Shown: positions 1 through 64,000 of the stretch, in pieces
Numbering within the stretch: the stretch's first letter is position 1
Layout: the number at the start of each line of letters is the position of its first letter
The notes under the pieces: generated by a model
What the model was told of the DNA's origin: nothing
Database searches by the model: none
What the model saw: the letters and a program-made list of their open reading frames with translations, nothing else
From: Oscillospiraceae bacterium
Lineage (GTDB): Bacteria > Bacillota > Clostridia > Oscillospirales > QAMX01
Reading direction: 5' to 3'
Assembly (NCBI GenBank): GCA_015067825.1
Contig: SVLQ01000001.1
Span: forward strand, 76,485-140,484
DNA: 64,000 bases
Position numbers and translations under genes: made by a program

Positions 1-2
1 TT

Positions 3-962
3 GGCGTTCTTGCCGTTCTGTTCGGCAATAAGACCTTGGCCGATGCCTGTGCGCATCTGAAAAACCTCGGCGTCGAAACTGTCGAGATCGGCTGCGGCGG
101 CTTCCCGGGCAAAGCCCACTGCGATCCGGCAAAGCTCCTTGCCGACGAAGCTGCTCTGCAGGAATTTGTCGACACCGTGAAAAACAGCGGCCTTGAGATC
201 TCGGCGCTCGCTTGCCATGGCAACATGGTGCACCCGAATAAGGAAATCGCCGACGGCTACATCGCAGACTTCAAAAACGCGGTTCTGCTCGCGGAAAAGA
301 TCGGCATCGACACGGTCATTACGTTCTCCGGTTGCCCCGGTGACTGCCCTGAATCGAAATATCCCAACTGGGTTACCTGCCCGTGGCCGGAAGATTTCCT
401 CGCGGTGCTCGACTACCAGTGGAATGAAGTTCTGATTCCGTTCTGGAAAGATATGGCGGCGTACTGCCGCTCCCACGGCGTGACCCGCATTGCGTTTGAA
501 ATGCATCCGGGCTTCTGTGTCTACAACCCCGAAACGCTCCTCAAGCTGCGTGCGGCGGTTGGTCCGGAAATCGGCGCCAACTTCGACCCGAGCCACCTCG
601 TTTGGCAGGGCATGGATCCCGTTGCGGCGATCCGCGAACTGCGCGGCGTGATCTACCACTTCCACGCCAAAGATACGAAGATCGACAAGTACAACACGGC
701 TAAGAATGGCGTTCTCGATACCAAGCACTACGGTGACGAAGCGAACCGTTCGTGGATTTTCCGCTCGGTCGGTTACGGCATGAATGAGCCGGTGTGGCGC
801 GAAATGATGAGCGAACTGGTTCTCGCGGGCTACGACCGCTCGGTTTCGATCGAACACGAAGACAGCCTGATGGCTCCGGAAGAAGGCCTGGCAAAAGCGG
901 TTGAACTGCTGAAGCGCGTTATCATCCACGAAGGCAAGCCGACCGAGATCTGGTGGGCGTAA
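3..962 (+). CDS. Sugar phosphate isomerase/epimerase (TIM-barrel), 5' end cut by window
   Basis: The frame is open from base 3, so the true start lies just upstream of the window; a TTG at 36 is only an internal candidate. The protein is an AP-endonuclease-2/xylose-isomerase-like TIM barrel. It shows the family's strand-end metal and substrate residues: VEIGCGG near the start, AFEMHPG near residue 165, NFDPSHLVW near 195, HFHAKDT near 220 and SIEHED near the C-terminus. These match predicted sugar epimerases/isomerases that often pair with Gfo/Idh dehydrogenases (one lies at 19446). The substrate cannot be told from sequence. A strong terminator follows directly. The family call is firm and the reaction is unknown. 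Confidence 0.85.
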   Translation, partial: GVLAVLFGNKTLADACAHLKNLGVETVEIGCGGFPGKAHCDPAKLLADEAALQEFVDTVKNSGLEISALACHGNMVHPNKEIADGYIADFKNAVLLAEKIGIDTVITFSGCPGDCPESKYPNWVTCPWPEDFLAVLDYQWNEVLIPFWKDMAAYCRSHGVTRIAFEMHPGFCVYNPETLLKLRAAVGPEIGANFDPSHLVWQGMDPVAAIRELRGVIYHFHAKDTKIDKYNTAKNGVLDTKHYGDEANRSWIFRSVGYGMNEPVWREMMSELVLAGYDRSVSIEHEDSLMAPEEGLAKAVELLKRVIIHEGKPTEIWWA

Positions 963-986
963 TCTGACCTAAAAGTGAATCTTGCA

Positions 987-1018
987 GAACCCGGGCAAAT
1001 TGCCCGGGTTCTGTTTTT
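987..1018 (+). terminator. Rho-independent terminator after the isomerase gene
   Basis: An inverted repeat, GAACCCGGGCA and its complement around AAT, is followed by TGTTTTT. It lies 25 bases after the isomerase stop and before the birA promoter. Confidence 0.9.
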
Positions 1019-1025
1019 ACCCAGT

Positions 1026-1057
1026 CTGTAAACCTGGAGAATAACTAAGGTTGACAA
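1026..1057. promoter_or_regulatory. Probable BirA operator (biotin operator)
   Basis: Half-sites CTGTAAACC (1026-1034) and GGTTGACAA (1049-1057) form an interrupted inverted repeat with a 14-base spacer. This is close to the known BirA operator pattern TTGTAAACC-N14/15-GGTTTACAA. The right half contains the -35 box of the birA promoter, so a bound BirA dimer would block RNA polymerase. The downstream genes are birA itself and the biotin transporter bioY, which fits biotin-responsive autoregulation. Confidence 0.7.
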
Positions 1058-1079
1058 TACATACATCATTCGCTATAAT
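1051..1079 (+). promoter_or_regulatory. Sigma-A promoter of birA-bioY
   Basis: A perfect TTGACA (1051-1056) is followed by a 17-base spacer and a perfect TATAAT (1074-1079). The -35 box sits inside the BirA-type operator. Confidence 0.9.
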
Positions 1080-1103
1080 ATATCTCGGAAATGGGGGATG
1101 GAC

Positions 1104-2096
1104 ATGGCAACGAAGGAAAAGCTTCTGGCGCTTTTGGAACAACACACAGATGAATACGCTTCCGGGCAGGAGATCGCGGAACAACTTGGCATCAGCAGAG
1201 CGGCGGTTTGGAAGGCAATCCGCGCACTGGAGCGCGATGGCTGCCGAATCCACGGCGTCACCGGTCTTGGTTATCGGCTGGAATCCGCCGGGAACCGAAT
1301 CCATGCAGCTGGTATTCACAGGTTTCTTTCGGACAAGTGTGATTTTTGCGACCTGCGGGTGTATCCCGTGTTACCGTCGACGAATGATACTGCCAAAGCA
1401 TTGGCAGCGGAAGGCGCACCTGAGGGGACTGTGGTAATTGCCGAATCGCAGACCGCCGGCAAAGGACGGATGCGTCGACAGTTTTTTTCGCCGGGCGGCA
1501 CCGGGATCTATATGAGCATTTTGCTTCGTCCGCAGATTTCGGCCGAAGATGCGCTGGATATCACGACAGCTGCTGCGGCTGCCGTTGCCGATGCGATCGA
1601 CGCGGAGACCGGAAAAAAATCTGCGATCAAATGGGTCAACGATGTGTTTTTGGATGGTAAAAAAGTTTGCGGTATCCTGACAGAAGGTGCCATGGGGATG
1701 GAGGACGGCAGTCTGGAGTATGCGATTCTCGGAATCGGTATCAATGCGGTTGAACCCGAAGGTGGTTTCCCTGAAGAACTGCGCGAGATCGCCGGAGCCG
1801 TTTGGCCGGCTGACAGCAAAATAAACGATTGCCGCAACCGCCTGATTGCGGCTGTTCTGACGCGCTTCTTTGCGTACTACCGCGAACTCGACGCAAAAAC
1901 CTTTCTCCGTTCTTATCAATCGCGATCGCTGCTGCGTGGCAAATCGGTCAACGTGATCCGGGGAAATACTGTGCGCCCCGCCATTGCCGGTGAGATCGAC
2001 AATGCGTGCCGTTTGCAGGTGACCTATGAAGATGGTTCCGAAGAATGGATCTCGTCTGGTGAGGTCAGTGTGCACTCGACAGAGGGGTATCGATGA
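1104..2096 (+). CDS. birA: Bifunctional biotin operon repressor / biotin-[acetyl-CoA-carboxylase] ligase BirA
   Basis: Group II biotin protein ligase of 330 residues. The N-terminal winged helix (about 5-60, with SRAAVWKAIRALE as recognition region) binds DNA. The central catalytic domain has the biotinyl-AMP loop GKGRMRR (about 119-125), a variant of GRGRRGR, followed by KWVNDVF. A small SH3-like C-terminal domain follows. It attaches biotin to carboxylases and represses biotin genes. I start at ATG 1104 because GGGGGATGG lies about six bases upstream; ATG 1098 leaves almost no ribosome-site spacing. The stop overlaps the bioY start (ATGA), so the two genes are co-translated. Confidence 0.93.
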   Translation: MATKEKLLALLEQHTDEYASGQEIAEQLGISRAAVWKAIRALERDGCRIHGVTGLGYRLESAGNRIHAAGIHRFLSDKCDFCDLRVYPVLPSTNDTAKALAAEGAPEGTVVIAESQTAGKGRMRRQFFSPGGTGIYMSILLRPQISAEDALDITTAAAAAVADAIDAETGKKSAIKWVNDVFLDGKKVCGILTEGAMGMEDGSLEYAILGIGINAVEPEGGFPEELREIAGAVWPADSKINDCRNRLIAAVLTRFFAYYRELDAKTFLRSYQSRSLLRGKSVNVIRGNTVRPAIAGEIDNACRLQVTYEDGSEEWISSGEVSVHSTEGYR

Positions 2097-2632
2097 ATCG
2101 CCGGAGACCTGTTTACCGACTGACGTTGGTTGCGGTTTTTACAGCGCTGCTAATAGCGGGTGCGTTTTTCAAAATCCCCATTCCTCCGGTTCCGCTGACG
2201 CTGCAGGCGCAGATTGCGCTGCTGGGCGGTACGCTGCTCGGTGCCGGTAACGGTGCTTTGGCAGCTGCTTTGTACGTGCTGCTGGGGCTGCTCGGCTTGC
2301 CTGTTTTTGCAGGCGGCGGGGGACTGGGATATGCCTTGCAGCCGACTTTTGGGTATCTGCTCGGGTTTGTCGGCGGCGCATTTCTATGCGGATGCCTGAC
2401 TCGCAGGGGAACATCGCTCAAACGCATGCTGGCGGCGCAGCTGGCCGGTTTGACGGTGATTTATGCTTTGGGGATATTCTGGTATGGCTTCAGCATTTCC
2501 GTGCTCAATGGGCAGTATTTGAGCGCACAGCACTTGCTGACCGCAACGGTGTTGACCACACTTCCTGCAGACATTCTGTTGACTTCTGTCGCTTCGATGG
2601 CAGCAGCACGTTTACGGCAGTATCTGAAATAA
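2093..2632 (+). CDS. bioY: Biotin ECF transporter S component BioY
   Basis: A 179-residue hydrophobic protein with about six membrane segments. BioY features include IPIPPVPLTLQAQ near residue 25 and GLLGLPVFAGGGG near 65. It is the substrate-binding membrane subunit for biotin uptake and usually works with a shared ECF energizing module (EcfA/A'/T), which is not encoded here. The four-base overlap with birA and the BirA-type operator upstream make this a biotin sensing and uptake operon. Confidence 0.93.
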   Translation: MNRRRPVYRLTLVAVFTALLIAGAFFKIPIPPVPLTLQAQIALLGGTLLGAGNGALAAALYVLLGLLGLPVFAGGGGLGYALQPTFGYLLGFVGGAFLCGCLTRRGTSLKRMLAAQLAGLTVIYALGIFWYGFSISVLNGQYLSAQHLLTATVLTTLPADILLTSVASMAAARLRQYLK

Positions 2633-2639
2633 ACGAAAT

Positions 2640-2673
2640 AAAAAAAGCCCCGCACCATTTCGGTGCGGGGCTT
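2640..2673 (-). terminator. Rho-independent terminator of the solute-binding protein gene
   Basis: The stem is AAGCCCCGCACC (2645-2656) with GGTGCGGGGCTT (2662-2673). Read on the minus strand it ends in a run of T (2640-2646). It lies between the convergent bioY and lipoprotein genes and may also stop bioY transcripts weakly. Confidence 0.88.
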
Positions 2674-2708
2674 AAGTTCAGGAAGCTTAGATTATGTCTG
2701 AATAATTC

Positions 2709-4184
2709 TTACTGGCCGAAGAATTCGTCCAGAGCAGCGTTCAGCGGATCGCGGTAGGCTTCGATAGCCTGCTGCGGGGTCATGCCGTAGTAAGAAACGC
2801 CGGAGATGATGCCGCTGTCAACGAGATCCCAGATTTCGGGGCTGATCTTACCCATGTTGAGGGTGTAGTTCGGCATGATGTATTCAATCATCATTTCCTT
2901 ATCAGCTTCGGTACGGCAACGGCCGTCGTCGAGGATGTCGAGGTAAGCTTCTTCGTCATTGACGATGAGAGCCCATTCGTTCATGATAGCAACGGACTTT
3001 TCGTAGTCAGCGTTGGAAGCCTGCATCCACAGAGCATCGCAGTTGTCGGTCATAGAACCGTAGATGGTGCCTCTGGAGCCGGTCGGCATCGGGAGGATAC
3101 CGTAGTCGTGGTTGGAATCGAAGAGGGCGCTGCCAGGTCCATTGATGTGGCCCATGTCAGCCCAGTTGAAGGTGATGGTGCCGTTGGCAAAAGCCTGACG
3201 GCATTCGCCAGAACCAACGTCCCAACGGGTGCCGTCGGCGTAGTTCATGTCAACCAGGAACTGGAGAGCTTCGATACCGGCTTCGGAATCGATGGTCATC
3301 TGCCATTTGCCGTCAACTTCGCCGATGAACTGGACGCCGTTACAAACAGCTTCGCAGCCCCAAGCGGTAGCGCCGGTGCCCCAGATGTCGTTGGTGCCGT
3401 CGCCGTCGGTGTCCTTCGTGGTTTCACGAGCGATCTGGCGGTAAAGTTCCCAGTTCCACTTGCCGTCCTTGACGAGCTGGTACATATCGTCGTAGCCAAC
3501 AGAAGCGCAGAGGTCTTTGTTGAAGCACACGAAGAAACCAGTCTGAGCCGGGACGTATTCGGAAGCAACGGTCAGACCCCAGAGGTGATCAAACAGGTAG
3601 GTCCAAGCCTGAACCGGCTGATACCAACGGGTGGAGTCGGTGGCGTCGAGGCCAGCGGCGACGAGCTTTTCGTCATCCATCGGGACAAGGCCGTTGACTC
3701 TGGCGACCGGGAACATTTCTCTCTGGTTCTGGTAGATGATGTCGGCGTACTTGACGGAACCCATAGCCGCAGCGATCAGCGCTTCGGTGAGGTTGTCGCC
3801 CGGGACGGAAGTTTCGACGATCGTGATGCCGAGTTCGGCTTCCAGATCGGCGAGTTCGTCAGCCAGAGCTTCTTCGATAGCGGTTCTGTAGTTGCCGTTT
3901 TCGTCAACTGCCGGGAAGAATTCGCCGCCGTTAGCGATGGAGAATTCGTAGCCAGCGAGGTCGAGCGCCGGTTCGGTGGTGGTGGCTTCCGTGGTGGTAG
4001 CTTCCGTGGTGGTAGCCTCGGTGGTGGTAGCCGCCGTGGTGGTAGCCGCCGTGGTGGTAGCCGCCGTGGTGGTGGCCGCCGTGGTCGTGGTTGCCGGATC
4101 TTCAGAGCCGCCGCAAGCCGCGAACAGCGACACCGTCATGACGAGAGCCAGAACGAGTGCCAGGATTCTGCAATTACGTTTCAT
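2709..4184 (-). CDS. Extracellular solute-binding lipoprotein (family 1-like)
   Basis: A 491-residue lipoprotein starting at ATG 4184, with GAAAGGAG well placed upstream; an upstream in-frame start has no such site. Residues 1-23 are a signal peptide and Cys24 is the likely lipidated residue (LFAAC). A Thr/Ala/Glu linker (about 33-72) tethers the mature domain. The rest resembles family 1 periplasmic-type binding proteins of carbohydrate ABC transporters (WNWELYRQIARE, and a late NADYEKSVAIMNEWA). A DTDGDGTND loop inside it resembles a calcium-binding loop. No permease or ATPase is adjacent, so the ligand and partners are unknown. Confidence 0.85.
   Translation of the reverse strand: MKRNCRILALVLALVMTVSLFAACGGSEDPATTTTAATTTAATTTAATTTAATTTEATTTEATTTEATTTEPALDLAGYEFSIANGGEFFPAVDENGNYRTAIEEALADELADLEAELGITIVETSVPGDNLTEALIAAAMGSVKYADIIYQNQREMFPVARVNGLVPMDDEKLVAAGLDATDSTRWYQPVQAWTYLFDHLWGLTVASEYVPAQTGFFVCFNKDLCASVGYDDMYQLVKDGKWNWELYRQIARETTKDTDGDGTNDIWGTGATAWGCEAVCNGVQFIGEVDGKWQMTIDSEAGIEALQFLVDMNYADGTRWDVGSGECRQAFANGTITFNWADMGHINGPGSALFDSNHDYGILPMPTGSRGTIYGSMTDNCDALWMQASNADYEKSVAIMNEWALIVNDEEAYLDILDDGRCRTEADKEMMIEYIMPNYTLNMGKISPEIWDLVDSGIISGVSYYGMTPQQAIEAYRDPLNAALDEFFGQ
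3976..4095. repeat. Eight tandem 15-bp units encoding the Thr-rich linker
   Basis: Eight consecutive 15-base units of the form GTGGTGGTAGCCGCC (plus-strand view), with variants such as CTTCC endings. They encode repeated Thr-Thr-Thr blocks separated by Ala-Ala or Glu-Ala in the lipoprotein linker. Because 15 is a multiple of three, copy-number change would alter linker length without breaking the frame. Confidence 0.9.
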
Positions 4185-4286
4185 GGGTATTTCTCCTTTC
4201 AGAATTTGCACTTTTGTGCGTGATGGCTGCGCATGAAAGCGGTGCTTCCTGTCATCACTTTCAATTGACAAACCATGCTAAGCCTA

Positions 4287-4314
4287 TTATACCATTTAGG
4301 AAAAATGAGACAAT
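4287..4314 (-). promoter_or_regulatory. Promoter of the solute-binding lipoprotein gene
   Basis: Minus-strand TATAAT (4292-4287) is preceded by TGG, giving an extended -10. TTGTCT lies 16 bases upstream (4314-4309). The 5' leader to the ATG is about 95 bases. Confidence 0.75.
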
Positions 4315-4557
4315 ATCTTTTTTGCACAAATTATTAATATGTTTTTTGTGCAAATATAACAAAAAGCCACATTGTTTTTTATCGTTTTCCGCGTGTTTTA
4401 CATTGAAAAACGGAAGTTGGATAATAATGAACAGCGGTATCTCTATCTTGAACGTTATACAAACGGGGCGGGTTTTACCATTTTCGGACAACTGATATTA
4501 TGAATGAATATACAAAAAAAGTTGCACATTCAACATCTGAGTATACAGTTTCACTAA
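4315..4557. other. AT-rich intergenic stretch
   Basis: A stretch clearly richer in A and T than its surroundings, between the lipoprotein promoter and the end of ywlG. I see no open frame with a ribosome site, no convincing terminator for ywlG, and no RNA motif. It may hold upstream activator sites for the lipoprotein promoter. Confidence 0.5.
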
Positions 4558-5127
4558 CTAAAGTAAATTGTCCTGATAGACCGCACGTGCCCCTCCGACA
4601 AATTTCGGCCGTGTGCGGGCGCAGAGCACATTTGCCTCGCCAATTCTCTGCAGAGACAGTCGAACCGGAACGGCAACCGGACGCAAATGCATTCCAATTA
4701 ACGTACCGCCGATATCGATGCCGGCTGCGGCCATGTGCTCGAGCGATTCCACGGCGACGGGTTCGGCAAACGCCTGATATGCCGCAGCGGCAAAAGAACC
4801 GCCGGCTTTGGGTTGGGGAACAACATTGACCTGCGGCAGGCGATAGAAGCGAGCAGCTTCCGCTTCGAGAATGACTGCGCGGTTCAAGTGCTCGCAGCAC
4901 TGCGCGGCAAGATAGATGTTGTGTTCTTGCAGGACAGGGAGGATCCCTGCGAGAATCGCGCTTGCGATCTCAGGGGAGGAAGCTTTGCCGATCGTTCCGC
5001 CTGCAACCTCGCTGGAAGAACAGCCGACAACAAAAATGTCACCCGGCCGGAGCTTAGCCTGCGCCAAGAGCTCGGTCACGATTTGACGAGTTTGCGCTTG
5101 AATTTGTTCGAACATATCTGTCACCAT
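4558..5127 (-). CDS. ywlG: YwlG/TIGR01440 family protein (UPF0340)
   Basis: A 189-residue cytosolic protein of the UPF0340/DUF436 family. Recognisable segments are FVVGCSSSEVAGGTIGKASS near the N-terminus, LAAQCCEHLNRA in the middle, and a C-terminal DIGGTLIGMHLRPVAVPVR. The family is common in Firmicutes and its function is not established. It is transcribed away from smc from a back-to-back promoter only three bases from the smc -35 box. Confidence 0.88.
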   Translation of the reverse strand: MVTDMFEQIQAQTRQIVTELLAQAKLRPGDIFVVGCSSSEVAGGTIGKASSPEIASAILAGILPVLQEHNIYLAAQCCEHLNRAVILEAEAARFYRLPQVNVVPQPKAGGSFAAAAYQAFAEPVAVESLEHMAAAGIDIGGTLIGMHLRPVAVPVRLSLQRIGEANVLCARTRPKFVGGARAVYQDNLL

Positions 5128-5156
5128 ACGCTTTCTGTTGGATTGTGTTCTATTTG

Positions 5157-5185
5157 ATTATACCACGCAGCGTGGGTGTTTGCAA
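5157..5185 (-). promoter_or_regulatory. Promoter of ywlG
   Basis: Minus-strand TTGCAA (5185-5180), a 17-base spacer and TATAAT (5162-5157), the last preceded by TGG. Confidence 0.88.
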
Positions 5186-5188
5186 GGC

Positions 5189-5217
5189 TTGCAATTTGCC
5201 GGAGAAAATGGTATAAT
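5189..5217 (+). promoter_or_regulatory. Promoter of the smc operon
   Basis: TTGCAA (5189-5194), a 17-base spacer and TATAAT (5212-5217), the last preceded by TGG. It is the mirror image of the ywlG promoter. Confidence 0.9.
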
Positions 5218-5285
5218 GTATTCTGTCTAATCATGAGTGAAAATGGCTTTTAAGAACAATAGTGAGATTGGGTGGAGTTTTCGGC

Positions 5286-8200
5286 GTGTATTTGAAATCA
5301 CTCGAGCTGTATGGCTTTAAATCCTTTCCCGACCGTGTGAAGATCGACTTCGGATCCGGCATGACCGGTATTGTCGGTCCCAACGGCAGTGGCAAATCGA
5401 ATATTTCCGACGCGATCCGATGGGTTCTGGGCGAGCAGTCGTCAAAGATGCTGCGCGGCAACAAAACCGAAGACGTCGTTTTCAGCGGTACCGAAAAACG
5501 CAAGCCACTCGGCTTGGCGGAGGTTTCTCTTGTTTTCGACAACACCGCTAATTTTCTGAAGCACGATGCAGATGAAGTCACGATCACGCGTCGTTATTAT
5601 CTCTCGGGCGAGAGTGAGTATCGGATCAACAAAAAACAAGTGCGCCTGCGTGACGTCCGCGAATTATTTATGGATACGGGTCTCGGCCGCGACGGCTATT
5701 CCGTGATCGGTCAAGGCAAGATCGATGAGATCCTTTCGCAGAAGAGCGAAGACCGCCGCGAGATTTTTGAAGAAGCGGCCGGTATCTCGAAGTACCGTTC
5801 CCGCAAAGACGAGGCCGAGCGCAAACTGCGCGATGCGGCCGATAACCTCGCCCGCCTCGCCGATATCGTTTCCGAGCTGGAAACGCAGATTGCTCCGCTG
5901 GAGAAAAAAGCAGCCAAAGCTGCTGCCTACCTCTTAATACATGACGAACTCCGTGAACTCGAGACCGATATCTGGTGTGAGCGTCTGGAAGAATTGAAGG
6001 TCGCACTGACCAAGACAACAGGCAGTTTGACGATTTGTGAGACGATGCTTTCCGAAGCGCGGCTCGCACAGGAAAAGCTTTACGCCGAGTCTGAACAGCT
6101 GACAGAAGAGATCGGCGAAAGCGACCGCGAAGCCGAATCACTGCGTCAGGCGCTCCACAGTCTGGAGGCGCTGCTCGCCGAAGAAAACAGTGCCGCCGCT
6201 GCTGCTGCGGCTACGCTGGAGCAACTCACCCAACAGAGGGAACGCTTGGAACGGGAGCTTGCCCAGCGCGAAGGCGCCGGTTCGGCGCTGGAACGGGAAC
6301 TCGCCCAACGCGAGGAGTCTCTTTCCGATGCAAAGATAAAAGCCAATGCCTGCAGCGCCGGTCTGACCGAGCTCTACGAGCGTAGTGCGCAGCTTTCCGA
6401 AAATGTCAGCGATTCAGCCCAACGCCTCGACGGTATCCGTGCTTTGGAGGCGGCCGCACAACTCAATATCACCGATGCACAGTCCGCACTTTCTGCTAAC
6501 CGCACACTCGATGCGGAATTGGCCGTTCGCCTGCGCGAAGAAGATGCTCTGCTCTCGGCTGCACGTGAAGCCCGCGCCGGCGAAAAGGCACAGGTTGATG
6601 TGTTTACAAAACGTGTCAGCGAACAAGCGGAAGCTGTGGCGGGTTTGCAGAATACGATCAACGGCTATCGCATGATTCTTGCCAAACGCGAAGAATCGGC
6701 GAAGCATGCAGCCGACGAAAAAATGCGGCTGACAATGGAATCCAGCAACCTGACTTCGCGCATGAAGATGCTTTCGGATTTGCAGCGCGATTATGAAGGA
6801 TATTCCAAAGCGGTCAAAGTGCTGATGCAGCTGCATGCCCGCGGATCAATGCCCGGCCTCTGCGGCACGGTCGGCGAGCTGATCGCCGTCGACGGTGAGC
6901 ACACGCTTGCGATCGAAACGGCGCTCGGTGCGGCGATGCAGAATATCATCACTCAAACCGATGAGGACGCAAAAGAAGCGATCAACTACCTCAAACGCAA
7001 CGACATTGGCCGTGCGACCTTCCTGCCCATCAGTGCGGTTCGCGGCAGTGTGCTCAAAGAAAACGGGTTGGAAAGCGAAGCGGGCTTTGTCGGCCTTGCG
7101 GTTGACCTCTGTTCGTTCGACCCGATATATCAGGGTGTCTTCAATTCTTTGCTTGGCCGCACAGCCGTGTTTGAACGGTTGGATTCCGCCATGCGCACAG
7201 CACGCCGTTTCAATCACCGTTTCCGCATCGTCACGCTGGACGGTCAGGTCATCAATGCGGGCGGTTCAATGACGGGTGGCAGCGCCGGCCGCAACACCGG
7301 TATTCTCTCCCGCGCCAATGAGATCCATCTGCTGGACGAAAAGGTGCAGCAGCTTGCGGATCGCAGAAAGCAGGTGGAAACCCGCGCGGATGAGGCGGAA
7401 CGCCAGCTCAAAGAGATTCGCTACCAAATCGAGCTTGCCGAAACCGAAAAACGCACAGCCGACGACAAGTTGCTCTCGCTCCGCCTTGCGGCCGAGCAGC
7501 AGCAGAGAAGTCTGCAGGCAGCTGACGAACGCATCCGCAGTGTGGAGGAAAACTACACTCGCCTGACCGAGCGTGTGGCAGAGTTGGCCGCACAGCGGGA
7601 TACGTTGGAAGCGACGATCCGATCGGCAACTGCCGAAGCGAACGAACTCCGCGCCAAGGCCGATGCCTTAGCCGGAGAGCAGACCGATACCGAACGCCGC
7701 CGCAGCTCGCTGGCGGAAATGATTACCGAACAGCGCGTACAGCTGGCGGCACTGACCGCGCAGGTCGATTCGCAGCAGAGTGCGGTCAACGCACTGAAAG
7801 CGCAGATAGCGGCTGCTGCGGCCGAGGGTGAAAATGTGCGTGGTGAGATCGCTGCGATCGGAGCCCGCGTGGAAACGCTAACGGCAGAAGAAGAATCGCG
7901 CGCAGTGGTGCTGCAGGGATACCGTGACCAAATCCGGACGACCGAAGCCGAAACCAAAGTGGTGGTCGCGCGGCGCATGGATCAGGAAGCGCGCCGAAGC
8001 GCAGCCGATGCCGGTGCGCGTTCGACCTCCGACCGCATCATCGAGCTGGAACGCGAGTTTACACGTCTCGAAAATGCCCGCAACGACGGCGAAAACGAAC
8101 AGAACCGCATCACTACGCAGATGTGGGAGAATTACGAACTGACACCCGGCGAAGCGGCGCTTCGCGCCCGCCCGGTGGAAAATAAAACCCAGATGACCAA

Positions 8201-8870
8201 ACGGATTGCCGAGCTGCGCGCTAAAAAGCGCTCGCTGGGCGATGTCGATACCGGTGCGATTGATGAGCTCAAGCAAGTCAAAGAACGCCACAGCTACTTA
8301 ACCGCACAGCAAAGCGATCTGGAAAAATCGTCGCATGAACTGACCGAACTGATCGAAAATATCACCGAAGAGATGAAAACACTGTTTGAAAAGACCTTCG
8401 ACGAAATCAACGATTCGTTCGGAACGGTTTTCCGTGAAATTTTCGGCGGTGGCAGAGCAGAGCTTGTGCTCGCGGACCGGAGCGATCTTCTGAACTGCGG
8501 CATCGAGATCCATGTTCAGCCACCGGGAAAGAGCCTGAAGTTTTTGAGCCTGCTCTCCGGCGGCGAAAAAGCGCTCGTTGCGATCGCGCTGTATTTCTCG
8601 ATTCTGCGCATTCGTCCGGCGCCGTTCTGCATCCTCGACGAGATCGACGCTGCTCTGGACGAACAGAATGTCGTGCGGTTTGCGACATATCTGAGCCGGT
8701 TCTCCGGAAAAACACAGTTTATTCTCATCACGCACCGCCGCGGTACGATGGAAATGTCCGACCGAATCTACGGGATCACCATGCAGGAGCAGGGGATCTC
8801 CAAGGTGATTCCGCTGAACATGGCGGAGGTCGAAAAACGTTTCATGAAGAATGCACCGCAGGCGAATTGA
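5286..8870 (+). CDS. smc: Chromosome segregation protein SMC
   Basis: A 1194-residue SMC ATPase that compacts and helps segregate the chromosome with ScpA/ScpB (not in the window). The start is GTG 5286, giving the family-typical beginning MYLKSLELYGFKSF, with GGTGGAG eight bases upstream; GTG 5262 lies upstream without a matching site. Walker A GPNGSGKSN is at 31-39. Two long coiled-coil arms flank a hinge (about 510-660, with GLCGTVGEL). The C-terminal head carries the signature LSLLSGGEKALVAIAL and Walker B ILDEIDAALDE. It is followed 17 bases later by ftsY, the usual Firmicute pairing. Confidence 0.97.
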   Translation: MYLKSLELYGFKSFPDRVKIDFGSGMTGIVGPNGSGKSNISDAIRWVLGEQSSKMLRGNKTEDVVFSGTEKRKPLGLAEVSLVFDNTANFLKHDADEVTITRRYYLSGESEYRINKKQVRLRDVRELFMDTGLGRDGYSVIGQGKIDEILSQKSEDRREIFEEAAGISKYRSRKDEAERKLRDAADNLARLADIVSELETQIAPLEKKAAKAAAYLLIHDELRELETDIWCERLEELKVALTKTTGSLTICETMLSEARLAQEKLYAESEQLTEEIGESDREAESLRQALHSLEALLAEENSAAAAAAATLEQLTQQRERLERELAQREGAGSALERELAQREESLSDAKIKANACSAGLTELYERSAQLSENVSDSAQRLDGIRALEAAAQLNITDAQSALSANRTLDAELAVRLREEDALLSAAREARAGEKAQVDVFTKRVSEQAEAVAGLQNTINGYRMILAKREESAKHAADEKMRLTMESSNLTSRMKMLSDLQRDYEGYSKAVKVLMQLHARGSMPGLCGTVGELIAVDGEHTLAIETALGAAMQNIITQTDEDAKEAINYLKRNDIGRATFLPISAVRGSVLKENGLESEAGFVGLAVDLCSFDPIYQGVFNSLLGRTAVFERLDSAMRTARRFNHRFRIVTLDGQVINAGGSMTGGSAGRNTGILSRANEIHLLDEKVQQLADRRKQVETRADEAERQLKEIRYQIELAETEKRTADDKLLSLRLAAEQQQRSLQAADERIRSVEENYTRLTERVAELAAQRDTLEATIRSATAEANELRAKADALAGEQTDTERRRSSLAEMITEQRVQLAALTAQVDSQQSAVNALKAQIAAAAAEGENVRGEIAAIGARVETLTAEEESRAVVLQGYRDQIRTTEAETKVVVARRMDQEARRSAADAGARSTSDRIIELEREFTRLENARNDGENEQNRITTQMWENYELTPGEAALRARPVENKTQMTKRIAELRAKKRSLGDVDTGAIDELKQVKERHSYLTAQQSDLEKSSHELTELIENITEEMKTLFEKTFDEINDSFGTVFREIFGGGRAELVLADRSDLLNCGIEIHVQPPGKSLKFLSLLSGGEKALVAIALYFSILRIRPAPFCILDEIDAALDEQNVVRFATYLSRFSGKTQFILITHRRGTMEMSDRIYGITMQEQGISKVIPLNMAEVEKRFMKNAPQAN

Positions 8871-8887
8871 CGGAAAGAGGTTAAAAC

Positions 8888-9790
8888 ATGGGATTTTTTG
8901 AAAAGATAAAACAGGGTCTCCGCAAGACCCGCGAAAGCATCGGCGCGATGCTTTCGAGTATCTTCTCCGGCCGCCGTGTCGATGAAGATCTGATGGATGA
9001 ACTGGAAGAAGTTTTGATTCTGGCAGACCTTGGCATCGAATGCACCGATAAGGTCATGACGGAACTGCGGCAGCGCATCAAAGAAAAGAAAATCGAAGCC
9101 TCCGAAGACGTGCGCGAAGAATTGCGCGAAATCCTCCGCGGGATTCTCGTTGGTTCCGGCGGTGCGCTCAAGCTTGACACGACGCCGTCGATCATTATGG
9201 TCATCGGTGTCAATGGTGTTGGCAAAACCACGACAATCGGTAAAATTGCCGGCCAGCTGATCCGCTCGGGCAAGAGCGTTATCATGGCTGCCGGTGATAC
9301 CTTCCGCGCAGCAGCAGCAGAACAGCTGACAATCTGGGCCGAACGCTCCGGTGCGGCGATTGTCGCGCGAGGCGAAGGTGCCGACCCTGCGTCGGTTATT
9401 TTCGATGCGATCCAGTCCGGAAAAGCGCGCGGGCACGATGTTATTATCTGCGATACGGCCGGTCGTCTGCACAACAAATCCAATCTGATGAACGAACTAG
9501 CCAAGATCGACCGCATCATCAACCGCGAACTGCCCGGTGCCGACAAAGAGGTTCTGCTCGTCATCGATGCAACCACCGGCCAGAACGGTCTGATTCAGGC
9601 GAACGAATTCAAAAATGTCGCCGGTGTGACCGGTCTGGTGCTGACCAAGCTCGACGGAACGGCCAAGGGCGGTATCGCCCTTGCGATCGCCGATTCCTGC
9701 GGACTGCCGATCCGCTACGTCGGTGTCGGCGAACAGATGGACGATCTGATGCCGTTCGACGCCGATCAGTACGTCGACGCGCTGCTTTAA
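8888..9790 (+). CDS. ftsY: Signal recognition particle receptor FtsY
   Basis: A 300-residue SRP GTPase that docks Ffh-ribosome complexes at the membrane for co-translational insertion. The N-terminal helical N domain is followed by the G domain with P-loop GVNGVGKTT (107-115), DTFRAAAAEQL, DTAGRLHNK and TKLDGTAKGG. The long acidic A domain of enterobacterial FtsY is absent, as usual in Firmicutes. AAAGAGG precedes the ATG. It lies in the smc operon. Confidence 0.97.
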   Translation: MGFFEKIKQGLRKTRESIGAMLSSIFSGRRVDEDLMDELEEVLILADLGIECTDKVMTELRQRIKEKKIEASEDVREELREILRGILVGSGGALKLDTTPSIIMVIGVNGVGKTTTIGKIAGQLIRSGKSVIMAAGDTFRAAAAEQLTIWAERSGAAIVARGEGADPASVIFDAIQSGKARGHDVIICDTAGRLHNKSNLMNELAKIDRIINRELPGADKEVLLVIDATTGQNGLIQANEFKNVAGVTGLVLTKLDGTAKGGIALAIADSCGLPIRYVGVGEQMDDLMPFDADQYVDALL

Positions 9791-9806
9791 TATAAGGAGG
9801 AAAACT

Positions 9807-10520
9807 ATGCGCCATGATGGAAGACGCGCAGACGAGCTGCGGCCGCTGCGTTTTACAACCGGTTATTGTGATTATCCTGCCGGCAGTGTGCTGGTAGAAA
9901 CGGGCAAGACCCGCGTTTTGTGCAATGCCACGGTGGAAGAACGTGTTCCGCCTTATATGATCGGTACCGGCAAAGGCTGGGTCACGGCCGAATATTCGAT
10001 GCTGCCGGCCGCCACCAAAGAACGCACCCGCCGCGATGTGCAGAGTCTGAAGCTTTCGCCGCGCAGTGCGGAAATCCAACGGCTGATCGGCCGTTCGCTC
10101 AGAAGCGTGACGGATCTCGCCGCACTCGACGGCCTGACGATTACGGTCGACTGTGACGTTCTGCAGGCCGACGGCGGTACACGTACCGCTTCGATCACGG
10201 GCGGATACCTTGCGCTGTGGCTGGCCTGCGAAAAACTCCGTGCGCAGGGAAAACTCTCTTCTAACCCGCTCAAAGGCGAAGTCGCGGCGATCTCGGTCGG
10301 CGTGGTCGATGGGGAAGTGCTTTTGGACCTCGACTATTCCGAAGACAGCCGCGCGGAAGCCGATTTCAATATGATCATGACCGCCGACGGCAATATTGTT
10401 GAACTGCAGGGCACGGGTGAAGAACGCCCCTTCACGCGTGACGAACTTGACCGAATGCTGACGGTTGGACAGAAAGCGATCGCGGAGATGTGCAAAGTAA
10501 GGCGGGAATACATGTGCTGA
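9807..10520 (+). CDS. rph: Ribonuclease PH
   Basis: A 237-residue phosphorolytic 3'-5' exoribonuclease that trims tRNA 3' ends. Family landmarks are MRHDGRRADELRPL at the start, GWVTAEYSMLP, the phosphate-binding arginines in SRDVQ-like TRRDVQSLKLSPRSAEIQRL, and DCDVLQADGGTRTASITG. Length is normal. AAGGAGG precedes the start. The end overlaps the next gene by seven bases. Confidence 0.97.
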   Translation: MRHDGRRADELRPLRFTTGYCDYPAGSVLVETGKTRVLCNATVEERVPPYMIGTGKGWVTAEYSMLPAATKERTRRDVQSLKLSPRSAEIQRLIGRSLRSVTDLAALDGLTITVDCDVLQADGGTRTASITGGYLALWLACEKLRAQGKLSSNPLKGEVAAISVGVVDGEVLLDLDYSEDSRAEADFNMIMTADGNIVELQGTGEERPFTRDELDRMLTVGQKAIAEMCKVRREYMC

Positions 10521-11101
10521 AGCAAGTCATTGCCGCAACGAATAATGCAGGCAAACTGAGGGAATTTCAGGCTATTTTGGCCCCGATCGGATTTACCGTT
10601 GTTTCCATGAAAGAAGCCGGCGTTGCCGCCGATCCCGATGAAACCGGCACGACGTTTGCCGAAAACGCAAAAATCAAGGCGCAGGCTGTGGCGGAGCTTG
10701 CGGGCCTGCCGGCACTCGCCGATGATTCTGGGCTCTGTGTCGATGCGCTCGGCGGCGCTCCGGGGATCTACACGGCGCGGTTTGGCGGCGATATCCCGCA
10801 GACCGAAAAAAATGCGCTCCTGCTGCGCACGCTGGCTGAAACCGGCAGTGCTGATCGTTCGGCCCGCTTTGTTTCGGCGATCTGTCTTGCGTATCCGGAT
10901 GGAAGCTGTGTGGAGGCGGAGGGCACCTGTGAAGGTTCGATCCTTCTGGAAGCTGCCGGAACAAACGGCTTTGGCTACGATCCGATTTTTGCCGATCAGT
11001 GGGGCAGATCGTTCGGCGAACTGCCCGCGGAAGAGAAAAACCGCATCTCGCACCGCGCGGCGGCGCTTGCTGCACTTGCGGAAAAACTGCGGATGCTTTG
11101 A
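10514..11101 (+). CDS. rdgB: XTP/dITP diphosphatase (RdgB/HAM1 family)
   Basis: A 195-residue pyrophosphatase that removes ITP, XTP and their deoxy forms from the nucleotide pool. The start is GTG 10514, giving MLKQVIAATNNAGKLREF, which is the family N-terminus; it overlaps the rph stop. Motifs are TNNAGK, ADDSGLCVDALGGAPG and NGFGYDPIF. The rph-rdgB order is common in Firmicutes. Longer starts upstream would read through rph and are unlikely. Confidence 0.95.
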   Translation: MLKQVIAATNNAGKLREFQAILAPIGFTVVSMKEAGVAADPDETGTTFAENAKIKAQAVAELAGLPALADDSGLCVDALGGAPGIYTARFGGDIPQTEKNALLLRTLAETGSADRSARFVSAICLAYPDGSCVEAEGTCEGSILLEAAGTNGFGYDPIFADQWGRSFGELPAEEKNRISHRAAALAALAEKLRML

Positions 11102-11124
11102 AAGACAATGTGAGGGATAAACCT

Positions 11125-11418
11125 ATGCTGACCAGTAAACAGAGAGCGTATCTTCGCTCAAAAGCCAATACATTAAATGTTATTACCCAGATCGGCAAAG
11201 AAGGCGTTTCGCGCCAGCTTATTGCCCAGATCGACGGGGCTCTGCGTGCGCATGAACTGATCAAGCTTCACGTGCTGGAAAACAGTGGTCTGGAAGCCAG
11301 AGAAGCCTGCGATGAACTTTGCGCAGCCGTGCACGCCGATGGCGTGCAGTGCATCGGTCGCAAGATCGTTATTTTCCGCCAGAACCCTGAAAAAAGTGCG
11401 TTTGAGCTGCCGCGCTGA
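11125..11418 (+). CDS. yhbY: YhbY/CRS1-YhbY (CRM) domain RNA-binding protein
   Basis: A 97-residue single CRM-domain protein associated with pre-50S ribosomal particles. Features are MLTSKQRAYLRSKAN at the start, the IGKEGVS turn (GxxG-like RNA-binding loop) and a C-terminal QCIGRKIVIFRQN. The start is ATG 11125 with TGAGGGAT upstream. It lies in the smc-nadD operon, a familiar position next to nadD. Confidence 0.93.
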   Translation: MLTSKQRAYLRSKANTLNVITQIGKEGVSRQLIAQIDGALRAHELIKLHVLENSGLEAREACDELCAAVHADGVQCIGRKIVIFRQNPEKSAFELPR

Positions 11419-11421
11419 CCT

Positions 11422-12063
11422 ATGCAGCAAATCGGAATTCTCGGCGGAACATTCAATCCGCCGCACCTCGGACATATCCATGCCGCTGTCTGTGCGGCCG
11501 ACGAACTCGGTCTGGAAACGGTGCTCTTGATTCCGGATTATCTGCCGCCGCACAAAGAGACGGCCGCAGGTTCGCCAGATGCCCATCAGCGACTGGAAAT
11601 GGTGCGCTTGGCAGCCAAAGATGATCCGCGTTTGCGTGTCGATGACTGCGAGATCCTGCGCGGCGGGAAAAGTTATACATTCGACACACTGACGGATCTT
11701 CATGCCCGTTACCCGGATGCAAAGCTGACCTTTATCTGCGGAACCGATATGTTCCTGACGTTGGATCGTTGGTATCGGTCGGATGAGCTTTTGCGGTTGG
11801 CGCGTTTTGCGGTCGCACCGCGCGTGGAAGGAAATCTTGCCGAACTCCATCAAAAAGCTAAGGAACTGCGGGATCGCTTTTGCTCCGATACGATTGTGCT
11901 GAAAAATCCGGTGATGGAGCTTTCGTCCAGTGAGATCCGGCAGCGAATGGCACAGAGCGATTTCCGCGGGCTTGCACCGCAGGTTGTGGATTATATCCGC
12001 AAAAACGCTCTGTTTGGCTGCGGCAATGCAGATGTTACAACTTGTTCGAAAGTTAGCTCTTGA
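11422..12063 (+). CDS. nadD: Nicotinate-nucleotide adenylyltransferase
   Basis: A 213-residue enzyme that converts nicotinate mononucleotide and ATP to deamido-NAD. The nucleotidyltransferase signature GGTFNPPHLGHIHAA is at residues 8-22, and LSSSEIRQRM near 170 is the second nucleotide-binding motif. It starts three bases after yhbY with no clear ribosome site, suggesting translational coupling. The HD-domain yqeK that often follows nadD is missing. The gene's last bases contain the promoter of the next gene. Confidence 0.95.
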   Translation: MQQIGILGGTFNPPHLGHIHAAVCAADELGLETVLLIPDYLPPHKETAAGSPDAHQRLEMVRLAAKDDPRLRVDDCEILRGGKSYTFDTLTDLHARYPDAKLTFICGTDMFLTLDRWYRSDELLRLARFAVAPRVEGNLAELHQKAKELRDRFCSDTIVLKNPVMELSSSEIRQRMAQSDFRGLAPQVVDYIRKNALFGCGNADVTTCSKVSS

Positions 12064-12088
12064 AAATTCCGCCCCGACGCGGTATAAT
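12060..12088 (+). promoter_or_regulatory. Promoter of the LCP-rsfS unit
   Basis: TTGAAA (12060-12065, overlapping the nadD stop), a 17-base spacer and TATAAT (12083-12088). Confidence 0.85.
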
Positions 12089-12154
12089 ATACAAAATTAT
12101 CGTCGGTAATTTTGCCGGTAGCTGTCGGCAAATATCTATAAGGAAGTGAGTCCT

Positions 12155-13279
12155 ATGGCTGATTACGAAAACAACGAGGGTGCATCCCCGAAAAAACGTC
12201 TGATCATCGGCTTGGTTGTTTTGGTTGTGGTTGCGGCGTTGGCGATCGGCGCAGCATTGATTCTGCGCAAGATGACCGGAGATACGGACGCACCGGTAAC
12301 CGAACCTCCTGTTACCCTTGGCACCCCCGCTCATTGGACGGGAACTTCGGCGACTACGCCCGGTACCTCTGCCGGTACGCCCGGTCCCGATGTTTCCGGC
12401 GGTACGGGAAGCGGTACAACAACTGCTGCGACAAATCCTGGCGAATCGACTACCGTCCAGACGACTACAACGGCCGAACCTGTGGAACTGACCAAGCGTG
12501 AAGGCGTCTACACCTTCCTTGTCGTCGGTCTCGACCAGTCGAAATCGCTCTCGGACGTTATCATTCTTGTCACCTTCGATACCTCTGCCAACACGCTCAA
12601 TTGTTTGAGCATCCCGCGCGACACCTATTCTGTGGCCAACGATCGCTCTGCTGGTTTGAAGCACATCAACCTTGCTTACCTGAACGGCGGCATGGATCAG
12701 CTGAAGACCGAACTCTTCTACATGACCGGCTATCAGGTCGACCGTCACGTGATTGTTGATATGAACGCGTTTGTCAAGATCATCAACTATATCGGCGGCG
12801 TCAACTTCTATGTACCGCAGGATATGGACTACGATGACCCCACGCAGGATCTCCACATTCATCTGAAAAAAGGGTACCAGACCCTTTCCGGCGCCGACGC
12901 GCTGAAACTGATGCGTTTCCGCGGCTACGCTTCGGCGGATATCGGTCGTATCAGTGTGCGCCATGACTTCCTAAAAACGCTGGCCTCGCAGCTGTTGTCG
13001 TCTGTTTCCCGTGCGGTTGAAATCGCCGGTACAGTTTACGACAATGTCAGAACGGATATGTCGCTGGACGATTTAGTTTGGTTTGCCAAAGAAGCCATCG
13101 GGCTTTCGAGCGGTACGATTTCCTTCCACACGCTGCCCGGCGGTCCGGCGCACGATTCCGGCATGTGGATTCCGTATCCGGCAGCTACGCTGGAACTGAT
13201 CAACACCTATATGAACCCCTATAACCATGACCTTGTGTACCTCGAAATGGTATCCCGCGCCGAAAACGCGGGCAAATAA
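12155..13279 (+). CDS. LytR-CpsA-Psr (LCP) family cell-wall polymer ligase
   Basis: A 374-residue membrane-anchored protein. One N-terminal transmembrane helix (about 17-40) is followed by a Thr/Gly/Pro-rich linker (to about 110) and an extracellular LCP domain. The domain shows LVVGLDQS, LNCLSIPRDTYS, LNGGMDQLKTEL, GGVNFYVPQDMDYDD and LMRFRGYASADIGR, including the Arg/Asp residues that bind the polyprenyl-pyrophosphate substrate. LCP enzymes attach anionic glycopolymers to peptidoglycan. The start is ATG 12155 with AAGGAAG eight bases upstream; an in-frame GTG nine bases earlier is less well placed. Confidence 0.93.
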   Translation: MADYENNEGASPKKRLIIGLVVLVVVAALAIGAALILRKMTGDTDAPVTEPPVTLGTPAHWTGTSATTPGTSAGTPGPDVSGGTGSGTTTAATNPGESTTVQTTTTAEPVELTKREGVYTFLVVGLDQSKSLSDVIILVTFDTSANTLNCLSIPRDTYSVANDRSAGLKHINLAYLNGGMDQLKTELFYMTGYQVDRHVIVDMNAFVKIINYIGGVNFYVPQDMDYDDPTQDLHIHLKKGYQTLSGADALKLMRFRGYASADIGRISVRHDFLKTLASQLLSSVSRAVEIAGTVYDNVRTDMSLDDLVWFAKEAIGLSSGTISFHTLPGGPAHDSGMWIPYPAATLELINTYMNPYNHDLVYLEMVSRAENAGK

Positions 13280-13294
13280 CAGGAGGAACCGCCT

Positions 13295-13675
13295 ATGACA
13301 ACAAAGCAAATTGCCAAAACCGCTCTGGAAGCTGTTCTTGACCGTAAGGGCATGGACGTTCAGCTTCTGCATGTGACTGAGCTGACCTCGCTCGCAGATT
13401 ACTATATTCTTTGTACCGGTACGTCCAATACCCAGCTTCGTGCGATCGCGGATGCGGTGGAAGAAGCGATGACCAAAACCTACGGTCTGGAACCCAAAAG
13501 TGTTGAGGGATACCGCTCTGCCAGCTGGATCCTGCAGGACTACGGCAGCGTGATCGTTCACGCTTTTAAGGAAGATGCCCGTCAGTTCTATTCGCTCGAA
13601 CGCCTGTGGGCGGATGCCGAAAAGATCGACGTTGAAGCATTTTTGAAATCGGAAGACACCAGCGAAGAAGCTTAA
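13295..13675 (+). CDS. rsfS: Ribosome silencing factor RsfS (Iojap family)
   Basis: A 126-residue protein that binds ribosomal protein uL14 and blocks subunit joining under starvation. Typical segments are DVQLLHVTELTSLADYYILC, SWILQDYGSVIVHAF and ARQFYSLERLWADA. AGGAGG precedes the ATG. In many Firmicutes the order is nadD-yqeK-rsfS; here an LCP gene replaces yqeK. Confidence 0.96.
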   Translation: MTTKQIAKTALEAVLDRKGMDVQLLHVTELTSLADYYILCTGTSNTQLRAIADAVEEAMTKTYGLEPKSVEGYRSASWILQDYGSVIVHAFKEDARQFYSLERLWADAEKIDVEAFLKSEDTSEEA

Positions 13676-13730
13676 AAATAAGAAACGGAAGGGATGAGCT
13701 GCCTAGCCGATGTGGTGATGGCGCGAAAAC

Positions 13731-16142
13731 ATGAACTACAGCGAACACAAAAGAATTGATAAAAAATGGCAGGACAAGTGGTTTTCGGAGAATATTTTCC
13801 GCGCTGAAAATAACTCGGATAAACCGAAGTTTTACACCCTGATCGAGTTCCCGTATCCGTCGGGCGTCGGTCTGCACGTTGGTCACACGCGTCCGTATAC
13901 GGCGCTCGACGTCGTCAGTCGCAAACTCAGAATGGATGGCTACAACGTTTTGTTCCCGATGGGTTGGGACGCTTTTGGTCTGCCGACGGAGAACTTTGCG
14001 ATCAAGAACAAGATCCATCCGGCTGCCGTTACCGCGCAGAATGTGCAGAACTTCAAAAAACAGTCGATGGCTCTCGGCTACGGTTTCGACTGGGACCGCG
14101 AGATTAATACCACCGATCCTGACTACTATAAGTGGACGCAGTGGATCTTCCTCAAACTCTATGAGCACGGCCTTGCCTACAAGAAAAAGATGAGCGTCAA
14201 CTGGTGCACCTCGTGTCTCTGCGTGCTCGCCAACGAAGAAGTTGTCGACGGCGTTTGCGAACGCTGCGGCTCGCAGGTCGTCCACCGCGACAAAGAGCAG
14301 TGGATGCTCAAGATCACAGCCTATGCCGACAAGCTGCTGGAAGGCCTGAAAGAGGTTGATTTCCCCGAACGCGTCAAGACCCAGACGATCAACTGGATCG
14401 GCCGTTCCACCGGTGCGGAAGTCGATTTTGAGACCAACGTCGGTGAGACGCTGCGTATCTTTACCACGCGTCCGGATACGCTCTTTGGTGCGACCTATAT
14501 GGTCGTTTCGCCGGAACATCCGATGCTGGATAAGTATCGTGACCGTATTGCCAATATCGATGCGATCATGGAATACCGCGCTGTTTCCGCGAAAAAGAGC
14601 GATTTTGAACGCACGGAACTTGTTAAGGAAAAGACCGGCGTGAAGATCGACGGCATCACCGCGATCAACCCCGTCAACGGCACCGAGATTCCGGTGTTTG
14701 TTTCCGACTACGTTCTGATGTCCTACGGCACCGGCGCGATCATGGCCGTTCCGGCGCACGACGACCGTGACTATGCCTTTGCCAAAAAGTTTGATCTGCC
14801 GATCATCGAAGTGGTTGCCGGCGGTAATATCGAAGAAGAAGCCTTTACCGATTGCGAAACCGGTGTGATGGTCAACTCTGGCTTCCTGAACGGCCTGAGC
14901 GTTGCCGAAGCGAAAGAAGCGATCATCAAAGCGCTTACCGAGCAGGGCAAGGGTGAAGAAAAGGTCAACTACAAGCTGCGCGACTGGGTCTTTGCCCGTC
15001 AGCGTTACTGGGGCGAACCGGTTCCGCTGGTCTGGTGCGACCACTGCGGTAAGTACGTTCCGATCCCCGACGATCAGCTGCCGGTTCTGCTGCCCAACGT
15101 CGAGAGCTACGAACCGACCGAAAACGGCGAATCGCCGCTTGCCCGCATCACCGAATGGGTCAACACGACCTGCCCGGTCTGCGGTGGCCCGGCCAAACGC
15201 GAAACTGATACGATGCCGCAGTGGGCTGGTTCTTCCTGGTACTATCTGCGCTATACCGATCCCAAGAATCCCGACGCGATTGCCTCGAAAGAAGCACTCG
15301 ATCAGTGGATGTCGGTCGACTGGTACAACGGCGGCATGGAGCACACGACGCTGCACCTGCTGTATTCGCGCTTCTGGCATAAGTTCCTCTACGATATCGG
15401 TGTGGTCAACACCTCTGAACCGTACAAGAAGCGTACGAGCCACGGCATGATCCTTGGCGAAGACGGCGAAAAGATGTCGAAGAGCCGCGGTAACGTCATC
15501 AACCCCGATGACGTCGTCGCCGAATACGGCGCCGACACGCTGCGTCTTTACATCATGTTCATCGGCGACTTTGAAAAGACCGTTACCTGGAATTCCAAGG
15601 CTGTCAAGGGTTGCCAGCGCTTTATCGACCGTGTCTGTGTGCTGGGCGACAGCGTCGTTCCGGGGAAGAACTACTCCAAGGACTACGAGATTGCGCTGCA
15701 TCAGACGATCAAGAAGGTCTCCTCGGACATCGGTGCGATGAAATTCAACACTGCGATCGCCGCGATGATGACGTTTGTCAACACCGTGTACGACAAGGGC
15801 GCGCCGCTCAACGAGGCGGAATACAAGACGCTGCTTGCGCTTCTGAACCCGTTTGCCCCGCATATCACCGAAGAACTCTTCGAACGCTTCGGCGAGGGCC
15901 TGCTGTGCCAGACGAAGTGGCCGAACTACGACGAGAGCAAGACAGTTGAAGATACCGTGACGGTGGCTGTTCAGCTCAACGGCAAACTCCGCGCGACGAT
16001 CGCGCTCCCGCGTGACTGTGATAATGCCGAGGCCGAAAAGGCTGCGCTCGCGGATGAAAAGGTCGCGGCGGCCGTGGCAGGGAAGAACATTGTCAAGATC
16101 ATCGTCGTCAAGAATAAGATCGTCAACATCGTCGCAAAATAA
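13731..16142 (+). CDS. leuS: Leucyl-tRNA synthetase
   Basis: An 803-residue class I synthetase charging tRNA-Leu. The HIGH-type motif is HVGH (49-52). The editing (CP1) domain includes [14 protein letters not shown] and [19 protein letters not shown] with its conserved Asp. A zinc-type CTSC/CERC pair lies near 160-185. KMSKS is within [10 protein letters not shown] near 580. Length is normal for bacteria. No T-box leader is visible in the 55 bases upstream, so expression probably follows the LCP-rsfS transcript. Confidence 0.97.
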
Positions 16143-16194
16143 TAAGCGCTTTGAAAACTTGTCGACGGAATTTGTAAATTGTTCCGAAAGTCTA

Positions 16195-16223
16195 TTGACA
16201 AACACGCAGATATCATGTATAAT
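16195..16223 (+). promoter_or_regulatory. Promoter of rpsU
   Basis: A perfect TTGACA (16195-16200), a 17-base spacer and a perfect TATAAT (16218-16223). The 5' leader is about 100 bases. Confidence 0.92.
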
Positions 16224-16330
16224 ATATTTTGTTGTATGTGACAATCTGTTGTGGCTTGCCAAAGCGGATTGTCCGGCAATATGATCACCAAACGCAGATT
16301 GGAAGCTGCGATGCGGAGGGAGGGAATTCC

Positions 16331-16507
16331 ATGTCTGAGATCCATCTGAAGGAAAACGAATCGTTGGATAACGCGCTCCGCAGATTCAAGCGTTCGTGTG
16401 CGAAGTCGGGTGTTTTGTCTGAACTCCGCAAGAGAGAGCACTATGAGAGCCCGAGTGTTAAGCGCCGCAAGAAGGCGGAAGCTGCGAGAAAAAAGAAGTA
16501 CAGATAA
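16331..16507 (+). CDS. rpsU: 30S ribosomal protein bS21
   Basis: A 58-residue, strongly basic protein of the small subunit, involved in initiation near the anti-Shine-Dalgarno region. It shows the family pattern [25 protein letters not shown] and the Arg/Lys-rich tail ending KKKYR. The start is ATG 16331, preceded by GGAGGGAGGGAA. It stands alone between a consensus promoter and a terminator. Confidence 0.96.
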
Positions 16508-16521
16508 ATTCTGACCAAACA

Positions 16522-16557
16522 ACCCTGCACCGATTTTTCGGTGCAGGGTGTTTTGTT
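16522..16557 (+). terminator. Rho-independent terminator of rpsU
   Basis: The stem is ACCCTGCACCGA with TCGGTGCAGGGT, followed by GTTTTGTT. Confidence 0.92.
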
Positions 16558-16626
16558 GTCCGGGTTTTTGGTGCAAAGAAAAAAATCAGAGAAATTTCAG
16601 AAAAAATGGAAATTGCGGTAAATTTG

Positions 16627-16635
16627 TGATATAAT
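16627..16635 (+). promoter_or_regulatory. Extended -10 promoter of metG-tatD
   Basis: TGATATAAT is an extended -10 (TATAAT at 16630-16635). There is no good -35 at the expected distance. Confidence 0.7.
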
Positions 16636-16709
16636 ATCTATGTTTGAACTTTGCGCGGTCGGGCGCGTTTGTTTGCCCGCCGGCTTGAATAGAAAGGGAA
16701 GCCACAAAC

Positions 16710-18641
16710 ATGAATAAAGGAAAATACTACATCACGACAGCGATTGCCTACACGTCGCGCGTGCCGCACATCGGCAATACCTACGAAGCCGTTTTGGCCG
16801 ACGCGATCGCCCGCTATAAGCGTCTGACCGGCTATGACGTTTTCTTCATGACCGGTACGGATGAGCACGGCCAGAAGATCCAGCAGCAGGCCGAAGCTGA
16901 AGGCGTGACCCCGAAGGAACACGTTGACCATATCGCCGGCGAGATCCGCCGCATCTGGGATATGATGAACGTCTCGTACGATAAGTTCATCCGTACGACC
17001 GACGAATTCCACGAAAAGAGCGTTGCCAAGATCTTCAAACAGCTCTACGATCAGGGCGATATCTATAAATCCAAATACACCGGCCATTATTGCGTCGCCT
17101 GTGAATCGTTCTTCACCGATACGCAGCTTGTCGATGGCAAATGCCCGGACTGCGGCGGCCCGGTCGAGATTGCCAGCGAAGAATCCTACTTTCTGCGCCT
17201 CTCCAAGTATGCCGATCGCCTGATGCAGCACATCGAAGAAAATCCGGACTTTATCCAGCCCAAAGCGCGCAGAAACGAAATGGTCAATAACTTCCTCAAA
17301 CCCGGTCTCCAGGATCTTTGTGTTTCGCGTTCGTCTTTCAGCTGGGGTATTCCGGTCGAATTTGACCCCGGCCACGTCATCTACGTCTGGATCGATGCAC
17401 TCTCTAACTATATCACCGGTCTTGGCTATCGTCCGGGCGAAACCAGCGAGATGTACTCGAAATACTGGCCGGCCGACGTGCACCTGATTGGCAAAGATAT
17501 CCTCCGCTTCCATACGATCTATTGGCCGATTATTCTGATGGCGCTGGGCGAACCGCTGCCGAAGAAAGTCTTTGGCCATCCGTGGCTTTTGATGGGCGGC
17601 GAAAAGATGTCGAAGTCCAAGGGCAACGTCATCTACGCCGACGATCTTGTCAAATATTTCGGCGTCGATGCCGTCCGCTACTTTGTTCTCAACGAGATGC
17701 CGTTTGCATCCGACGGCAGCCTGACCTATGAGCTGGTTGCGGCCCGCTATAATTCCGACCTTGCCAATATCCTTGGTAACCTCGTCAACCGCACAATGGC
17801 GATGACCGGCAAGTATTTCGGCGGTGTCGTTCCGGCCTGCGGCGAACTGACCGAAGTCGACAACGATCTGCGTGCAACCGCAGCCAACGCGGTGGCGTCG
17901 GTTGAAAAAGCGATGGACGAACTGCGTGTTGCCGATGCAATCGGCGAGATCTGGACGCTGCTGCGCCGCTCCAACCGCTATATCGACGAAACCGAACCGT
18001 GGGTCCTTGCGAAAGACGAAGCGAAGAAGGAACGTCTCGGTACAGTTCTGTACCATCTGCTCGAATCGATCCGTACGGCTGCCGTTCTGCTGAAGGCGTA
18101 TCTGCCGGAGACTGCGGAACGCATCTTCCGTCAACTCAACACCGAAGAAACCGCTTACGAATCGGTGCTCGCGTTCGGTGCGATGAAATCGGGCGTAGCT
18201 CTCGGCACTTCCGAAGTCCTGTTTGCCCGTATCGATGAAAAAGCGCTGATGGAACAGATCGAAAAAGACAATGCCGTTCCGGAAGAACCCAAGCGTGAAT
18301 ATGCTCCGCTGGCCGAAGAGATCAGCTTTGATCAGTTTATGGCGATTGATCTGCGCGCTGCGAAGATCCTCACCTGTGAACCTGTTAAAAAGAGCAAGAA
18401 GCTTCTGAAAATGACGGTTGACCTCGGTTTTGAAGAACGTCAGGTCGTTTCCGGTATTGCTGCGTGGTATAAACCGGAAGATCTGATCGGGAAGACCGTT
18501 GCGTTCGTGGCGAACCTCAAACCTGCCAAACTCTGCGGTGTTGAAAGCCAGGGCATGATCCTTGCCGCCGACGGTGCCGATGACAGCGCCCAGGTTCTCT
18601 TCCTGCCCGCCGGTACGGAACCGGGCGATAAGATCCGCTGA
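16710..18641 (+). CDS. metG: Methionyl-tRNA synthetase
   Basis: A 643-residue class I synthetase. The HIGH-type motif is HIGN (20-23). A zinc-knuckle CVAC/CPDC lies near 128-150. KMSKS is in GGEKMSKSKGNVI near 300. The C-terminal ~110 residues form a Trbp111-like tRNA-binding domain (FDQFMAIDLRAAKI, VVSGIAAWY, VESQGMIL). AAAGGGAAG precedes the start. The last stop base overlaps the tatD start. No T-box motif is visible upstream. Confidence 0.97.
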   Translation: MNKGKYYITTAIAYTSRVPHIGNTYEAVLADAIARYKRLTGYDVFFMTGTDEHGQKIQQQAEAEGVTPKEHVDHIAGEIRRIWDMMNVSYDKFIRTTDEFHEKSVAKIFKQLYDQGDIYKSKYTGHYCVACESFFTDTQLVDGKCPDCGGPVEIASEESYFLRLSKYADRLMQHIEENPDFIQPKARRNEMVNNFLKPGLQDLCVSRSSFSWGIPVEFDPGHVIYVWIDALSNYITGLGYRPGETSEMYSKYWPADVHLIGKDILRFHTIYWPIILMALGEPLPKKVFGHPWLLMGGEKMSKSKGNVIYADDLVKYFGVDAVRYFVLNEMPFASDGSLTYELVAARYNSDLANILGNLVNRTMAMTGKYFGGVVPACGELTEVDNDLRATAANAVASVEKAMDELRVADAIGEIWTLLRRSNRYIDETEPWVLAKDEAKKERLGTVLYHLLESIRTAAVLLKAYLPETAERIFRQLNTEETAYESVLAFGAMKSGVALGTSEVLFARIDEKALMEQIEKDNAVPEEPKREYAPLAEEISFDQFMAIDLRAAKILTCEPVKKSKKLLKMTVDLGFEERQVVSGIAAWYKPEDLIGKTVAFVANLKPAKLCGVESQGMILAADGADDSAQVLFLPAGTEPGDKIR

Positions 18642-19414
18642 TGCAGCCTCTGATTTTTGACACCCACGCACACTACGACAGCAGTCGCTTTGCCGATGAC
18701 TGCGATGCGGTGCTTGCAGCAATGCCGCAAAAGGGGATCGGCCTGATCCTCAACGCGGCTTGTGACCTGAAGAGCTCGCTGACTTCCCAGCAACTTGCCC
18801 AGCGGTATCTGTTCGTCTATGCTTCGGCCGGGATCCACCCGCACGAAGCAAAAGACGTCCCGGCAGATTGGGAGCAGCAGCTGAAACAGTTTGCGACGTA
18901 TGAAAAGTGTGTGGCGATCGGCGAGATCGGCTTGGATTACCACTACGATTTTTCCCCTCGTGAGACCCAACGGGAACTGTTTGCCGCGCAAATGGAAGTT
19001 GCGGCGGAACTCGGACTACCCGTGATCATCCACGAGCGTGAAGCCCTGACGGATACTTTGGATATCCTACGCTCATTTCGCGGCAGAGTGCACGGCGTGT
19101 TTCATTGCTTTTCCAACAGCCTTGAGACCGCACGGATCGTCTTGGATCTCGGCTACGATATCGCACTCGGTGGGACGGTGACCTTTAAGAACGCGCGTCA
19201 TGCGCCGTTGGTTGCTGCCGGAATCCCGGCCGACCGCCTGCTTGTTGAAACGGATTGCCCGTATATGGCACCGGTTCCGATGCGCGGACAACGTAACGAC
19301 TCATCGTATCTTTCGTATATTATCGAAAAAATTGCGGAAGTTCGGCAAACGACCTTTGAAGCAATTGTAGAGCAAACCTATCAAAACGGCTGCAGACTGT
19401 TTGGTATCAACTGA
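18641..19414 (+). CDS. tatD: TatD family metal-dependent hydrolase
   Basis: A 257-residue TIM-barrel DNase/hydrolase. Metal ligands are visible: DTHAHYD near residue 8, Glu in GEIGLDYHYD near 98, His in PVIIHERE near 133, His in GVFHCFS near 158 and Asp in LVETDCPYMAP near 208. The start overlaps the metG stop (TGATG), a very common metG-tatD pairing. Members act as 3'-5' DNases or D-aminoacyl-tRNA deacylase-like enzymes; the substrate here is not determined. Confidence 0.95.
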   Translation: MQPLIFDTHAHYDSSRFADDCDAVLAAMPQKGIGLILNAACDLKSSLTSQQLAQRYLFVYASAGIHPHEAKDVPADWEQQLKQFATYEKCVAIGEIGLDYHYDFSPRETQRELFAAQMEVAAELGLPVIIHEREALTDTLDILRSFRGRVHGVFHCFSNSLETARIVLDLGYDIALGGTVTFKNARHAPLVAAGIPADRLLVETDCPYMAPVPMRGQRNDSSYLSYIIEKIAEVRQTTFEAIVEQTYQNGCRLFGIN

Positions 19415-19429
19415 CAGCTAAGACATAAT
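19401..19429 (+). promoter_or_regulatory. Possible promoter of the Gfo/Idh gene
   Basis: TTGGTA (19401-19406), a 17-base spacer and CATAAT (19424-19429), partly inside the end of tatD. This is a weaker match than most promoters here. Confidence 0.45.
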
Positions 19430-19445
19430 ATAGGAGGTATTCTTG

Positions 19446-20624
19446 ATGGATACTCTGCGGATTGGTGTTATCGGGATCGGCAATATGGGATCTGCTCACG
19501 TTGCACGAATCACCAAAGGCGAAGTCAAGGGCATGGTGCTTGCGGCGGTTTGCGATATCGACGAGAAAAAACGCATGGCTGCGAGCGAAGCTCTGAAAAA
19601 CGTAACGGTTTTTGACGATTATCACGCATTGATCGATTCCGGTCTGTGCGATGCGATCATCATTGCAACTCCGCATTATTTCCACCCGGAGATTGCGATC
19701 TACGGTATGGAACACGGCGTCCACGTTCTGACCGAAAAACCGGCCGGTGTCTACACCGCGCAGGTCAAGGCGATGAACGAAGTTGCCGAAAAGAGCGATA
19801 AGGTCTTTGGCATCATGTTCAACCAGCGCACGACACCGATCTTTGCCAAGGCACGTGAGATTCTGCAGTCGGGTCAGCTCGGTGAAATGAAGCGCGTTGT
19901 GTGGCTGATCACCAACTGGTATCGCAATCAGGCGTATTTCGATTCCGGATCCTGGCGTGCGACCTGGGCCGGTGAAGGCGGTGGTGTACTCTTAAACCAG
20001 TGTGTCCATAACATCGACCTTTGGCAGTGGATCTGCGGCATGCCGGTCAAGATCCGCGGTTTTGCCAAATACGGAAAATACCACAACATCGAAGTCGACG
20101 ACGACGTGACGGTTTACGCCGAATACGCCAACGGTGCGACCGGTACGTTTATTACCACCACCGGTGAATATCCGGGTACGAACCGCTTGGAGATCAGCTG
20201 TGATAAGGGCAAGATGGTCATTGAAAACGGCGTCCTCAAGCTCTGGCAGCTTGATCGTTCCGAACGTGAATACTGCTTCGACTCCAATACGAATACGCCG
20301 AAGCCGGAGATTACCTACAGCGAGCTGACCTTTGACAAAAAGGGGACTGCGCATACCGGTATCTGCCAGAACTTTACCGATGCCATCCTGACCGGTTCGC
20401 CGCTGCTTTCACCGGGCGTTGAAGGCATCAACTCGCTGGAGATCATCAACGCGATCTATCTGTCGGATTGGACCGAAAGCACGGTTACTCTGCCTGTGGA
20501 TGAAAAACGCTATTTCGAGCTGCTGCAGGAACGTGTTGCCACCTCGAAACTGCGTGATGCCGACGACAGCACGTTCCGTTCGACGGCGGATACGCTTTCC
20601 GACCGTTGGTCGGTCAAATGGTAA
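19446..20624 (+). CDS. Gfo/Idh/MocA family oxidoreductase
   Basis: A 392-residue NAD(P)-dependent dehydrogenase. The N-terminal Rossmann fold starts RIGVIGIGNMGSAH. The family's EKPAGV motif near 100 carries the catalytic-region Lys. The C-terminal alpha/beta domain contains GGVLLNQCVHNIDLWQW, with the conserved Asp/His pair. Substrates in this family are sugars, inositols or derivatives; which one cannot be read here. The start is ATG 19446 with AGGAGGT seven bases upstream; the TTG just before is too close. Confidence 0.92.
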   Translation: MDTLRIGVIGIGNMGSAHVARITKGEVKGMVLAAVCDIDEKKRMAASEALKNVTVFDDYHALIDSGLCDAIIIATPHYFHPEIAIYGMEHGVHVLTEKPAGVYTAQVKAMNEVAEKSDKVFGIMFNQRTTPIFAKAREILQSGQLGEMKRVVWLITNWYRNQAYFDSGSWRATWAGEGGGVLLNQCVHNIDLWQWICGMPVKIRGFAKYGKYHNIEVDDDVTVYAEYANGATGTFITTTGEYPGTNRLEISCDKGKMVIENGVLKLWQLDRSEREYCFDSNTNTPKPEITYSELTFDKKGTAHTGICQNFTDAILTGSPLLSPGVEGINSLEIINAIYLSDWTESTVTLPVDEKRYFELLQERVATSKLRDADDSTFRSTADTLSDRWSVKW

Positions 20625-20649
20625 TAGCACAGGGAGCACCAGCATATAT

Positions 20650-20693
20650 CTTTGACAGACCCCGTTGAAAACGGGAAATTGCCAATGTCAAAG
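20650..20693. other. Compound stem-loop after the oxidoreductase gene
   Basis: An outer inverted repeat CTTTGACA/TGTCAAAG encloses an inner CCCGTT-GAA-AACGGG hairpin. There is no clear T-run after it. It could be an imperfect terminator or an RNA-stabilising element. A nearby second pair, TTGCCAA (about 20679) and TTGGCAA (about 20728), adds to the structure. Confidence 0.5.
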
Positions 20694-20743
20694 TTGGTCA
20701 AATATCACGGGATATCACATCCGAAATTTGGCAATAATAAACA

Positions 20744-20772
20744 TTGTAAAATCACCGGATTTTGATTATCAT
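20744..20772 (+). promoter_or_regulatory. Promoter of groES-groEL
   Basis: TTGTAA (20744-20749), a 17-base spacer and TATCAT (20767-20772), immediately upstream of the CIRCE element. Confidence 0.7.
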
Positions 20773-20779
20773 ATATATG

Positions 20780-20806
20780 TTAGCACTCGGAACAAGAGAG
20801 TGCTAA
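20780..20806. promoter_or_regulatory. CIRCE element (HrcA operator)
   Basis: TTAGCACTC (20780-20788), nine bases, then GAGTGCTAA (20798-20806): an exact match to the CIRCE consensus bound by the heat-shock repressor HrcA. It sits just downstream of the -10 box, where bound HrcA blocks transcription. hrcA itself is not in this window. Confidence 0.98.
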
Positions 20807-20848
20807 CCCGATCAAACAAAGTCCAACATTCTTAGGGAGGAAACAAAT

Positions 20849-21133
20849 ATGAAACTCAAGCCCTTGGCCGACCGTGTCGTTGTGAAAATGGTCGAAGCTG
20901 AAGAAACCACCAAGAGTGGCATCATCCTGACCGCTTCTGCGAAGGAAAAACCGCAGATCGCCGAGATCGTTGCGGTTGGCCCCGGCGGTATCGTCGAAGG
21001 CAAAGAAGTCAAGATGTACGTCAACGTTGGCGATAAGGTCATCACCAGCAAATATTCGGGCACGGAAGTCAAACTCGACGGCGAAGAATACACAATCGTC
21101 CGCCAGAGCGACATCCTTGCGATCTGCGAATAA
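20849..21133 (+). CDS. groES: Co-chaperonin GroES
   Basis: A 94-residue Hsp10 that caps GroEL. It shows MKLKPLADRVVVKM, the mobile loop ETTKSGIILT, PGG in the middle and KYSGTEVKLDGEEY. AGGGAGG precedes the start. First gene of the CIRCE-controlled operon. Confidence 0.98.
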   Translation: MKLKPLADRVVVKMVEAEETTKSGIILTASAKEKPQIAEIVAVGPGGIVEGKEVKMYVNVGDKVITSKYSGTEVKLDGEEYTIVRQSDILAICE

Positions 21134-21165
21134 TTCTGCAGAAGCGTCCGATTTGATAAATTTAG

Positions 21166-22809
<1,644 letters not shown>

Positions 22810-22844
22810 TCCTTGCCCCAATTACCTCTCTCATAAAAATAGCA

Positions 22845-22880
22845 AAAGGCGCAGCACTTCGGTGCTGCGCCTTTCTCTTA
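22845..22880 (+). terminator. Rho-independent terminator of groES-groEL
   Basis: The stem is AAAGGCGCAGCAC with GTGCTGCGCCTTT around a stable TTCG loop, followed by CTCTTATTT. Confidence 0.9.
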
Positions 22881-22891
22881 TTTCAAACATG

Positions 22892-22937
22892 AAAAAAGCT
22901 TCACTGCGCAGGAGGTGAAACACGGTGAAGCTTTTTT
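22892..22937 (-). terminator. Terminator of degV
   Basis: The inverted repeat AAAAAAGCTTCAC (22892-22904) and GTGAAGCTTTTTT (22925-22937) lies downstream of the degV stop. On the minus strand the stem runs into TTTTTT. The 20-base loop happens to contain AGGAGGT. Confidence 0.82.
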
Positions 22938-22994
22938 GGGCTCTGGCCGGCAGTACCACTCGAAAACCGCCGACGATCTATTTCAGAATATGAA

Positions 22995-23852
22995 TCAGAC
23001 AGATTGTTTGGCGAAAAAAGCGACCGCGATTGCCCCAGGGCCGGCGTGTGTGCCGATAGAGCTACCGATGACGGAAACCGGGAGGCTATCGGTGTGACCT
23101 TCCCAAATCGCACGGCTGTTTTCAATATAGCCTTTTAATAGTGCGTCATCGTTTCCGGAATAGGCGAGATGGACCGGCATTGTGAAATCGATGCCACCTT
23201 TTTTTTCAACGGTCTCGTTGAGAAGATTGTTACTTTGCCGCGATCCACGCGCCTTGCCTAAAATCATAGCCTCACCGTCCTTGATACCGATAACAGGCTT
23301 GATATTCAAAAGTCCGCCGGCAAGGGCAGCAACGCGAGAGAGACGGCCTCCCTTATAAAGATATTCCAGCGTGTCCACTAACGCGAGCAGACAAACACGT
23401 TTTTTTGCCGTTTCCAGTTCAGCGGCAATTGCAGCCGCGCTCCAACCGAGATCGCGCAGCGCGACTGCGTAGTCGACCAGAACGCGCATGCCGACGGCAA
23501 CATTTTCGCTGTCAACGAGAGTAATATTGCCGCCGACATTGTCAGCCGCGATCTTTGCGCTCTGGTAGGTACCGGAGAGTTTGGAGGAAAGGGTGATAAC
23601 CAAAAGCTCATCGGTAGTTTGCTGTGCGGCACGGAATGTATCCTCGAATTCAAATGGATTGACTTGGCTGGTTTGCGGAAGCTCTTTGCAGGTTTCCAGT
23701 TTTTCGTAGAATTCCCGGTGCGTGATCGTAATACCGTCAAGATATTCCACACCGTCGATACGTGTCTTCAGCGGTACGACAGTGATGTTGGCCGCTTGGG
23801 CTTCTTCGGGCAGGTAGTCGGCGCCGGAATCAATGATAATCTGCAAACTCAA
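22995..23852 (-). CDS. DegV family fatty-acid-binding protein (FakB-like)
   Basis: A 285-residue DegV protein, a family whose FakB members present bound fatty acids to the kinase FakA for phosphorylation. Typical features are the N-terminal IIIDSGADYLP, TSQVNPFEFEDTF (lipid and FakA contact region), SSKLSGTYQSA and the C-terminal GSSIGTHAGPGAIAVAFF. The start is TTG 23852 with GGAGG nine bases upstream. No fakA is nearby. The promoter is flanked by two matched palindromes, so expression is probably repressed by a dimeric regulator. Confidence 0.93.
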   Translation of the reverse strand: MSLQIIIDSGADYLPEEAQAANITVVPLKTRIDGVEYLDGITITHREFYEKLETCKELPQTSQVNPFEFEDTFRAAQQTTDELLVITLSSKLSGTYQSAKIAADNVGGNITLVDSENVAVGMRVLVDYAVALRDLGWSAAAIAAELETAKKRVCLLALVDTLEYLYKGGRLSRVAALAGGLLNIKPVIGIKDGEAMILGKARGSRQSNNLLNETVEKKGGIDFTMPVHLAYSGNDDALLKGYIENSRAIWEGHTDSLPVSVIGSSIGTHAGPGAIAVAFFAKQSV

Positions 23853-23885
23853 GATTGTGTTCCTCCGATAGATTTTTTAAAGGAT

Positions 23886-23899
23886 GTTGACAAATCAAC
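23886..23899. promoter_or_regulatory. Palindromic operator, copy 2 (degV leader)
   Basis: GTTGA-CAAA-TCAAC is a palindrome downstream of the degV -10 box. It matches the copy at 23930-23943 in both arms, and the centres are 44 bp apart. Confidence 0.65.
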
Positions 23900-23913
23900 T
23901 TCTTGTTGGTGAT

Positions 23914-23942
23914 AGTATAGCACATACTTGTTGATAAGTCAA
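23914..23942 (-). promoter_or_regulatory. Promoter of degV
   Basis: Minus-strand TTGACT (23942-23937), a 17-base spacer and TATACT (23919-23914). The -35 lies within the upstream palindromic operator. Confidence 0.82.
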
Positions 23943-23943
23943 C
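23930..23943. promoter_or_regulatory. Palindromic operator, copy 1 (over degV -35)
   Basis: GTTGA-TAAG-TCAAC is a palindrome that covers the degV -35 box. The TTGA-N4-TCAA form is typical of winged-helix dimers such as MarR-family regulators; the regulator is not identified. Confidence 0.65.
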
Positions 23944-23972
23944 ATCTTCTTGGATATATTTTTGCTACCCTA

Positions 23973-24001
23973 TTGACATGGGCAGGGAATTGGTATATAA
24001 T
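23973..24001 (+). promoter_or_regulatory. Promoter of the Re-citrate-synthase-like/GntR operon
   Basis: A perfect TTGACA (23973-23978), a 17-base spacer and a perfect TATAAT (23996-24001). Confidence 0.92.
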
Positions 24002-24014
24002 ATCTCCATTCCAT

Positions 24015-24026
24015 ATTGTATACAAT
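24015..24026. promoter_or_regulatory. Probable GntR/FCD-family operator
   Basis: ATTGTATACAAT is a perfect 12-bp palindrome at about +8 from the promoter, followed by further half-sites (ATACAAT, ATACAA) up to about 24042. It fits the TTGTnnnACAA pattern bound by FCD-subfamily GntR repressors. Such a regulator is encoded by the second gene of this operon. Confidence 0.7.
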
Positions 24027-24066
24027 TATACAATAATACAACAAGCAACTGAAAGGAACGAAGACT

Positions 24067-25434
24067 ATGCTCGACCGCAGCCGTAACTCGAACTTACTGG
24101 AACAGGATCCTTACAGATATACCCTGCAGGACGTTGATGAACCTGCTCTTTTCCGACAGATCTATCCCTACGATCAGATCCCCAAAGTCGTTTTCAACCA
24201 TCGCCGCGTTGACCTTGCGATGCCGGAAGACATTTGGATCACGGACACGAGCTTCCGTGACGGCATGCAGTCGCAGGCACCATATTCCGTCGAACAGATG
24301 CTTGATTTGTTCGACATGCTCCATCGCCTGAGCGGACCCAACGGCGTTATCCGTCAGACAGAATTCTTTGTCTACAGTGAAAAAGACCGCAAAGCGATCG
24401 AAAAATGTATGGAGCGCGGTTATCAGTTCCCGGAGATCACGACATGGATTCGTGCAACGAAGAAGGACTTCGAACTTGTCAAATCCATCGGTATCAAAGA
24501 GACCGGTATTCTCGTTTCCTGCTCGGATTACCACATTTTCAAAAAACTGCGCATGTCGCGCGGTGAAGCGATGGGGCACTACCTGTCGGTTATCTCCGAT
24601 GCGTTCGATGCTGGTTTGGTTCCGCGCTGCCACTTTGAAGACATCACCCGCGCCGACTTCTACGGCTTCGTCGTTCCGTTTGTCAACGCACTGATGGATA
24701 TGAGCCGCGATGCCGGTATTCCTGTCAAGATCCGTGTCTGCGACACGCTTGGCTACGGTATTCCGTATCCGGGGGTTGCTCTTCCGCGCAGCGTCCCGGG
24801 TATCATCAACGGCTTGCGCCACTATTCGGGTGTGCCGAGCGCGCAGCTCGAATGGCATGGCCACAACGATTTCTACAAGGCGGTTGCCAATGCGACAACC
24901 GCGTGGCTCTACGGCGCCTCGGCGGTCAACTGCTCGATGCTCGGTATCGGCGAACGCACCGGCAACGTGCCGCTGGAGGCAATGGTCATCGAATACGCCT
25001 CGCTGCGCGGTACAACTGACGGCATGGACACGCGCGTGATCACCGAAATCGCCGAATACTTTGAGAAGAATATGGGCTATGAAATCCCCGGTATGACACC
25101 GTTTGTCGGCCGTTACTTCAACCAGACCCGCGCCGGTATCCATGCCGACGGCCTGATGAAGGATGAAGAGATTTACAATATCTTCGACACAAAAGCACTT
25201 CTGAACCGCAGTGCCGGTGTCGCCATTAACGCTACCTCCGGCCTCGCCGGTATTGCTTATTGGCTCAACGAAACCTTCCGTCTGACGGGGGCGCAGCAGA
25301 TTTCCAAACACAGCGAGGTTGTTGCCCAAATGAAGGAATGGATCGATCATGAATACATGAGCGGTCGCCAGACCGTTATTTCGGACGAAGAAATGCGCAT
25401 GCTCGTACAGCGCTTTGCTCCGGAACTTCTTTGA
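24067..25434 (+). CDS. HMGL-like acyltransferase, probable Re-citrate synthase
   Basis: A 455-residue DRE-TIM metallolyase. The N-terminal catalytic motif TDTSFRDGMQSQ (about 59-70) supplies the Arg and metal Asp. HGHND near 267 gives the metal His pair, followed by GIGERTGNVPLE. The whole-length pattern resembles the clostridial proteins first annotated as isopropylmalate/homocitrate synthases and later shown in Clostridium kluyveri to be Re-citrate synthase (oxaloacetate plus acetyl-CoA to citrate), as I recall that family. The paired GntR gene also fits central carbon control. Homocitrate or citramalate synthase remains possible. Confidence 0.78.
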   Translation: MLDRSRNSNLLEQDPYRYTLQDVDEPALFRQIYPYDQIPKVVFNHRRVDLAMPEDIWITDTSFRDGMQSQAPYSVEQMLDLFDMLHRLSGPNGVIRQTEFFVYSEKDRKAIEKCMERGYQFPEITTWIRATKKDFELVKSIGIKETGILVSCSDYHIFKKLRMSRGEAMGHYLSVISDAFDAGLVPRCHFEDITRADFYGFVVPFVNALMDMSRDAGIPVKIRVCDTLGYGIPYPGVALPRSVPGIINGLRHYSGVPSAQLEWHGHNDFYKAVANATTAWLYGASAVNCSMLGIGERTGNVPLEAMVIEYASLRGTTDGMDTRVITEIAEYFEKNMGYEIPGMTPFVGRYFNQTRAGIHADGLMKDEEIYNIFDTKALLNRSAGVAINATSGLAGIAYWLNETFRLTGAQQISKHSEVVAQMKEWIDHEYMSGRQTVISDEEMRMLVQRFAPELL

Positions 25435-25452
25435 GGGAAGGGTCGATAGTCC

Positions 25453-26139
25453 ATGTACACTGCGATCAAAACCGAAAGCGATGGCGGGCCGCTGGCCTCG
25501 CGGGTTTTTCAGAAGATTGAAAAAGAGATCCTCGACGGCACTTTGCCATCCGGCGAAAGCCTGACGGAAGCAAAGCTCTGCGAACGCTTTGGCGTCAGCC
25601 GGACGCCGGTCCGCGAAGCGCTGTTCCAACTGGAGCAGGAAGGCTTGGTGCAGATCAAGCACAACAAAGGCGCTGTGGTTGTCGGCATCAGTGAAAAAGA
25701 TATTGAGGACATCTATACGATCCGCATGCATATCGAAGGTCTGGCCTCACGCTGGGCTGCGGAACGCATTACCGATGAAGAGAAGAAGCAGCTGATGGAG
25801 GTCGTCGACTTGGAGATGTTCTACGCATTCAAAGAAAACGTAGAACAGTGCCGTACGCTCGATCACAGCTTCCACGACGGTCTCTATACCGCCAGCCGCT
25901 CCAAACCGCTGCGGAATACACTTCGAAGCTTCCACAACTACATCGGCCGTGCCCGCGCTCAGTCTTTCAAAACCGGCGACCGCATCAAAATTGCCGCAAC
26001 CGAACATAAGGCGATTTTGGATGCGATCATTGCCGGTGACGGCGACCTGGCTGAGCAGCTGACGAAAGATCATATCGCCAAAGCAAAAGCAAATCTTCTC
26101 CGCTACTTCCACGGCAGCAACCTGGAAACCGAGTCTTGA
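25453..26139 (+). CDS. GntR family transcriptional regulator, FCD subfamily
   Basis: A 228-residue regulator. The N-terminal winged helix (about 12-75) contains LCERFGVSRTPVREALFQLEQEGLV. The C-terminal all-helical FCD ligand domain carries its metal-ligand pattern: Asp in TLDHSFHDGLY, the His in that segment, His in ATEHKAILDAI and a late DHIAKA. It follows the Re-citrate-synthase-like gene by 18 bases and probably binds the palindrome at 24015. The ligand is likely a carboxylic acid, by family trend only. Confidence 0.93.
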   Translation: MYTAIKTESDGGPLASRVFQKIEKEILDGTLPSGESLTEAKLCERFGVSRTPVREALFQLEQEGLVQIKHNKGAVVVGISEKDIEDIYTIRMHIEGLASRWAAERITDEEKKQLMEVVDLEMFYAFKENVEQCRTLDHSFHDGLYTASRSKPLRNTLRSFHNYIGRARAQSFKTGDRIKIAATEHKAILDAIIAGDGDLAEQLTKDHIAKAKANLLRYFHGSNLETES

Positions 26140-26164
26140 CAACGGAACGGAAAGAGTATATAAT
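26136..26164 (+). promoter_or_regulatory. Promoter of the M-box/mgtE transcript
   Basis: A perfect TTGACA (26136-26141, overlapping the GntR stop), a 17-base spacer and a perfect TATAAT (26159-26164). Confidence 0.92.
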
Positions 26165-26189
26165 ATTATTATACCCGCTAACAATTTGG

Positions 26190-26343
26190 CGGATATCTCG
26201 GTAGGCGAGGCTACCACAGGGATATGGGCTGCTGCCGTCGGCAGGTGGAGACACTTGCAGACCGGTCAACAGGGGATGTCGAATTAAGGCATACCTTAAT
26301 GCAGCTTCAACGCCCTGCGAAGCTGAAGCTTGAACGATTGGGA
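26190..26343 (+). ncRNA. M-box (ykoK) magnesium riboswitch
   Basis: The region matches the M-box in order: GGTAGGCGAGGCTACC, then GGGCTGCTGCC, then GGTCAACAGGGG, then TTAATGCAGCTTCAACGCC, then AACGATTGGGAT. M-box RNAs bind Mg2+ and shut off magnesium transporter genes when it is plentiful. The closing strand GATTGG (26336-26341) is complementary to CCAATC (26393-26398) in the 5' arm of the terminator. This gives a simple anti-terminator that Mg2+ binding would disrupt. mgtE follows. Confidence 0.93.
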
Positions 26344-26345
26344 TA

Positions 26346-26368
26346 ACACTGCTGCATCTCTGCAGCAG
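26346..26368 (+). other. Hairpin between M-box and terminator
   Basis: CTGCTGCA-TCTC-TGCAGCAG is followed by TTATCTTTG. It may be a minor or first terminator of the riboswitch expression platform, but its T-run is broken. Confidence 0.5.
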
Positions 26369-26386
26369 TTATCTTTGTGTGTATTT

Positions 26387-26421
26387 GCCGCACCAATCCA
26401 CCGGGATTGGTGCGGCTTTTT
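26387..26421 (+). terminator. M-box-controlled terminator
   Basis: The stem is GCCGCACCAATCC with GGATTGGTGCGGC around a four-base loop, followed by TTTTTAT. It lies between the aptamer and the mgtE coding region, so it is the expected off-switch of the M-box. Confidence 0.93.
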
Positions 26422-26432
26422 ATCTTACGGAG

Positions 26433-26528
26433 GTGAGACACTATGGATACGGACAGTCATCGACGAAATCGCATTTCCCGATACCGGGTGTCTCACACGC
26501 GGTATCCTCATGAAGAATAGGAGGATAC
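26433..26528 (+). promoter_or_regulatory. Nested, mutually exclusive hairpins around the mgtE leader ORF
   Basis: Three perfect inverted repeats overlap. GTGAGACAC (26433-26441) pairs with GTGTCTCAC (26488-26496), covering the leader ORF ribosome site. GATACCG (26480-26486) pairs with CGGTATC (26500-26506). GTATCCTC (26502-26509) pairs with GAGGATAC (26521-26528), covering the mgtE ribosome site. The second and third cannot form together. The leader stop TAG lies in the loop of the third hairpin. Confidence 0.7.
26443..26520 (+). CDS. 25-codon upstream ORF (candidate mgtE leader peptide)
   Basis: ATG 26443 to TAG 26520 encodes 25 residues rich in Arg, His, Ser and Tyr (it begins MDTDSHRRNRISRYRV). 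The site GGAGGTGAG is ideally placed six bases upstream, as strong as any gene here. The stop is fused to the mgtE ribosome site (TAGGAGG), 11 bases before the mgtE start. Its peptide has no recognised family. I infer that its translation couples to mgtE by opening the hairpin over the mgtE site; leader ORFs are known at mgtA in Salmonella, but this one is unrelated in sequence. Confidence 0.6.
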   Translation: MDTDSHRRNRISRYRVSHTRYPHEE

Positions 26529-26531
26529 ATT

Positions 26532-27890
26532 ATGGAATTTATGCAAATCGAACCCCTGAAGACGCTGCTTGCAAACAAGCAGTACGGCACACTGCGAACC
26601 GCTCTGATTGATTTGGAACCGATTGATGTCTCTGATTTTTTGACCGAGCTTTCCGATGATGAGTTGGTTTTTGTTTTCCGGCTGCTGCCGAAAGATCTGG
26701 CCGCCGAGATCTTTGTTGAAATGGATACCAAATCGCAGGAAACGCTGATCAGTGCATTTTCCGACCGCGAGCTACACAGCGTGATCAATGAGCTGTTTGC
26801 CGACGACGTGGCAGACATGCTCGAAGAGATGCCGGCCAATGTCGTGCGCCGTATCATCCGCAATGCCGATAGTTCTTTGCGACAGAGTGTGAATGAATTG
26901 CTCTGCTACCCGCACGACAGCGCCGGAAGTGTGATGACCACAGAGTTCGTCGATCTCAGTGCTGATATGACGGTTGCAGAGGCGTTTGAACACATCCGGG
27001 CGACCGGCCCGGACAAGGAAACGGTTTACACCTGCTATATCATCGACGATAACCGCCATTTGATTGGTGTGATCGATGTTCGCACGATGCTGCTTGCCGA
27101 GCCGCAGCAGACGGTCGGCGAACTGATGATCGATAATCCGATCTTTGCCTTGACCATTGAAGAACGTGCGTCGGTCGTCCGCAAGTTCGAACGCTACGAC
27201 CTGTTGGCTCTGCCTGTGACCGATGGCGAACAGCGCCTGATCGGTATCGTCACGGTCGACGACGCGATCGACGTCATGCAGGAAGAGACGAACGAAGATT
27301 TTGCCAAAATGGCGGCTATGGCACCGGCCGAGGCGCCGTATCTGGCAACACCGGTGTTTACCCATGCCCGCAACCGCATTCTCTGGCTGTTGATCTTAAT
27401 GCTCTCGGCCACGTTTACTGGTCTGTTGATTACCCGCTACGAAACGGCGTTCGAGGCGATCCCGATGCTTGTGTCCTTTATCCCGATGCTGATGGATACA
27501 GGCGGCAACTGCGGTGCGCAGAGCTCGACGATGGTTATCCGAGCACTCGCCACCGATGAGATTGTCTTCCGTGATTATTTTCGCGTGCTCTTCAAAGAAC
27601 TGCGTATTTCGCTCTGCATCAGCGTGGTGCTGGTTGTCGTCAACACAGCACGTGTCTTACTGATGTACGGTGCCGACAGTCAAATGCTGAAAATCGCTTT
27701 GGTTTTGGGCATAACACTGGCTTGCGCCGTGATGATGGCAAAAATCCTCGGCTGTTCGCTGCCGATGCTTGCCAAGCGCTGCGGCCTTGACCCGGCGATC
27801 ATGGCCTCGCCGCTGATTACAACGATCGTCGACGCCTGTTCGGTGTTGATTTATTTCAACGTGGCTTCCACCGTCCTTTCGTTATCCTGA
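26532..27890 (+). CDS. mgtE: Magnesium transporter MgtE
   Basis: A 452-residue Mg2+ channel. The N-terminal superhelical domain (about 1-130, with FRLLPKDLAAEIF) is followed by two CBS domains (about 130-255, with SAGSVMTTEFV and LLALPVTDGEQRLIGIV) that sense cytosolic Mg2+. Five C-terminal membrane helices follow, with the pore motif MLMDTGGNCGAQSST and a conserved Asp in TTIVDACSV. Transcription is under the M-box upstream. The ribosome site AGGAGG is buried in a hairpin linked to the leader ORF. Confidence 0.97.
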   Translation: MEFMQIEPLKTLLANKQYGTLRTALIDLEPIDVSDFLTELSDDELVFVFRLLPKDLAAEIFVEMDTKSQETLISAFSDRELHSVINELFADDVADMLEEMPANVVRRIIRNADSSLRQSVNELLCYPHDSAGSVMTTEFVDLSADMTVAEAFEHIRATGPDKETVYTCYIIDDNRHLIGVIDVRTMLLAEPQQTVGELMIDNPIFALTIEERASVVRKFERYDLLALPVTDGEQRLIGIVTVDDAIDVMQEETNEDFAKMAAMAPAEAPYLATPVFTHARNRILWLLILMLSATFTGLLITRYETAFEAIPMLVSFIPMLMDTGGNCGAQSSTMVIRALATDEIVFRDYFRVLFKELRISLCISVVLVVVNTARVLLMYGADSQMLKIALVLGITLACAVMMAKILGCSLPMLAKRCGLDPAIMASPLITTIVDACSVLIYFNVASTVLSLS

Positions 27891-27898
27891 ATCAAAAA

Positions 27899-27938
27899 CG
27901 CTCCGTCTCGTGTGCTTTGAGACGGAGCGCTTGTTTTG
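27899..27938. terminator. Bidirectional terminator between mgtE and the U32 gene
   Basis: CGCTCCGTCTC (27899-27909) and GAGACGGAGCG (27919-27929) are followed by CTTGTTTTGTT on the plus strand. On the minus strand the stem runs into GTTTTTGAT. Confidence 0.9.
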
Positions 27939-29984
27939 TTATTGCACGCCGCGGTAGTAAAGACCACGCGTGTGTTCCATTGTTGGCGGTGTTCCTGTGC
28001 GCCAGTCCGAGAGGATCGTTTCAATCTCTTCCGCGGTTTCACGCGTGAAGTAGAGAAGGGCGAAATCGACGTTTTTGAGCTCACGCGTGCGATCACCCAT
28101 GTAGATTGGCACACAATTGAAGATTTCGGAAGCGCCGTCACGACACTTGACAAAAAACTGTTTGCCCAATCGGTCGGTCACGAATCCGCCCTTGCATCCG
28201 GCACATCCGTGCGCTTCCTTCAGTGGGCAACAGCGCACAATCATCAGCGGCAGGTAACCGTACCCGACGATGCCAAGCGGAAGCTCAGTCTGCAAAACCG
28301 AAATCTGATCCAATGTGTTTTCAAACGAAACAACCGCAGACTTGGCGCCGAGATCACGGAGTGCAGCGAGCGTGGCAGAGTTCATGATCTGCGAAAACAT
28401 CCCGCAGTCGATCTGCAGACCGCACCGCTCGGCCAGTTTCAAAGCTCCGGCCGTTTCGCAGAGTGCACGGGATATGCCGCGTGCCTTCAGTGCGTCCAAT
28501 CGCTTGCAAAGCGCAGCAATACTTCCGAAGAACGTGCGCGGCAATTCCACACCGACCTCCGGAACCTCTGCCAAAAGCCGATCAAAAAGCGAATCTTCGG
28601 CTGTCCATGGCAAATACGCACGTCGAATACCTGTAAGGTCTGAGGGAAGTGTATCGGTAAACCGCACAACAACGTCCGTGAGCGTATGCGGTGTGGCAGG
28701 GTATTCTTCCTGTTCGTTTGCAAAACGAACCGCCTGAAGGCGCTGGCGAACCGTAACGAGCTGTTCCAACGCCTGCCGCCGCAAATTGTTCAGCTCTGCC
28801 GGTGGCACAAACACCGTGCCATCCGCTTGCAACGTCAAAGACCGCAGATAGAACGGCGTGCCGCCCATGCGCGAAAGCTGGCGCTCGGCAAAGGCTTGAT
28901 CGATCGGCCGATCAGCTGCCGGTTGTACTGCGGCACCGCAGACAGAGATTGTGTGTTCGCCGTCGCTGACGGAAAGCTGCGCCGGGGAACCGGCCGCAAG
29001 CGTCAGCTCGCAGTCAACGCCGATCCGCTGGTATTCACGGCGGTAGAGCTCGTGCAGTTCTTTTTCAATCGCAGCAGTCAGTTCTTTGTCGGACTCTGTG
29101 CGAATGCCGAACATCTCGGTGCGTTTGCCGGTCAGATAGCCGTCGGTAAAGCCGGAGCGCGAAAAGACCGAACGCAGGAGCGTTTCGGTTCGCTCCGAGA
29201 CGCAGCCCTCATCGCGCGCTTCTTTTGCGGCAGTAACGGCTGCGGCAACATATTCGGGTGTTTTCATGCGGCCTTCAATTTTAAACGAAGTCACACCCAA
29301 ATCTGTCAGCTCGCCAATGGCGTTCAAGTGGCTCATATCTTTCAAAGATAGCGCATATTTGCTGCCGCCGCCGGCCGAAAACGGCAAACGGCACGGCTGA
29401 GCGCAAAGGCCGCGGTTGCCGCTGCGCCCGCCGATGATTGATGACATATAGCATTGGCCGGAAACCGACATGCAAAGTGCTCCGTGCGCAAAGACTTCGA
29501 TCTCCATGCCGATCTCACGGGCGGTTTCGCAAATGACGCGGATTTCGCCGAGAGAGAGCTCGCGCGAGAGAACCACACGCGAAAAACCGAGTGATTTGGC
29601 GAGGTGCAGCCCGTTGACATCGTGAATTGTCAACTGGGTGGATGCGTGTAGCACAAGATCGGGGATCTGACGGCGAATCAGCCGTACAAGCCCCAAATCC
29701 TGAACGATGAGCGCATCGGCACCGGCTGCAGCAGCCGCCTTGGCAACCTCGAGTGCGGCCGGTAATTCCGCGTCGGAGAGGAGCGTGTTGAGCGTGATAT
29801 GCGTCTTGACTCCGCGGGCACGGCAAAAGGCGATGGCCTCGCCCAACTTTTCACCGTCAAAATTTCCGGCATTTCTTCTCGCGTTGAAATTGCCGGAACC
29901 GAAATATACTGCATCTGCACCGCTGCGAACTGCTGCCTCCATACAGGCAAAATCGCCGCATGGTGCCAAAATTTCAGCCTTCAC
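27939..29984 (-). CDS. U32 family protein (RlhA/TrhP-type RNA hydroxylation enzyme)
   Basis: A 681-residue member of the U32 'collagenase-like' family. It begins KAEILAPCGDFACMEAAVRSGADAVYFG, and FAHGALCMSVSGQCYMSS is the family signature. Four cysteines at about 171, 178, 194 and 198 are the likely iron-sulfur ligands. Long members with a C-terminal extension, like this one, include E. coli RlhA, which hydroxylates 23S rRNA C2501; shorter TrhP forms hydroxylate tRNA U34. RNA hydroxylation is a better guess than proteolysis, but the exact target is uncertain. Confidence 0.88.
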   Translation of the reverse strand: MKAEILAPCGDFACMEAAVRSGADAVYFGSGNFNARRNAGNFDGEKLGEAIAFCRARGVKTHITLNTLLSDAELPAALEVAKAAAAAGADALIVQDLGLVRLIRRQIPDLVLHASTQLTIHDVNGLHLAKSLGFSRVVLSRELSLGEIRVICETAREIGMEIEVFAHGALCMSVSGQCYMSSIIGGRSGNRGLCAQPCRLPFSAGGGSKYALSLKDMSHLNAIGELTDLGVTSFKIEGRMKTPEYVAAAVTAAKEARDEGCVSERTETLLRSVFSRSGFTDGYLTGKRTEMFGIRTESDKELTAAIEKELHELYRREYQRIGVDCELTLAAGSPAQLSVSDGEHTISVCGAAVQPAADRPIDQAFAERQLSRMGGTPFYLRSLTLQADGTVFVPPAELNNLRRQALEQLVTVRQRLQAVRFANEQEEYPATPHTLTDVVVRFTDTLPSDLTGIRRAYLPWTAEDSLFDRLLAEVPEVGVELPRTFFGSIAALCKRLDALKARGISRALCETAGALKLAERCGLQIDCGMFSQIMNSATLAALRDLGAKSAVVSFENTLDQISVLQTELPLGIVGYGYLPLMIVRCCPLKEAHGCAGCKGGFVTDRLGKQFFVKCRDGASEIFNCVPIYMGDRTRELKNVDFALLYFTRETAEEIETILSDWRTGTPPTMEHTRGLYYRGVQ

Positions 29985-30016
29985 GCAAACGCCTCCTCTA
30001 ATAAACTGCTACACAT

Positions 30017-30045
30017 ATTATATAATAAATTCCCCAAACCTTCAA
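30017..30045 (-). promoter_or_regulatory. Promoter of the U32 gene
   Basis: Minus-strand TTGAAG (30045-30040), a 17-base spacer and TATAAT (30022-30017). Confidence 0.8.
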
Positions 30046-30119
30046 CCGTAAAATGCGGCATAGCTCGGTAATTCGCAGCATAAACATAAGCCGGATGTGC
30101 GCGAAACGGAGGTGGAACT

Positions 30120-31442
30120 GTGCTGAGAGTGGTGCTGGAGCAGATCAATACAGTGGTTTGGGGAATTCCGACGCTGCTGTTTTTTGTCGGCAGCGGATTC
30201 TGGTTTTCCTGCAAATTTCGCTGGGTGCAGATTCGCTGTCTTCCGTGCGCATTCCGTGCAATTGTTTCCGATTTGAAACACAGCAACGATGGCGAGCAGT
30301 ATTTTTCTACGACAGCCGCATTGCTGGCATCCTTAGGTGCGGTGATGGGACCGGGGAATTTGATCGGTGTGGCGTCAGCAATTCTTGTTGGCGGTGCAGG
30401 TGCGGTTTTCTGGATGTGGATTTCAGCTGTTTTGGGCATGGCGGCGCGCTATGCAGAGAGCACACTTGCCGTGCTGCACCGCAAAACCTGCGGAAATCGG
30501 CATGTCGGTGGACCGATGTACGTTATGCGCGACCACGGATTGCGCCGGACAGCAGCCGTATTTGCGGTGGCAGGGGTGCTTGTTTCGCTGACGATGGCAA
30601 ACGCCTTGCCTTCCGGTGCACTCGGCAGTGCACTGCGGGAAAACTACGGTATTGCTCCGCATTTGACCGGTCTTTGCCTTTGTGCCTTTACTTTTGTGAC
30701 GATCTTTGGCGGCGGAAAACGAATCGCCAAGGTTTCCGGCATCCTTGTCCCGGCGGTGTGCCTCTTTTTTATCGGTGTGTCCCTGTGGATTATCTGTACC
30801 AATCCGTCGGCAATGCTCGATGCAATTGTCTCGATTTTCCGCGGTGCTTTTTCACGGAAAGCCGGACTCGGCGGTCTGCTTGGCACGGCTGTTCGTTATG
30901 GTCTTGCGCGTGGAATCTATTCCAACGAAGCCGGCATGGGCACGGAGCCAATCCTGGCGGCTGCTACCGGGGAACCGAGCGCGCACCGGCAAGGCTTAAT
31001 CTCCATGACCGGTCCGTTTTTGGATACGATTGTTTTCTGCAGCTTTACCGCGATGATTGTGCTGATGGCAGGGGAGAATCCTAATGTCGGTGCTGCGGCA
31101 CTTGTCTCGCAGGCGTTTGCAAAATTTCTGCCGGGCTGCGGCACCTTTATCGTCGATGCAACGATGGCGCTGCTTGTTTTGGCGACATTGGCATCTTGGG
31201 CGTTTTACGGGGAACAGTGTCTTGCGTATTTCAGCCCCAAACGCTATCCTAAGATCATCTATCGCGGAGTGTATGCGCTGCTGCCGCTTTTTTGTGCCGG
31301 AGCGGATCTGGCAATTGTGTTTGTGTTGACCGACCTTTTGAATGCGGCGATGGCGATTCCCAATCTGTTGGTATGTATCCGGTATTCCCGTGAGATCCAC
31401 CAAGGGGAGAAAACCGGATCGATATCATTTTCACAGCGTTGA
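30120..31442 (+). CDS. Amino acid carrier protein (AGCS sodium:alanine/glycine symporter)
   Basis: A 440-residue integral membrane protein with about ten helices. AGCS features are TTAALLASLGAVMGPGNLIGVA near residue 65, GGPMYVM, and RGIYSNEAGMGTEPILAAA near 265. It imports alanine or glycine with Na+. The start is GTG 30120, with GGAGGT six bases upstream. The sequence GAVMGPGN replaces the more usual IGVGNIAGV-type text, so substrate preference may differ. The stop overlaps the next promoter. Confidence 0.9.
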   Translation: MLRVVLEQINTVVWGIPTLLFFVGSGFWFSCKFRWVQIRCLPCAFRAIVSDLKHSNDGEQYFSTTAALLASLGAVMGPGNLIGVASAILVGGAGAVFWMWISAVLGMAARYAESTLAVLHRKTCGNRHVGGPMYVMRDHGLRRTAAVFAVAGVLVSLTMANALPSGALGSALRENYGIAPHLTGLCLCAFTFVTIFGGGKRIAKVSGILVPAVCLFFIGVSLWIICTNPSAMLDAIVSIFRGAFSRKAGLGGLLGTAVRYGLARGIYSNEAGMGTEPILAAATGEPSAHRQGLISMTGPFLDTIVFCSFTAMIVLMAGENPNVGAAALVSQAFAKFLPGCGTFIVDATMALLVLATLASWAFYGEQCLAYFSPKRYPKIIYRGVYALLPLFCAGADLAIVFVLTDLLNAAMAIPNLLVCIRYSREIHQGEKTGSISFSQR

Positions 31443-31467
31443 CAGCGGCGGAAAAATTGCGTATAAT
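31439..31467 (+). promoter_or_regulatory. Promoter of lysA-prmA operon
   Basis: A perfect TTGACA (31439-31444), a 17-base spacer and a perfect TATAAT (31462-31467). Confidence 0.92.
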
Positions 31468-31524
31468 ATACATTAAAATGGATTACCATTGTAGATACGC
31501 ATTTGAAGGATGGTCGCAGAACGT

Positions 31525-32772
31525 ATGAAAACCCCGTTTGTCACAAAAGAAATGATCGAAGAGATCGTCAAAACATATCCCACGCCGTTTCATATTTACG
31601 ACGAAAAAGGAATTCTCGACAACGCCAAACGCCTGTATGAGGCGTTTTCCTGGAATAAAGGCTTCCGTGAGTATTTTGCGGTCAAAGCGACACCCAATCC
31701 GTTTATCATGAAGCTTCTCGCCTCTGTCGGCTGCGGCTGCGACTGCTCGTCGTATACCGAACTGATGCTTTCGGAAGCTTGCGGTATCACCGGCGAAAAT
31801 ATCATGTTCTCCTCCAACGCAACACCGCCGGAAGATTTTATCTACGCGAGAAAGCTCGGTGCGATCATCAATCTCGATGACTTCACTCATATCGACTTTT
31901 TGGACAAGCTGACCGGACTGCCGGAAAAAATTTCCTGCCGCTATAACCCGGGCAAGTTTGCCATCAGCAATTCGATTATGGACGCTCCGGCCGATGCCAA
32001 GTACGGCTTTACGCCCGAACAGCTTTACGAGGGCTTCCGGATCCTGAGAGATCGCGGTGTCAAGGAATTCGGTATCCATGCGTTCCTTTCGAGTAACACG
32101 ACAACGGAGGAGTATTACCCCACGCTTGCACGTGAACTCTTCACGCTCGCGCGTGATCTCTCCGAAAAACTGGGGATCAAAATTGATTTCATCAATCTTT
32201 CCGGCGGTATCGGTGTGCCGTATCTGCCGGATCAGCCTGCTAACGATATCATGCGCATCGGCGAAGGCGTACGCAAGGTTTACGAAGAGATTTTTGCGCC
32301 GGTCGGTATGACCGATGTCAAGATCTACACCGAGCTGGGCCGCTATATGCTGGCGCCCTACGGTGCCCTGATCGCGCGCGCCATCCACGAAAAACACACG
32401 TTCAAGGAATATATCGGTCTCGACGCCTGCGCCTGCAACCTGATGCGCCCGGCGATGTACGGTGCCTACCACCACATCACCGTGCTCGGCAAGGAAAACG
32501 CACCGTTGACCGAGACCTACGATATCACCGGTTCGCTCTGCGAAAACAATGACAAATTCGCCATCGACCGCAAACTGCCGAAAATCGACATCGGCGACTA
32601 TCTCTGCATCCACGATGCCGGTGCCCACGGCCACTCGATGGGCTATAACTATAACGGCAAACTGCGCTCTGCGGAGCTTCTTTTGCACGAGGACGGATCG
32701 GTTTCGCTGATCCGCCGCGCCGAAACTCCTGCTGATTATTTCGCTACGCTCGATTTCGCCGGGCTGTTTTAA
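31525..32772 (+). CDS. lysA: Diaminopimelate decarboxylase
   Basis: A 415-residue PLP enzyme of the alanine-racemase-like fold III, making lysine from meso-diaminopimelate. The PLP Lys is in YFAVKATPNP near 53. GGIGVPY binds phosphate. GSLCENNDKF is the counterpart of the CESGD-type active-site Cys motif from the partner subunit. HDAGAHGHSMGYNYNGKLR replaces the common DAGAYG-MSSNYN text, so this is a divergent subgroup. ATG 31525 gives MKTPFVTKEM; ATG 31510 is also in frame, with GAAGG directly abutting it, so the start is uncertain. Confidence 0.9.
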   Translation: MKTPFVTKEMIEEIVKTYPTPFHIYDEKGILDNAKRLYEAFSWNKGFREYFAVKATPNPFIMKLLASVGCGCDCSSYTELMLSEACGITGENIMFSSNATPPEDFIYARKLGAIINLDDFTHIDFLDKLTGLPEKISCRYNPGKFAISNSIMDAPADAKYGFTPEQLYEGFRILRDRGVKEFGIHAFLSSNTTTEEYYPTLARELFTLARDLSEKLGIKIDFINLSGGIGVPYLPDQPANDIMRIGEGVRKVYEEIFAPVGMTDVKIYTELGRYMLAPYGALIARAIHEKHTFKEYIGLDACACNLMRPAMYGAYHHITVLGKENAPLTETYDITGSLCENNDKFAIDRKLPKIDIGDYLCIHDAGAHGHSMGYNYNGKLRSAELLLHEDGSVSLIRRAETPADYFATLDFAGLF

Positions 32773-32775
32773 GCG

Positions 32776-33543
32776 ATGATTTGCAAACTTGAGCGCCCGG
32801 AACGGGCCGCATCACTGTTTGCCGGATGGGATGAAACGATGATTACATCCTGCCTGCAGGGCGTGATGGGCAAAATCTATGCCGACGATGCGGAGTTTCC
32901 GCGGTCTGCAATGGCAATTCTCGATGATTTTGCCTTTTTCGCCGGAGCGCCCGACCGGACGCTGGTTTCATTTAAACCGAAGAGCCATACGAAGGATTTT
33001 ATCCTGATGGTTCCGCAAAGCTTGGCGTGGGACGAGCTGATTCGGGAAGTCTACGGTGAACGCTGCATTTTGATGATGCGCTACGCAATCCGGAAAGAGC
33101 CGGATGTGTTTGACCGTGCGTATCTCACGTCGGTCGTTGATGCTTGTCCAACGGAATTTGCGCTACGTCCGATCGACGAGTCGATCTTTCGCCAAAGCCG
33201 TGAGACCGCATGGATGCTGGATTGGACTTCAGCATACGCCGACTATGATGAATATCAGCGGCTTGGCTTCGGCGTTGTGCTTGAAAAAGACGGCGAGATT
33301 GTTGCCGGTGCGTCGGCATATTCGCGTTACCGCGAAGGGATCGAGATCCAAATCGATACGTATGAGCCGTATCGCCGCCGCGGGTTTGCTTTGATCTGTG
33401 GGGCAAAGCTGATCCTCGATTGTTTGGAAAAAGGGCTTTACCCAAGTTGGGATGCGGCGAATTTGGCTTCGGTTGCGCTCGCCGAAAAACTTGGTTACCA
33501 TTTTGACCGTGAATACATTGCCTACGGGATTCAAAACTACTGA
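32776..33543 (+). CDS. GNAT family acetyltransferase (GNAT_acetyltr_2-like)
   Basis: A 255-residue protein. The C-terminal half is a GNAT fold: [20 protein letters not shown], then IQIDTYEPYRRRGFALICGA (acetyl-CoA pyrophosphate-binding RRRGFA), and the subgroup mark YPSWDAANLASVALAEKLGY. The N-terminal half is the variable domain of this two-part family. The acceptor is unknown. It starts four bases after lysA and is probably coupled to it. Confidence 0.85.
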   Translation: MICKLERPERAASLFAGWDETMITSCLQGVMGKIYADDAEFPRSAMAILDDFAFFAGAPDRTLVSFKPKSHTKDFILMVPQSLAWDELIREVYGERCILMMRYAIRKEPDVFDRAYLTSVVDACPTEFALRPIDESIFRQSRETAWMLDWTSAYADYDEYQRLGFGVVLEKDGEIVAGASAYSRYREGIEIQIDTYEPYRRRGFALICGAKLILDCLEKGLYPSWDAANLASVALAEKLGYHFDREYIAYGIQNY

Positions 33544-33555
33544 GGGGGATGCAGC

Positions 33556-34092
33556 ATGGAATATTGGGATCTTTACGACCGCGACCGCAATCTGCTTCCG
33601 GGAACGATGCAGCGTGGTGCCCCACAGCCTGCGGGAACGTATCACCTTGTCGTACATCTCTGCATCTTTAACTCCCGCGGTGAAATGCTGATCCAGCATC
33701 GTCAAAAGCACAAGCGCGGGTGGCCGGACCGCTGGGATTTTTCCGCCGGCGGCAGCGCCGTCAAAGGGGACGACACCCATACGGCAATTATGCGTGAGGC
33801 TGCCGAAGAGCTCGGTTACCATCGCGATTTTTCCACTGAAAATCCGGTTATTACAATCCACTTCGACACCGGTTTCGACGATTTCTACATCGTCAACGAC
33901 GATGTAGATCTTTCTGCGCTATCCCTCCAAACGGCCGAAATCTCCGAAGTGCGGTGGGCAAGCTTGGAGGAAGTGTTGGCGCTCGTGGAAAATGATCAGT
34001 TTATTCCGCATCATAAGGGCTTTATCGAGCTGCTCTTCCATATGCGGCACGCACCGACAACGCAAACAAAGGAAGAACATCCGAACACATAA
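33556..34092 (+). CDS. Nudix hydrolase (Idi-like subgroup)
   Basis: A 178-residue Nudix protein. The Nudix box reads GGSAVKGDDTHTAIMREA followed by AEELG. The REAAEELG core is intact, but the first Glu of Gx5E is Asp. The N-terminal EYWDLYDRDRNLLPGTMQRG and HLVVHLCIFNSRGEMLIQHR match the YfcD/Idi-like branch that acts on small pyrophosphates. The substrate is unknown. It lies 12 bases after the acetyltransferase in the lysA operon. Confidence 0.9.
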   Translation: MEYWDLYDRDRNLLPGTMQRGAPQPAGTYHLVVHLCIFNSRGEMLIQHRQKHKRGWPDRWDFSAGGSAVKGDDTHTAIMREAAEELGYHRDFSTENPVITIHFDTGFDDFYIVNDDVDLSALSLQTAEISEVRWASLEEVLALVENDQFIPHHKGFIELLFHMRHAPTTQTKEEHPNT

Positions 34093-34121
34093 TCATAGAT
34101 AACGAGAAAGGGGAGCCAACC

Positions 34122-35087
34122 ATGAACTGGCTGCAGATCCATATCAATACGACGTCCGAGGGCATCGAACCTCTGTCGGACAAGCTGATTGCCGTCGGTC
34201 TTGACGATTTTTCGACCGAAGATGAACAGGAATTCTATGATTTTCTGGAAGACAACCGCAAGTATTGGGACTATGTTGACGAAGAACTGGTCGAACGCAT
34301 GCGCGGTGTTTCGCGTGTGACTGTTTACGTCAGCGATGATGACGACCGCACCGATATTCTCGACAAGCTCCGCGAAGCCTGTGATGAGGTTCGCGAGGCA
34401 CGCGATGACATTGATTTTGGCTCGCTGGACATCACCTACACCGTGACGGACGACGCTGACTGGGCGACTGCATGGATGCAGTACTATAAACCGTTCAAGG
34501 TCGGCAAACGCCTGTATGTCAAGCCGGAATGGGAGACGATCGACGATGATGAAGGCCGCGTAGTCTTTATCAGCAACCCGGGCCTCGCTTTCGGCAGCGG
34601 CACCCACGAAACGACGCAGCTCTGCCTGAAAGCGCTGGAAGAGACCGTCAAAGACGGTGACAGCGTGCTTGATATGGGCTGTGGCAGCGGTATTCTCTCC
34701 GTTGTGGCGGCACTTTTGGGTGCGCAGCGCGTGATTGGCGCCGATATCGATAAGAAGGCTGCCGAGGTTTCCGTCAACAACGCCAAGCTCAATCACGTCG
34801 AAGACAAAACGTCGTTCTTTGCCTGTGACCTGACCGAAGACGATTCCTGCGCACGCGGCGGCGACGGCTTTGACGTGATCGTTGTCAACATTGTCGCCGA
34901 TGTTATCATCAAGCTGCTGCCGAAAGCTGCCGAGCTTTTGAAACGCGACGGTGTTCTGGTGCTCTCCGGCATCATCGACTTGCGCCTGGAAGATGTTCTC
35001 GCGGCCGTCAAGGAAACCGGCTTTGAAGTCACGCGCGTTGAAATCGAATCCAACTGGTGCGCCGTTACTGCAAAGTTCCCCGCATAA
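34122..35087 (+). CDS. prmA: Ribosomal protein L11 methyltransferase
   Basis: A 321-residue SAM-dependent enzyme that trimethylates ribosomal protein uL11. The N-terminal substrate domain (about 1-110) is followed by AFGSGTHETTQLCLKALE and the SAM motif VLDMGCGSGILSVVAALLGA near 185. NIVADVIIKLLP is the product-site NI(L)A motif. GGGGAG precedes the start. Last gene of the lysA operon. Confidence 0.96.
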   Translation: MNWLQIHINTTSEGIEPLSDKLIAVGLDDFSTEDEQEFYDFLEDNRKYWDYVDEELVERMRGVSRVTVYVSDDDDRTDILDKLREACDEVREARDDIDFGSLDITYTVTDDADWATAWMQYYKPFKVGKRLYVKPEWETIDDDEGRVVFISNPGLAFGSGTHETTQLCLKALEETVKDGDSVLDMGCGSGILSVVAALLGAQRVIGADIDKKAAEVSVNNAKLNHVEDKTSFFACDLTEDDSCARGGDGFDVIVVNIVADVIIKLLPKAAELLKRDGVLVLSGIIDLRLEDVLAAVKETGFEVTRVEIESNWCAVTAKFPA

Positions 35088-35094
35088 TGAAAAG

Positions 35095-35131
35095 AACCTT
35101 GCCGAAGAACTTCTTCGGCAAGGTTTCCTCT
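35095..35131 (+). terminator. Terminator after prmA
   Basis: AACCTTGCCGAAGAA (35095-35109) and TTCTTCGGCAAGGTT (35111-35125) form a 15-bp stem followed by TCCTCTT. On the minus strand the stem can also terminate the carboxypeptidase gene, running into CTTTTC. Confidence 0.88.
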
Positions 35132-36324
35132 TAGAACCAGCGGAACGAAGCGAGCAACCGGGCAAAAACCATACCGATGCTCAGCCGCCGCACATCCGCA
35201 GCGGCGACAATTTCCACGCGCCCGAGCTCGTTTTCTCCGTACCTGACGATTAGCGTTCCAAGCGGATCACCTTTGCAGATCGGAGCCTTTGGGCTTTCGT
35301 ACCAGTGAATTTCCCGGCTGATCTCCGCGCTTTTGCCGCGTTCGATCAAAACCGAACCGCCGCCGGAAAATTCTGCACCAATTCGATCGACTTCGCCGAA
35401 GCCGATCGGAACTTCCGGCAGGGAAGTGTCGCCGACCAAGTCGATACGTTCAAACGTCGCAAACCCATAGTCGAGCAGCGCGGCCGCACTCTCAAAGCGG
35501 ATTTTCCCAGTTTCACATCCCATAACAACGGCGCAAAGCGCAATGCCATTGCGCTCGGCTGTGGCAGAAAGACAGCACTTGGCCTTTCCGGTCGAACCTG
35601 TTTTCAGCCCGGTGATTCCTTGATAGGTGCGGACGAGTTTGTTGGTATTGACCAGTTCAAATTCGCCGTTGCGGACGCTGTCGATCCACGTTGTCGAATA
35701 GACAAATGCCTTCTCATGCTTGCAAAGCTCCACACTCATACGGGCAATATCGCGTGCGGTTGTCACGTGGCCATCCGCATCCAAGCCACATGCGTTTTTG
35801 AAAACGGTATTGGTCATGCCGAGTTCCTGTGCCCGCGTGTTCATCCGGGCAACAAATGCCATTTCGCTGCCGGAAACGTGTTCGGCGAGTGCGACAGCGG
35901 CATCGTTGGCCGAGGCGATGGAAACCGCCTTGAAGAGTTCTTCTACGGTCATCTGTTCTCCGGGCTCCAAAAAAATCTGTGCACCGCCCATCGAACAGGC
36001 GTGTTCGCCCACTGTGACGATATCGGTGTAGGCGAGTTCACCGCGCTCAACGGCCTCGATGACCAAAAGCAGTGTCATGATTTTTGTGATTGAAGCTGGC
36101 GGCAAAACGAGATCGGCATCTTCTTCGTATAAAACCGTACCCGAAGCCAGATCAACCAAAATCGCACTCTCTGCGTTCAGGTTTTCAATTGGCCCAACGG
36201 TGACAACTGCGTCGGCGGCACTGTCGGTCGGTGTTTCCGACGTCGGGCTTCCCGGTGAAGCTCCGGCAAAACACGTGCCGGTGAGTATCATTGCGGCCAG
36301 ACAAATCAGAATATAGCGTTTCAT
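35131..36324 (-). CDS. D-alanyl-D-alanine carboxypeptidase (DacF/PBP5 type)
   Basis: A 397-residue secreted serine peptidase that trims peptidoglycan stem peptides. A signal peptide covers about 1-20. Active-site motifs are SITK (Ser78, Lys81), SAN (138-140) and KTGSTG (241). The C-terminal domain (about 300-390) has the PBP5-type beta sandwich pattern and a short amphipathic tail ending LLASFRWF that can act as a membrane anchor. The start is ATG 36324 with AGGAG upstream; the longer in-frame extension lacks a ribosome site and spans a terminator. Confidence 0.94.
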   Translation of the reverse strand: MKRYILICLAAMILTGTCFAGASPGSPTSETPTDSAADAVVTVGPIENLNAESAILVDLASGTVLYEEDADLVLPPASITKIMTLLLVIEAVERGELAYTDIVTVGEHACSMGGAQIFLEPGEQMTVEELFKAVSIASANDAAVALAEHVSGSEMAFVARMNTRAQELGMTNTVFKNACGLDADGHVTTARDIARMSVELCKHEKAFVYSTTWIDSVRNGEFELVNTNKLVRTYQGITGLKTGSTGKAKCCLSATAERNGIALCAVVMGCETGKIRFESAAALLDYGFATFERIDLVGDTSLPEVPIGFGEVDRIGAEFSGGGSVLIERGKSAEISREIHWYESPKAPICKGDPLGTLIVRYGENELGRVEIVAAADVRRLSIGMVFARLLASFRWF

Positions 36325-36386
36325 ATAGGCAGCTCCTTTTAGACATTCATGTGCTACCATATTTATGCGCGTTTTGTTTGGAATAT

Positions 36387-36420
36387 GAAAACAGCCGAAA
36401 CGGCAAAGCGTTTCGGCTGT
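36387..36420 (-). terminator. Terminator of the HPr-like gene
   Basis: A 12-bp stem, ACAGCCGAAACG (36391-36402) with CGTTTCGGCTGT (36409-36420). On the minus strand it is followed by TTTTC. Confidence 0.85.
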
Positions 36421-36436
36421 GATCGTAGGCTTTCGA

Positions 36437-36673
36437 TTATTCGACGACGTAGGCGGCAATTTTCGCGAAGAATTCCGCGGACTTTGCTTCGTCGCAGTTG
36501 GCAACAACGGTGATCGGCTTGGAAAGATCCAGGCTGAAAATGCCCATGATGGATTTCGCGTCGACCGTGTAGCGGCCAGAGACGAGGTCAATTTCAAAAT
36601 CGGCAAGAGTCGCCGTGTTGACAAACTCCTTGACGTCGTTGATCGAATGAAGCTGGATGTTTTTCGAGGTCAT
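36437..36673 (-). CDS. HPr-like protein lacking the phosphorylatable histidine
   Basis: A 78-residue single-domain protein. The HPr C-terminal half is clear: YTVDAKSIMGIFSLDLSKPI, with the regulatory Ser in KSIMG, the residue HprK phosphorylates in HPr and Crh. The N-terminal segment that should read G-L-H-A-R-P is replaced by SINDVKEFVNTA, so His15 is absent and the protein cannot carry phosphate in the PTS. It could be a Crh-like regulatory partner, by analogy only. AGGTGGAGA precedes the start. Confidence 0.85.
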   Translation of the reverse strand: MTSKNIQLHSINDVKEFVNTATLADFEIDLVSGRYTVDAKSIMGIFSLDLSKPITVVANCDEAKSAEFFAKIAAYVVE

Positions 36674-36707
36674 AAAAGATCTCCACCTTTCTGGATTGAT
36701 TGATTAT

Positions 36708-36736
36708 ATTCTATCATATCTTTCGTTGGCTTTCAA
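36708..36736 (-). promoter_or_regulatory. Promoter of the HPr-like gene
   Basis: Minus-strand TTGAAA (36736-36731), a 17-base spacer and TAGAAT (36713-36708). A TATAAT lies a few bases further downstream. Confidence 0.7.
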
Positions 36737-36781
36737 TTGCAATACCTGAAAATATTTTACATGTGAAATGGATTTGAAATT

Positions 36782-38080
36782 GTGAAAATCGCTGTATGCA
36801 CACTTGGATGCAAAACCAATCAATTTGAATGTCAGGCCATGGAAAAGCTGTTTGCAGACCAGGGGTATGACGTAGTTTCCGCAGATTCAGAAGCAGACGG
36901 ATACGTCGTGAACTCCTGTACGGTCACGTCGACGGCGGACAAAAAAACACGGCAGATGCTTCGTCATCTGCGGCGGGCACACCCGGAAGCCTTGATCGCC
37001 GTCTGTGGATGCATGACGCAGGTCGACGAGGGAGACGTGCGGGAGCAATGCGGCGTTGATCTGGTCGGCGGTAACCGTGACTTCAAATCGTTTGTCACTG
37101 TTGTTGATGAAGCTCTGCGCGAGAGAAAGCTTGTGGCCGAAACGGTTGCCAACGACTATCCTGCCTTCCAAACGTTGCCTGCCGGCGGCCTGAGCGGCAG
37201 AACACGCGCCCTCCTAAAGGTTGAGGACGGTTGCGAAAACTTCTGCTCCTACTGTATTATTCCGTATGCCCGCGGTCCGATTCGTTCGCTGCCACTGGAA
37301 AAAGCGATCGAAGAGACGAAAAAGCTCTGTGCGCAGGGGTATAAAGAAATCGTGCTTACTGGCATTGAGATATCCGCCTATGGTATTGATCTGCGGCCGC
37401 AACTGTCGATCTGTGATCTTCTGGAAGCGGTCTGTGCCGCTGCGGGTGAAGCCCGCATCAGCCTCGGTTCGCTCAAACCTACCGTGATTGACGAGGAATT
37501 TTGCCGCCGCCTCTCAAAGCTGCCGAATCTCTGCCGCCATTTCCACCTTTCGCTCCAAAGCGGATGTACCGAAACGTTGGCGCGGATGAACCGCAAATAC
37601 GGCGCCGACGATATTCTACGTGCGGTTTCGCTCCTGCGGACGTATTTCGACGAGCCGAATCTCACCGCCGATATTATCGTCGGTTTTCCGGGCGAGACCG
37701 AGGAAGAATTTGCCGAAACGCTTGCGACACTTCGCACCTGTAGTCTGGGCGACGCCCATATCTTCCCGTATTCCGTGCGCAAAGGGACAAAAGCCGAAAG
37801 TTTTTCCGGCAAGCATACCAATGCCGTCAAGAAGACAAGAGCCGCGGAATGTGCTGCGGTCTGCACCGAACTTCGCAATGCTTATCTCGACCGCTGGATC
37901 GGTACGATGCAGCGGGTGCTGGCCGAAGAGGGAAGAGACGGCTCCGTCGGCGGATATACCGACCGCTATCTCTTTGTTCGCATCGAAAACGGTGAGACTG
38001 TCGCACGCGGCAGCTACGCCGATGTTTTGGTTACCGGTCGCCGGGGCGGAGAGCTGATTGGCGAGGCGATCGCTCGTTAG
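36782..38080 (+). CDS. mtaB: tRNA (N6-threonylcarbamoyladenosine(37)-C2)-methylthiotransferase MtaB
   Basis: A 432-residue radical-SAM methylthiotransferase that converts t6A37 to ms2t6A37 in tRNA. The N-terminal MTTase domain has CTLGCKTNQFE, NSCTVT and CGCMTQ cysteines. The radical SAM motif is CENFCSYC near 150. A C-terminal TRAM domain follows. CKTNQFE and the NSCTVTSTAD text separate MtaB from MiaB. The start is GTG 36782 (KIAVCTLGCKTNQ); the ribosome site upstream is weak. Confidence 0.95.
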   Translation: MKIAVCTLGCKTNQFECQAMEKLFADQGYDVVSADSEADGYVVNSCTVTSTADKKTRQMLRHLRRAHPEALIAVCGCMTQVDEGDVREQCGVDLVGGNRDFKSFVTVVDEALRERKLVAETVANDYPAFQTLPAGGLSGRTRALLKVEDGCENFCSYCIIPYARGPIRSLPLEKAIEETKKLCAQGYKEIVLTGIEISAYGIDLRPQLSICDLLEAVCAAAGEARISLGSLKPTVIDEEFCRRLSKLPNLCRHFHLSLQSGCTETLARMNRKYGADDILRAVSLLRTYFDEPNLTADIIVGFPGETEEEFAETLATLRTCSLGDAHIFPYSVRKGTKAESFSGKHTNAVKKTRAAECAAVCTELRNAYLDRWIGTMQRVLAEEGRDGSVGGYTDRYLFVRIENGETVARGSYADVLVTGRRGGELIGEAIAR

Positions 38081-38108
38081 GTATATCCTAACCCATTTCT
38101 CCATATGT

Positions 38109-38143
38109 TTGTCCTAAGGGCTTTGTGAACGCCCTTGGGACAA
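38109..38143 (+). other. Strong stem-loop after mtaB
   Basis: TTGTCCTAAGGGC and GCCCTTGGGACAA form a 13-bp stem with one G-T pair, around a nine-base loop. There is no clean T-run (TTCGGTTCTTT follows), so it may be a weak terminator or processing hairpin. Confidence 0.55.
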
Positions 38144-38169
38144 TTCGGTTCTTTGGGGGAATGACTGGG

Positions 38170-38730
38170 ATGACACGCAAAAAATCGTCCGATCGTTTAT
38201 TTTGGTTTTTTTGTCTGGTGATTCTCTGCGGTGTTGGTTGGCTCGTTTGGAGCCGTGCGGGACGTGACGGCATAAAGAGTACCGCTACTGGCGACGGTTC
38301 GCTTCGCATCACGATCACCGAAGCCAAAGCAAATGAATTACTGTCCGCGATGCTGCCATCCGATTTTTCGGTTACCGACCCGAGCGTGCGGTTTACCGAT
38401 GAAGGCCTCTTTTTCAGCGGAACAGCCAATCCGTCACAGTTTATCGATGCAAACGTTGAGTTTGCCTATCCGGAACTTGCCGCGATCAAACGGCTGTTGC
38501 CGAATCGTGTTTCGTTTGAGGCGCATTTTACGGTTACGAACAAAGGCGGAAAACCCAATATCGTGCCGAAAGCCTTGGAGCTGGAGCAGTATTCGATCCC
38601 GCTCGGATTGCTGCCACGCTCGGTCCAAACTACTATCAGCGACCTGATCCTCTCACAGATCGACCGTACCGGTTTTACTTTGACGGAACTCCATATTTCC
38701 GCAGGGAAGCTCACCATTGGTGTGCAGTGA
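38170..38730 (+). CDS. Membrane-anchored protein of unknown function (YpmS/DUF2140-like?)
   Basis: A 186-residue protein. A single N-terminal transmembrane helix (about 10-27) is followed by an extracytoplasmic beta-rich domain with LRITITEAKANELLSAMLP, LFFSGTANPSQFI and FEAHFTVTNKGGKP. This resembles DUF2140 (YpmS) or related lipid-transfer-like domains, but I do not recognise it firmly. ATG 38170 is chosen because GGGGGA lies nine bases upstream; ATG 38161 abuts that site. Confidence 0.6.
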   Translation: MTRKKSSDRLFWFFCLVILCGVGWLVWSRAGRDGIKSTATGDGSLRITITEAKANELLSAMLPSDFSVTDPSVRFTDEGLFFSGTANPSQFIDANVEFAYPELAAIKRLLPNRVSFEAHFTVTNKGGKPNIVPKALELEQYSIPLGLLPRSVQTTISDLILSQIDRTGFTLTELHISAGKLTIGVQ

Positions 38731-38807
38731 TCCGATAACCTGCCGCAAAAAAAGCCGAGAGAAATCCAAAGAATTTTGCTAAAATATCAGCAGACAGGAG
38801 GGAGAAC

Positions 38808-39716
38808 ATGGACTGGATCACAGGAATGCAAAAAGCCATTGACTATATCGAAGACCATCTGACCGAACAGATCGACTACGATACGGTGGCTGCGCAAAGC
38901 TTTTCATCAAGCTATCATTTTCAGCGTGTGTTCAGCATTCTCTGCGGCTTTACATTGGGGGAATACATCCGTAACCGTAGGTTGTCGCTGGCCGGTATGG
39001 AGCTCGCCGCCGGCGAAGAACGAATTTTGGATATTGCATTGAAATATGGCTATGAGAGTCCGGACGGTTTTGCCGATGCGTTCCGAAAATTTCACGGATT
39101 CCTGCCGTCGCAGGTTCGCGGAAAACAGGAAACCATAAAGTCCTTTTCCCGTCTTCGTCTGAAATTCTCTTTGGAAGGCGGTTTTGTAATGAACTACAGA
39201 GTTGAGAAAAAGCCGGAGCTTGTTTTTACCGGATACAAGCGCAGATTTACCGGAACACCGGCGGAACGATGGGAGCAAACTGCGGATTTTTACACCACGA
39301 CCCGTGTCAATCAGTATATCCTGAAAGGTCTTTCACGAGACTGCGATACGACCTACGACATTATGACCGGATTTGGCGATGACGGCTACGATTACTATAT
39401 CACAGCTCTGCTCGATCCGTGGTGCACCGAACACCTTGGTGACGAGCTGGGAGCAGCCGAGGCCAAGCGGTTTGAAAAGATCATCGTGCCGGAAGGCTTG
39501 TATCTGATCTGCGAGACAGAACGGACGAAATATCCGACGATGCTGGTCGATGCTCTGCGCAGACAAGCCGTCAGTGAATGGCTGCCGTCGTCGGGCTATA
39601 TGCTGGCGGATGCGCCTGAGGTCATGGTAACACATTGGTTCGGGAAGTATGACGATCCGTCTGTAAAAAATTCACGATATATAGAATTGTGGCTTCCGAT
39701 CAGAAAATGCGAATAA
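38808..39716 (+). CDS. AraC family transcriptional regulator with GyrI-like effector domain
   Basis: A 302-residue regulator. The N-terminal AraC DNA-binding domain has two helix-turn-helix units (about 8-105: YDTVAAQSFSSSYHFQRVFS and ILDIALKYGYESPDGFADAF). A GyrI/SOUL-type ligand-binding domain follows (about 128-300: YRVEKKPELVFTGYKRRF to YIELWLPIRKCE). This is the Rob/BmrR-like order that senses amphiphilic or drug-like compounds. A TGCTAAAAT extended -10 lies at 38777-38785. The target is unknown. Confidence 0.9.
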   Translation: MDWITGMQKAIDYIEDHLTEQIDYDTVAAQSFSSSYHFQRVFSILCGFTLGEYIRNRRLSLAGMELAAGEERILDIALKYGYESPDGFADAFRKFHGFLPSQVRGKQETIKSFSRLRLKFSLEGGFVMNYRVEKKPELVFTGYKRRFTGTPAERWEQTADFYTTTRVNQYILKGLSRDCDTTYDIMTGFGDDGYDYYITALLDPWCTEHLGDELGAAEAKRFEKIIVPEGLYLICETERTKYPTMLVDALRRQAVSEWLPSSGYMLADAPEVMVTHWFGKYDDPSVKNSRYIELWLPIRKCE

Positions 39717-39720
39717 ACGC

Positions 39721-39755
39721 AAAAATACCGCCTGTGATTCACAGGCGGTATTTTT
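39721..39755. terminator. Bidirectional terminator
   Basis: AAAAATACCGCCTGTGA is followed by its complement TCACAGGCGGTATTTTT, giving A- and T-runs on both sides. It serves the AraC gene and the convergent membrane-protein gene. Confidence 0.92.
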
Positions 39756-39764
39756 GCGTCGTTT

Positions 39765-40955
39765 TTACTGGTAGATCCAGTCGTTATAGCAGGTTTTCAG
39801 GGTTGCGATAAGGTCGGCGTGGAGCAGGTCACACCGCTCTTCAATCATCAGGATCAAACGGAACGGTTCGCCTTCGGGCGGATCGGAAGCAAGCAACTTT
39901 GCAACGGATTCCTTCAGATCGGCAATTTTTTTCTCGATCGTCTCGTAGGCAAACGGTGATTCTCGCTTTGTCGGATCATACGCCGGGTGGTGCAGCTTGA
40001 TCAGCTCGTCGATCCCGGAATCGTAGTACACAAATTCGTCGATCAGTTTAAAGTACGATCCGCTGTGCTGTTCGGTCGACGGCACGTAGATTCCGGCATA
40101 GGCCTCGTAGAGATCCATCGTCTTGACTGCCGAAACCAAAACCGGACCGACCGGTCCGCCGTTTTGGTAATTCGTATAGGTTTCGCGCAGCGCGGAAACC
40201 TGAAGCTCGGCTTGGGTATTGTATGTATCTTTTAGATCGTAGGCGTATCCGGCGAAGCCGCAAATGCACGCTATCGTTAAAATCACCGCCGCGGTTACGG
40301 AGATGACCTTGCCGCGCTTGCGCATGTAGGAAAAAGCGTGCAGAATGGCGGTTGTTGCCGTGTAGGCGAGGATCATGACGATCAGTGTGATGAAGATCTC
40401 GCGGTATCGGTGCGAAAAGAGGAGTTCAGTGAAGCTTCCTTTGCCGTTTACGGCATCGGCGATGGAATGCTTACAAGGGTAATAGAGCAGCAGAAACGCG
40501 GGAATATAGAGGGTAGCCAAAGCAAAGTGGATGTTATAGAATGCGCGGTGGGCAAAAATCGCAGCCGCTACACCGGCAAGCGCACAGATCGCATAAGCGA
40601 CGTATTCCACCTGCGGAAACATGCGGTAGACGCAGAGTGCGGTGATCATCAGGATCGCGATACCGGCAATATTGGTAAAGAACCGCTCAAAAAGCAGGAA
40701 ACCATCGGGCCGTTCGGCTGAAAATTTGTAGAACTTCCGGTAACGGAGACCGAGCTCACGCGCCGGCTCCATCTGCTTCAAAGCAGCCTTGACAGCCGCT
40801 TCTTCCGTACTGCCGTCGGTCAGGTCGAGAATCCGCTCGGCGATTTCGTTTTTGATATTGCGGTCGATATAGGCATCTTCCGAATGGCGCTTGACCTCGC
40901 GCAGCACGCGCTTGACGTACAAACGATAAGCCGGCGACCTCATCAATTCGTTCAT
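39765..40955 (-). CDS. Multi-pass membrane protein of unknown function
   Basis: A 396-residue protein. The N-terminal ~65 residues form a cytosolic helical unit (VLREVKRHSEDAYIDRNIKN and AAVKAALKQMEPARELG), like the HAAS/DUF1700-type regions of permease-associated proteins. Six or so membrane helices follow (about 85-250). A C-terminal region (about 255-396) has no clear motif and could be extracellular. No family is assigned. It is transcribed from a consensus promoter that overlaps the miaB promoter region. Confidence 0.7.
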   Translation of the reverse strand: MNELMRSPAYRLYVKRVLREVKRHSEDAYIDRNIKNEIAERILDLTDGSTEEAAVKAALKQMEPARELGLRYRKFYKFSAERPDGFLLFERFFTNIAGIAILMITALCVYRMFPQVEYVAYAICALAGVAAAIFAHRAFYNIHFALATLYIPAFLLLYYPCKHSIADAVNGKGSFTELLFSHRYREIFITLIVMILAYTATTAILHAFSYMRKRGKVISVTAAVILTIACICGFAGYAYDLKDTYNTQAELQVSALRETYTNYQNGGPVGPVLVSAVKTMDLYEAYAGIYVPSTEQHSGSYFKLIDEFVYYDSGIDELIKLHHPAYDPTKRESPFAYETIEKKIADLKESVAKLLASDPPEGEPFRLILMIEERCDLLHADLIATLKTCYNDWIYQ

Positions 40956-41032
40956 ACTTGCATCCTTTCCACAAAGCAGGTAAAAAAAGAAAATCTCGGT
41001 TCTGAATATTTGCGGGAAATATGTCTGTATTT

Positions 41033-41061
41033 ATTATATCATGCCTGTGAGGTATAGTCAA
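41033..41061 (-). promoter_or_regulatory. Promoter of the multi-pass membrane protein gene
   Basis: Minus-strand TTGACT (41061-41056), a 17-base spacer and TATAAT (41038-41033), the last preceded by TGA. Confidence 0.88.
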
Positions 41062-41074
41062 ATTGAAAATTTTG

Positions 41075-41083
41075 TGGTATAAT
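41075..41083 (+). promoter_or_regulatory. Extended -10 promoter of miaB
   Basis: TGGTATAAT (TATAAT at 41078-41083). The -35 position (41055-41060) reads TAGTCA, overlapping the -35 of the divergent promoter. Confidence 0.75.
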
Positions 41084-41143
41084 ATCAGATGGAGTAAAAT
41101 TCGCAGTCCGGGTAAACGGTCTGCGAGGATGGAGCCGCCTAAG

Positions 41144-42583
41144 ATGGATACACAAGCCAAAAAACGAAACCGCATCGAGATCTCTTCCGAGCAGATCTCG
41201 CAGCAATATACATATATGGAGCGCGTCCGTGATTTCGTCGGTACTGCCGACGCGTCCGAGCAGAAGCGCTGCTATGTTGAGACCTACGGCTGTCAGCAAA
41301 ACGAAGCCGACAGCGAAACGATCCGCGGTATGGCCACGGAGATGGGGTACCGGATCTGCAACGGCCCGGAAGAGGCAGACCTGATCGTTTTCAACACCTG
41401 TGCCATCCGCGAACATGCCGAACAGCGTGTGTTCGGAAATATCGGTGCGCTGCTAAAATACAAGCGTAGAAAGCCAGGCCTCGTGATCGCGCTCTGTGGC
41501 TGCATGGCCGGTGAACCGCACATCCGCGAACGGTTGGAAAAGAGCTTTCCCTATGTTTCGCTTGTGTTCACGACGCACGCCCTTTGGCGATTCCCGGAAC
41601 TTCTGTTCCGTGTGCTTGTCAACGGCAAACGCGTATTTGCGAGCGACGAAACCGGCGTGATCGCCGAAGGTTTGCCGCTGCATCGCGACCGTTCGGTGAA
41701 GGGGTGGTTGCCGATCATGTACGGCTGCGACAACTTCTGCAGTTACTGCATCGTGCCTTACGTCCGTGGAAGAGAGCGTTCACGCCGCTCCGACGAGATC
41801 CTTGCCGACGCCAAACGTCTGATCGGCGATGAAGGCTGCCGCGATATTACGCTGCTTGGCCAAAACGTCAACTCCTACGGCAAGGGCTTGGACGAAGAGA
41901 TCGACTTTCCGGAACTGATCCGCAAGATCAACGCCCTCGACGGTGAATTCCTGATCCGCTTTATGACAAGCCATCCCAAGGATGCCAATGAGCGTCTTTT
42001 CAAAGCGATGGCGGAGTCAAAAAAGGCTGCCCGCCATCTGCACCTGCCGTTCCAGTCTGGTTCCGACCGTATTCTGAAGCTGATGAACCGCGGCTATACC
42101 TCCGCGCACTACCGCGAGTTGATCGCACTTGCCCGCTCGTATATGCCGGATCTCGTCATCACCAGCGACGTGATCGTTGGATTCCCGGGAGAGACCGAAG
42201 AAGACTTTGAAGCGACGATGCAGCTTGTCAAGGATCTTCGCTTCGATGCGCTCTTTACCTTCATCTTCTCGCCGCGCCGCGGCACAAAGGCCTACGAAAT
42301 GCAGGATGAAACACCCAAAGCCGACAAAGATCGCCGCTTCCAGGCGTTGGTGGATGCGCAGAACGCGATCTCCAAGGAGATCCACTCGTCCTATATCGGC
42401 AAGACGGTTCGCGTCCTTGTCGATGGCAAAGCCGAAAACAAAACCGAAGGCTATCTTTCCTCCCGCACGTCCGGCGGCCGTTTGGTCGTGTTTCCCGGAG
42501 ATGAGGGCTTGATCGGAACCTTCCGCGATGTTGAGATCCGCGACTGCACAACGTGGTCGCTTTCCGGTGTGCTTGCCGAATAA
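41144..42583 (+). CDS. miaB: tRNA-2-methylthio-N6-dimethylallyladenosine synthase MiaB
   Basis: A 479-residue radical-SAM enzyme that adds the 2-methylthio group to i6A37 of tRNA. N-terminal cluster cysteines are in VETYGCQQNEAD, FNTCAIRE and ALCGCMAGE. The radical SAM motif is YGCDNFCSYCIVPYVRGRE near 193. A TRAM domain ends the protein. The start is ATG 41144, with GGAG nine bases upstream; ATG 41129 and a TTG further up are less well placed. miaA, making the i6A substrate, lies in the same cluster. Confidence 0.96.
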   Translation: MDTQAKKRNRIEISSEQISQQYTYMERVRDFVGTADASEQKRCYVETYGCQQNEADSETIRGMATEMGYRICNGPEEADLIVFNTCAIREHAEQRVFGNIGALLKYKRRKPGLVIALCGCMAGEPHIRERLEKSFPYVSLVFTTHALWRFPELLFRVLVNGKRVFASDETGVIAEGLPLHRDRSVKGWLPIMYGCDNFCSYCIVPYVRGRERSRRSDEILADAKRLIGDEGCRDITLLGQNVNSYGKGLDEEIDFPELIRKINALDGEFLIRFMTSHPKDANERLFKAMAESKKAARHLHLPFQSGSDRILKLMNRGYTSAHYRELIALARSYMPDLVITSDVIVGFPGETEEDFEATMQLVKDLRFDALFTFIFSPRRGTKAYEMQDETPKADKDRRFQALVDAQNAISKEIHSSYIGKTVRVLVDGKAENKTEGYLSSRTSGGRLVVFPGDEGLIGTFRDVEIRDCTTWSLSGVLAE

Positions 42584-42616
42584 CCGAGACCCATCTGACA
42601 GAACAGGAGAACGAAA

Positions 42617-45250
42617 ATGGCTCAGTTTACGCCTGCTATGCGCCAATATTTAGAAATTAAGGAACAGAATCCGGATGCATTTCTTTTTTACCGCATGGGC
42701 GACTTTTATGAAATGTTTTTCGGTGACGCTGTCAATGCGTCCAAGCTCCTCGATATCACGCTGACCGGCAAAGATTGCGGCATGGAGGAACGCGCACCAA
42801 TGTGCGGCGTGCCGTATCACAGCGCCGAGTCGTACATCAACCGCCTGATCGCTATGGGGCACAAGGTCGCCGTTTGCGAACAGCTGGAAGATCCGTCAAA
42901 GGCTAAGGGAATCGTCAAGCGCGGTGTGGTTCGCCGGATCACTCCGGGAACGGTGGTGGATACCGATGCGCTCGAGGGCAGCAAAAATAACTTCATTGCC
43001 GCTATTTATGCCGGAGCGGAGCTTAATGCACCGATCGGTCTCTGTTTTGCCGATGTTTCGTCGGGTATGCTGAAGGCGACGTCGATCGGCGGGGAAGACC
43101 GGCTGAAGAATCTCGTCGGCGAACTGGCAGCGATCCGTCCGAGTGAGGTGATCCTCTGCGGCAGTATCGCTGCCGACGGCATGCTCGGAGCCTTTATCCG
43201 CGAGCATAATATTTACCTCAACACCGTGTCCGATGCGCTTGACTATGAGCGCTGCGCGCAAAAGCTCCTGGCGCAGACCGGGCGCAGAGACGGCGAACTG
43301 CAGAATGTTGAAACCGAAGAGATCGTTTTTGCCGCCGGCCAGCTCTTTTCCTATCTGGAAAATACCGTTATGTGCGAGCTCGGCCACATGAAAGACCTTC
43401 ATGTCTACCAAACGACGAAGTTTATGACGCTCCCGTGGGAAACGCGTTATTCGCTCGAACTCACGGAAACGATGATTCATAAAACGCGCAAAGGCAGCCT
43501 GCTCGGTGTTGTCGACCGCACCAAGAGTGCGATGGGCAGCCGCTTGCTGCGCACTTGGATCGAACAACCGCTGTATTCGATCGCCGAGATCACGCGCCGT
43601 CAGAATGCGGTGGCCGAGCTCGTCAGCGATACGATCCTCAGAAGCGAACTGGCTGAGGCGCTGGGACGCATTTACGATGCCGAACGCCTGATGGGCAGCG
43701 TGATGTACGGTAACGCCAACGCCAAAACGCTGCTTTCGCTGCAGAAAACGATGGAGAAGTTTCCGCAGATCCGTTCGCTGATCGAAAATGCCCGCTGCGA
43801 CGAGCTGCGTTCGGTCTATGCGGATATCGATCCGTTGACGGAGCTCTCCGATCTGATCGCATCGGCGATCGTCGACGAACCGCCGTACACGGTGCGCGAA
43901 GGCAAGATGATCCGCCGCGGCTATAACGTCGAACTGGATGAGCTCGTCTATATTTCCTCCAACGGGCGTGAGCTTGTTGCCAAGTATGAACAGGAGGAAC
44001 GCGATCGTTCCGGGCTGAAAGCTCTGAAAGTCGGCTACAACCGCGTTTTCGGATATTATATCGAGGTCTCGAAGCTTTACTCCGACCAAGTACCGCCGGA
44101 ATACGTGCGCAAACAGACGATCTCAAACTGCGAACGCTACATCACACCGGCCCTCAAAGAGCTTGAGACGACGATTTTGCAAGCCGATGATCGGATCTGC
44201 TCAATGGAATACGATCTCTTCTGCGCGCTCAGAGAGCGCGTGAAGGCCGAAAGCGCAAAGATCATGTGCTCGGCTGCGGCGATTGCCAGACTGGACGCGT
44301 ATCTCTCGCTGGCCGAAACCGCCGTACTTCATAACTATACCCGTCCGGACGTCGATCTGTCCGGCGAGATCTACATCAAAGACGGCCGCCATCCGGTCGT
44401 TGAGACGATCTGCAAGGACAGCGTTTTCGTACCGAACGACACGCGTCTGGACGGAAAGTCCAACCGCCTCGCTATTATCACCGGTCCGAACATGGCCGGT
44501 AAATCGACCTATATGCGTCAGGTCGCGTTGATCACGATCCTTGCCCACATCGGCAGCTTTGTGCCGGCGGCGTCGGCGCGGATCGGGATGGTCGACAAGA
44601 TCTTTACCCGTATCGGTGCCTCCGACGAATTGGCGGCCGGCAAATCGACCTTCATGGTCGAGATGAGCGAAACGGCTGCAATTTTGGCGACGGCAACGAA
44701 AAACAGTCTTCTGATCTTCGACGAGATCGGCCGTGGTACTTCAACGTTCGACGGCATGTCGATTGCTCGTGCCGTTCTGGAACACGTGGCGAACCCCAAA
44801 CGCTTGGGCGCGAAAACGCTCTTTGCCACCCATTACCATGAACTGACGATGCTCGAAGACCAGTTGGAAGGCGTGAAGAACTATCAGATCACCGCCAAAA
44901 AGCGCGGTGACGAAATTCTCTTCCTGCGCAAGATCATTCCCGGCGGCGCCGATGACAGCTACGGCATTGAAGTCGGTCAGCTGGCTGGTCTGCCCAAGAC
45001 CGTGATCCGCCGCGCAAAAGAGATCCTTGCCGAGTTGGAATCCGGCAATCTCGCCGGAGACGTTCCACATCCGACAAAGCGTGCGGAGCCCGAACCGCTG
45101 ATGGGATTTTTGCAGGGATCTTTGGAAGATGAAAAGCAACGTGAATTTTTGGAACGTCTGGCCAATCTGCAGGTCGAGACGATGACGCCGTTGGAAGCGC
45201 TCAATGTGCTGTACAAAGCGGCAGGGGAGGCCCGCGAACTGATGCAGTGA
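42617..45250 (+). CDS. mutS: DNA mismatch repair protein MutS
   Basis: An 877-residue mismatch-recognition ATPase. The N-terminal mismatch-binding domain carries the FYRMGDFYEMF motif (Phe-X-Glu at about 34-41). Connector, core and clamp domains follow. The ATPase has Walker A GPNMAGKSTYMRQ near 622, the Walker B region LLIFDEIGRGTSTFDG and FATHYHEL. Length is normal and intact. AGGAG precedes the start. mutL follows 28 bases later. Confidence 0.97.
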   Translation: MAQFTPAMRQYLEIKEQNPDAFLFYRMGDFYEMFFGDAVNASKLLDITLTGKDCGMEERAPMCGVPYHSAESYINRLIAMGHKVAVCEQLEDPSKAKGIVKRGVVRRITPGTVVDTDALEGSKNNFIAAIYAGAELNAPIGLCFADVSSGMLKATSIGGEDRLKNLVGELAAIRPSEVILCGSIAADGMLGAFIREHNIYLNTVSDALDYERCAQKLLAQTGRRDGELQNVETEEIVFAAGQLFSYLENTVMCELGHMKDLHVYQTTKFMTLPWETRYSLELTETMIHKTRKGSLLGVVDRTKSAMGSRLLRTWIEQPLYSIAEITRRQNAVAELVSDTILRSELAEALGRIYDAERLMGSVMYGNANAKTLLSLQKTMEKFPQIRSLIENARCDELRSVYADIDPLTELSDLIASAIVDEPPYTVREGKMIRRGYNVELDELVYISSNGRELVAKYEQEERDRSGLKALKVGYNRVFGYYIEVSKLYSDQVPPEYVRKQTISNCERYITPALKELETTILQADDRICSMEYDLFCALRERVKAESAKIMCSAAAIARLDAYLSLAETAVLHNYTRPDVDLSGEIYIKDGRHPVVETICKDSVFVPNDTRLDGKSNRLAIITGPNMAGKSTYMRQVALITILAHIGSFVPAASARIGMVDKIFTRIGASDELAAGKSTFMVEMSETAAILATATKNSLLIFDEIGRGTSTFDGMSIARAVLEHVANPKRLGAKTLFATHYHELTMLEDQLEGVKNYQITAKKRGDEILFLRKIIPGGADDSYGIEVGQLAGLPKTVIRRAKEILAELESGNLAGDVPHPTKRAEPEPLMGFLQGSLEDEKQREFLERLANLQVETMTPLEALNVLYKAAGEARELMQ

Positions 45251-45278
45251 CCTCCGAAGAAAATGAGGAACGGTAAAT

Positions 45279-46223
45279 ATGCAGAAGATCAATCAACTTT
45301 CCAAACACATGGCCAATCTGATCGCGGCCGGTGAGGTGGTCGAACGCCCTGCTTCCGTGGTCAAGGAGCTGATGGAAAACTCGATCGACGCCGGCGCGAC
45401 CTCCGTTACCGTCGAGATCACCGACGGTGGCATTACGTCGATTTCCGTGACCGACAACGGTTCCGGGATCGCGCGCGACGACGTTGAGACGGCCTTTTTG
45501 CGCCATGCGACCAGTAAGATCCGGACGGAAGACGATCTGGCAAAGATCGAAACGATGGGGTTCCGAGGCGAGGCGCTGGCTGCGATTGCGGCTGTTTCGC
45601 GGATCGCGCTGCAAACCAAAACCGCCGACGAAACGGTCGGTACGGGCATCGAACTGGAAGGCGGCGTTGTCACCAATCTGACCGATATCGGTTGTCCCAA
45701 CGGCACGAAGATCATGGTCTGCGACCTTTTTTTCAACACACCAGCGCGCCATAAGTTCTTAAAGAAGGACAGCACCGAAGCGTCGTATGTCCAAACGGTC
45801 TGCCAGCGCGTAGCGATGGCAAATCCGTCGATTGCAATCAAGTTCATCAAAGACGGCAAGATCGAGCTCCATACCCCCGGTGACGGAAATCTCTACACGG
45901 TGCTTTACTGTCTCTTTGGCAGGGAAACGGCGCAGGGCCTGACCGAAGTGCGGTACGATCGCGAGCCGGTCAGCGTCTACGGCTATGTTTCCAAACCGAC
46001 GATGTCGCGGGCATCGAGAGGGATGCAGTATCTGTTCGTCAACGGCCGCCCGGTAAAAAATGCAACGATGCAGGCGGCACTTGAGGAAGCCTTCCGCGGT
46101 AAACTGGTGTCCGGCAGATTCCCGTATGCGTTTTTGAATCTGACCGTTCCGGCCGACAGCGTCGACGTCAACGTCCATCCCGCCAAGACGGAAGTGAAAT
46201 TTGGCCGAAAAGCGCGTATTTGA
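45279..46223 (+). CDS. mutL: DNA mismatch repair protein MutL, N-terminal part (frameshifted)
   Basis: This frame encodes the complete GHKL ATPase and transducer domains: LIAAGEVVERPASVVKEL, ELMENSIDAGAT, DNGSGI, GFRGEALAAI and the late VDVNVHPAKTEVKF. After Phe308 (46200-46202) the frame runs six more codons to a stop at 46221. The natural continuation (AEKRVFEVIYYGIKAAL) is in the next frame, beginning at 46204. Omitting one G at 46203/46204 would restore a 654-residue MutL. Either the gene is truly broken or the assembly has a one-base error. Confidence 0.9.
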   Translation: MQKINQLSKHMANLIAAGEVVERPASVVKELMENSIDAGATSVTVEITDGGITSISVTDNGSGIARDDVETAFLRHATSKIRTEDDLAKIETMGFRGEALAAIAAVSRIALQTKTADETVGTGIELEGGVVTNLTDIGCPNGTKIMVCDLFFNTPARHKFLKKDSTEASYVQTVCQRVAMANPSIAIKFIKDGKIELHTPGDGNLYTVLYCLFGRETAQGLTEVRYDREPVSVYGYVSKPTMSRASRGMQYLFVNGRPVKNATMQAALEEAFRGKLVSGRFPYAFLNLTVPADSVDVNVHPAKTEVKFGRKARI

Positions 46224-47244
46224 GGTCATTTACTACGGGATTAAGGCCGCACTGGAGCCTGTTCCGACACCGATTCCGGTTGCTGTGCGGGCGTATGAGC
46301 CGATTGTGAAAGAGCCTGAGCCGGAGATTCAAACGGCCCTTTCGCCGGAACCGCCTGCGACAGTGGTGCAAAAACCGCGATCCGACGTTTACAAAATACA
46401 CATGAATTCTACAGGATCGCGTGATATAATGAATTCAAAGGCAGAAATATTTTCCAAACCCGCAGAAACGGTTGCCACACTGCGCGATTCTTTCGCTTCT
46501 GTTCCGATCAAGGTCGAGGACGAAGAGACGATCGAACCGATCGTTGCTCCGACGGTTCAAGCGATATCCATCCCTGCGGCCGCAATCGAACCGGAACCTG
46601 TAGCCGAAGAAATCGACGAACCGGAAGCGAACGAAAGCGAAGTTTCAAAACCGGAGACTGCGATAGTTTCTGAGCCGCCGGTATACCGTTTGATCGGCGA
46701 GTGTTTCGGGGTCTACATTCTGGTCGAGGCTGAAGACAAGCTGTGTCTGATCGACAAACACGCCGCACACGAGCGGATCCGCTACAACGAACTGATTGCC
46801 GCTGCCGAACCGCTGCCGGCACAGATGCTTTTGGATGCGCCGGTGATTGCGCTTCCGGCCGACGAAAAGGCACTGCTTCTTTCGGAGACTGAGGCGATCA
46901 CGGAACTTGGCTTCGAACTCGATGATTTCGGAGGCTCTTCGGTGGTTGTGCGTGCTTTGCCGACCGTCTATGAAGCCGCCGAAGCGGCCGAAGCCGTCAG
47001 CGAACTTGTGGAGCGCTTGTCGCTCAAGGGCGGTGCAACAGAAAAACGGGAGCGTTTGATGCGAATGATCGCCTGCAAATCGGCGATTCGTTCCGGCGAC
47101 CGTTCCGATCCGGCCGAACTCAAGCATTTGGTCGACCGCGTATTTTCTGATGAATCGGTGCGTTTTTGCCCGCATGGACGGCCGGTTTTGGTGGAGTTTC
47201 AGAAGAAAGATCTCGAAAAACAGTTCAAGAGGATCGTATCATGA
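46201..47244 (+). CDS. mutL: DNA mismatch repair protein MutL, C-terminal part (frameshifted)
   Basis: This is the remainder of mutL in the +1 frame. It finishes the N-terminal domain (KRVFEVIYYGI), has a long Pro/Glu-rich linker (to about residue 155), then the C-terminal dimerisation/endonuclease domain: IDKHAAHERIRYNE, ACKSAIRSGD and FCPHGRPV. The endonuclease motif DQHAxxExxxxE is altered (K for Q, and the second Glu shifted by one). A TTG at 46201 with GGAAGTG upstream could in principle allow separate initiation, but this is not likely. The end overlaps miaA by four bases. Confidence 0.88.
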   Translation: MAEKRVFEVIYYGIKAALEPVPTPIPVAVRAYEPIVKEPEPEIQTALSPEPPATVVQKPRSDVYKIHMNSTGSRDIMNSKAEIFSKPAETVATLRDSFASVPIKVEDEETIEPIVAPTVQAISIPAAAIEPEPVAEEIDEPEANESEVSKPETAIVSEPPVYRLIGECFGVYILVEAEDKLCLIDKHAAHERIRYNELIAAAEPLPAQMLLDAPVIALPADEKALLLSETEAITELGFELDDFGGSSVVVRALPTVYEAAEAAEAVSELVERLSLKGGATEKRERLMRMIACKSAIRSGDRSDPAELKHLVDRVFSDESVRFCPHGRPVLVEFQKKDLEKQFKRIVS

Positions 47245-48194
47245 GCACTGACAAACTGATTCGTCCGATCTTTGTCGTCGGCCCGACCGCTTCCGGCAAG
47301 TCCGCTCTGGCCGTGTTTTTGGCCGAGCAGCTCGGAGGCGAAGTCGTTTCGGCTGACTCCATGCAGATTTATCGTGGGATGTGTATCGGTACGGCAGCTC
47401 CGACGGAGCGCGAGATGCGCGGTGTCCGCCACCATATGGTCGGTGTGATTGATCCGAAGCAACCCTTTTCCGTGGGGCTTTACCGCGATATGGCCCAGCC
47501 GATCATTTCCGATCTGCAGTCCCGCGGCATTGTCCCGATTGTCGTCGGCGGCACAGGTCTCTATTTTGATGCACTGCTGCAAAGTGCGGAATATGCACCG
47601 GTGGAAGCGGATCTGCGATATCGCGCCGAACTGACCGCACTTGCCGAAGAAAAGGGCAATGAAGCGGTTCATGCGCTGCTCCGGAGCCGCGATCCTGAAA
47701 CAGCCGCACGCCTGCATCCGAATAATCTGAAACGCGTGATCCGCGCTTTGGAGGTGCTGAAACTGACCGGAGTCTCCATCAGTGAACATGACCGTCAAAC
47801 GCAGCTCGCCGAAGCGGCATTTGATCCGATTTGGATCGGCATCAATGTCGAGCCGAGATCCGAGCTTTACGCGCGGATCGACCGCCGCGTTGACACGATG
47901 CTTGCTGATGGGCTGATGGATGAGATCCGGACCCTGACTGCCGCAGGACTGACTGCCGAGACCACGGCGATGCAGGCCATCGGCTATAAAGAATTTCTGC
48001 CTGTTTTGCATGGGACATGCAGCGTGGAAGACGCTGCCGAAGAAGTAAAAAAACGCAGCCGCAATTATGCCAAGCGGCAGCTGACGTGGTTTCGGAGAAA
48101 CGAGCGTATTCACTGGTTTTCCTATACCGAGCGTGCGGAGTTCCCGCAGACTGCAGAAGCTGTTTTGGCCAAAATTCGGTCGCTTTTGAACTGA
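47241..48194 (+). CDS. miaA: tRNA dimethylallyltransferase MiaA
   Basis: A 317-residue enzyme that prenylates A37 of tRNAs reading UNN codons, the substrate step for MiaB. P-loop [10 protein letters not shown] is near residue 14, then [24 protein letters not shown] and [10 protein letters not shown]. The start is ATG 47241, overlapping the mutL stop (ATGA); longer starts inside mutL are implausible. Confidence 0.96.
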
Positions 48195-48210
48195 CAGGAG
48201 GAATTATCGT

Positions 48211-48444
48211 ATGCAGAAACAGAACATTCAGGATATTTTTTTGAATCAGGCTCGCAAGGAGAAAATCGTGGTTACGATCTTTTTGGTCAACGGTTTTCAA
48301 TTCAAGGGAGTTGTCCGCTGTTTTGACAGCTATGTTGTCGTGATGGATGTGGACGGTCGCCAGCGTATGATCTATAAACATGCGATCTCGACGATCGTTC
48401 CTGAACGTTTTATCGACGTTTCTACGGAAGAGGAAATGGAATAA
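48211..48444 (+). CDS. hfq: RNA chaperone Hfq
   Basis: A 77-residue Sm-like protein forming a hexamer that binds small RNAs. Sm1 ([23 protein letters not shown]) and Sm2 ([14 protein letters not shown], with YKHA as in the standard motif) are both present. It begins [12 protein letters not shown], the Firmicute-type N-terminus. AGGAGG precedes the start. Its place after miaA is standard. Confidence 0.97.
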
Positions 48445-48468
48445 CCCCTTCTTTTCAGGAGGAATCAT

Positions 48469-49707
48469 ATGGCAAGTGTGAAAAGAAGCCGATTTACGGT
48501 CACAGGGATTTTGATCTCGCTGATTGCGCTGATCGCTGCGATTGTGCTTGGCTATGTGATATACATGGTGGCTGCGGCTAACCGTTCTTCACTGATCACG
48601 GCGGTGGTGGAATCGGTCACCGTTGATGACGGTATTATGGCCGACGGTGTGATCATCCGTGATGAAAAATTGATCTACAAAGAGCCCGGGCGCGTTTATC
48701 TGCCGCTGCATGAAAATGGCGAACGTGTCAGTGCCGGCAATGCGATTGCGGTCAGCTTTTCTTCGCGCTCTGCAATGTCAAAGTATCAGGCTCTGCAGGA
48801 AGCCGAATCGCGTCTGGCGCTCTACCAGTCGCTTGCGCAGATCGAAAACACACCTTCTGCGATGCCGAAACTCAACAGCGACATCTATGCGTCTCTTCGT
48901 TCCGGCGCATCTTATGCCGAGGAAGGGCTGTATGCCGAGGAAGTTGCCAACAGCTTCGCGGCCTTGGAAGAGCTTGTTCTGCGGCGCTATGTCGCATTGG
49001 CCGAAACAAACGATCTCGCCACGGCAATCGCCGAGCAGCAACTGGAAATCCGCCGTCTCCGGGCGGATCTGGCCGGTGCGATGAAGGAACTGCCGATCGA
49101 TACCGCCGGGTATTTTGTCCAGACTGCCGATGGATACGAACAACTGCTGACAGTCGAGTCTTTGGCCGATATGACCGCCACCGGGCTTACGAGCAAGCTT
49201 CAGTTTCCGGCTGCAGCGATCACGTCTGATTCCGTGCTGTGTAAGGTCATCCGCGGTTATACCTGGTATACTGCGTTGATTCTGCCGGCAGAAGAAGCGA
49301 GGATGCTTTCGGAGAATGAGTATCTGCTGAGTGTTGCAGGAGATCGGCTGACCGCGACGGTCGAACGCGTTGCCACCGACAGTGAAACCGAGCAAACGTT
49401 GGTGGTCTTTCGCTGTGATATTCCGCTTTCGGATATGGCCGTGGAGCGCCGTCAAAAATGCACCATTGTGCTCGGTACCTATTCGGGGTTCAAAATTCCG
49501 GTTGACGGTTTGCGCGTAGTGGACGGGACTCCGGGCGTATTCGTACTGGAAGGGGCAAAGGCGGTCTTCAAGCCGGTGCGCATTCTCTATACCGGGGATA
49601 GCTACTATATTGTTGAAGCCAACCGTGACAACACCAACGCGCTCTTTCTCTACGACGAAATTATTCTCGGCCGCAACGATCTCTATGACGGAAAAATCGT
49701 AAAATAG
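48469..49707 (+). CDS. HlyD-like membrane-anchored protein
   Basis: A 412-residue protein. One N-terminal helix (about 12-36) is followed by a periplasmic-type adaptor layout: a lipoyl-like half (VYLPLHENGERVSAGNAIAVSF), a coiled-coil hairpin (about 100-215), the second half, and a beta domain (ATVERVATDSETEQTLVVFR). Clostridia often carry such a gene just upstream of sepF; its role there is not established. No transporter partner is adjacent. AGGAGG precedes the start. Confidence 0.75.
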   Translation: MASVKRSRFTVTGILISLIALIAAIVLGYVIYMVAAANRSSLITAVVESVTVDDGIMADGVIIRDEKLIYKEPGRVYLPLHENGERVSAGNAIAVSFSSRSAMSKYQALQEAESRLALYQSLAQIENTPSAMPKLNSDIYASLRSGASYAEEGLYAEEVANSFAALEELVLRRYVALAETNDLATAIAEQQLEIRRLRADLAGAMKELPIDTAGYFVQTADGYEQLLTVESLADMTATGLTSKLQFPAAAITSDSVLCKVIRGYTWYTALILPAEEARMLSENEYLLSVAGDRLTATVERVATDSETEQTLVVFRCDIPLSDMAVERRQKCTIVLGTYSGFKIPVDGLRVVDGTPGVFVLEGAKAVFKPVRILYTGDSYYIVEANRDNTNALFLYDEIILGRNDLYDGKIVK

Positions 49708-49759
49708 CGTATGTTTGCTTTTTCTGTGCGGATGCAACAAATTTTTTTGTCAAATGGTG

Positions 49760-49788
49760 TTGACTTTTTGCAAGAAATTTAAGATAAT
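49760..49788 (+). promoter_or_regulatory. Promoter of the sepF operon
   Basis: TTGACT (49760-49765), a 17-base spacer and GATAAT (49783-49788), 30 bases before the sepF ATG. Confidence 0.75.
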
Positions 49789-49818
49789 ATATAGTAAGAA
49801 TACATAGGAGGATTAGAC

Positions 49819-50292
49819 ATGAACTTTCTGGATAAGCTGAAGAAATGGACCGACGCCGACGATTACGAAGACGAAGATGAATTCGAAGAATATATCCCGC
49901 AAAACTCTGTTCCGGAACGCAGCGCACCGATGAATATGGGCAATACGACAACCTATGACCAGCCGTCGACCACCCCGTATACCCGCGGCAACAAGGTTGT
50001 CAACATCAATGCGACCGCACAGCTGCAGGTTGTTCTGGTGAAGCCGGATAAATTTGAAAATGCCGCCGAAATCGCCGATCACCTCAAGGACAGACGTACC
50101 GTCGTGATCAACCTGGAGCAGACGAACAAAGAAATTGCGCGCCGCCTCCTTGACTTCCTGAGCGGTGTTGCCTATGCCTATCAGGGAAAATTCCAAAAGA
50201 TCGCCAACAGCACCTTCCTCATCACGCCGTATAATGTCGGCATTATGGGCGATATTATCGACGAATTGGAATCCAACGGCCTCTATTTCTAA
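49819..50292 (+). CDS. sepF: Cell division protein SepF
   Basis: A 157-residue protein that tethers FtsZ to the membrane and shapes the septum. The N-terminal amphipathic MNFLDKLKKW anchor is followed by an acidic, disordered linker and the DUF552/SepF domain (about 68-150: VVLVKPDKFENAAEIADHL, RTVVINLEQTNKEIARRLLD, and FLSGVAYAYQGKFQKIANSTF in two parts). AGGAGG precedes the start. It is followed by yggT, divIVA and lspA, as in many Firmicutes. The usual neighbours yggS (upstream) and ylmH (between yggT and divIVA) are absent. Confidence 0.95.
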   Translation: MNFLDKLKKWTDADDYEDEDEFEEYIPQNSVPERSAPMNMGNTTTYDQPSTTPYTRGNKVVNINATAQLQVVLVKPDKFENAAEIADHLKDRRTVVINLEQTNKEIARRLLDFLSGVAYAYQGKFQKIANSTFLITPYNVGIMGDIIDELESNGLYF

Positions 50293-50313
50293 TGCCAACA
50301 GGGGGCAATCCAC

Positions 50314-50571
50314 TTGACTGAAATCGTGCGGGCAGCCGCTTTAGCGCTGATAGAGTTGCTCTCTTTGCTGCTCTTTGTCAGGGCGCTTTTGTCATGGTTT
50401 CCGGAGGCAAACGGCGGAAAGTTCGGAGAGATTCTGGAATTTCTCACCGAACCGATTTTGGCTCCGTTTCGGTTGTTGTTTGATCGTTTGGGTATCGGGC
50501 TGAACTTTCCGATTGACCTTTCGTTTCTGGCAACAATCCTGACATTGCAGTTGTTATCAGCGCTGCTTTAA
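50314..50571 (+). CDS. YggT family membrane protein
   Basis: An 85-residue protein with two membrane helices and the family text LLLFVRALLSWFPEANGG and EPILAPFRLL. YggT proteins are linked to cell division or membrane biogenesis in this cluster. The start is TTG 50314, with GGGGGC seven bases upstream. Confidence 0.9.
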   Translation: MTEIVRAAALALIELLSLLLFVRALLSWFPEANGGKFGEILEFLTEPILAPFRLLFDRLGIGLNFPIDLSFLATILTLQLLSALL

Positions 50572-50598
50572 GCGACGTTCGAAAGGACAGACATATTT

Positions 50599-51672
50599 AT
50601 GAGTGATAAAAAGACTGAGGTTTTCTTTGACAAAGCTGTATTTGGCGGCTACGACACCACGCAGGTTGACGAATTTGTCGAAGAAGCGCGCAAGCTCCTC
50701 TCCAGTCAGAAAAAAGAAAACGAAGTTTTGAAGCAAAAACTGACGATTCTCGCCGACAAGATCGAGGAATACCGTGCAGCTGAAAGCGCCGAGGCGAAAC
50801 CGGCTGTTGCGGAAGCTCCGGCCAGTGTTCGCCCGGAATCGCCGGAAGCGCTGGAAAAGACGCTGCAGCTGCTGAAAGACCAAATCCGTGAAGCCGAGGC
50901 AACACTGGAAGCGTTGGTTCAGGAAAAGGCGGCATTGACCGCGTCCATGGCGCGCCAGTACGAGCAGTGTCTGCGCGTGATGCGCGAGGATGCGTTGGTC
51001 GAAATTCCGTCAGACCCCGCAGAGATCGCGGCAGAGCCTCCTGTTTCTGTGCCGGAACCGATCGCAGAACCGGAAACAATGCCTGAATCCGAACCGGTGC
51101 CCGTTTCTGTTGTGGAGACAATCGCTGCTGCTATTTCAGAACGGGAGCGCGAACCTGACCCGGTTGTTGTCCCGGAAGCTGTGATCGAGCCCGTTCCCGA
51201 ACCGGAACCCGAGTCCAAACCTGAACCTGAACCCGAGCCGATTCCATCGATCGCGGAAACCGTCGAGGCAGGGGAATCGGTGTATCTGAATACGGATTCC
51301 GAAGAGATGGCCTCGCTTTCATACGAAGAGGCGCTTACAATGGTTCTCAAGAAAAACGGCATTCTGCGCACAACTCCCGCCGCAAAACAGCAGCCGGAGA
51401 CACTGGTAAAGGCCGAACCCGCCAATCGTGCCGAACCTGCCGCACAGAAGGAAGAGCTGCAGACTACGAAGATCATTCCGCGTATGCAGGCTCCGAGTCC
51501 GGCTCCCGTGGCCGAAAAGCCGCAGAAAAAGAAGGAAGGGCGTTCGTTCTTTGGCGGCATCCGCAAATCGATCCATAATTTCCTTGAAGATGAGTCCGAT
51601 GACGATGCCAATTTCGACAAAACTTCGGAACTGCAATTCGGAAAGGCCTATAATGTCAAAAACGATCAATAA
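50599..51672 (+). CDS. divIVA: DivIVA domain-containing protein with long Glu/Pro-rich linker
   Basis: A 357-residue protein. The N-terminal ~65 residues are DivIVA-like (FDKAVFGGYDTTQVDEFVEE, then a coiled coil). A second coiled coil lies at about 90-125. The region about 145-225 is a low-complexity Glu-Pro-Val repeat, and the basic C-terminus (about 285-357) includes KKKEGRSFFGGIRKSI. DivIVA marks curved membrane at poles and septa. It is much longer than typical DivIVA (about 165-230). It overlaps lspA by 20 bases. Confidence 0.82.
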   Translation: MSDKKTEVFFDKAVFGGYDTTQVDEFVEEARKLLSSQKKENEVLKQKLTILADKIEEYRAAESAEAKPAVAEAPASVRPESPEALEKTLQLLKDQIREAEATLEALVQEKAALTASMARQYEQCLRVMREDALVEIPSDPAEIAAEPPVSVPEPIAEPETMPESEPVPVSVVETIAAAISEREREPDPVVVPEAVIEPVPEPEPESKPEPEPEPIPSIAETVEAGESVYLNTDSEEMASLSYEEALTMVLKKNGILRTTPAAKQQPETLVKAEPANRAEPAAQKEELQTTKIIPRMQAPSPAPVAEKPQKKKEGRSFFGGIRKSIHNFLEDESDDDANFDKTSELQFGKAYNVKNDQ

Positions 51673-52192
51673 AAAGACGCATTTGAAGCTGATTCTGGCG
51701 CTGTTTGTCCCGGTTGTTTTGGTGGGACTTGTGCTGGATCGTTTGTCGAAAGATCTGACGATCCTTTACCTGAAGGACAAAGATCCGATTGATTTGATTC
51801 CCGGCGTTATTCGACTGACCTATTGTGAAAACCGTGGCGCGGCCTTCAGTTTGCTGGAGGGACAGCGTTGGTTTTTCATTGTGCTGACGGTGATCGTGTT
51901 GGCGTTTGTTGCCGTGGCATTGTGGCGGTGCTGGATCAAAACCGCCTTCGGCTATTTTTCGACTGCGCTCTGTGTTTCCGGTGCAATCGGCAACTTCATC
52001 GACCGTTTGACACAGGGATTCGTGGTCGATATGTTCGAACCGACCTTTATCAAATTTGCGATTTTTAACGTCGCCGACATCTATCTGACAATCGGTGCGA
52101 TTTTGCTTGGTATCTACTTGCTGTTTGTCCACGACAAAATTGTCGCCAAAGAGAAGGAAGCTTCTGCCACAGAAGCTTCACCGGAGGCATAG
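51653..52192 (+). CDS. lspA: Lipoprotein signal peptidase (signal peptidase II)
   Basis: A 179-residue membrane aspartic protease that removes signal peptides from prolipoproteins such as the solute-binding protein at 2709. Four helices are visible. Catalytic Asp residues lie in GNFIDR (near 117) and NVADIY (near 142), and CENRGAAFSLLEG is the conserved N-terminal loop. The start is ATG 51653, with GGAAAGG upstream; it lies inside the end of divIVA. Confidence 0.95.
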   Translation: MSKTINKKTHLKLILALFVPVVLVGLVLDRLSKDLTILYLKDKDPIDLIPGVIRLTYCENRGAAFSLLEGQRWFFIVLTVIVLAFVAVALWRCWIKTAFGYFSTALCVSGAIGNFIDRLTQGFVVDMFEPTFIKFAIFNVADIYLTIGAILLGIYLLFVHDKIVAKEKEASATEASPEA

Positions 52193-53161
52193 GTGAACGG
52201 CATGGAAACGATTCAAATACTTGTGACTGAAAAAGACACCGGCAAACGTGCCGATGTCTTTTTAGTCGAGCAGCTGGAAGGTATCTCTCGCAGTGCGGTG
52301 CAAAACCTTTTGGACAAAGGGCAAATCACCGTCAACGGTGCGGCTTGTCGGAAAAATCGTCCGATTGCTGCCGGTGATGTGTTTTTCTATACCCCTGAAG
52401 AACCTGTTACCGCAGAAATTCTGCCGGAAAATATTCCGCTGGAAATTGTCTATGAAGACAGCGACCTGCTGGTTGTCAACAAACCCAAGGGACTTTGCGT
52501 CCATCCGGCTCCCGGCAACGAACGTGGGACACTCGTCAATGCGTTGATGTACCATTGCGGCGATTCGCTTTCCGGGATCAACGGCGTGATCCGCCCGGGC
52601 ATCGTACACCGCATCGACAAAGACACCAGTGGCCTGCTGATCGTGGCCAAAAACGACCGCGCACATGTCGCGCTTGCCGAACAGATCAGTGCCCACAGCT
52701 TTGATCGCCAATACGAAGCGGTTGCTTTTGGTGCATTTTCCGATCCCTGTGGAGAGATCAATCTGCCGATCGGACGCAGCGACCGCGACCGCAAGAAGAT
52801 GGCTGTGACCGAAAAAGGACGCAGCGCAAAAACGCGATATGAAACGCTTGCAACGTATTCCGACCACAGTGTGACCTATTCGCACCTGCGTCTGACGCTC
52901 TATACCGGACGGACACACCAAATTCGTGTGCACTGTGCATCCAAAGGACATCCGATCGCCGGAGACGATGTCTATGGCAATGCCGATCGCGATCACCGCT
53001 GGTTTCCGACGCTCGAGGGGCAATGTCTGCATGCCCGCTCAATCGGTTTTGTCCATCCGACAACCGGAGAATATCTGTCGTTTACTTCGGAATTACCGGT
53101 GTATTTTCGGGACATCTTGACAAAGCTCTCGCATTGGAGTAAAATATCGATAATTGAATAA
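52193..53161 (+). CDS. rluD: RluA/RluD family pseudouridine synthase
   Basis: A 322-residue enzyme that isomerises uridines in large-subunit rRNA. An N-terminal S4 domain (about 15-75: RADVFLVEQLEGISRSAVQN) is followed by the catalytic domain with HRIDKDTSGLLIVAK (catalytic Asp near 140) and YTGRTHQIRVH. The start is GTG 52193, directly after the lspA stop, with CGGAGG five bases upstream; ATG 52202 is too far from it. The rluD symbol is by position and family only. Confidence 0.93.
   Translation: MNGMETIQILVTEKDTGKRADVFLVEQLEGISRSAVQNLLDKGQITVNGAACRKNRPIAAGDVFFYTPEEPVTAEILPENIPLEIVYEDSDLLVVNKPKGLCVHPAPGNERGTLVNALMYHCGDSLSGINGVIRPGIVHRIDKDTSGLLIVAKNDRAHVALAEQISAHSFDRQYEAVAFGAFSDPCGEINLPIGRSDRDRKKMAVTEKGRSAKTRYETLATYSDHSVTYSHLRLTLYTGRTHQIRVHCASKGHPIAGDDVYGNADRDHRWFPTLEGQCLHARSIGFVHPTTGEYLSFTSELPVYFRDILTKLSHWSKISIIE
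53117..53145 (+). promoter_or_regulatory. Promoter of the TPP riboswitch/thiT transcript
   Basis: TTGACA (53117-53122), a 17-base spacer and TAAAAT (53140-53145), inside the end of rluD. Confidence 0.82.
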
Positions 53162-53176
53162 CGTGCTAAAGCCTTT

Positions 53177-53275
53177 GGCTCTGGCACGGGGTGCTGCAGA
53201 AGTGGCTGAGATCGACTGTAATGGTCGGAACCCGAGAACCTGATCCGGATAATGCCGGCGTAGGAAAAAGCAATC
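53177..53275 (+). ncRNA. TPP riboswitch (THI box)
   Basis: The THI-box signature is complete: ACGGGGTGCTG, then GGCTGAGA (53204-53211), then AACCCGAGAACCTGATC, then CCGGATAATGCCGGCGTAGG. It senses thiamine pyrophosphate. A terminator follows at 53287 and the thiamine transporter gene at 53368, so thiamine shuts off uptake. Confidence 0.97.
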
Positions 53276-53286
53276 AAGCCGTTCTT

Positions 53287-53321
53287 CCGCACAATTTTTT
53301 CGAAAATTGTGTGGATTTTTA
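53287..53321 (+). terminator. TPP-riboswitch-controlled terminator
   Basis: CCGCACAATTTT and AAAATTGTGTGG form a 12-bp stem followed by ATTTTTAT, placed between the aptamer and the thiT ribosome site. Confidence 0.9.
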
Positions 53322-53367
53322 TATGTATCAGACGGATCAGGCATAGAAAAATACGGAGGTATTTTGT

Positions 53368-53928
53368 ATGAATGGACGTCAAACTGTCAGAAAACTGACC
53401 GAATCCGCGATTCTGGTCGCGTTGGGCTTTGTTTTGAGTTATGTGCGGATCAAATTCCTTGCCTATGGCGGTTCGATCACCGCACTCTCAATGCTCCCGA
53501 TCTTGCTGATCGGTTACCGCTGCGGCATTCTTTGGGGTTTGGGTAGCGGTGTTGTCTACGGCTTGCTGCAGGCTTTGCAGGAGGGCTCGCTTGCTCCGCC
53601 GGCTTCCGGCCTTGGCGAATATTTTGCGATGATGGCGCTCGACTATGTATTTGCATTTGGTGTTCTGGGCCTCTCGGCTCTGTTCCGCAAAAGTCGCTGC
53701 GGTCTTGCGGTTTCATCTGTCGTTTGCCTTTCGCTCCGCTACGTTTGCCATATCGCCTCCGGTGTGATCCTTTGGGGCAGCTACGCCTGGGAAGGCTGGG
53801 CTGTCTGGCCGTATTCCATTGCTTATAACGGTACCTTTATGCTACCGGAGATTATTTTCACCACAGCCGCAGCATACCTGATGACACGTTATATTCCCGC
53901 TCGTTATATCCAACCACTCAAAAAATAG
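53368..53928 (+). CDS. thiT: Energy-coupled thiamine transporter ThiT
   Basis: A 186-residue ECF S component with six membrane helices. ThiT text is clear: LTESAILVALGFVLSYV, YGGSITALSMLPILLIGYRC, and a late GSYAWEGWAVWPYSIAYNG with the aromatic residues that stack on thiamine. It needs a shared EcfA/A'/T module, not encoded here. It is controlled by the TPP riboswitch. CGGAGG precedes the start. Confidence 0.96.
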   Translation: MNGRQTVRKLTESAILVALGFVLSYVRIKFLAYGGSITALSMLPILLIGYRCGILWGLGSGVVYGLLQALQEGSLAPPASGLGEYFAMMALDYVFAFGVLGLSALFRKSRCGLAVSSVVCLSLRYVCHIASGVILWGSYAWEGWAVWPYSIAYNGTFMLPEIIFTTAAAYLMTRYIPARYIQPLKK

Positions 53929-53939
53929 GGGGGGCTACC

Positions 53940-54746
53940 ATGGGTAAGTTTTCCAAAGTTCTGATCGCAACCGATCTCGACGGCACTTTGCTTGACAGCA
54001 AAAAGAAAATTGGCGCTGCTTCTCTGGAGGCGATCCGCTACTTTATGTCCGAAGGCGGACACTTTACGTTTTCCACCGGCCGGCTTTATCAGTCGTTTAC
54101 GGGTATCGCCGATATCGTTCCGTACAATGCGCCGGTCATCTTCGCAAACGGTGCACAGATCGTGGACCTTGCGACGACCGATTTGATCTACGAACGTCCG
54201 CTGGAAGACGATGCGATCGATATCTGCCGCGATGTTTTGGCTCGCTTCCCGGGAGCGGCAGTGGAACTCTATGCCCATAAACGCAGCGCAGTCGTCCAGT
54301 ACAACGACATTTCGATCAAGCACATGCTGGATTTCAAAATCGAACACACGCTCTTCAGAACTTTGGAAGAATTCCCGCGCCCGTGGGCGAAAGTTCTCTT
54401 CACCGAAGAGACCGAAACCTTGCGCGAGATTGCGGAGTTCATCCGCGAACGCTACAAAAAGGCGACAGTTTGCTTCTCTTCCAAGTATTTCTTAGAGGTC
54501 TTCCACAGTGCCGTCGACAAGGGCACCAGCACGCACAAATTGGCCGAGATCCTCGGTATTTCCAAGGATGATATCTACACCTCCGGCGATCAGGAAAACG
54601 ATCTGGCGCTTCTGAAAGCGGCAAAGATCGCTTTTGCCCCGGCCAACGCGCTGCCGTCGGTCAAAGAACAGGTGGATGTCATCCTGCCGGACAACGACCA
54701 CGATATGATGGCCGCCCTCATTGCCCATCTCGACAAGCTGTATTGA
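53940..54746 (+). CDS. HAD family hydrolase (Cof-type)
   Basis: A 268-residue HAD phosphatase, type IIB cap. Motif I is DLDGTLLDSKK (nucleophile Asp and acid Asp), motif II lies in FSTGR, motif III Lys lies in the DKGTSTHKLAEILGI region, and motif IV is GDQENDLALLKAA. Substrates in this group are sugar phosphates or flavin/PLP-type phosphates; none is indicated. It starts 11 bases after thiT with GGGGGG upstream, so it probably shares the riboswitch-controlled transcript. Confidence 0.93.
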   Translation: MGKFSKVLIATDLDGTLLDSKKKIGAASLEAIRYFMSEGGHFTFSTGRLYQSFTGIADIVPYNAPVIFANGAQIVDLATTDLIYERPLEDDAIDICRDVLARFPGAAVELYAHKRSAVVQYNDISIKHMLDFKIEHTLFRTLEEFPRPWAKVLFTEETETLREIAEFIRERYKKATVCFSSKYFLEVFHSAVDKGTSTHKLAEILGISKDDIYTSGDQENDLALLKAAKIAFAPANALPSVKEQVDVILPDNDHDMMAALIAHLDKLY

Positions 54747-54888
54747 TCCGGTTTTGCCGGCTGTCGGCTTTTCGTACGTAATACGCGCACGTGTCGGCTT
54801 CGGGCTGACCGCAGGGCAGTGCCCGGTCAAGACAACATTCGCCTTCTCGCTGGTAAATACAGTCGGCTGTGCAGGGAATGAATGTCAT
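54718..54888 (-). CDS. Small cysteine-rich protein (56 residues)
   Basis: Minus-strand ATG 54888 to TGA 54718. The text MTFIPCTADCIYQREGEC, then CLDRALPCG and DTCAYY, has the spaced Cys pattern C-x3-C-x-Y-x3-G-x-C of small clostridial proteins often misnamed 'hydroxymyristoyl-ACP dehydratase'. They are possible metal-binding mini-proteins of unknown role. AAAGGAG lies upstream but 12 bases away. The 3' end overlaps the convergent HAD gene by 29 bases. Confidence 0.55.
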   Translation of the reverse strand: MTFIPCTADCIYQREGECCLDRALPCGQPEADTCAYYVRKADSRQNRINTACRDGQ

Positions 54889-54944
54889 GTGCCCGATGCT
54901 CTCCTTTATTCATAAAATTCCTTGCCGATCCCGTAATAATTTCA

Positions 54945-54996
54945 CCCTCTGTGATAAACCATAAGTATCGACGACTTCATTGTTTATCACAGGGGG
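54945..54996. promoter_or_regulatory. Long inverted repeat before the membrane-fusion gene
   Basis: CCCTCTGTGATAAAC (54945-54959) and GTTTATCACAGGGGG (54982-54996) are complementary over 15 bases with one G-T pair, separated by 22 bases. The right arm contains AGGGGG, the likely ribosome site of the gene at 55008, and is followed by CATTTTTAT. It could act as a terminator, an SD-masking hairpin or a two-site operator between the divergent genes. Confidence 0.6.
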
Positions 54997-55007
54997 CATT
55001 TTTATAC

Positions 55008-56087
55008 ATGAAGAGACTGATCCGTACCTTAGTACTTACGGCTGTAGCTATCGCATTGCTCTGGCAGTATCTGCCGTCGGCCCTTGTGCCGCAGCCGATC
55101 ACGGTTGAAGCGATTTCGCCCAAGCAGATGACGGTCTACGAATCGATCGCCTGCGACGGTACTTTGCGTTCTGCCGAAACTTTCCGGCTTTCGATCGGTG
55201 TTCCTGCGGAGATTTTGGAAGTATATGTGCAGCCCGGAGATTTGGTCTCTGCCGGACAGCCGCTCATTTCGTACCGATGCCTCTCTACAGAAGAGATCAC
55301 CGCCGGACTTTATTCGACCGAACTAAGCAACCGACTGCAAAGTACGGCAGAACGGCTCGACGACGCCAAAATTCTGGCCGCTGCGGAATATTATGCGGTC
55401 AGCGGGGAACTTCCGTCGTATTTCAAAGACTTCTATCTCCCGCCCGACACGATTGTCGAAACAGCAGCCAATTCATCCGGAGTTTTGGTTGCGCCAAAAG
55501 ACGGAACGGTTACGTCGGTGTTCTGTTCCGGTGGCGATTTGGTCAGCGGGCTGTTTACGGCAGCAGTCGTAGAGAATACCGTACGCATTGTCGCGCAGCT
55601 GCGTGCGCCGGAAGCCACGCTGCCAAAACTGGTGGTCGGATTGCCGGTCAATATTAGCGGCGCGGCATTCGGTGACCGCATTTTTCCCGCACGTGTTTCT
55701 GCAATCGGGACGCAAGCGATCGCAACCGGCGGATTGCTTGGAAAAAGTGAGACATACATCGAAGTAACCGCAGAAATCAACACAAGCGATATGTTGATGA
55801 GTGGCTTAACGGTTCGCGGTACGATCTTTTTTATCGCCTACGACAATGCTGTGGTTGTTCCACACGAGGCGATTACCGTCGACGAAAAGGGGAAGGAATT
55901 TGTCTATCGCTATGTTGACGGCGTACTTCACAAGACACCGATTACGGTGCTATACGAAAACGACGACGGTGTTGTCTGCGGCGGTGAAATTGCGCTGACC
56001 GATCAGTTGGTGCGATCGCCGTCTGCGGATCTTCGGCACGGAAGTGTCGTTGTGTGCACAAACGTAGAATCGGAGGCTTCGGAATGA
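55008..56087 (+). CDS. Membrane-fusion (HlyD/MacA-like) subunit of an ABC exporter
   Basis: A 359-residue protein. An N-terminal membrane helix or uncleaved signal (about 5-24) is followed by the barrel-sandwich parts (FRLSIGVPAEILEVYVQPGD, SGQPL-like SAGQPLISY), a short helical hairpin, then GVLVAPKDGTVTSVFCSGGD and a beta-barrel domain. This fits a periplasmic-adaptor-type protein feeding a MacB-like permease, which follows with ATGA overlap. The start is ATG 55008; upstream in-frame sequence crosses the inverted repeat and is not credible coding. Confidence 0.8.
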   Translation: MKRLIRTLVLTAVAIALLWQYLPSALVPQPITVEAISPKQMTVYESIACDGTLRSAETFRLSIGVPAEILEVYVQPGDLVSAGQPLISYRCLSTEEITAGLYSTELSNRLQSTAERLDDAKILAAAEYYAVSGELPSYFKDFYLPPDTIVETAANSSGVLVAPKDGTVTSVFCSGGDLVSGLFTAAVVENTVRIVAQLRAPEATLPKLVVGLPVNISGAAFGDRIFPARVSAIGTQAIATGGLLGKSETYIEVTAEINTSDMLMSGLTVRGTIFFIAYDNAVVVPHEAITVDEKGKEFVYRYVDGVLHKTPITVLYENDDGVVCGGEIALTDQLVRSPSADLRHGSVVVCTNVESEASE

Positions 56088-57271
56088 AATCTATGCCGGA
56101 TTTTTTCTTCATGGCCGCAAAAAACGTTGGCCGCGGCCGCTGGCGTTCCGGATTGACGATTGTGGCGATTGTGATAGGCCTCACCGCTGTGCTATTGTTG
56201 ACAACGATCGGCGAGAGCGGAAAAAACCTGATCCACAAAGAACTGACCGGAATCGGTATTGACGGCATCATGATCTTCAGCGATGACCATTCCGGTCTTG
56301 GTCTGCGTGACGGTGAGCGAATCGTCGACCGAATCGACTCCGTCACGTCGGTTATGCCGTTCGAAACCGCAATCGGTTACTATCGTGTTCGCTCTGCTGC
56401 GGCAGAAACTGCGGTTGCTATCGGGGTTGATCCGCTGGCAGTCGATTATATGTCGCTGGAAGTGCTACATGGCCGTATGTTTTCGGAGAGTGAATGCAAA
56501 AACACGCGTCCGGTCTGTGTGGTTGGCACTGATTTTGCGCTGGAAACGTTCAAACGTGAAAATGTTGTTGGACGAGAGGTTGAACTCACCTTGAACGGTC
56601 ACACCGCTGTCTATACCATTATCGGTGTTGCCAATTCCGCATTGAATGAACTGTCATCGTTGATCGGTGTGCGGCTGCCGCCGTTTCTCTATCTGCCATA
56701 CAGCATAGTCGGTGATGCCGAAAACCTGAGCCAAATCGCCGTACAGGTTAGCGTAGATGCAAATGCCGCAGAAACCGCCGACCAAATTCGCACACTGCTG
56801 CGAAAGACCAACACCAACGGTCCTCATTTTCTGGTTGAAAACATGAGCGGCTATGTTACGGAGTTTGCAGCGGTTGTTGATGTTGTGACCATTGTGTTGG
56901 CAGCAACCGCGGCGATTTCTCTGATTGTCGCTGGAATTGGCATCATGAATTCCATGCTCGCAACGGTCTCTGACCGAAAAAGCGAAATTGGCGTCATGAA
57001 AGCAATCGGTGCGAGTGCGACACAAATTGCCGTGATTTTTTTGAGTGAGGCGCTGATTTTAACATTGATCGGTTGCATCGCAGGACTGGTTTTGGCGGCA
57101 ATTCTGCTTATAGTAGCAAACGCGCAATTTGCATCGGTGCTGCATCCGACGGCCAATAGTATTTTGTTTCCGTTAGCCATAACCCTTGCGGTTGGTCTGC
57201 TTTCCGGGTTATTGCCGGCAATCTCCGCCGCACGCCTGCAGCCGATCGAGGCAATTCGCTGTGATGGATAA
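56084..57271 (+). CDS. MacB-like ABC transporter permease
   Basis: A 395-residue FtsX/MacB-type permease. One N-terminal helix (about 22-42: RSGLTIVAIVIGLTAVLLLT) is followed by a large extracytoplasmic MacB-PCD domain (about 45-265) and three C-terminal helices with GIGIMNSMLATVSDRKSEIGV and the conserved VMKAIGAS coupling helix. CGGAGG precedes the start. No ATP-binding subunit gene lies on either side, so the transporter needs an ATPase encoded elsewhere. Confidence 0.88.
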   Translation: MKSMPDFFFMAAKNVGRGRWRSGLTIVAIVIGLTAVLLLTTIGESGKNLIHKELTGIGIDGIMIFSDDHSGLGLRDGERIVDRIDSVTSVMPFETAIGYYRVRSAAAETAVAIGVDPLAVDYMSLEVLHGRMFSESECKNTRPVCVVGTDFALETFKRENVVGREVELTLNGHTAVYTIIGVANSALNELSSLIGVRLPPFLYLPYSIVGDAENLSQIAVQVSVDANAAETADQIRTLLRKTNTNGPHFLVENMSGYVTEFAAVVDVVTIVLAATAAISLIVAGIGIMNSMLATVSDRKSEIGVMKAIGASATQIAVIFLSEALILTLIGCIAGLVLAAILLIVANAQFASVLHPTANSILFPLAITLAVGLLSGLLPAISAARLQPIEAIRCDG

Positions 57272-57277
57272 ATTCCC

Positions 57278-57306
57278 TTGCTTTATACCTGTGATTTCGG
57301 TATAAT
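57278..57306 (+). promoter_or_regulatory. Promoter of the 57339 unit
   Basis: TTGCTT (57278-57283), a 17-base spacer and TATAAT (57301-57306). Confidence 0.8.
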
Positions 57307-57338
57307 GATATCAGAACCGTAAAAAGGGGATATGAAGT

Positions 57339-58088
57339 ATGCCGAGACACCTGTCAACACCCAATCTGCCGGAAACGGCTGTTTGCCATATGCTGGTGGC
57401 TGAATTTGCCTGTCCGCGCCTCGCGGCAGCTCTTGCCGCACACGGCGTGCAGGTCTTGCCTGCGCCGAAAACCATGTCGCTGCCGTATCGCGTCAACGAC
57501 CATGCCGACATGAACTGCCGGCATCTCGGTGGGAAGGAGTTGATGGTATTCCGCGATGCTTTGCTCCATCCCGACATGAATGCCGCCGGGCTAAAAGTGA
57601 TTCGCTCTGCCACTCCGGCCGGTGAAAAATATCCCGCAGATGCCGCGTTGAATGCGCTCTTGCTCTCCGGCTTTGTCTTCCACAAGAGCGATATCACCGA
57701 TCCTGCCTTGCGGGATGCTCTTGCGGAACGCGGCTACGAACCAATTTCCGTCAACCAGGGTTACACGGCCTGCTCCGTGGCGATCGTCGATGAGAACTCC
57801 GTCATCACGGCAGACGAACGCATCGCCGCCGAAGCTTCCGACATCGGCCTTGATGTACTGCTGATATCTCCGGGACATATTTGTCTGCCCGGTTACGATT
57901 ACGGTTTTATCGGCGGCGCCTGCGGCAAGATCGCTCCCGACAAGCTTGCCTTCACCGGTACGCTGAAGCATCATCCCGACTATGCGCGGATCCTCGCGTT
58001 TTTAACGGAACGAGGCGTAGAAGCAGTATTTTTGACCGAAGAACCGTGTTTCGACTGCGGTGGCTTGATCCCTGTCACGCAGCTGTGA
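57339..58088 (+). CDS. Conserved hypothetical protein (possible DUF6873/GME-fold)
   Basis: A 249-residue soluble protein with no signal or membrane helix. Striking text includes VNQGYTACSVAIVDENSVIT, ADERIAAEAS, LISPGHICLPGYDYGFIGG and EEPCFDCGG near the end. The repeated short beta-strand pattern with NQGY-CS and late Gly-rich turn recalls guanidino-modifying-enzyme-like folds, and I weakly recall a clostridial DUF6873 family of this kind. No reaction can be assigned. AGGGGA lies eight bases before the ATG. Two small membrane-associated ORFs follow in the same transcript. Confidence 0.6.
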   Translation: MPRHLSTPNLPETAVCHMLVAEFACPRLAAALAAHGVQVLPAPKTMSLPYRVNDHADMNCRHLGGKELMVFRDALLHPDMNAAGLKVIRSATPAGEKYPADAALNALLLSGFVFHKSDITDPALRDALAERGYEPISVNQGYTACSVAIVDENSVITADERIAAEASDIGLDVLLISPGHICLPGYDYGFIGGACGKIAPDKLAFTGTLKHHPDYARILAFLTERGVEAVFLTEEPCFDCGGLIPVTQL

Positions 58089-58156
58089 CGCCAAATGCCG
58101 TCTGTGCATAGAATGGAACGCAGCCGGCATTTTGGGGCTGCGGGAAGGGGCATTTT

Positions 58157-58327
58157 ATGCACAAGATCCTGGATGGGCTGCTCGGCAAGAGCGGCGGTAT
58201 CCCACTCATCTTTGCCGGGGCAGCATTGTTGGTCTTGATGGTCGTTCCGGCAAAGCTGCTGCTCTTGCTGCTTTCGATTGGTTGGATGGTTGGTGGTCTC
58301 TGCGTATACAAGCGCACCGGAAAATAG
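58157..58327 (+). CDS. Small membrane protein (56 residues)
   Basis: ATG 58157 to TAG 58327, preceded by GAAGGGG. The peptide begins MHKILDGLLGKSGGIPL, then has one or two hydrophobic helices (about 17-50) and a basic end VYKRTGK. I recognise no family. It sits between the 249-residue protein and the SpoVM-like peptide, before a shared terminator, which suggests a joint role. Confidence 0.6.
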   Translation: MHKILDGLLGKSGGIPLIFAGAALLVLMVVPAKLLLLLLSIGWMVGGLCVYKRTGK

Positions 58328-58344
58328 CAGAGAGAAAGGGAACT

Positions 58345-58431
58345 ATGCAAATTATCATTTGGGATGCGCCGCGAATCGTAAAGCGAATTCTCCGTGCGGC
58401 ATTTGGCATCAAACCGAACAAGCAAAGCTGA
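58345..58431 (+). CDS. spoVM: SpoVM-like peptide (28 residues)
   Basis: ATG 58345 to TGA 58431, preceded by AGAAAGGG. The peptide has the size and layout of SpoVM, the amphipathic peptide that marks the curved forespore membrane and anchors coat assembly. Against my recollection of the B. subtilis peptide, Pro9, Ile15, Arg17, Ala18 and Gly21 fall at the same positions (here DAPRIV and ILRAAFG). Pro9 is the residue that bends the helix. Hydrophobic and basic residues alternate as in an amphipathic helix. It is the main sporulation hint in the window. Being so short, it could still be a chance match. Confidence 0.68.
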   Translation: MQIIIWDAPRIVKRILRAAFGIKPNKQS

Positions 58432-58441
58432 ATACATAAGA

Positions 58442-58481
58442 AACACCCGGACGGTTTAAAACCGTCCGGGTGTTATTTGCT
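58442..58481. terminator. Bidirectional terminator after the SpoVM-like gene
   Basis: AACACCCGGACGGTTT (58442-58457) and AAACCGTCCGGGTGTT (58459-58474) form a 16-bp stem followed by ATTTGCTTGTTT. It also faces the end of the minus-strand gene at 58485. Confidence 0.9.
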
Positions 58482-58484
58482 TGT

Positions 58485-60293
58485 TTACGCTTCCGGTGCG
58501 GCGATGAAGCCGTAATAGCGGCCCATCCAGTAGGGGAGCGTGTAGTAGTAACAGCTTTCGACTTCGAGTTTGCTTTTTTTGTAGTAATCAAAATCGATTT
58601 CTTTGTACCACCAGTAGTTGCGGTCGAATTTGCTGATCATGCGTTCATCCGGCGGCAGGAGCCAGTCGGTTTCTTCGTAACCACCGCGCAGGATGCGCTT
58701 TGGGACGTCGCGGCGGTTAAAGAGGCCGACTGCGCAGTCGAGCATAGAAGCGTTGCCGCGCAGGAACCACGTCGCGATCGCGTTGGCATCGATCTTCATG
58801 TCGGGATCGCCGAGCATGAACACGAAATCCGTGTAGGGGTTATGCTCGCGGGCGATCGAGGTACGCCATGTTTTATAACCATCGACGTATTTCTTGCGCA
58901 GGACGGGATCGTGTTCGAGTTCAAAGAGCCCCCAGAATGCGAGGTTGGCGTTGCCGTGGTCACCGTACATCAGATCCTCAAAGATATCGATACCCTGCAG
59001 CGTGCAGACCTGATAAAAGCGGTCGTAGTGCTTGACAGGCAGATCGGCATAACCCATTTCAATGAGTTTGTCGTGCTCTTCTTTCCAATGGCCCTCTTCG
59101 CCGAGAATGTACATCGTTGCTTTCAGATACATCAAAATCATCGCCGAGTTGAGCGCAGCGTCGGCGTATGCCATTTCCGTGGCGAAATAACGCGGACTGT
59201 ATTTGGCCCAAGTCGTCGGCTCGCCGTTGCATTCCCACATCTCATATCCGTGGTCGAGGATGTGCTGCATCGTGGCACGGACAGAGGTTTTGATCAGTTC
59301 GTCGAGCTCGGGATCGACCGGGCCGAGGATCTTGTGAGCGAAATAATAGGCGAGGAAGTGGCCGGTGAGCTCGTCGCTGGAGGTATCACCCTTGTAGATA
59401 ATGTCGTCATCGGTGTAGCCCTCGGAACGGTAAAGCGCGGCGAGACGATCCGGTACCGGCGCCGATGCGTCGATGACTTTGTTGGCAATTCCTTTTCTGC
59501 GGGCATGGCGCGTATCCAGACACGTTGCTTTGCCGTTTTCTTTCTTGAAGAAAAGGCCGTCGTCCGGGACAGGTTCGGACGTCGTGACGTACGAACGGGC
59601 GATAAAGCCGTCGCCTCTGCCGTGGATGTAGGTCAGCAGCAGGACCGCTTCATAGGCACGGGTCGCAACCTTCAAGGCTTCTTTCGCTTCGGGGGAATCA
59701 GCACCCTTTTCGGTAGCCATGCAGTGGTAACGCAGCATTTCGCCGATCGCAAATTCGGCCGTGAAGCCGCCGTCGTTGTCGGAGTGGCCGTAGGGAACGG
59801 CTGATGAAATATCGCGTTCTTTTTTCAGCGTCTTCTGCGTGATCATACCGTGGCGGTCGATTGCCGTCAGCGTTTCCTTTGTCAATCCGGCGATTTTTTC
59901 CTCAACGGTCATTTCGCGCATTTCGATGAAGGAAACACCGGTCTCGGTCTGCACCCAAACGTTGTGGCCTTCCGCCCAAAGCGAACGAACCTTATTGTCG
60001 GGAAGCTCGTGGTCGGCCGCAAAATACTGCACGATGTCTTCCTTCCGCGCTTCGTTGGGGGCATAACGCGTCAGACCGGCATTGTCGGTGCCCATCCAGA
60101 TGACGTCGTCGTCGCCATGGGCAAAAACCGTATAATCTTTTTTGGCCGCAGGCAGCGGCAGTCTGATATCGGAAAGGTCGGCTTGCTCCGCGACTCGTGC
60201 AAACAGGCGCTTAGGGATGCGGGGATCTGTCTTCTCATAAACGGTGACCACACGCGAACGGTGATTTTTGGGGAATACAATCGGAAAATTCAT
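58485..60293 (-). CDS. 602-residue unknown protein: propeller-like N-terminus plus helical toroid-like domain
   Basis: No signal peptide or membrane helix. The N-terminal ~125 residues contain two propeller-blade-like repeats (DDVIWMGTDNAGLTRYAP and VRSLWAEGHNVWVQTETGV), as in two-component-regulator propellers. The remaining ~470 residues are helix-rich with many Trp/Tyr/His: GGFTAEFAIGEMLRYHCMA, HGRGDGFIARSY, GDTSSDELTGHFLAYYF, WAKYSPRYF and LFELEHDPVL. This looks like an alpha/alpha-toroid enzyme, for example an epimerase- or glycosidase-like fold. I know no named family for the combination. GCGAGGG precedes the ATG. Confidence 0.6.
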   Translation of the reverse strand: MNFPIVFPKNHRSRVVTVYEKTDPRIPKRLFARVAEQADLSDIRLPLPAAKKDYTVFAHGDDDVIWMGTDNAGLTRYAPNEARKEDIVQYFAADHELPDNKVRSLWAEGHNVWVQTETGVSFIEMREMTVEEKIAGLTKETLTAIDRHGMITQKTLKKERDISSAVPYGHSDNDGGFTAEFAIGEMLRYHCMATEKGADSPEAKEALKVATRAYEAVLLLTYIHGRGDGFIARSYVTTSEPVPDDGLFFKKENGKATCLDTRHARRKGIANKVIDASAPVPDRLAALYRSEGYTDDDIIYKGDTSSDELTGHFLAYYFAHKILGPVDPELDELIKTSVRATMQHILDHGYEMWECNGEPTTWAKYSPRYFATEMAYADAALNSAMILMYLKATMYILGEEGHWKEEHDKLIEMGYADLPVKHYDRFYQVCTLQGIDIFEDLMYGDHGNANLAFWGLFELEHDPVLRKKYVDGYKTWRTSIAREHNPYTDFVFMLGDPDMKIDANAIATWFLRGNASMLDCAVGLFNRRDVPKRILRGGYEETDWLLPPDERMISKFDRNYWWYKEIDFDYYKKSKLEVESCYYYTLPYWMGRYYGFIAAPEA

Positions 60294-60331
60294 ATAGGTA
60301 CCCTCGCTTTCTTATTTTGTGGGATATCTTT

Positions 60332-60967
60332 TTATGACAAAATCTGCGGGCAGAGGCCGTCGGCTTTCAGCGGACAAGTGTCGCATTTGGGAGAACGAGC
60401 CGTACAGGTATCGCGGCCAAAGAGCACGAGCCGATGGCAAAAATCGTTTTGCTTTTCCGGTTCGATAATGCCGCGGAGCTGCATTTCCACCTTTTTGGGA
60501 TCTTTGGAATCACAGAACCCCATACGGTTGGAAAGGCGGATGCAGTGCGTGTCGGCGACGACGGCAGGCTTTCCGTAGACGTCTCCAAGCATCAGATTTG
60601 CGATCTTACGTCCGACGCCCGGCAGTTTCAAAAGCTCGTCCATCGTATCGGGGACAACACCGCCGTATTCCGATATGAGCATCGCCGCACCGTATTTCAA
60701 ATCGTGTGCTTTCGTGCGGAACAACCCGGTCGGCCGTACGATCGATTCCAACTCTGCAAGGTCGGCATCTGCCATTGCTTCTAAGGTTGGGTATTTTGCG
60801 TAGAGGTCTTTAGCCACTTCGTTGACACGCTTATCCGTACATTGCGCCGCCAAACGAGCCGAAAACAGGAGCTGCCATGCCTCACCGTAATCGAGAGAAC
60901 AAACAGCTTCCGGGTAGATTGTTTCCAGTTTTGCGACGACAGCCGCAGCGCGTTTCTTGGTGTCCAT
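60332..60967 (-). CDS. nth: Endonuclease III
   Basis: A 211-residue bifunctional DNA glycosylase/AP lyase for oxidised pyrimidines. The helix-hairpin-helix is LPGVGRKIANLMLG, containing the catalytic Lys. The catalytic Asp is in VVADTHCIRLSNRMG. The C-terminal iron-sulfur loop has four cysteines (CTARSPKCDTCPLKADGLC); the last spacing is seven residues rather than the usual five. Length is normal. Its extended -10 promoter (TGGTATAAT) is at 61003-60995. Confidence 0.95.
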   Translation of the reverse strand: MDTKKRAAAVVAKLETIYPEAVCSLDYGEAWQLLFSARLAAQCTDKRVNEVAKDLYAKYPTLEAMADADLAELESIVRPTGLFRTKAHDLKYGAAMLISEYGGVVPDTMDELLKLPGVGRKIANLMLGDVYGKPAVVADTHCIRLSNRMGFCDSKDPKKVEMQLRGIIEPEKQNDFCHRLVLFGRDTCTARSPKCDTCPLKADGLCPQILS

Positions 60968-60994
60968 AAGTACCTCCGCTAAAGTGTTTCTACT

Positions 60995-61003
60995 ATTATA
61001 CCA
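60995..61003 (-). promoter_or_regulatory. Extended -10 promoter of nth
   Basis: Minus-strand TGGTATAAT (TATAAT at 61000-60995). The -35 region is poor. Confidence 0.65.
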
Positions 61004-61070
61004 TTCCCGACAAAAAAAAGAAAGTATTTTTTCGATTCTTGTGGAATCATATGAAAAACAAAAAGGGGAC

Positions 61071-61099
61071 TTGTTTTTTTATGCGTTTTCGAGTAAAAT
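61071..61099 (+). promoter_or_regulatory. Promoter of glyA
   Basis: TTGTTT (61071-61076), a 17-base spacer and TAAAAT (61094-61099). Confidence 0.65.
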
Positions 61100-61142
61100 A
61101 TAGTAGGATTAAAAGCCAAATACTCATTCTATGGGGGAAACT

Positions 61143-62393
61143 ATGTATAAAGTTACTGACTCGATGGATTATCTGATGCAGCAGGACAAGCTCGTCGGCG
61201 AAGCGGTTTATGCCGAGTTCAAAAGACAGCAGTCCAACATTGAACTGATTGCTTCCGAAAACTTTGTCAGCCCGGCAGTTCTCTGCGCGGCGGGCAGCGT
61301 TCTCACGAATAAATATGCCGAAGGTTATCCGGCCAAGCGCTACTACGGCGGTTGTGAATGCGTCGACGTCGTCGAACGCCTTGCGATCGAACGCGCCAAG
61401 GAACTCTTCGGAGCCGAACACGCCAACGTCCAGCCCCACAGCGGCGCCAGCGCCAACCAGGCCGTTTACTTTGCCATGCTCAAACCGGGCGATACCATCC
61501 TCGGCATGAACCTCCAGCAGGGCGGCCATCTGACTCACGGCAGCCCGGTCAATATGTCCGGCTCTTACTTCAACGTCATTCCCTATGGTGTCGATAACGA
61601 AACCCACCGCATCGACTATGACGCCGTCCGCGCGCTCGCCCTCGAACACCATCCGAAGCTGATCGTTGCCGGTGCCAGCGCCTATCCGCGCGTCATCGAT
61701 TTCGCCAAGTTTGCCGAGATCGCCAAGGAATGCGGCGCGCTCCTGATGGTCGACATGGCTCACATCGCCGGTCTGGTCGCTGCCGGTCTCCATCCGAACC
61801 CGGTTCCGTACGCCGATATCGTCACCACCACGACCCACAAGACCCTACGCGGCCCGCGCGGCGGTATGATCCTCTGCCGTGAAGAATACGCCAAGGCCAT
61901 CGATAAGGCGATCTTCCCGGGTACCCAGGGCGGTCCGCTCATGCACATCATCGCCGGCAAGGCTGTCTGCCTCGGCGAAGCGTTGACCGACGACTTCAAG
62001 GCCTACCAGAAAAAGATCGTCGAAAACGCCGCTGCTCTGGCGAACGGTCTTCTGGAAGAAGGTTTCGACCTCGTTTCCGGCGGTACCGATAACCACCTCA
62101 TGCTCCTCGACCTGCGCAAGTTCGATATCACCGGCAAGGAACTCGAACACCGTCTCGACGAAGTGCATATCACGGCCAACAAGAACACGATCCCCAACGA
62201 TCCGCAGAGCCCGTTTGTCACGAGCGGTATGCGCCTCGGTACTCCGGCGGCTACGTCCCGCGGCCTTGGCGTCGAAGATATGCGCGTCCTCGCCAAGCTG
62301 ATCCGCATGGCCGCCACCGATCTGGATGCCAACAGAGAGTACATCCTGAACGCCGTCGCCGAGATCTGCGCGAAGTATCCGCTCTACGCCTAA
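61143..62393 (+). CDS. glyA: Serine hydroxymethyltransferase
   Basis: A 416-residue PLP enzyme that interconverts serine and glycine with tetrahydrofolate. The PLP Lys is in [14 protein letters not shown] near 226; [12 protein letters not shown] and [16 protein letters not shown] form the active-site entrance; [14 protein letters not shown] is the C-terminal mark. ATG 61143 is chosen with GGGGGA five bases upstream; ATG 61131 is in frame but precedes that site. The codon bias is that of a highly expressed gene. Confidence 0.97.
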
Positions 62394-62426
62394 TTCCGAC
62401 ATACCAAGAAAGGCGGTGAGGTCTCC

Positions 62427-63710
62427 GTGTATCAACCGCTCGCCGACCTTGTCCGCCCGAAGGAATTTTCCGAAGTGGTCGGACAGGATCATATCTTAAA
62501 CGCATCGTCGGTTTTTCGCCGCTCGCTGGACGCCGGGAACATCTCCAATATGATCTTCTACGGCCCGTCCGGTGTTGGCAAGACGACGGTTGCCAGCATC
62601 ATCGCCTCCAAGACCGACCGCACGCTCTATAAGCTCAATGCGACGACTGCCTCGATCGCGGATATCAAAGAGATCTGCTCACAGATCGGCGGCCTGACTG
62701 CGACCAACGGCATCCTGCTGTATCTCGACGAGATCCAGTATTTCAACAAAAAGCAGCAGCAGTCGTTACTCGAGTTTATCGAAAACGGCAGCATCGTTCT
62801 GATCGCATCCACCACGGAAAACCCGTATTTCTACGTCTACAACGCGATCCTCAGCCGTTCGACCGTGTTTGAATTCAAACCGGTCTCGGCTGAGTCGCTC
62901 AAGCCCTGCATTCTGCGTGCGGTCGGGATCGCTTCCGACCGCGCCGGTGTCCCGATCGCAATCACCGACGATGCCCTTGCGGTTATCGCCTCTGGCTGCG
63001 GCGGCGACGTACGCAAGGCGATCAACGCCGTGGAACTGCTGACAAGTGCCGTGCCAACCGGTGTTGACTCTTACGAGATTACCGAAGCCGAAGCGCTCGA
63101 AGTCACGCAGCGTTCGGCGATGCGCTACGACCGCGACGGCGACGCACACTACGATATCCTCTCCGCGCTGCAGAAATCGGTTCGCGGCAGCGATCCGGAT
63201 GCCGCGCTGCATTACCTCGCACGTCTGCTCACCGCCAACGACCTGCCGTCGGCTTGCCGCCGTCTGCTCGTGATGGCAAGTGAAGACGTCGGGATGGCGT
63301 ATCCGCAGGCCGTGCCGATCGTCAAAGCCTGTGTTGATAGTGCGCTGCAGCTCGGCCTCCCCGAAGCCCAGCTTCCGCTCGGCGAGGCTGTCGTTTTGCT
63401 TGCGACCGCGCCGAAATCGAATTCTTCCGCCAACGGCATTTGGTCGGCGATGGCCGACGTTGCTGCCGGAAAAACGGGGGATATCCCGGCCCACCTGAAG
63501 GATGCCCACTACTCCGGTGCGGCAAAGCTCGGCAGGGGAAAGACCTACCTTTATCCGCACAGCTACAAGCATCACTACGTGCGCCAGCAGTATCTGCCGG
63601 ATGCGCTGAAGGACGTCACCTATTACCAATACGGCGAAAACAAACTGGAGCAAGCCACGAAACGGTATTGGGACGAAGTCAAGAAAGATGCGGAAGACCC
63701 GAAGAAGTAA
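62427..63710 (+). CDS. rarA: Replication-associated recombination protein RarA (MgsA)
   Basis: A 427-residue AAA+ ATPase of the clamp-loader type, acting at stalled forks. Walker A is FYGPSGVGKTT near 45-55, Walker B LYLDEIQYFNK near 97, sensor 1 ASTTENPYF and sensor 2 GGDVRKAINAVE. The C-terminal tetramerisation domain contains YPQAVPIVKACVDSA and HYVRQQYLPD. The start is GTG 62427 with GGCGGTGAGG upstream. It follows glyA by 33 bases. Confidence 0.95.
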   Translation: MYQPLADLVRPKEFSEVVGQDHILNASSVFRRSLDAGNISNMIFYGPSGVGKTTVASIIASKTDRTLYKLNATTASIADIKEICSQIGGLTATNGILLYLDEIQYFNKKQQQSLLEFIENGSIVLIASTTENPYFYVYNAILSRSTVFEFKPVSAESLKPCILRAVGIASDRAGVPIAITDDALAVIASGCGGDVRKAINAVELLTSAVPTGVDSYEITEAEALEVTQRSAMRYDRDGDAHYDILSALQKSVRGSDPDAALHYLARLLTANDLPSACRRLLVMASEDVGMAYPQAVPIVKACVDSALQLGLPEAQLPLGEAVVLLATAPKSNSSANGIWSAMADVAAGKTGDIPAHLKDAHYSGAAKLGRGKTYLYPHSYKHHYVRQQYLPDALKDVTYYQYGENKLEQATKRYWDEVKKDAEDPKK

Positions 63711-63726
63711 GTTTATCAAAATAATG

Positions 63727-63760
63727 ACGGACAGTAACATTCGGTTGCTGTCCGTTTTTA
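63727..63760 (+). terminator. Terminator after rarA
   Basis: ACGGACAG-TAAC and GTTG-CTGTCCGT form a stem around ATTCG, followed by TTTTAAT. Confidence 0.88.
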
Positions 63761-63821
63761 ATATGTCAGAAAATCTGCCAAAAAGTTTTACATGAAGTTC
63801 GCTATTTTTTTGTAAATCTAT

Positions 63822-63850
63822 TTGACTTTTGTCTGAAAAACTGTTATCAT
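63822..63850 (+). promoter_or_regulatory. Promoter of the gene at the window end
   Basis: TTGACT (63822-63827), a 17-base spacer and TATCAT (63845-63850). Confidence 0.75.
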
Positions 63851-63877
63851 TTTTAAAAAGCTCAAGGAGGCTTTGGC

Positions 63878-64000
63878 ATGGCAAACGAGAATTTGACGAA
63901 AAAAAGCTTCTCCTTTCCTTCTTGCTCTTTTGATGACGGTGCTGTCTGTGCGAAAATTGAATTTGGCCAGGCAGACAACGTAGAGCTTGCGACTATTGGC
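63878..64000 (+). CDS. Start of an unidentified gene, cut by the window
   Basis: ATG 63878 is preceded by AAGGAGG seven bases upstream, and the frame stays open to the last base. The first 41 residues (MANENLTKKSFSF...) are too few to identify. The next frame over encodes a signal-peptide-like hydrophobic stretch (PFLLALLMTVLSV) right after a run of seven A, so the reading frame near the start is uncertain. The residues ADNVELATIG at the end would suit the beginning of a mature secreted protein. Confidence 0.5.
   Translation, partial: MANENLTKKSFSFPSCSFDDGAVCAKIEFGQADNVELATIG

Follow-up and report, generated by a model that had tools for sequence, protein, structure and literature searches.

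A short leader ORF and three competing RNA helices between an M-box riboswitch and mgtE in Clostridia: a candidate second magnesium sensor

Our analysis of a 64,000-nt stretch of DNA from an Oscillospiraceae bacterium (hereafter the window; GCA_015067825.1, SVLQ01000001.1, positions 76,485-140,484, forward strand) suggests that the magnesium transporter gene mgtE is under two-stage Mg2+ control, in which a transcriptional M-box riboswitch is followed by a translational attenuator built on a short leader ORF; we give this reading a probability of about 0.7. The leader ORF, the family to which it belongs, the specificity of that family for Mg2+ transporters and the three-helix RNA switch are shown by sequence. 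Translation of the leader probably flips the switch over mgtE, and we infer by analogy that low Mg2+ would act on the leader ribosome at acidic codons.

The M-box, the leader ORF and the inverted repeats of the window

The promoter, M-box, leader and mgtE features described here lie on the plus strand. A promoter-like site of the sigma-70 type (TTGACA-17-TATAAT, 26136-26164) matches the consensus at 12/12 positions, and a gene for a GntR/FadR-type regulator, assigned by eye, lies directly upstream of it (25453-26139). It is followed by a full-length M-box aptamer at 26190-26349 (RF00380, model positions 1-169), which scores 117.7 bits against a gathering threshold of 44 and is the only M-box of the genome. 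The 3' strand of the aptamer helix P1 contains the putative antiterminator strand GATTGG (26336-26341), which complements CCAATC at 26393-26398, and the antiterminator would enclose a hairpin of the form GATAAC-ACTGCTGCA-TCTC-TGCAGCAGTTATC at 26342-26373, recognized from fold and sequence. The intrinsic terminator (26387-26421) has a 13-bp stem at 26387-26416 followed by TTTTT. The window thus carries the aptamer together with a terminator and a mutually exclusive antiterminator that draws on the 3' strand of the aptamer helix; that high Mg2+ leads to termination is established for the RF00380 family, and this member would bind Mg2+ and terminate likewise. The mgtE gene itself (26532-27890) encodes a transporter of 452 aa (TIGR00400, 445.6 bits; PF01769, PF03448 and CBS domains). 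Elsewhere in the window (53177-53928), an ordinary TPP riboswitch of 63.9 bits lies upstream of a 186-aa thiamine-transporter-like ORF, ThiT-type by eye.

Between the terminator and mgtE, a Shine-Dalgarno (SD) sequence GGAGG at 26429-26433, with a computed anti-SD duplex of -13.8 kcal/mol, precedes a leader ORF of 25 codons at 26443-26520. The ORF encodes MDTDSHRRNRISRYRVSHTRYPHEE, which begins M-D-T-D, so that codons 2 and 4 are acidic; codon 5 is AGT and codons 7 and 8 are CGA. Three perfect inverted repeats, the sole ones of at least 7 bp within 26425-26540, surround the ORF. The 9-bp helix P1 (GTGAGACAC/GTGTCTCAC) pairs 26433-26441, which covers the leader SD, with 26488-26496 inside the ORF. 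The 7-bp helix P2 (GATACCG/CGGTATC), the putative antisequestor, pairs 26480-26486, also inside the ORF, with 26500-26506, and this 3' arm overlaps the 5' arm of P3. The 8-bp helix P3 (GTATCCTC/GAGGATAC), the putative sequestor, pairs 26502-26509 with 26521-26528, the arm that holds most of the mgtE SD. None of 2000 dinucleotide shuffles matched this 9/8/7-bp set (shuffle mean, 0.26 repeats of at least 7 bp), and the region 26425-26545 folds with z = -2.7.

The hairpin spanning 26502-26528 has the leader stop codon (26518-26520) in its loop. The mgtE SD, AGGAGG at 26519-26524, overlaps this stop codon and has four bases paired in P3 (26521-26524) and two in the loop (26519-26520). P2 is mutually exclusive with both P3 and P1, the competition with P1 arising because 26488-26496 falls between the two arms of P2. 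The sequence-only reading of this locus had described a clear M-box and terminator, a 25-codon ORF with an excellent ribosome site, three perfect repeats, a stop codon in the loop of the hairpin burying the mgtE ribosome site and a 7-bp repeat competing with that hairpin, and each of these descriptions held on re-analysis, which added the competition of P1 with P2.

The leader ORF in relatives

The genome collection includes 21 members of the family and no genus mate of the source organism, and the comparison was therefore made at the order level. Eighty mgtE homologues were gathered by protein similarity alone, and the M-boxes of their loci were located with covariance models. A short SD-preceded ORF starting M-D was present between terminator and mgtE in 11 of the 19 M-box-mgtE loci of the order; the eight loci without it include L002 and L003, which come from the family's two further genomes with an M-box. 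Overall, 53 of 99 mgtE loci had the leader ORF, many of them without an M-box. Seven genomes of the window's own family carry the leader before mgtE and have no M-box, for example MDAGSSCGTDAGVRL in L160 and MDGRSRRSGES in L162. The leaders closest to that of the window, in L091 and L099, share D-S(AGT)-x-H-R(CGA)-R(CGA) with it, and both follow an M-box.

Leaders starting with the motif M-D-[A/S/T]-[G/D]-[S/G]-S mark Mg2+ transporters across Clostridia. Because the first ORF scan had required GAY at codon 2, the preference for Asp was re-examined with this codon unconstrained: of the SD-preceded short ORFs before mgtE, the best one was acidic there in 36 of 46 loci (34 D, 2 E), as compared to 2 of 36 in control regions (0 D, 2 E). 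Two DNA patterns were also searched genome-wide with no requirement for a neighbouring gene. The first gave nine matches, all before mgtE, and none in the reversed control; the second gave 35 (27 before mgtE, 4 before mgtA and 4 false) and one in the control. Pooled, the 42 distinct matches comprised 34 before mgtE, 4 before the magnesium P-type ATPase gene mgtA and 4 false ones. Outside the class Clostridia, the pattern was at background among 299 genomes of the phylum (3 matches, 4 in the control). Among M-box loci, the leader ORF was also found before mgtA (L087, L093, L095, L101, L108) and before corA (L084). MgtE, MgtA and CorA are three unrelated Mg2+ importers sharing the leader, and the common theme of its targets is therefore Mg2+. 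The sequence-only reading had proposed two layers of control, the terminator of the M-box and, after it, a translated leader ORF whose hairpins exclude one another, and had made this proposal depend on a conserved ORF and conserved structure in relatives. The ORF is conserved and specific to Mg2+ transporter genes, and the three-helix switch is conserved as well (see below); the proposal is thereby supported, with Mg2+ sensing by the ribosome staying an inference.

Several loci showed unusual arrangements. Six Lachnospiraceae-type loci (L037, L040, L042, L048, L068, L083) have leaders of about 60 codons, MD[S/A]GAS..., which run out of frame over the mgtE start by more than 100 nt; direct occlusion of mgtE by full translation of the leader would follow from this overlap. 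Two tandem leader ORFs (MDAGSRRKYS..., MESGSKRSPEPDGR...) lie between a single M-box and an mgtA-type ATPase gene in L093 (1751-2218) and L142. In L089 (1735-3121), an M-box and a leader-like ORF (MDADPGNRSK...) precede a gene whose product combines MgtE_N and CBS domains and, in its sequenced part, has no MgtE transport domain. No Rfam family matched the leader element at gathering thresholds in 20 loci, and no NCBIfam or Pfam model matched the leader peptides, which are too short for a homology claim.

Coding signature of the leader

The leader ORF looks translated. Start codons switch among ATG, GTG and TTG with the SD retained, and the wobble bases of codons 3 and 4 are unconstrained (third base of codon 3: A32 T16 G13 C13 in the leader ORFs of 74 nonredundant loci). 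The recurrent block CGAAGY keeps to the reading frame at 29 of its 32 occurrences, and the spacing between blocks shifts by whole codons. Conservation within the leader falls on the beginning of the ORF rather than on its end, and Asp at codon 2 is the sole amino acid that dominates across the family. Codon usage is strongly skewed: AGY makes up 81% of Ser codons in the leaders vs 34% in mgtE, and CGA makes up 47% of Arg codons vs 5%. Such use of rare codons might signal pausing, or it might reflect a constraint at the nucleotide level.

Conservation and computed behaviour of the three-helix switch

Sequestration was measured as the energy needed to open the whole mgtE initiation region and was compared with shuffled sequences; the unpaired probability of the SD core alone gave no sequestration signal (mean rank 20.9 of 40). 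In loci with a leader, the mgtE start was harder to open than in shuffles, as expected of P3 (mean z 1.28, 27 of 57 loci above 1.65), whereas mgtE loci without a leader ORF gave a mean z of -0.06 with 5 of 49 above 1.65; the difference has p = 1.5e-5, a value which, like the others given here, treats loci as phylogenetically independent although they are not, and the shuffles do not preserve the coding sequence. The initiation region of the leader itself was likewise closed, as expected of P1 (mean z 1.34, p = 1.5e-6).

A ribosome was then simulated at each leader codon by taking the covered bases out of the fold, with all switch energies computed on isolated RNA. Across 53 loci, the mgtE start was more open with the ribosome on the first five codons (0-4 or 1-5) and harder to open past about codon 6. 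The opening cost at codons 10-13 minus that at codons 0-2 averaged +4.2 kcal/mol (p about 1e-7 against controls); the corresponding values were -0.3 for shuffles and +0.3 for leaderless loci. In 28 of 34 loci, the change came with codon 4-6 in the P site. Because this late-minus-early statistic was chosen after the profiles had been seen, it was rerun unchanged on 19 new loci picked by the ORF pattern only, and the swing was positive in 19/19 (mean +4.0, p = 1.9e-6). The swing was absent in several loci (L022, L023, L071, L102, L116), and among three mgtA loci tested it was present only in L154. At the window locus, the cost of opening mgtE was 9.8 in the free RNA, 4-6.6 with the ribosome at codons 1-9 and 10-11 later. 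Since little energy separates the P2 state from the P3 state early in translation (-22.1 vs -22.4 kcal/mol), the switch of the window would be poised rather than absolute, with a swing that is perhaps modest.

When one subgroup was aligned with MAFFT, the 3' half had too many gaps for formal covariation counts. By eye only, compensations were noted in P3 (GCGTTCTCC/GGAGGAACGC in L099; CTTTGTTTCC/GGAAACAAAG in L102) and in P2 (GGCACAGTC/GATTGTGCC in L041; GGCACAGC/GCTGTGCC in L070). In these fold models, the competition among P1, P2 and P3 is conserved beyond chance.

Proposed mechanism and alternative explanations

In an ordinary transcriptional M-box, high Mg2+ leads to formation of aptamer P1, and the terminator can then form. 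In the first stage of the proposed mechanism, the M-box of the window would terminate transcription in this manner at high Mg2+. The second stage would be a translational attenuator worked by the short ORF, a member of the leader family specific to Mg2+ transporters. In untranslated leader RNA, P1 would shut the ribosome site of the leader and P3 that of mgtE. By dwelling on roughly the first five codons, a ribosome would break P1 and free its strand, so that P2 could form, compete with P3 and expose mgtE. Once the ribosome passes about codon 6 (about codon 9 at the window locus), P2 would be covered, and P3 would re-form and shut mgtE again. By this logic, efficient elongation through the leader would turn mgtE off and slow early elongation would turn it on, and the sensed quantity would be the time that ribosomes spend on the five opening codons, the conserved part of the leader. 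At low Mg2+, the ribosome would be slowed or destabilized where the early codons are acidic (D2 and D4 in the window), and mgtE translation would rise on top of read-through at the M-box. We lean, with fair but lesser assurance, towards the broader reading in which a Clostridia-wide family of leader peptides specific to Mg2+ transporters, of separate evolutionary origin from the enterobacterial leaders and common to mgtE, mgtA and corA, serves as a second Mg2+ sensor by way of ribosome stability at the early codons, either in series with the M-box or replacing it.

The sequence-only reading had supposed that a ribosome finishing the leader opens mgtE. This could hold only where the leader stop adjoins mgtE, as in the window, where the stop lies 11 nt from the mgtE start and, because it sits on the mgtE SD, a terminating ribosome may also hand over to mgtE by coupling. 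As a general rule it is not supported: such proximity is atypical (18 nt in L006, 22 nt in L114, 26 nt in L071), in most relatives, indeed in nearly all, 45-140 nt separate the leader stop from mgtE downstream of it, and in the simulations a ribosome on codons 1-5 opens mgtE and one past about codon 6 closes it. Coupling may thus be a local elaboration at the window locus. That coupling is the whole story, with the finishing ribosome melting P3 and reinitiating at mgtE and early elongation not sensed at all, is unlikely: besides the distances, full translation of the Lachnospiraceae-type leaders would occlude mgtE, conservation is at the start of the ORF, and the early/late swing would be left unexplained. 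Slightly less improbable is an attenuator that controls Mg2+ transport and responds to some other signal, such as charged Arg or Ser tRNA, polyamines or ribosome-targeting drugs. The enrichment of the rare codons AGT and CGA would suit it, and Salmonella mgtM and mgtP sense ATP and tRNA-Pro (PMC8092293); however, Mg2+ import is what the targets share, often in series with an M-box, and no one amino acid except Asp at codon 2 dominates the family.

The bias towards AGY and CGA and the recurrence of CGAAGY would equally be expected of an RNA element, an aptamer or a protein site, that overlaps the ORF by chance and whose peptide is not read out. We regard this as quite unlikely, as the whole-codon spacing changes, the frame of CGAAGY, the free wobble bases, the interchange of start codons with the SD kept and the lack of an Rfam match in the 20 loci all argue against it. 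An ordinary M-box and terminator, with the ORF and repeats due to chance, would fit the eight M-box-mgtE loci of the order that lack the ORF. Chance origin was nevertheless rejected on the shuffles, the unconstrained codon 2 test and the genome-wide pattern set against its control; with the family-wide conservation and specificity and the held-out structural test also against it, this reading is extremely improbable.

The leader family looks like a second, ribosome-based magnesium sensor. To our knowledge, which includes the papers found here, Mg2+ sensing via the translating ribosome is known only from enterobacteria. If the proposed sensor is real, such sensing either arose in Firmicutes or spread there, as a device serving a whole regulon with three unrelated transporter families, cells stack a ribosome sensor on a riboswitch for the same ion, and why one mRNA needs both an RNA sensor and a ribosome sensor for one ion becomes directly testable. 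With a DNA pattern, a peptide motif and a structural signature supplied, the family can be annotated now.

Comparison with known systems

No description of the clostridial leader family was found in the open-access literature searched, Rfam, NCBIfam or Pfam. The sequence-only reading had known of no M-box followed by a translated leader ORF with attenuator-like pairing, and as regards the translated leader ORF it was mistaken: the pe20 M-box of Mycobacterium tuberculosis controls a conserved, translated small uORF (uORF2/Rv1805A; PMC12810186). The order of M-box and uORF is common to both systems, but in mycobacteria a translational M-box, coupled with Rho termination, acts directly on the uORF, the peptide of which is specific to mycobacteria and has Pro7. 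The window has a terminator M-box before an ORF that is proposed to control the transporter start; its residue 7 is Arg, and Pro7 is not among the common residues of the clostridial family. Compared with the M-box (ykoK leader) family RF00380 in general, the window locus shares the aptamer, antiterminator and terminator and differs in the leader-ORF attenuator downstream. A structured mgtE leader including the mgtE SD has also been reported as a proposed riboswitch motif; unlike the clostridial leader, that motif is restricted to Thioalkalivibrio and has no reported leader ORF (PMC11109978).

The enterobacterial leaders mgtL (before mgtA) and corL (before corA) resemble the clostridial leader in several respects. 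Efficient translation of mgtL or corL represses the transporter, and MgtL acts at low Mg2+ through an EPDP motif at codons 2-5 (PMC11282234, PMC11552253); the clostridial family likewise has acidic residues among the first five codons of a conserved, SD-preceded short ORF upstream of an Mg2+ transporter gene, and repression by efficient leader translation was obtained in silico. Pairing of the leader SD in one RNA state and use of the device by more than one transporter family are shared as well. The output differs, being Rho-dependent transcription termination in mgtL and corL and, in silico, a translational sequestor in Clostridia.

The closest parallel in architecture is Salmonella mgtQ (Choi et al. 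2021, PMC8092293). There, Asp2 and Glu5 cause the ribosome on the leader to slow down or abort, stem 2:3 forms in place of 1:2 and 3:4, and the ribosome site of mgtB is freed. Both systems place a short ORF before an Mg2+ transporter gene, with stem 1:2 starting within the ORF, an antisequestor 2:3 and the transporter ribosome site in stem 3:4, and the computed energies give the clostridial RNA the same three mutually exclusive helices. Like mgtQ, the window leader has Asp2 with another acidic codon close by, although most relatives have one early acidic residue only (MDAG), a weaker signature than EPDP or D2/E5. In both, slow leader translation switches the transporter on, as computed on the clostridial side. 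On the other hand, mgtQ belongs to another phylum, encodes a different peptide of 8 aa, lies between mgtC and mgtB within an operon rather than after a riboswitch, and serves one transporter family, whereas the clostridial ORF has 20-43 codons, is used by mgtE, mgtA and corA alike and often comes on top of an M-box. Without being classed as a homologue of the mgtQ and mgtL leaders, the clostridial leader is, by analogy, one that would work as they do.
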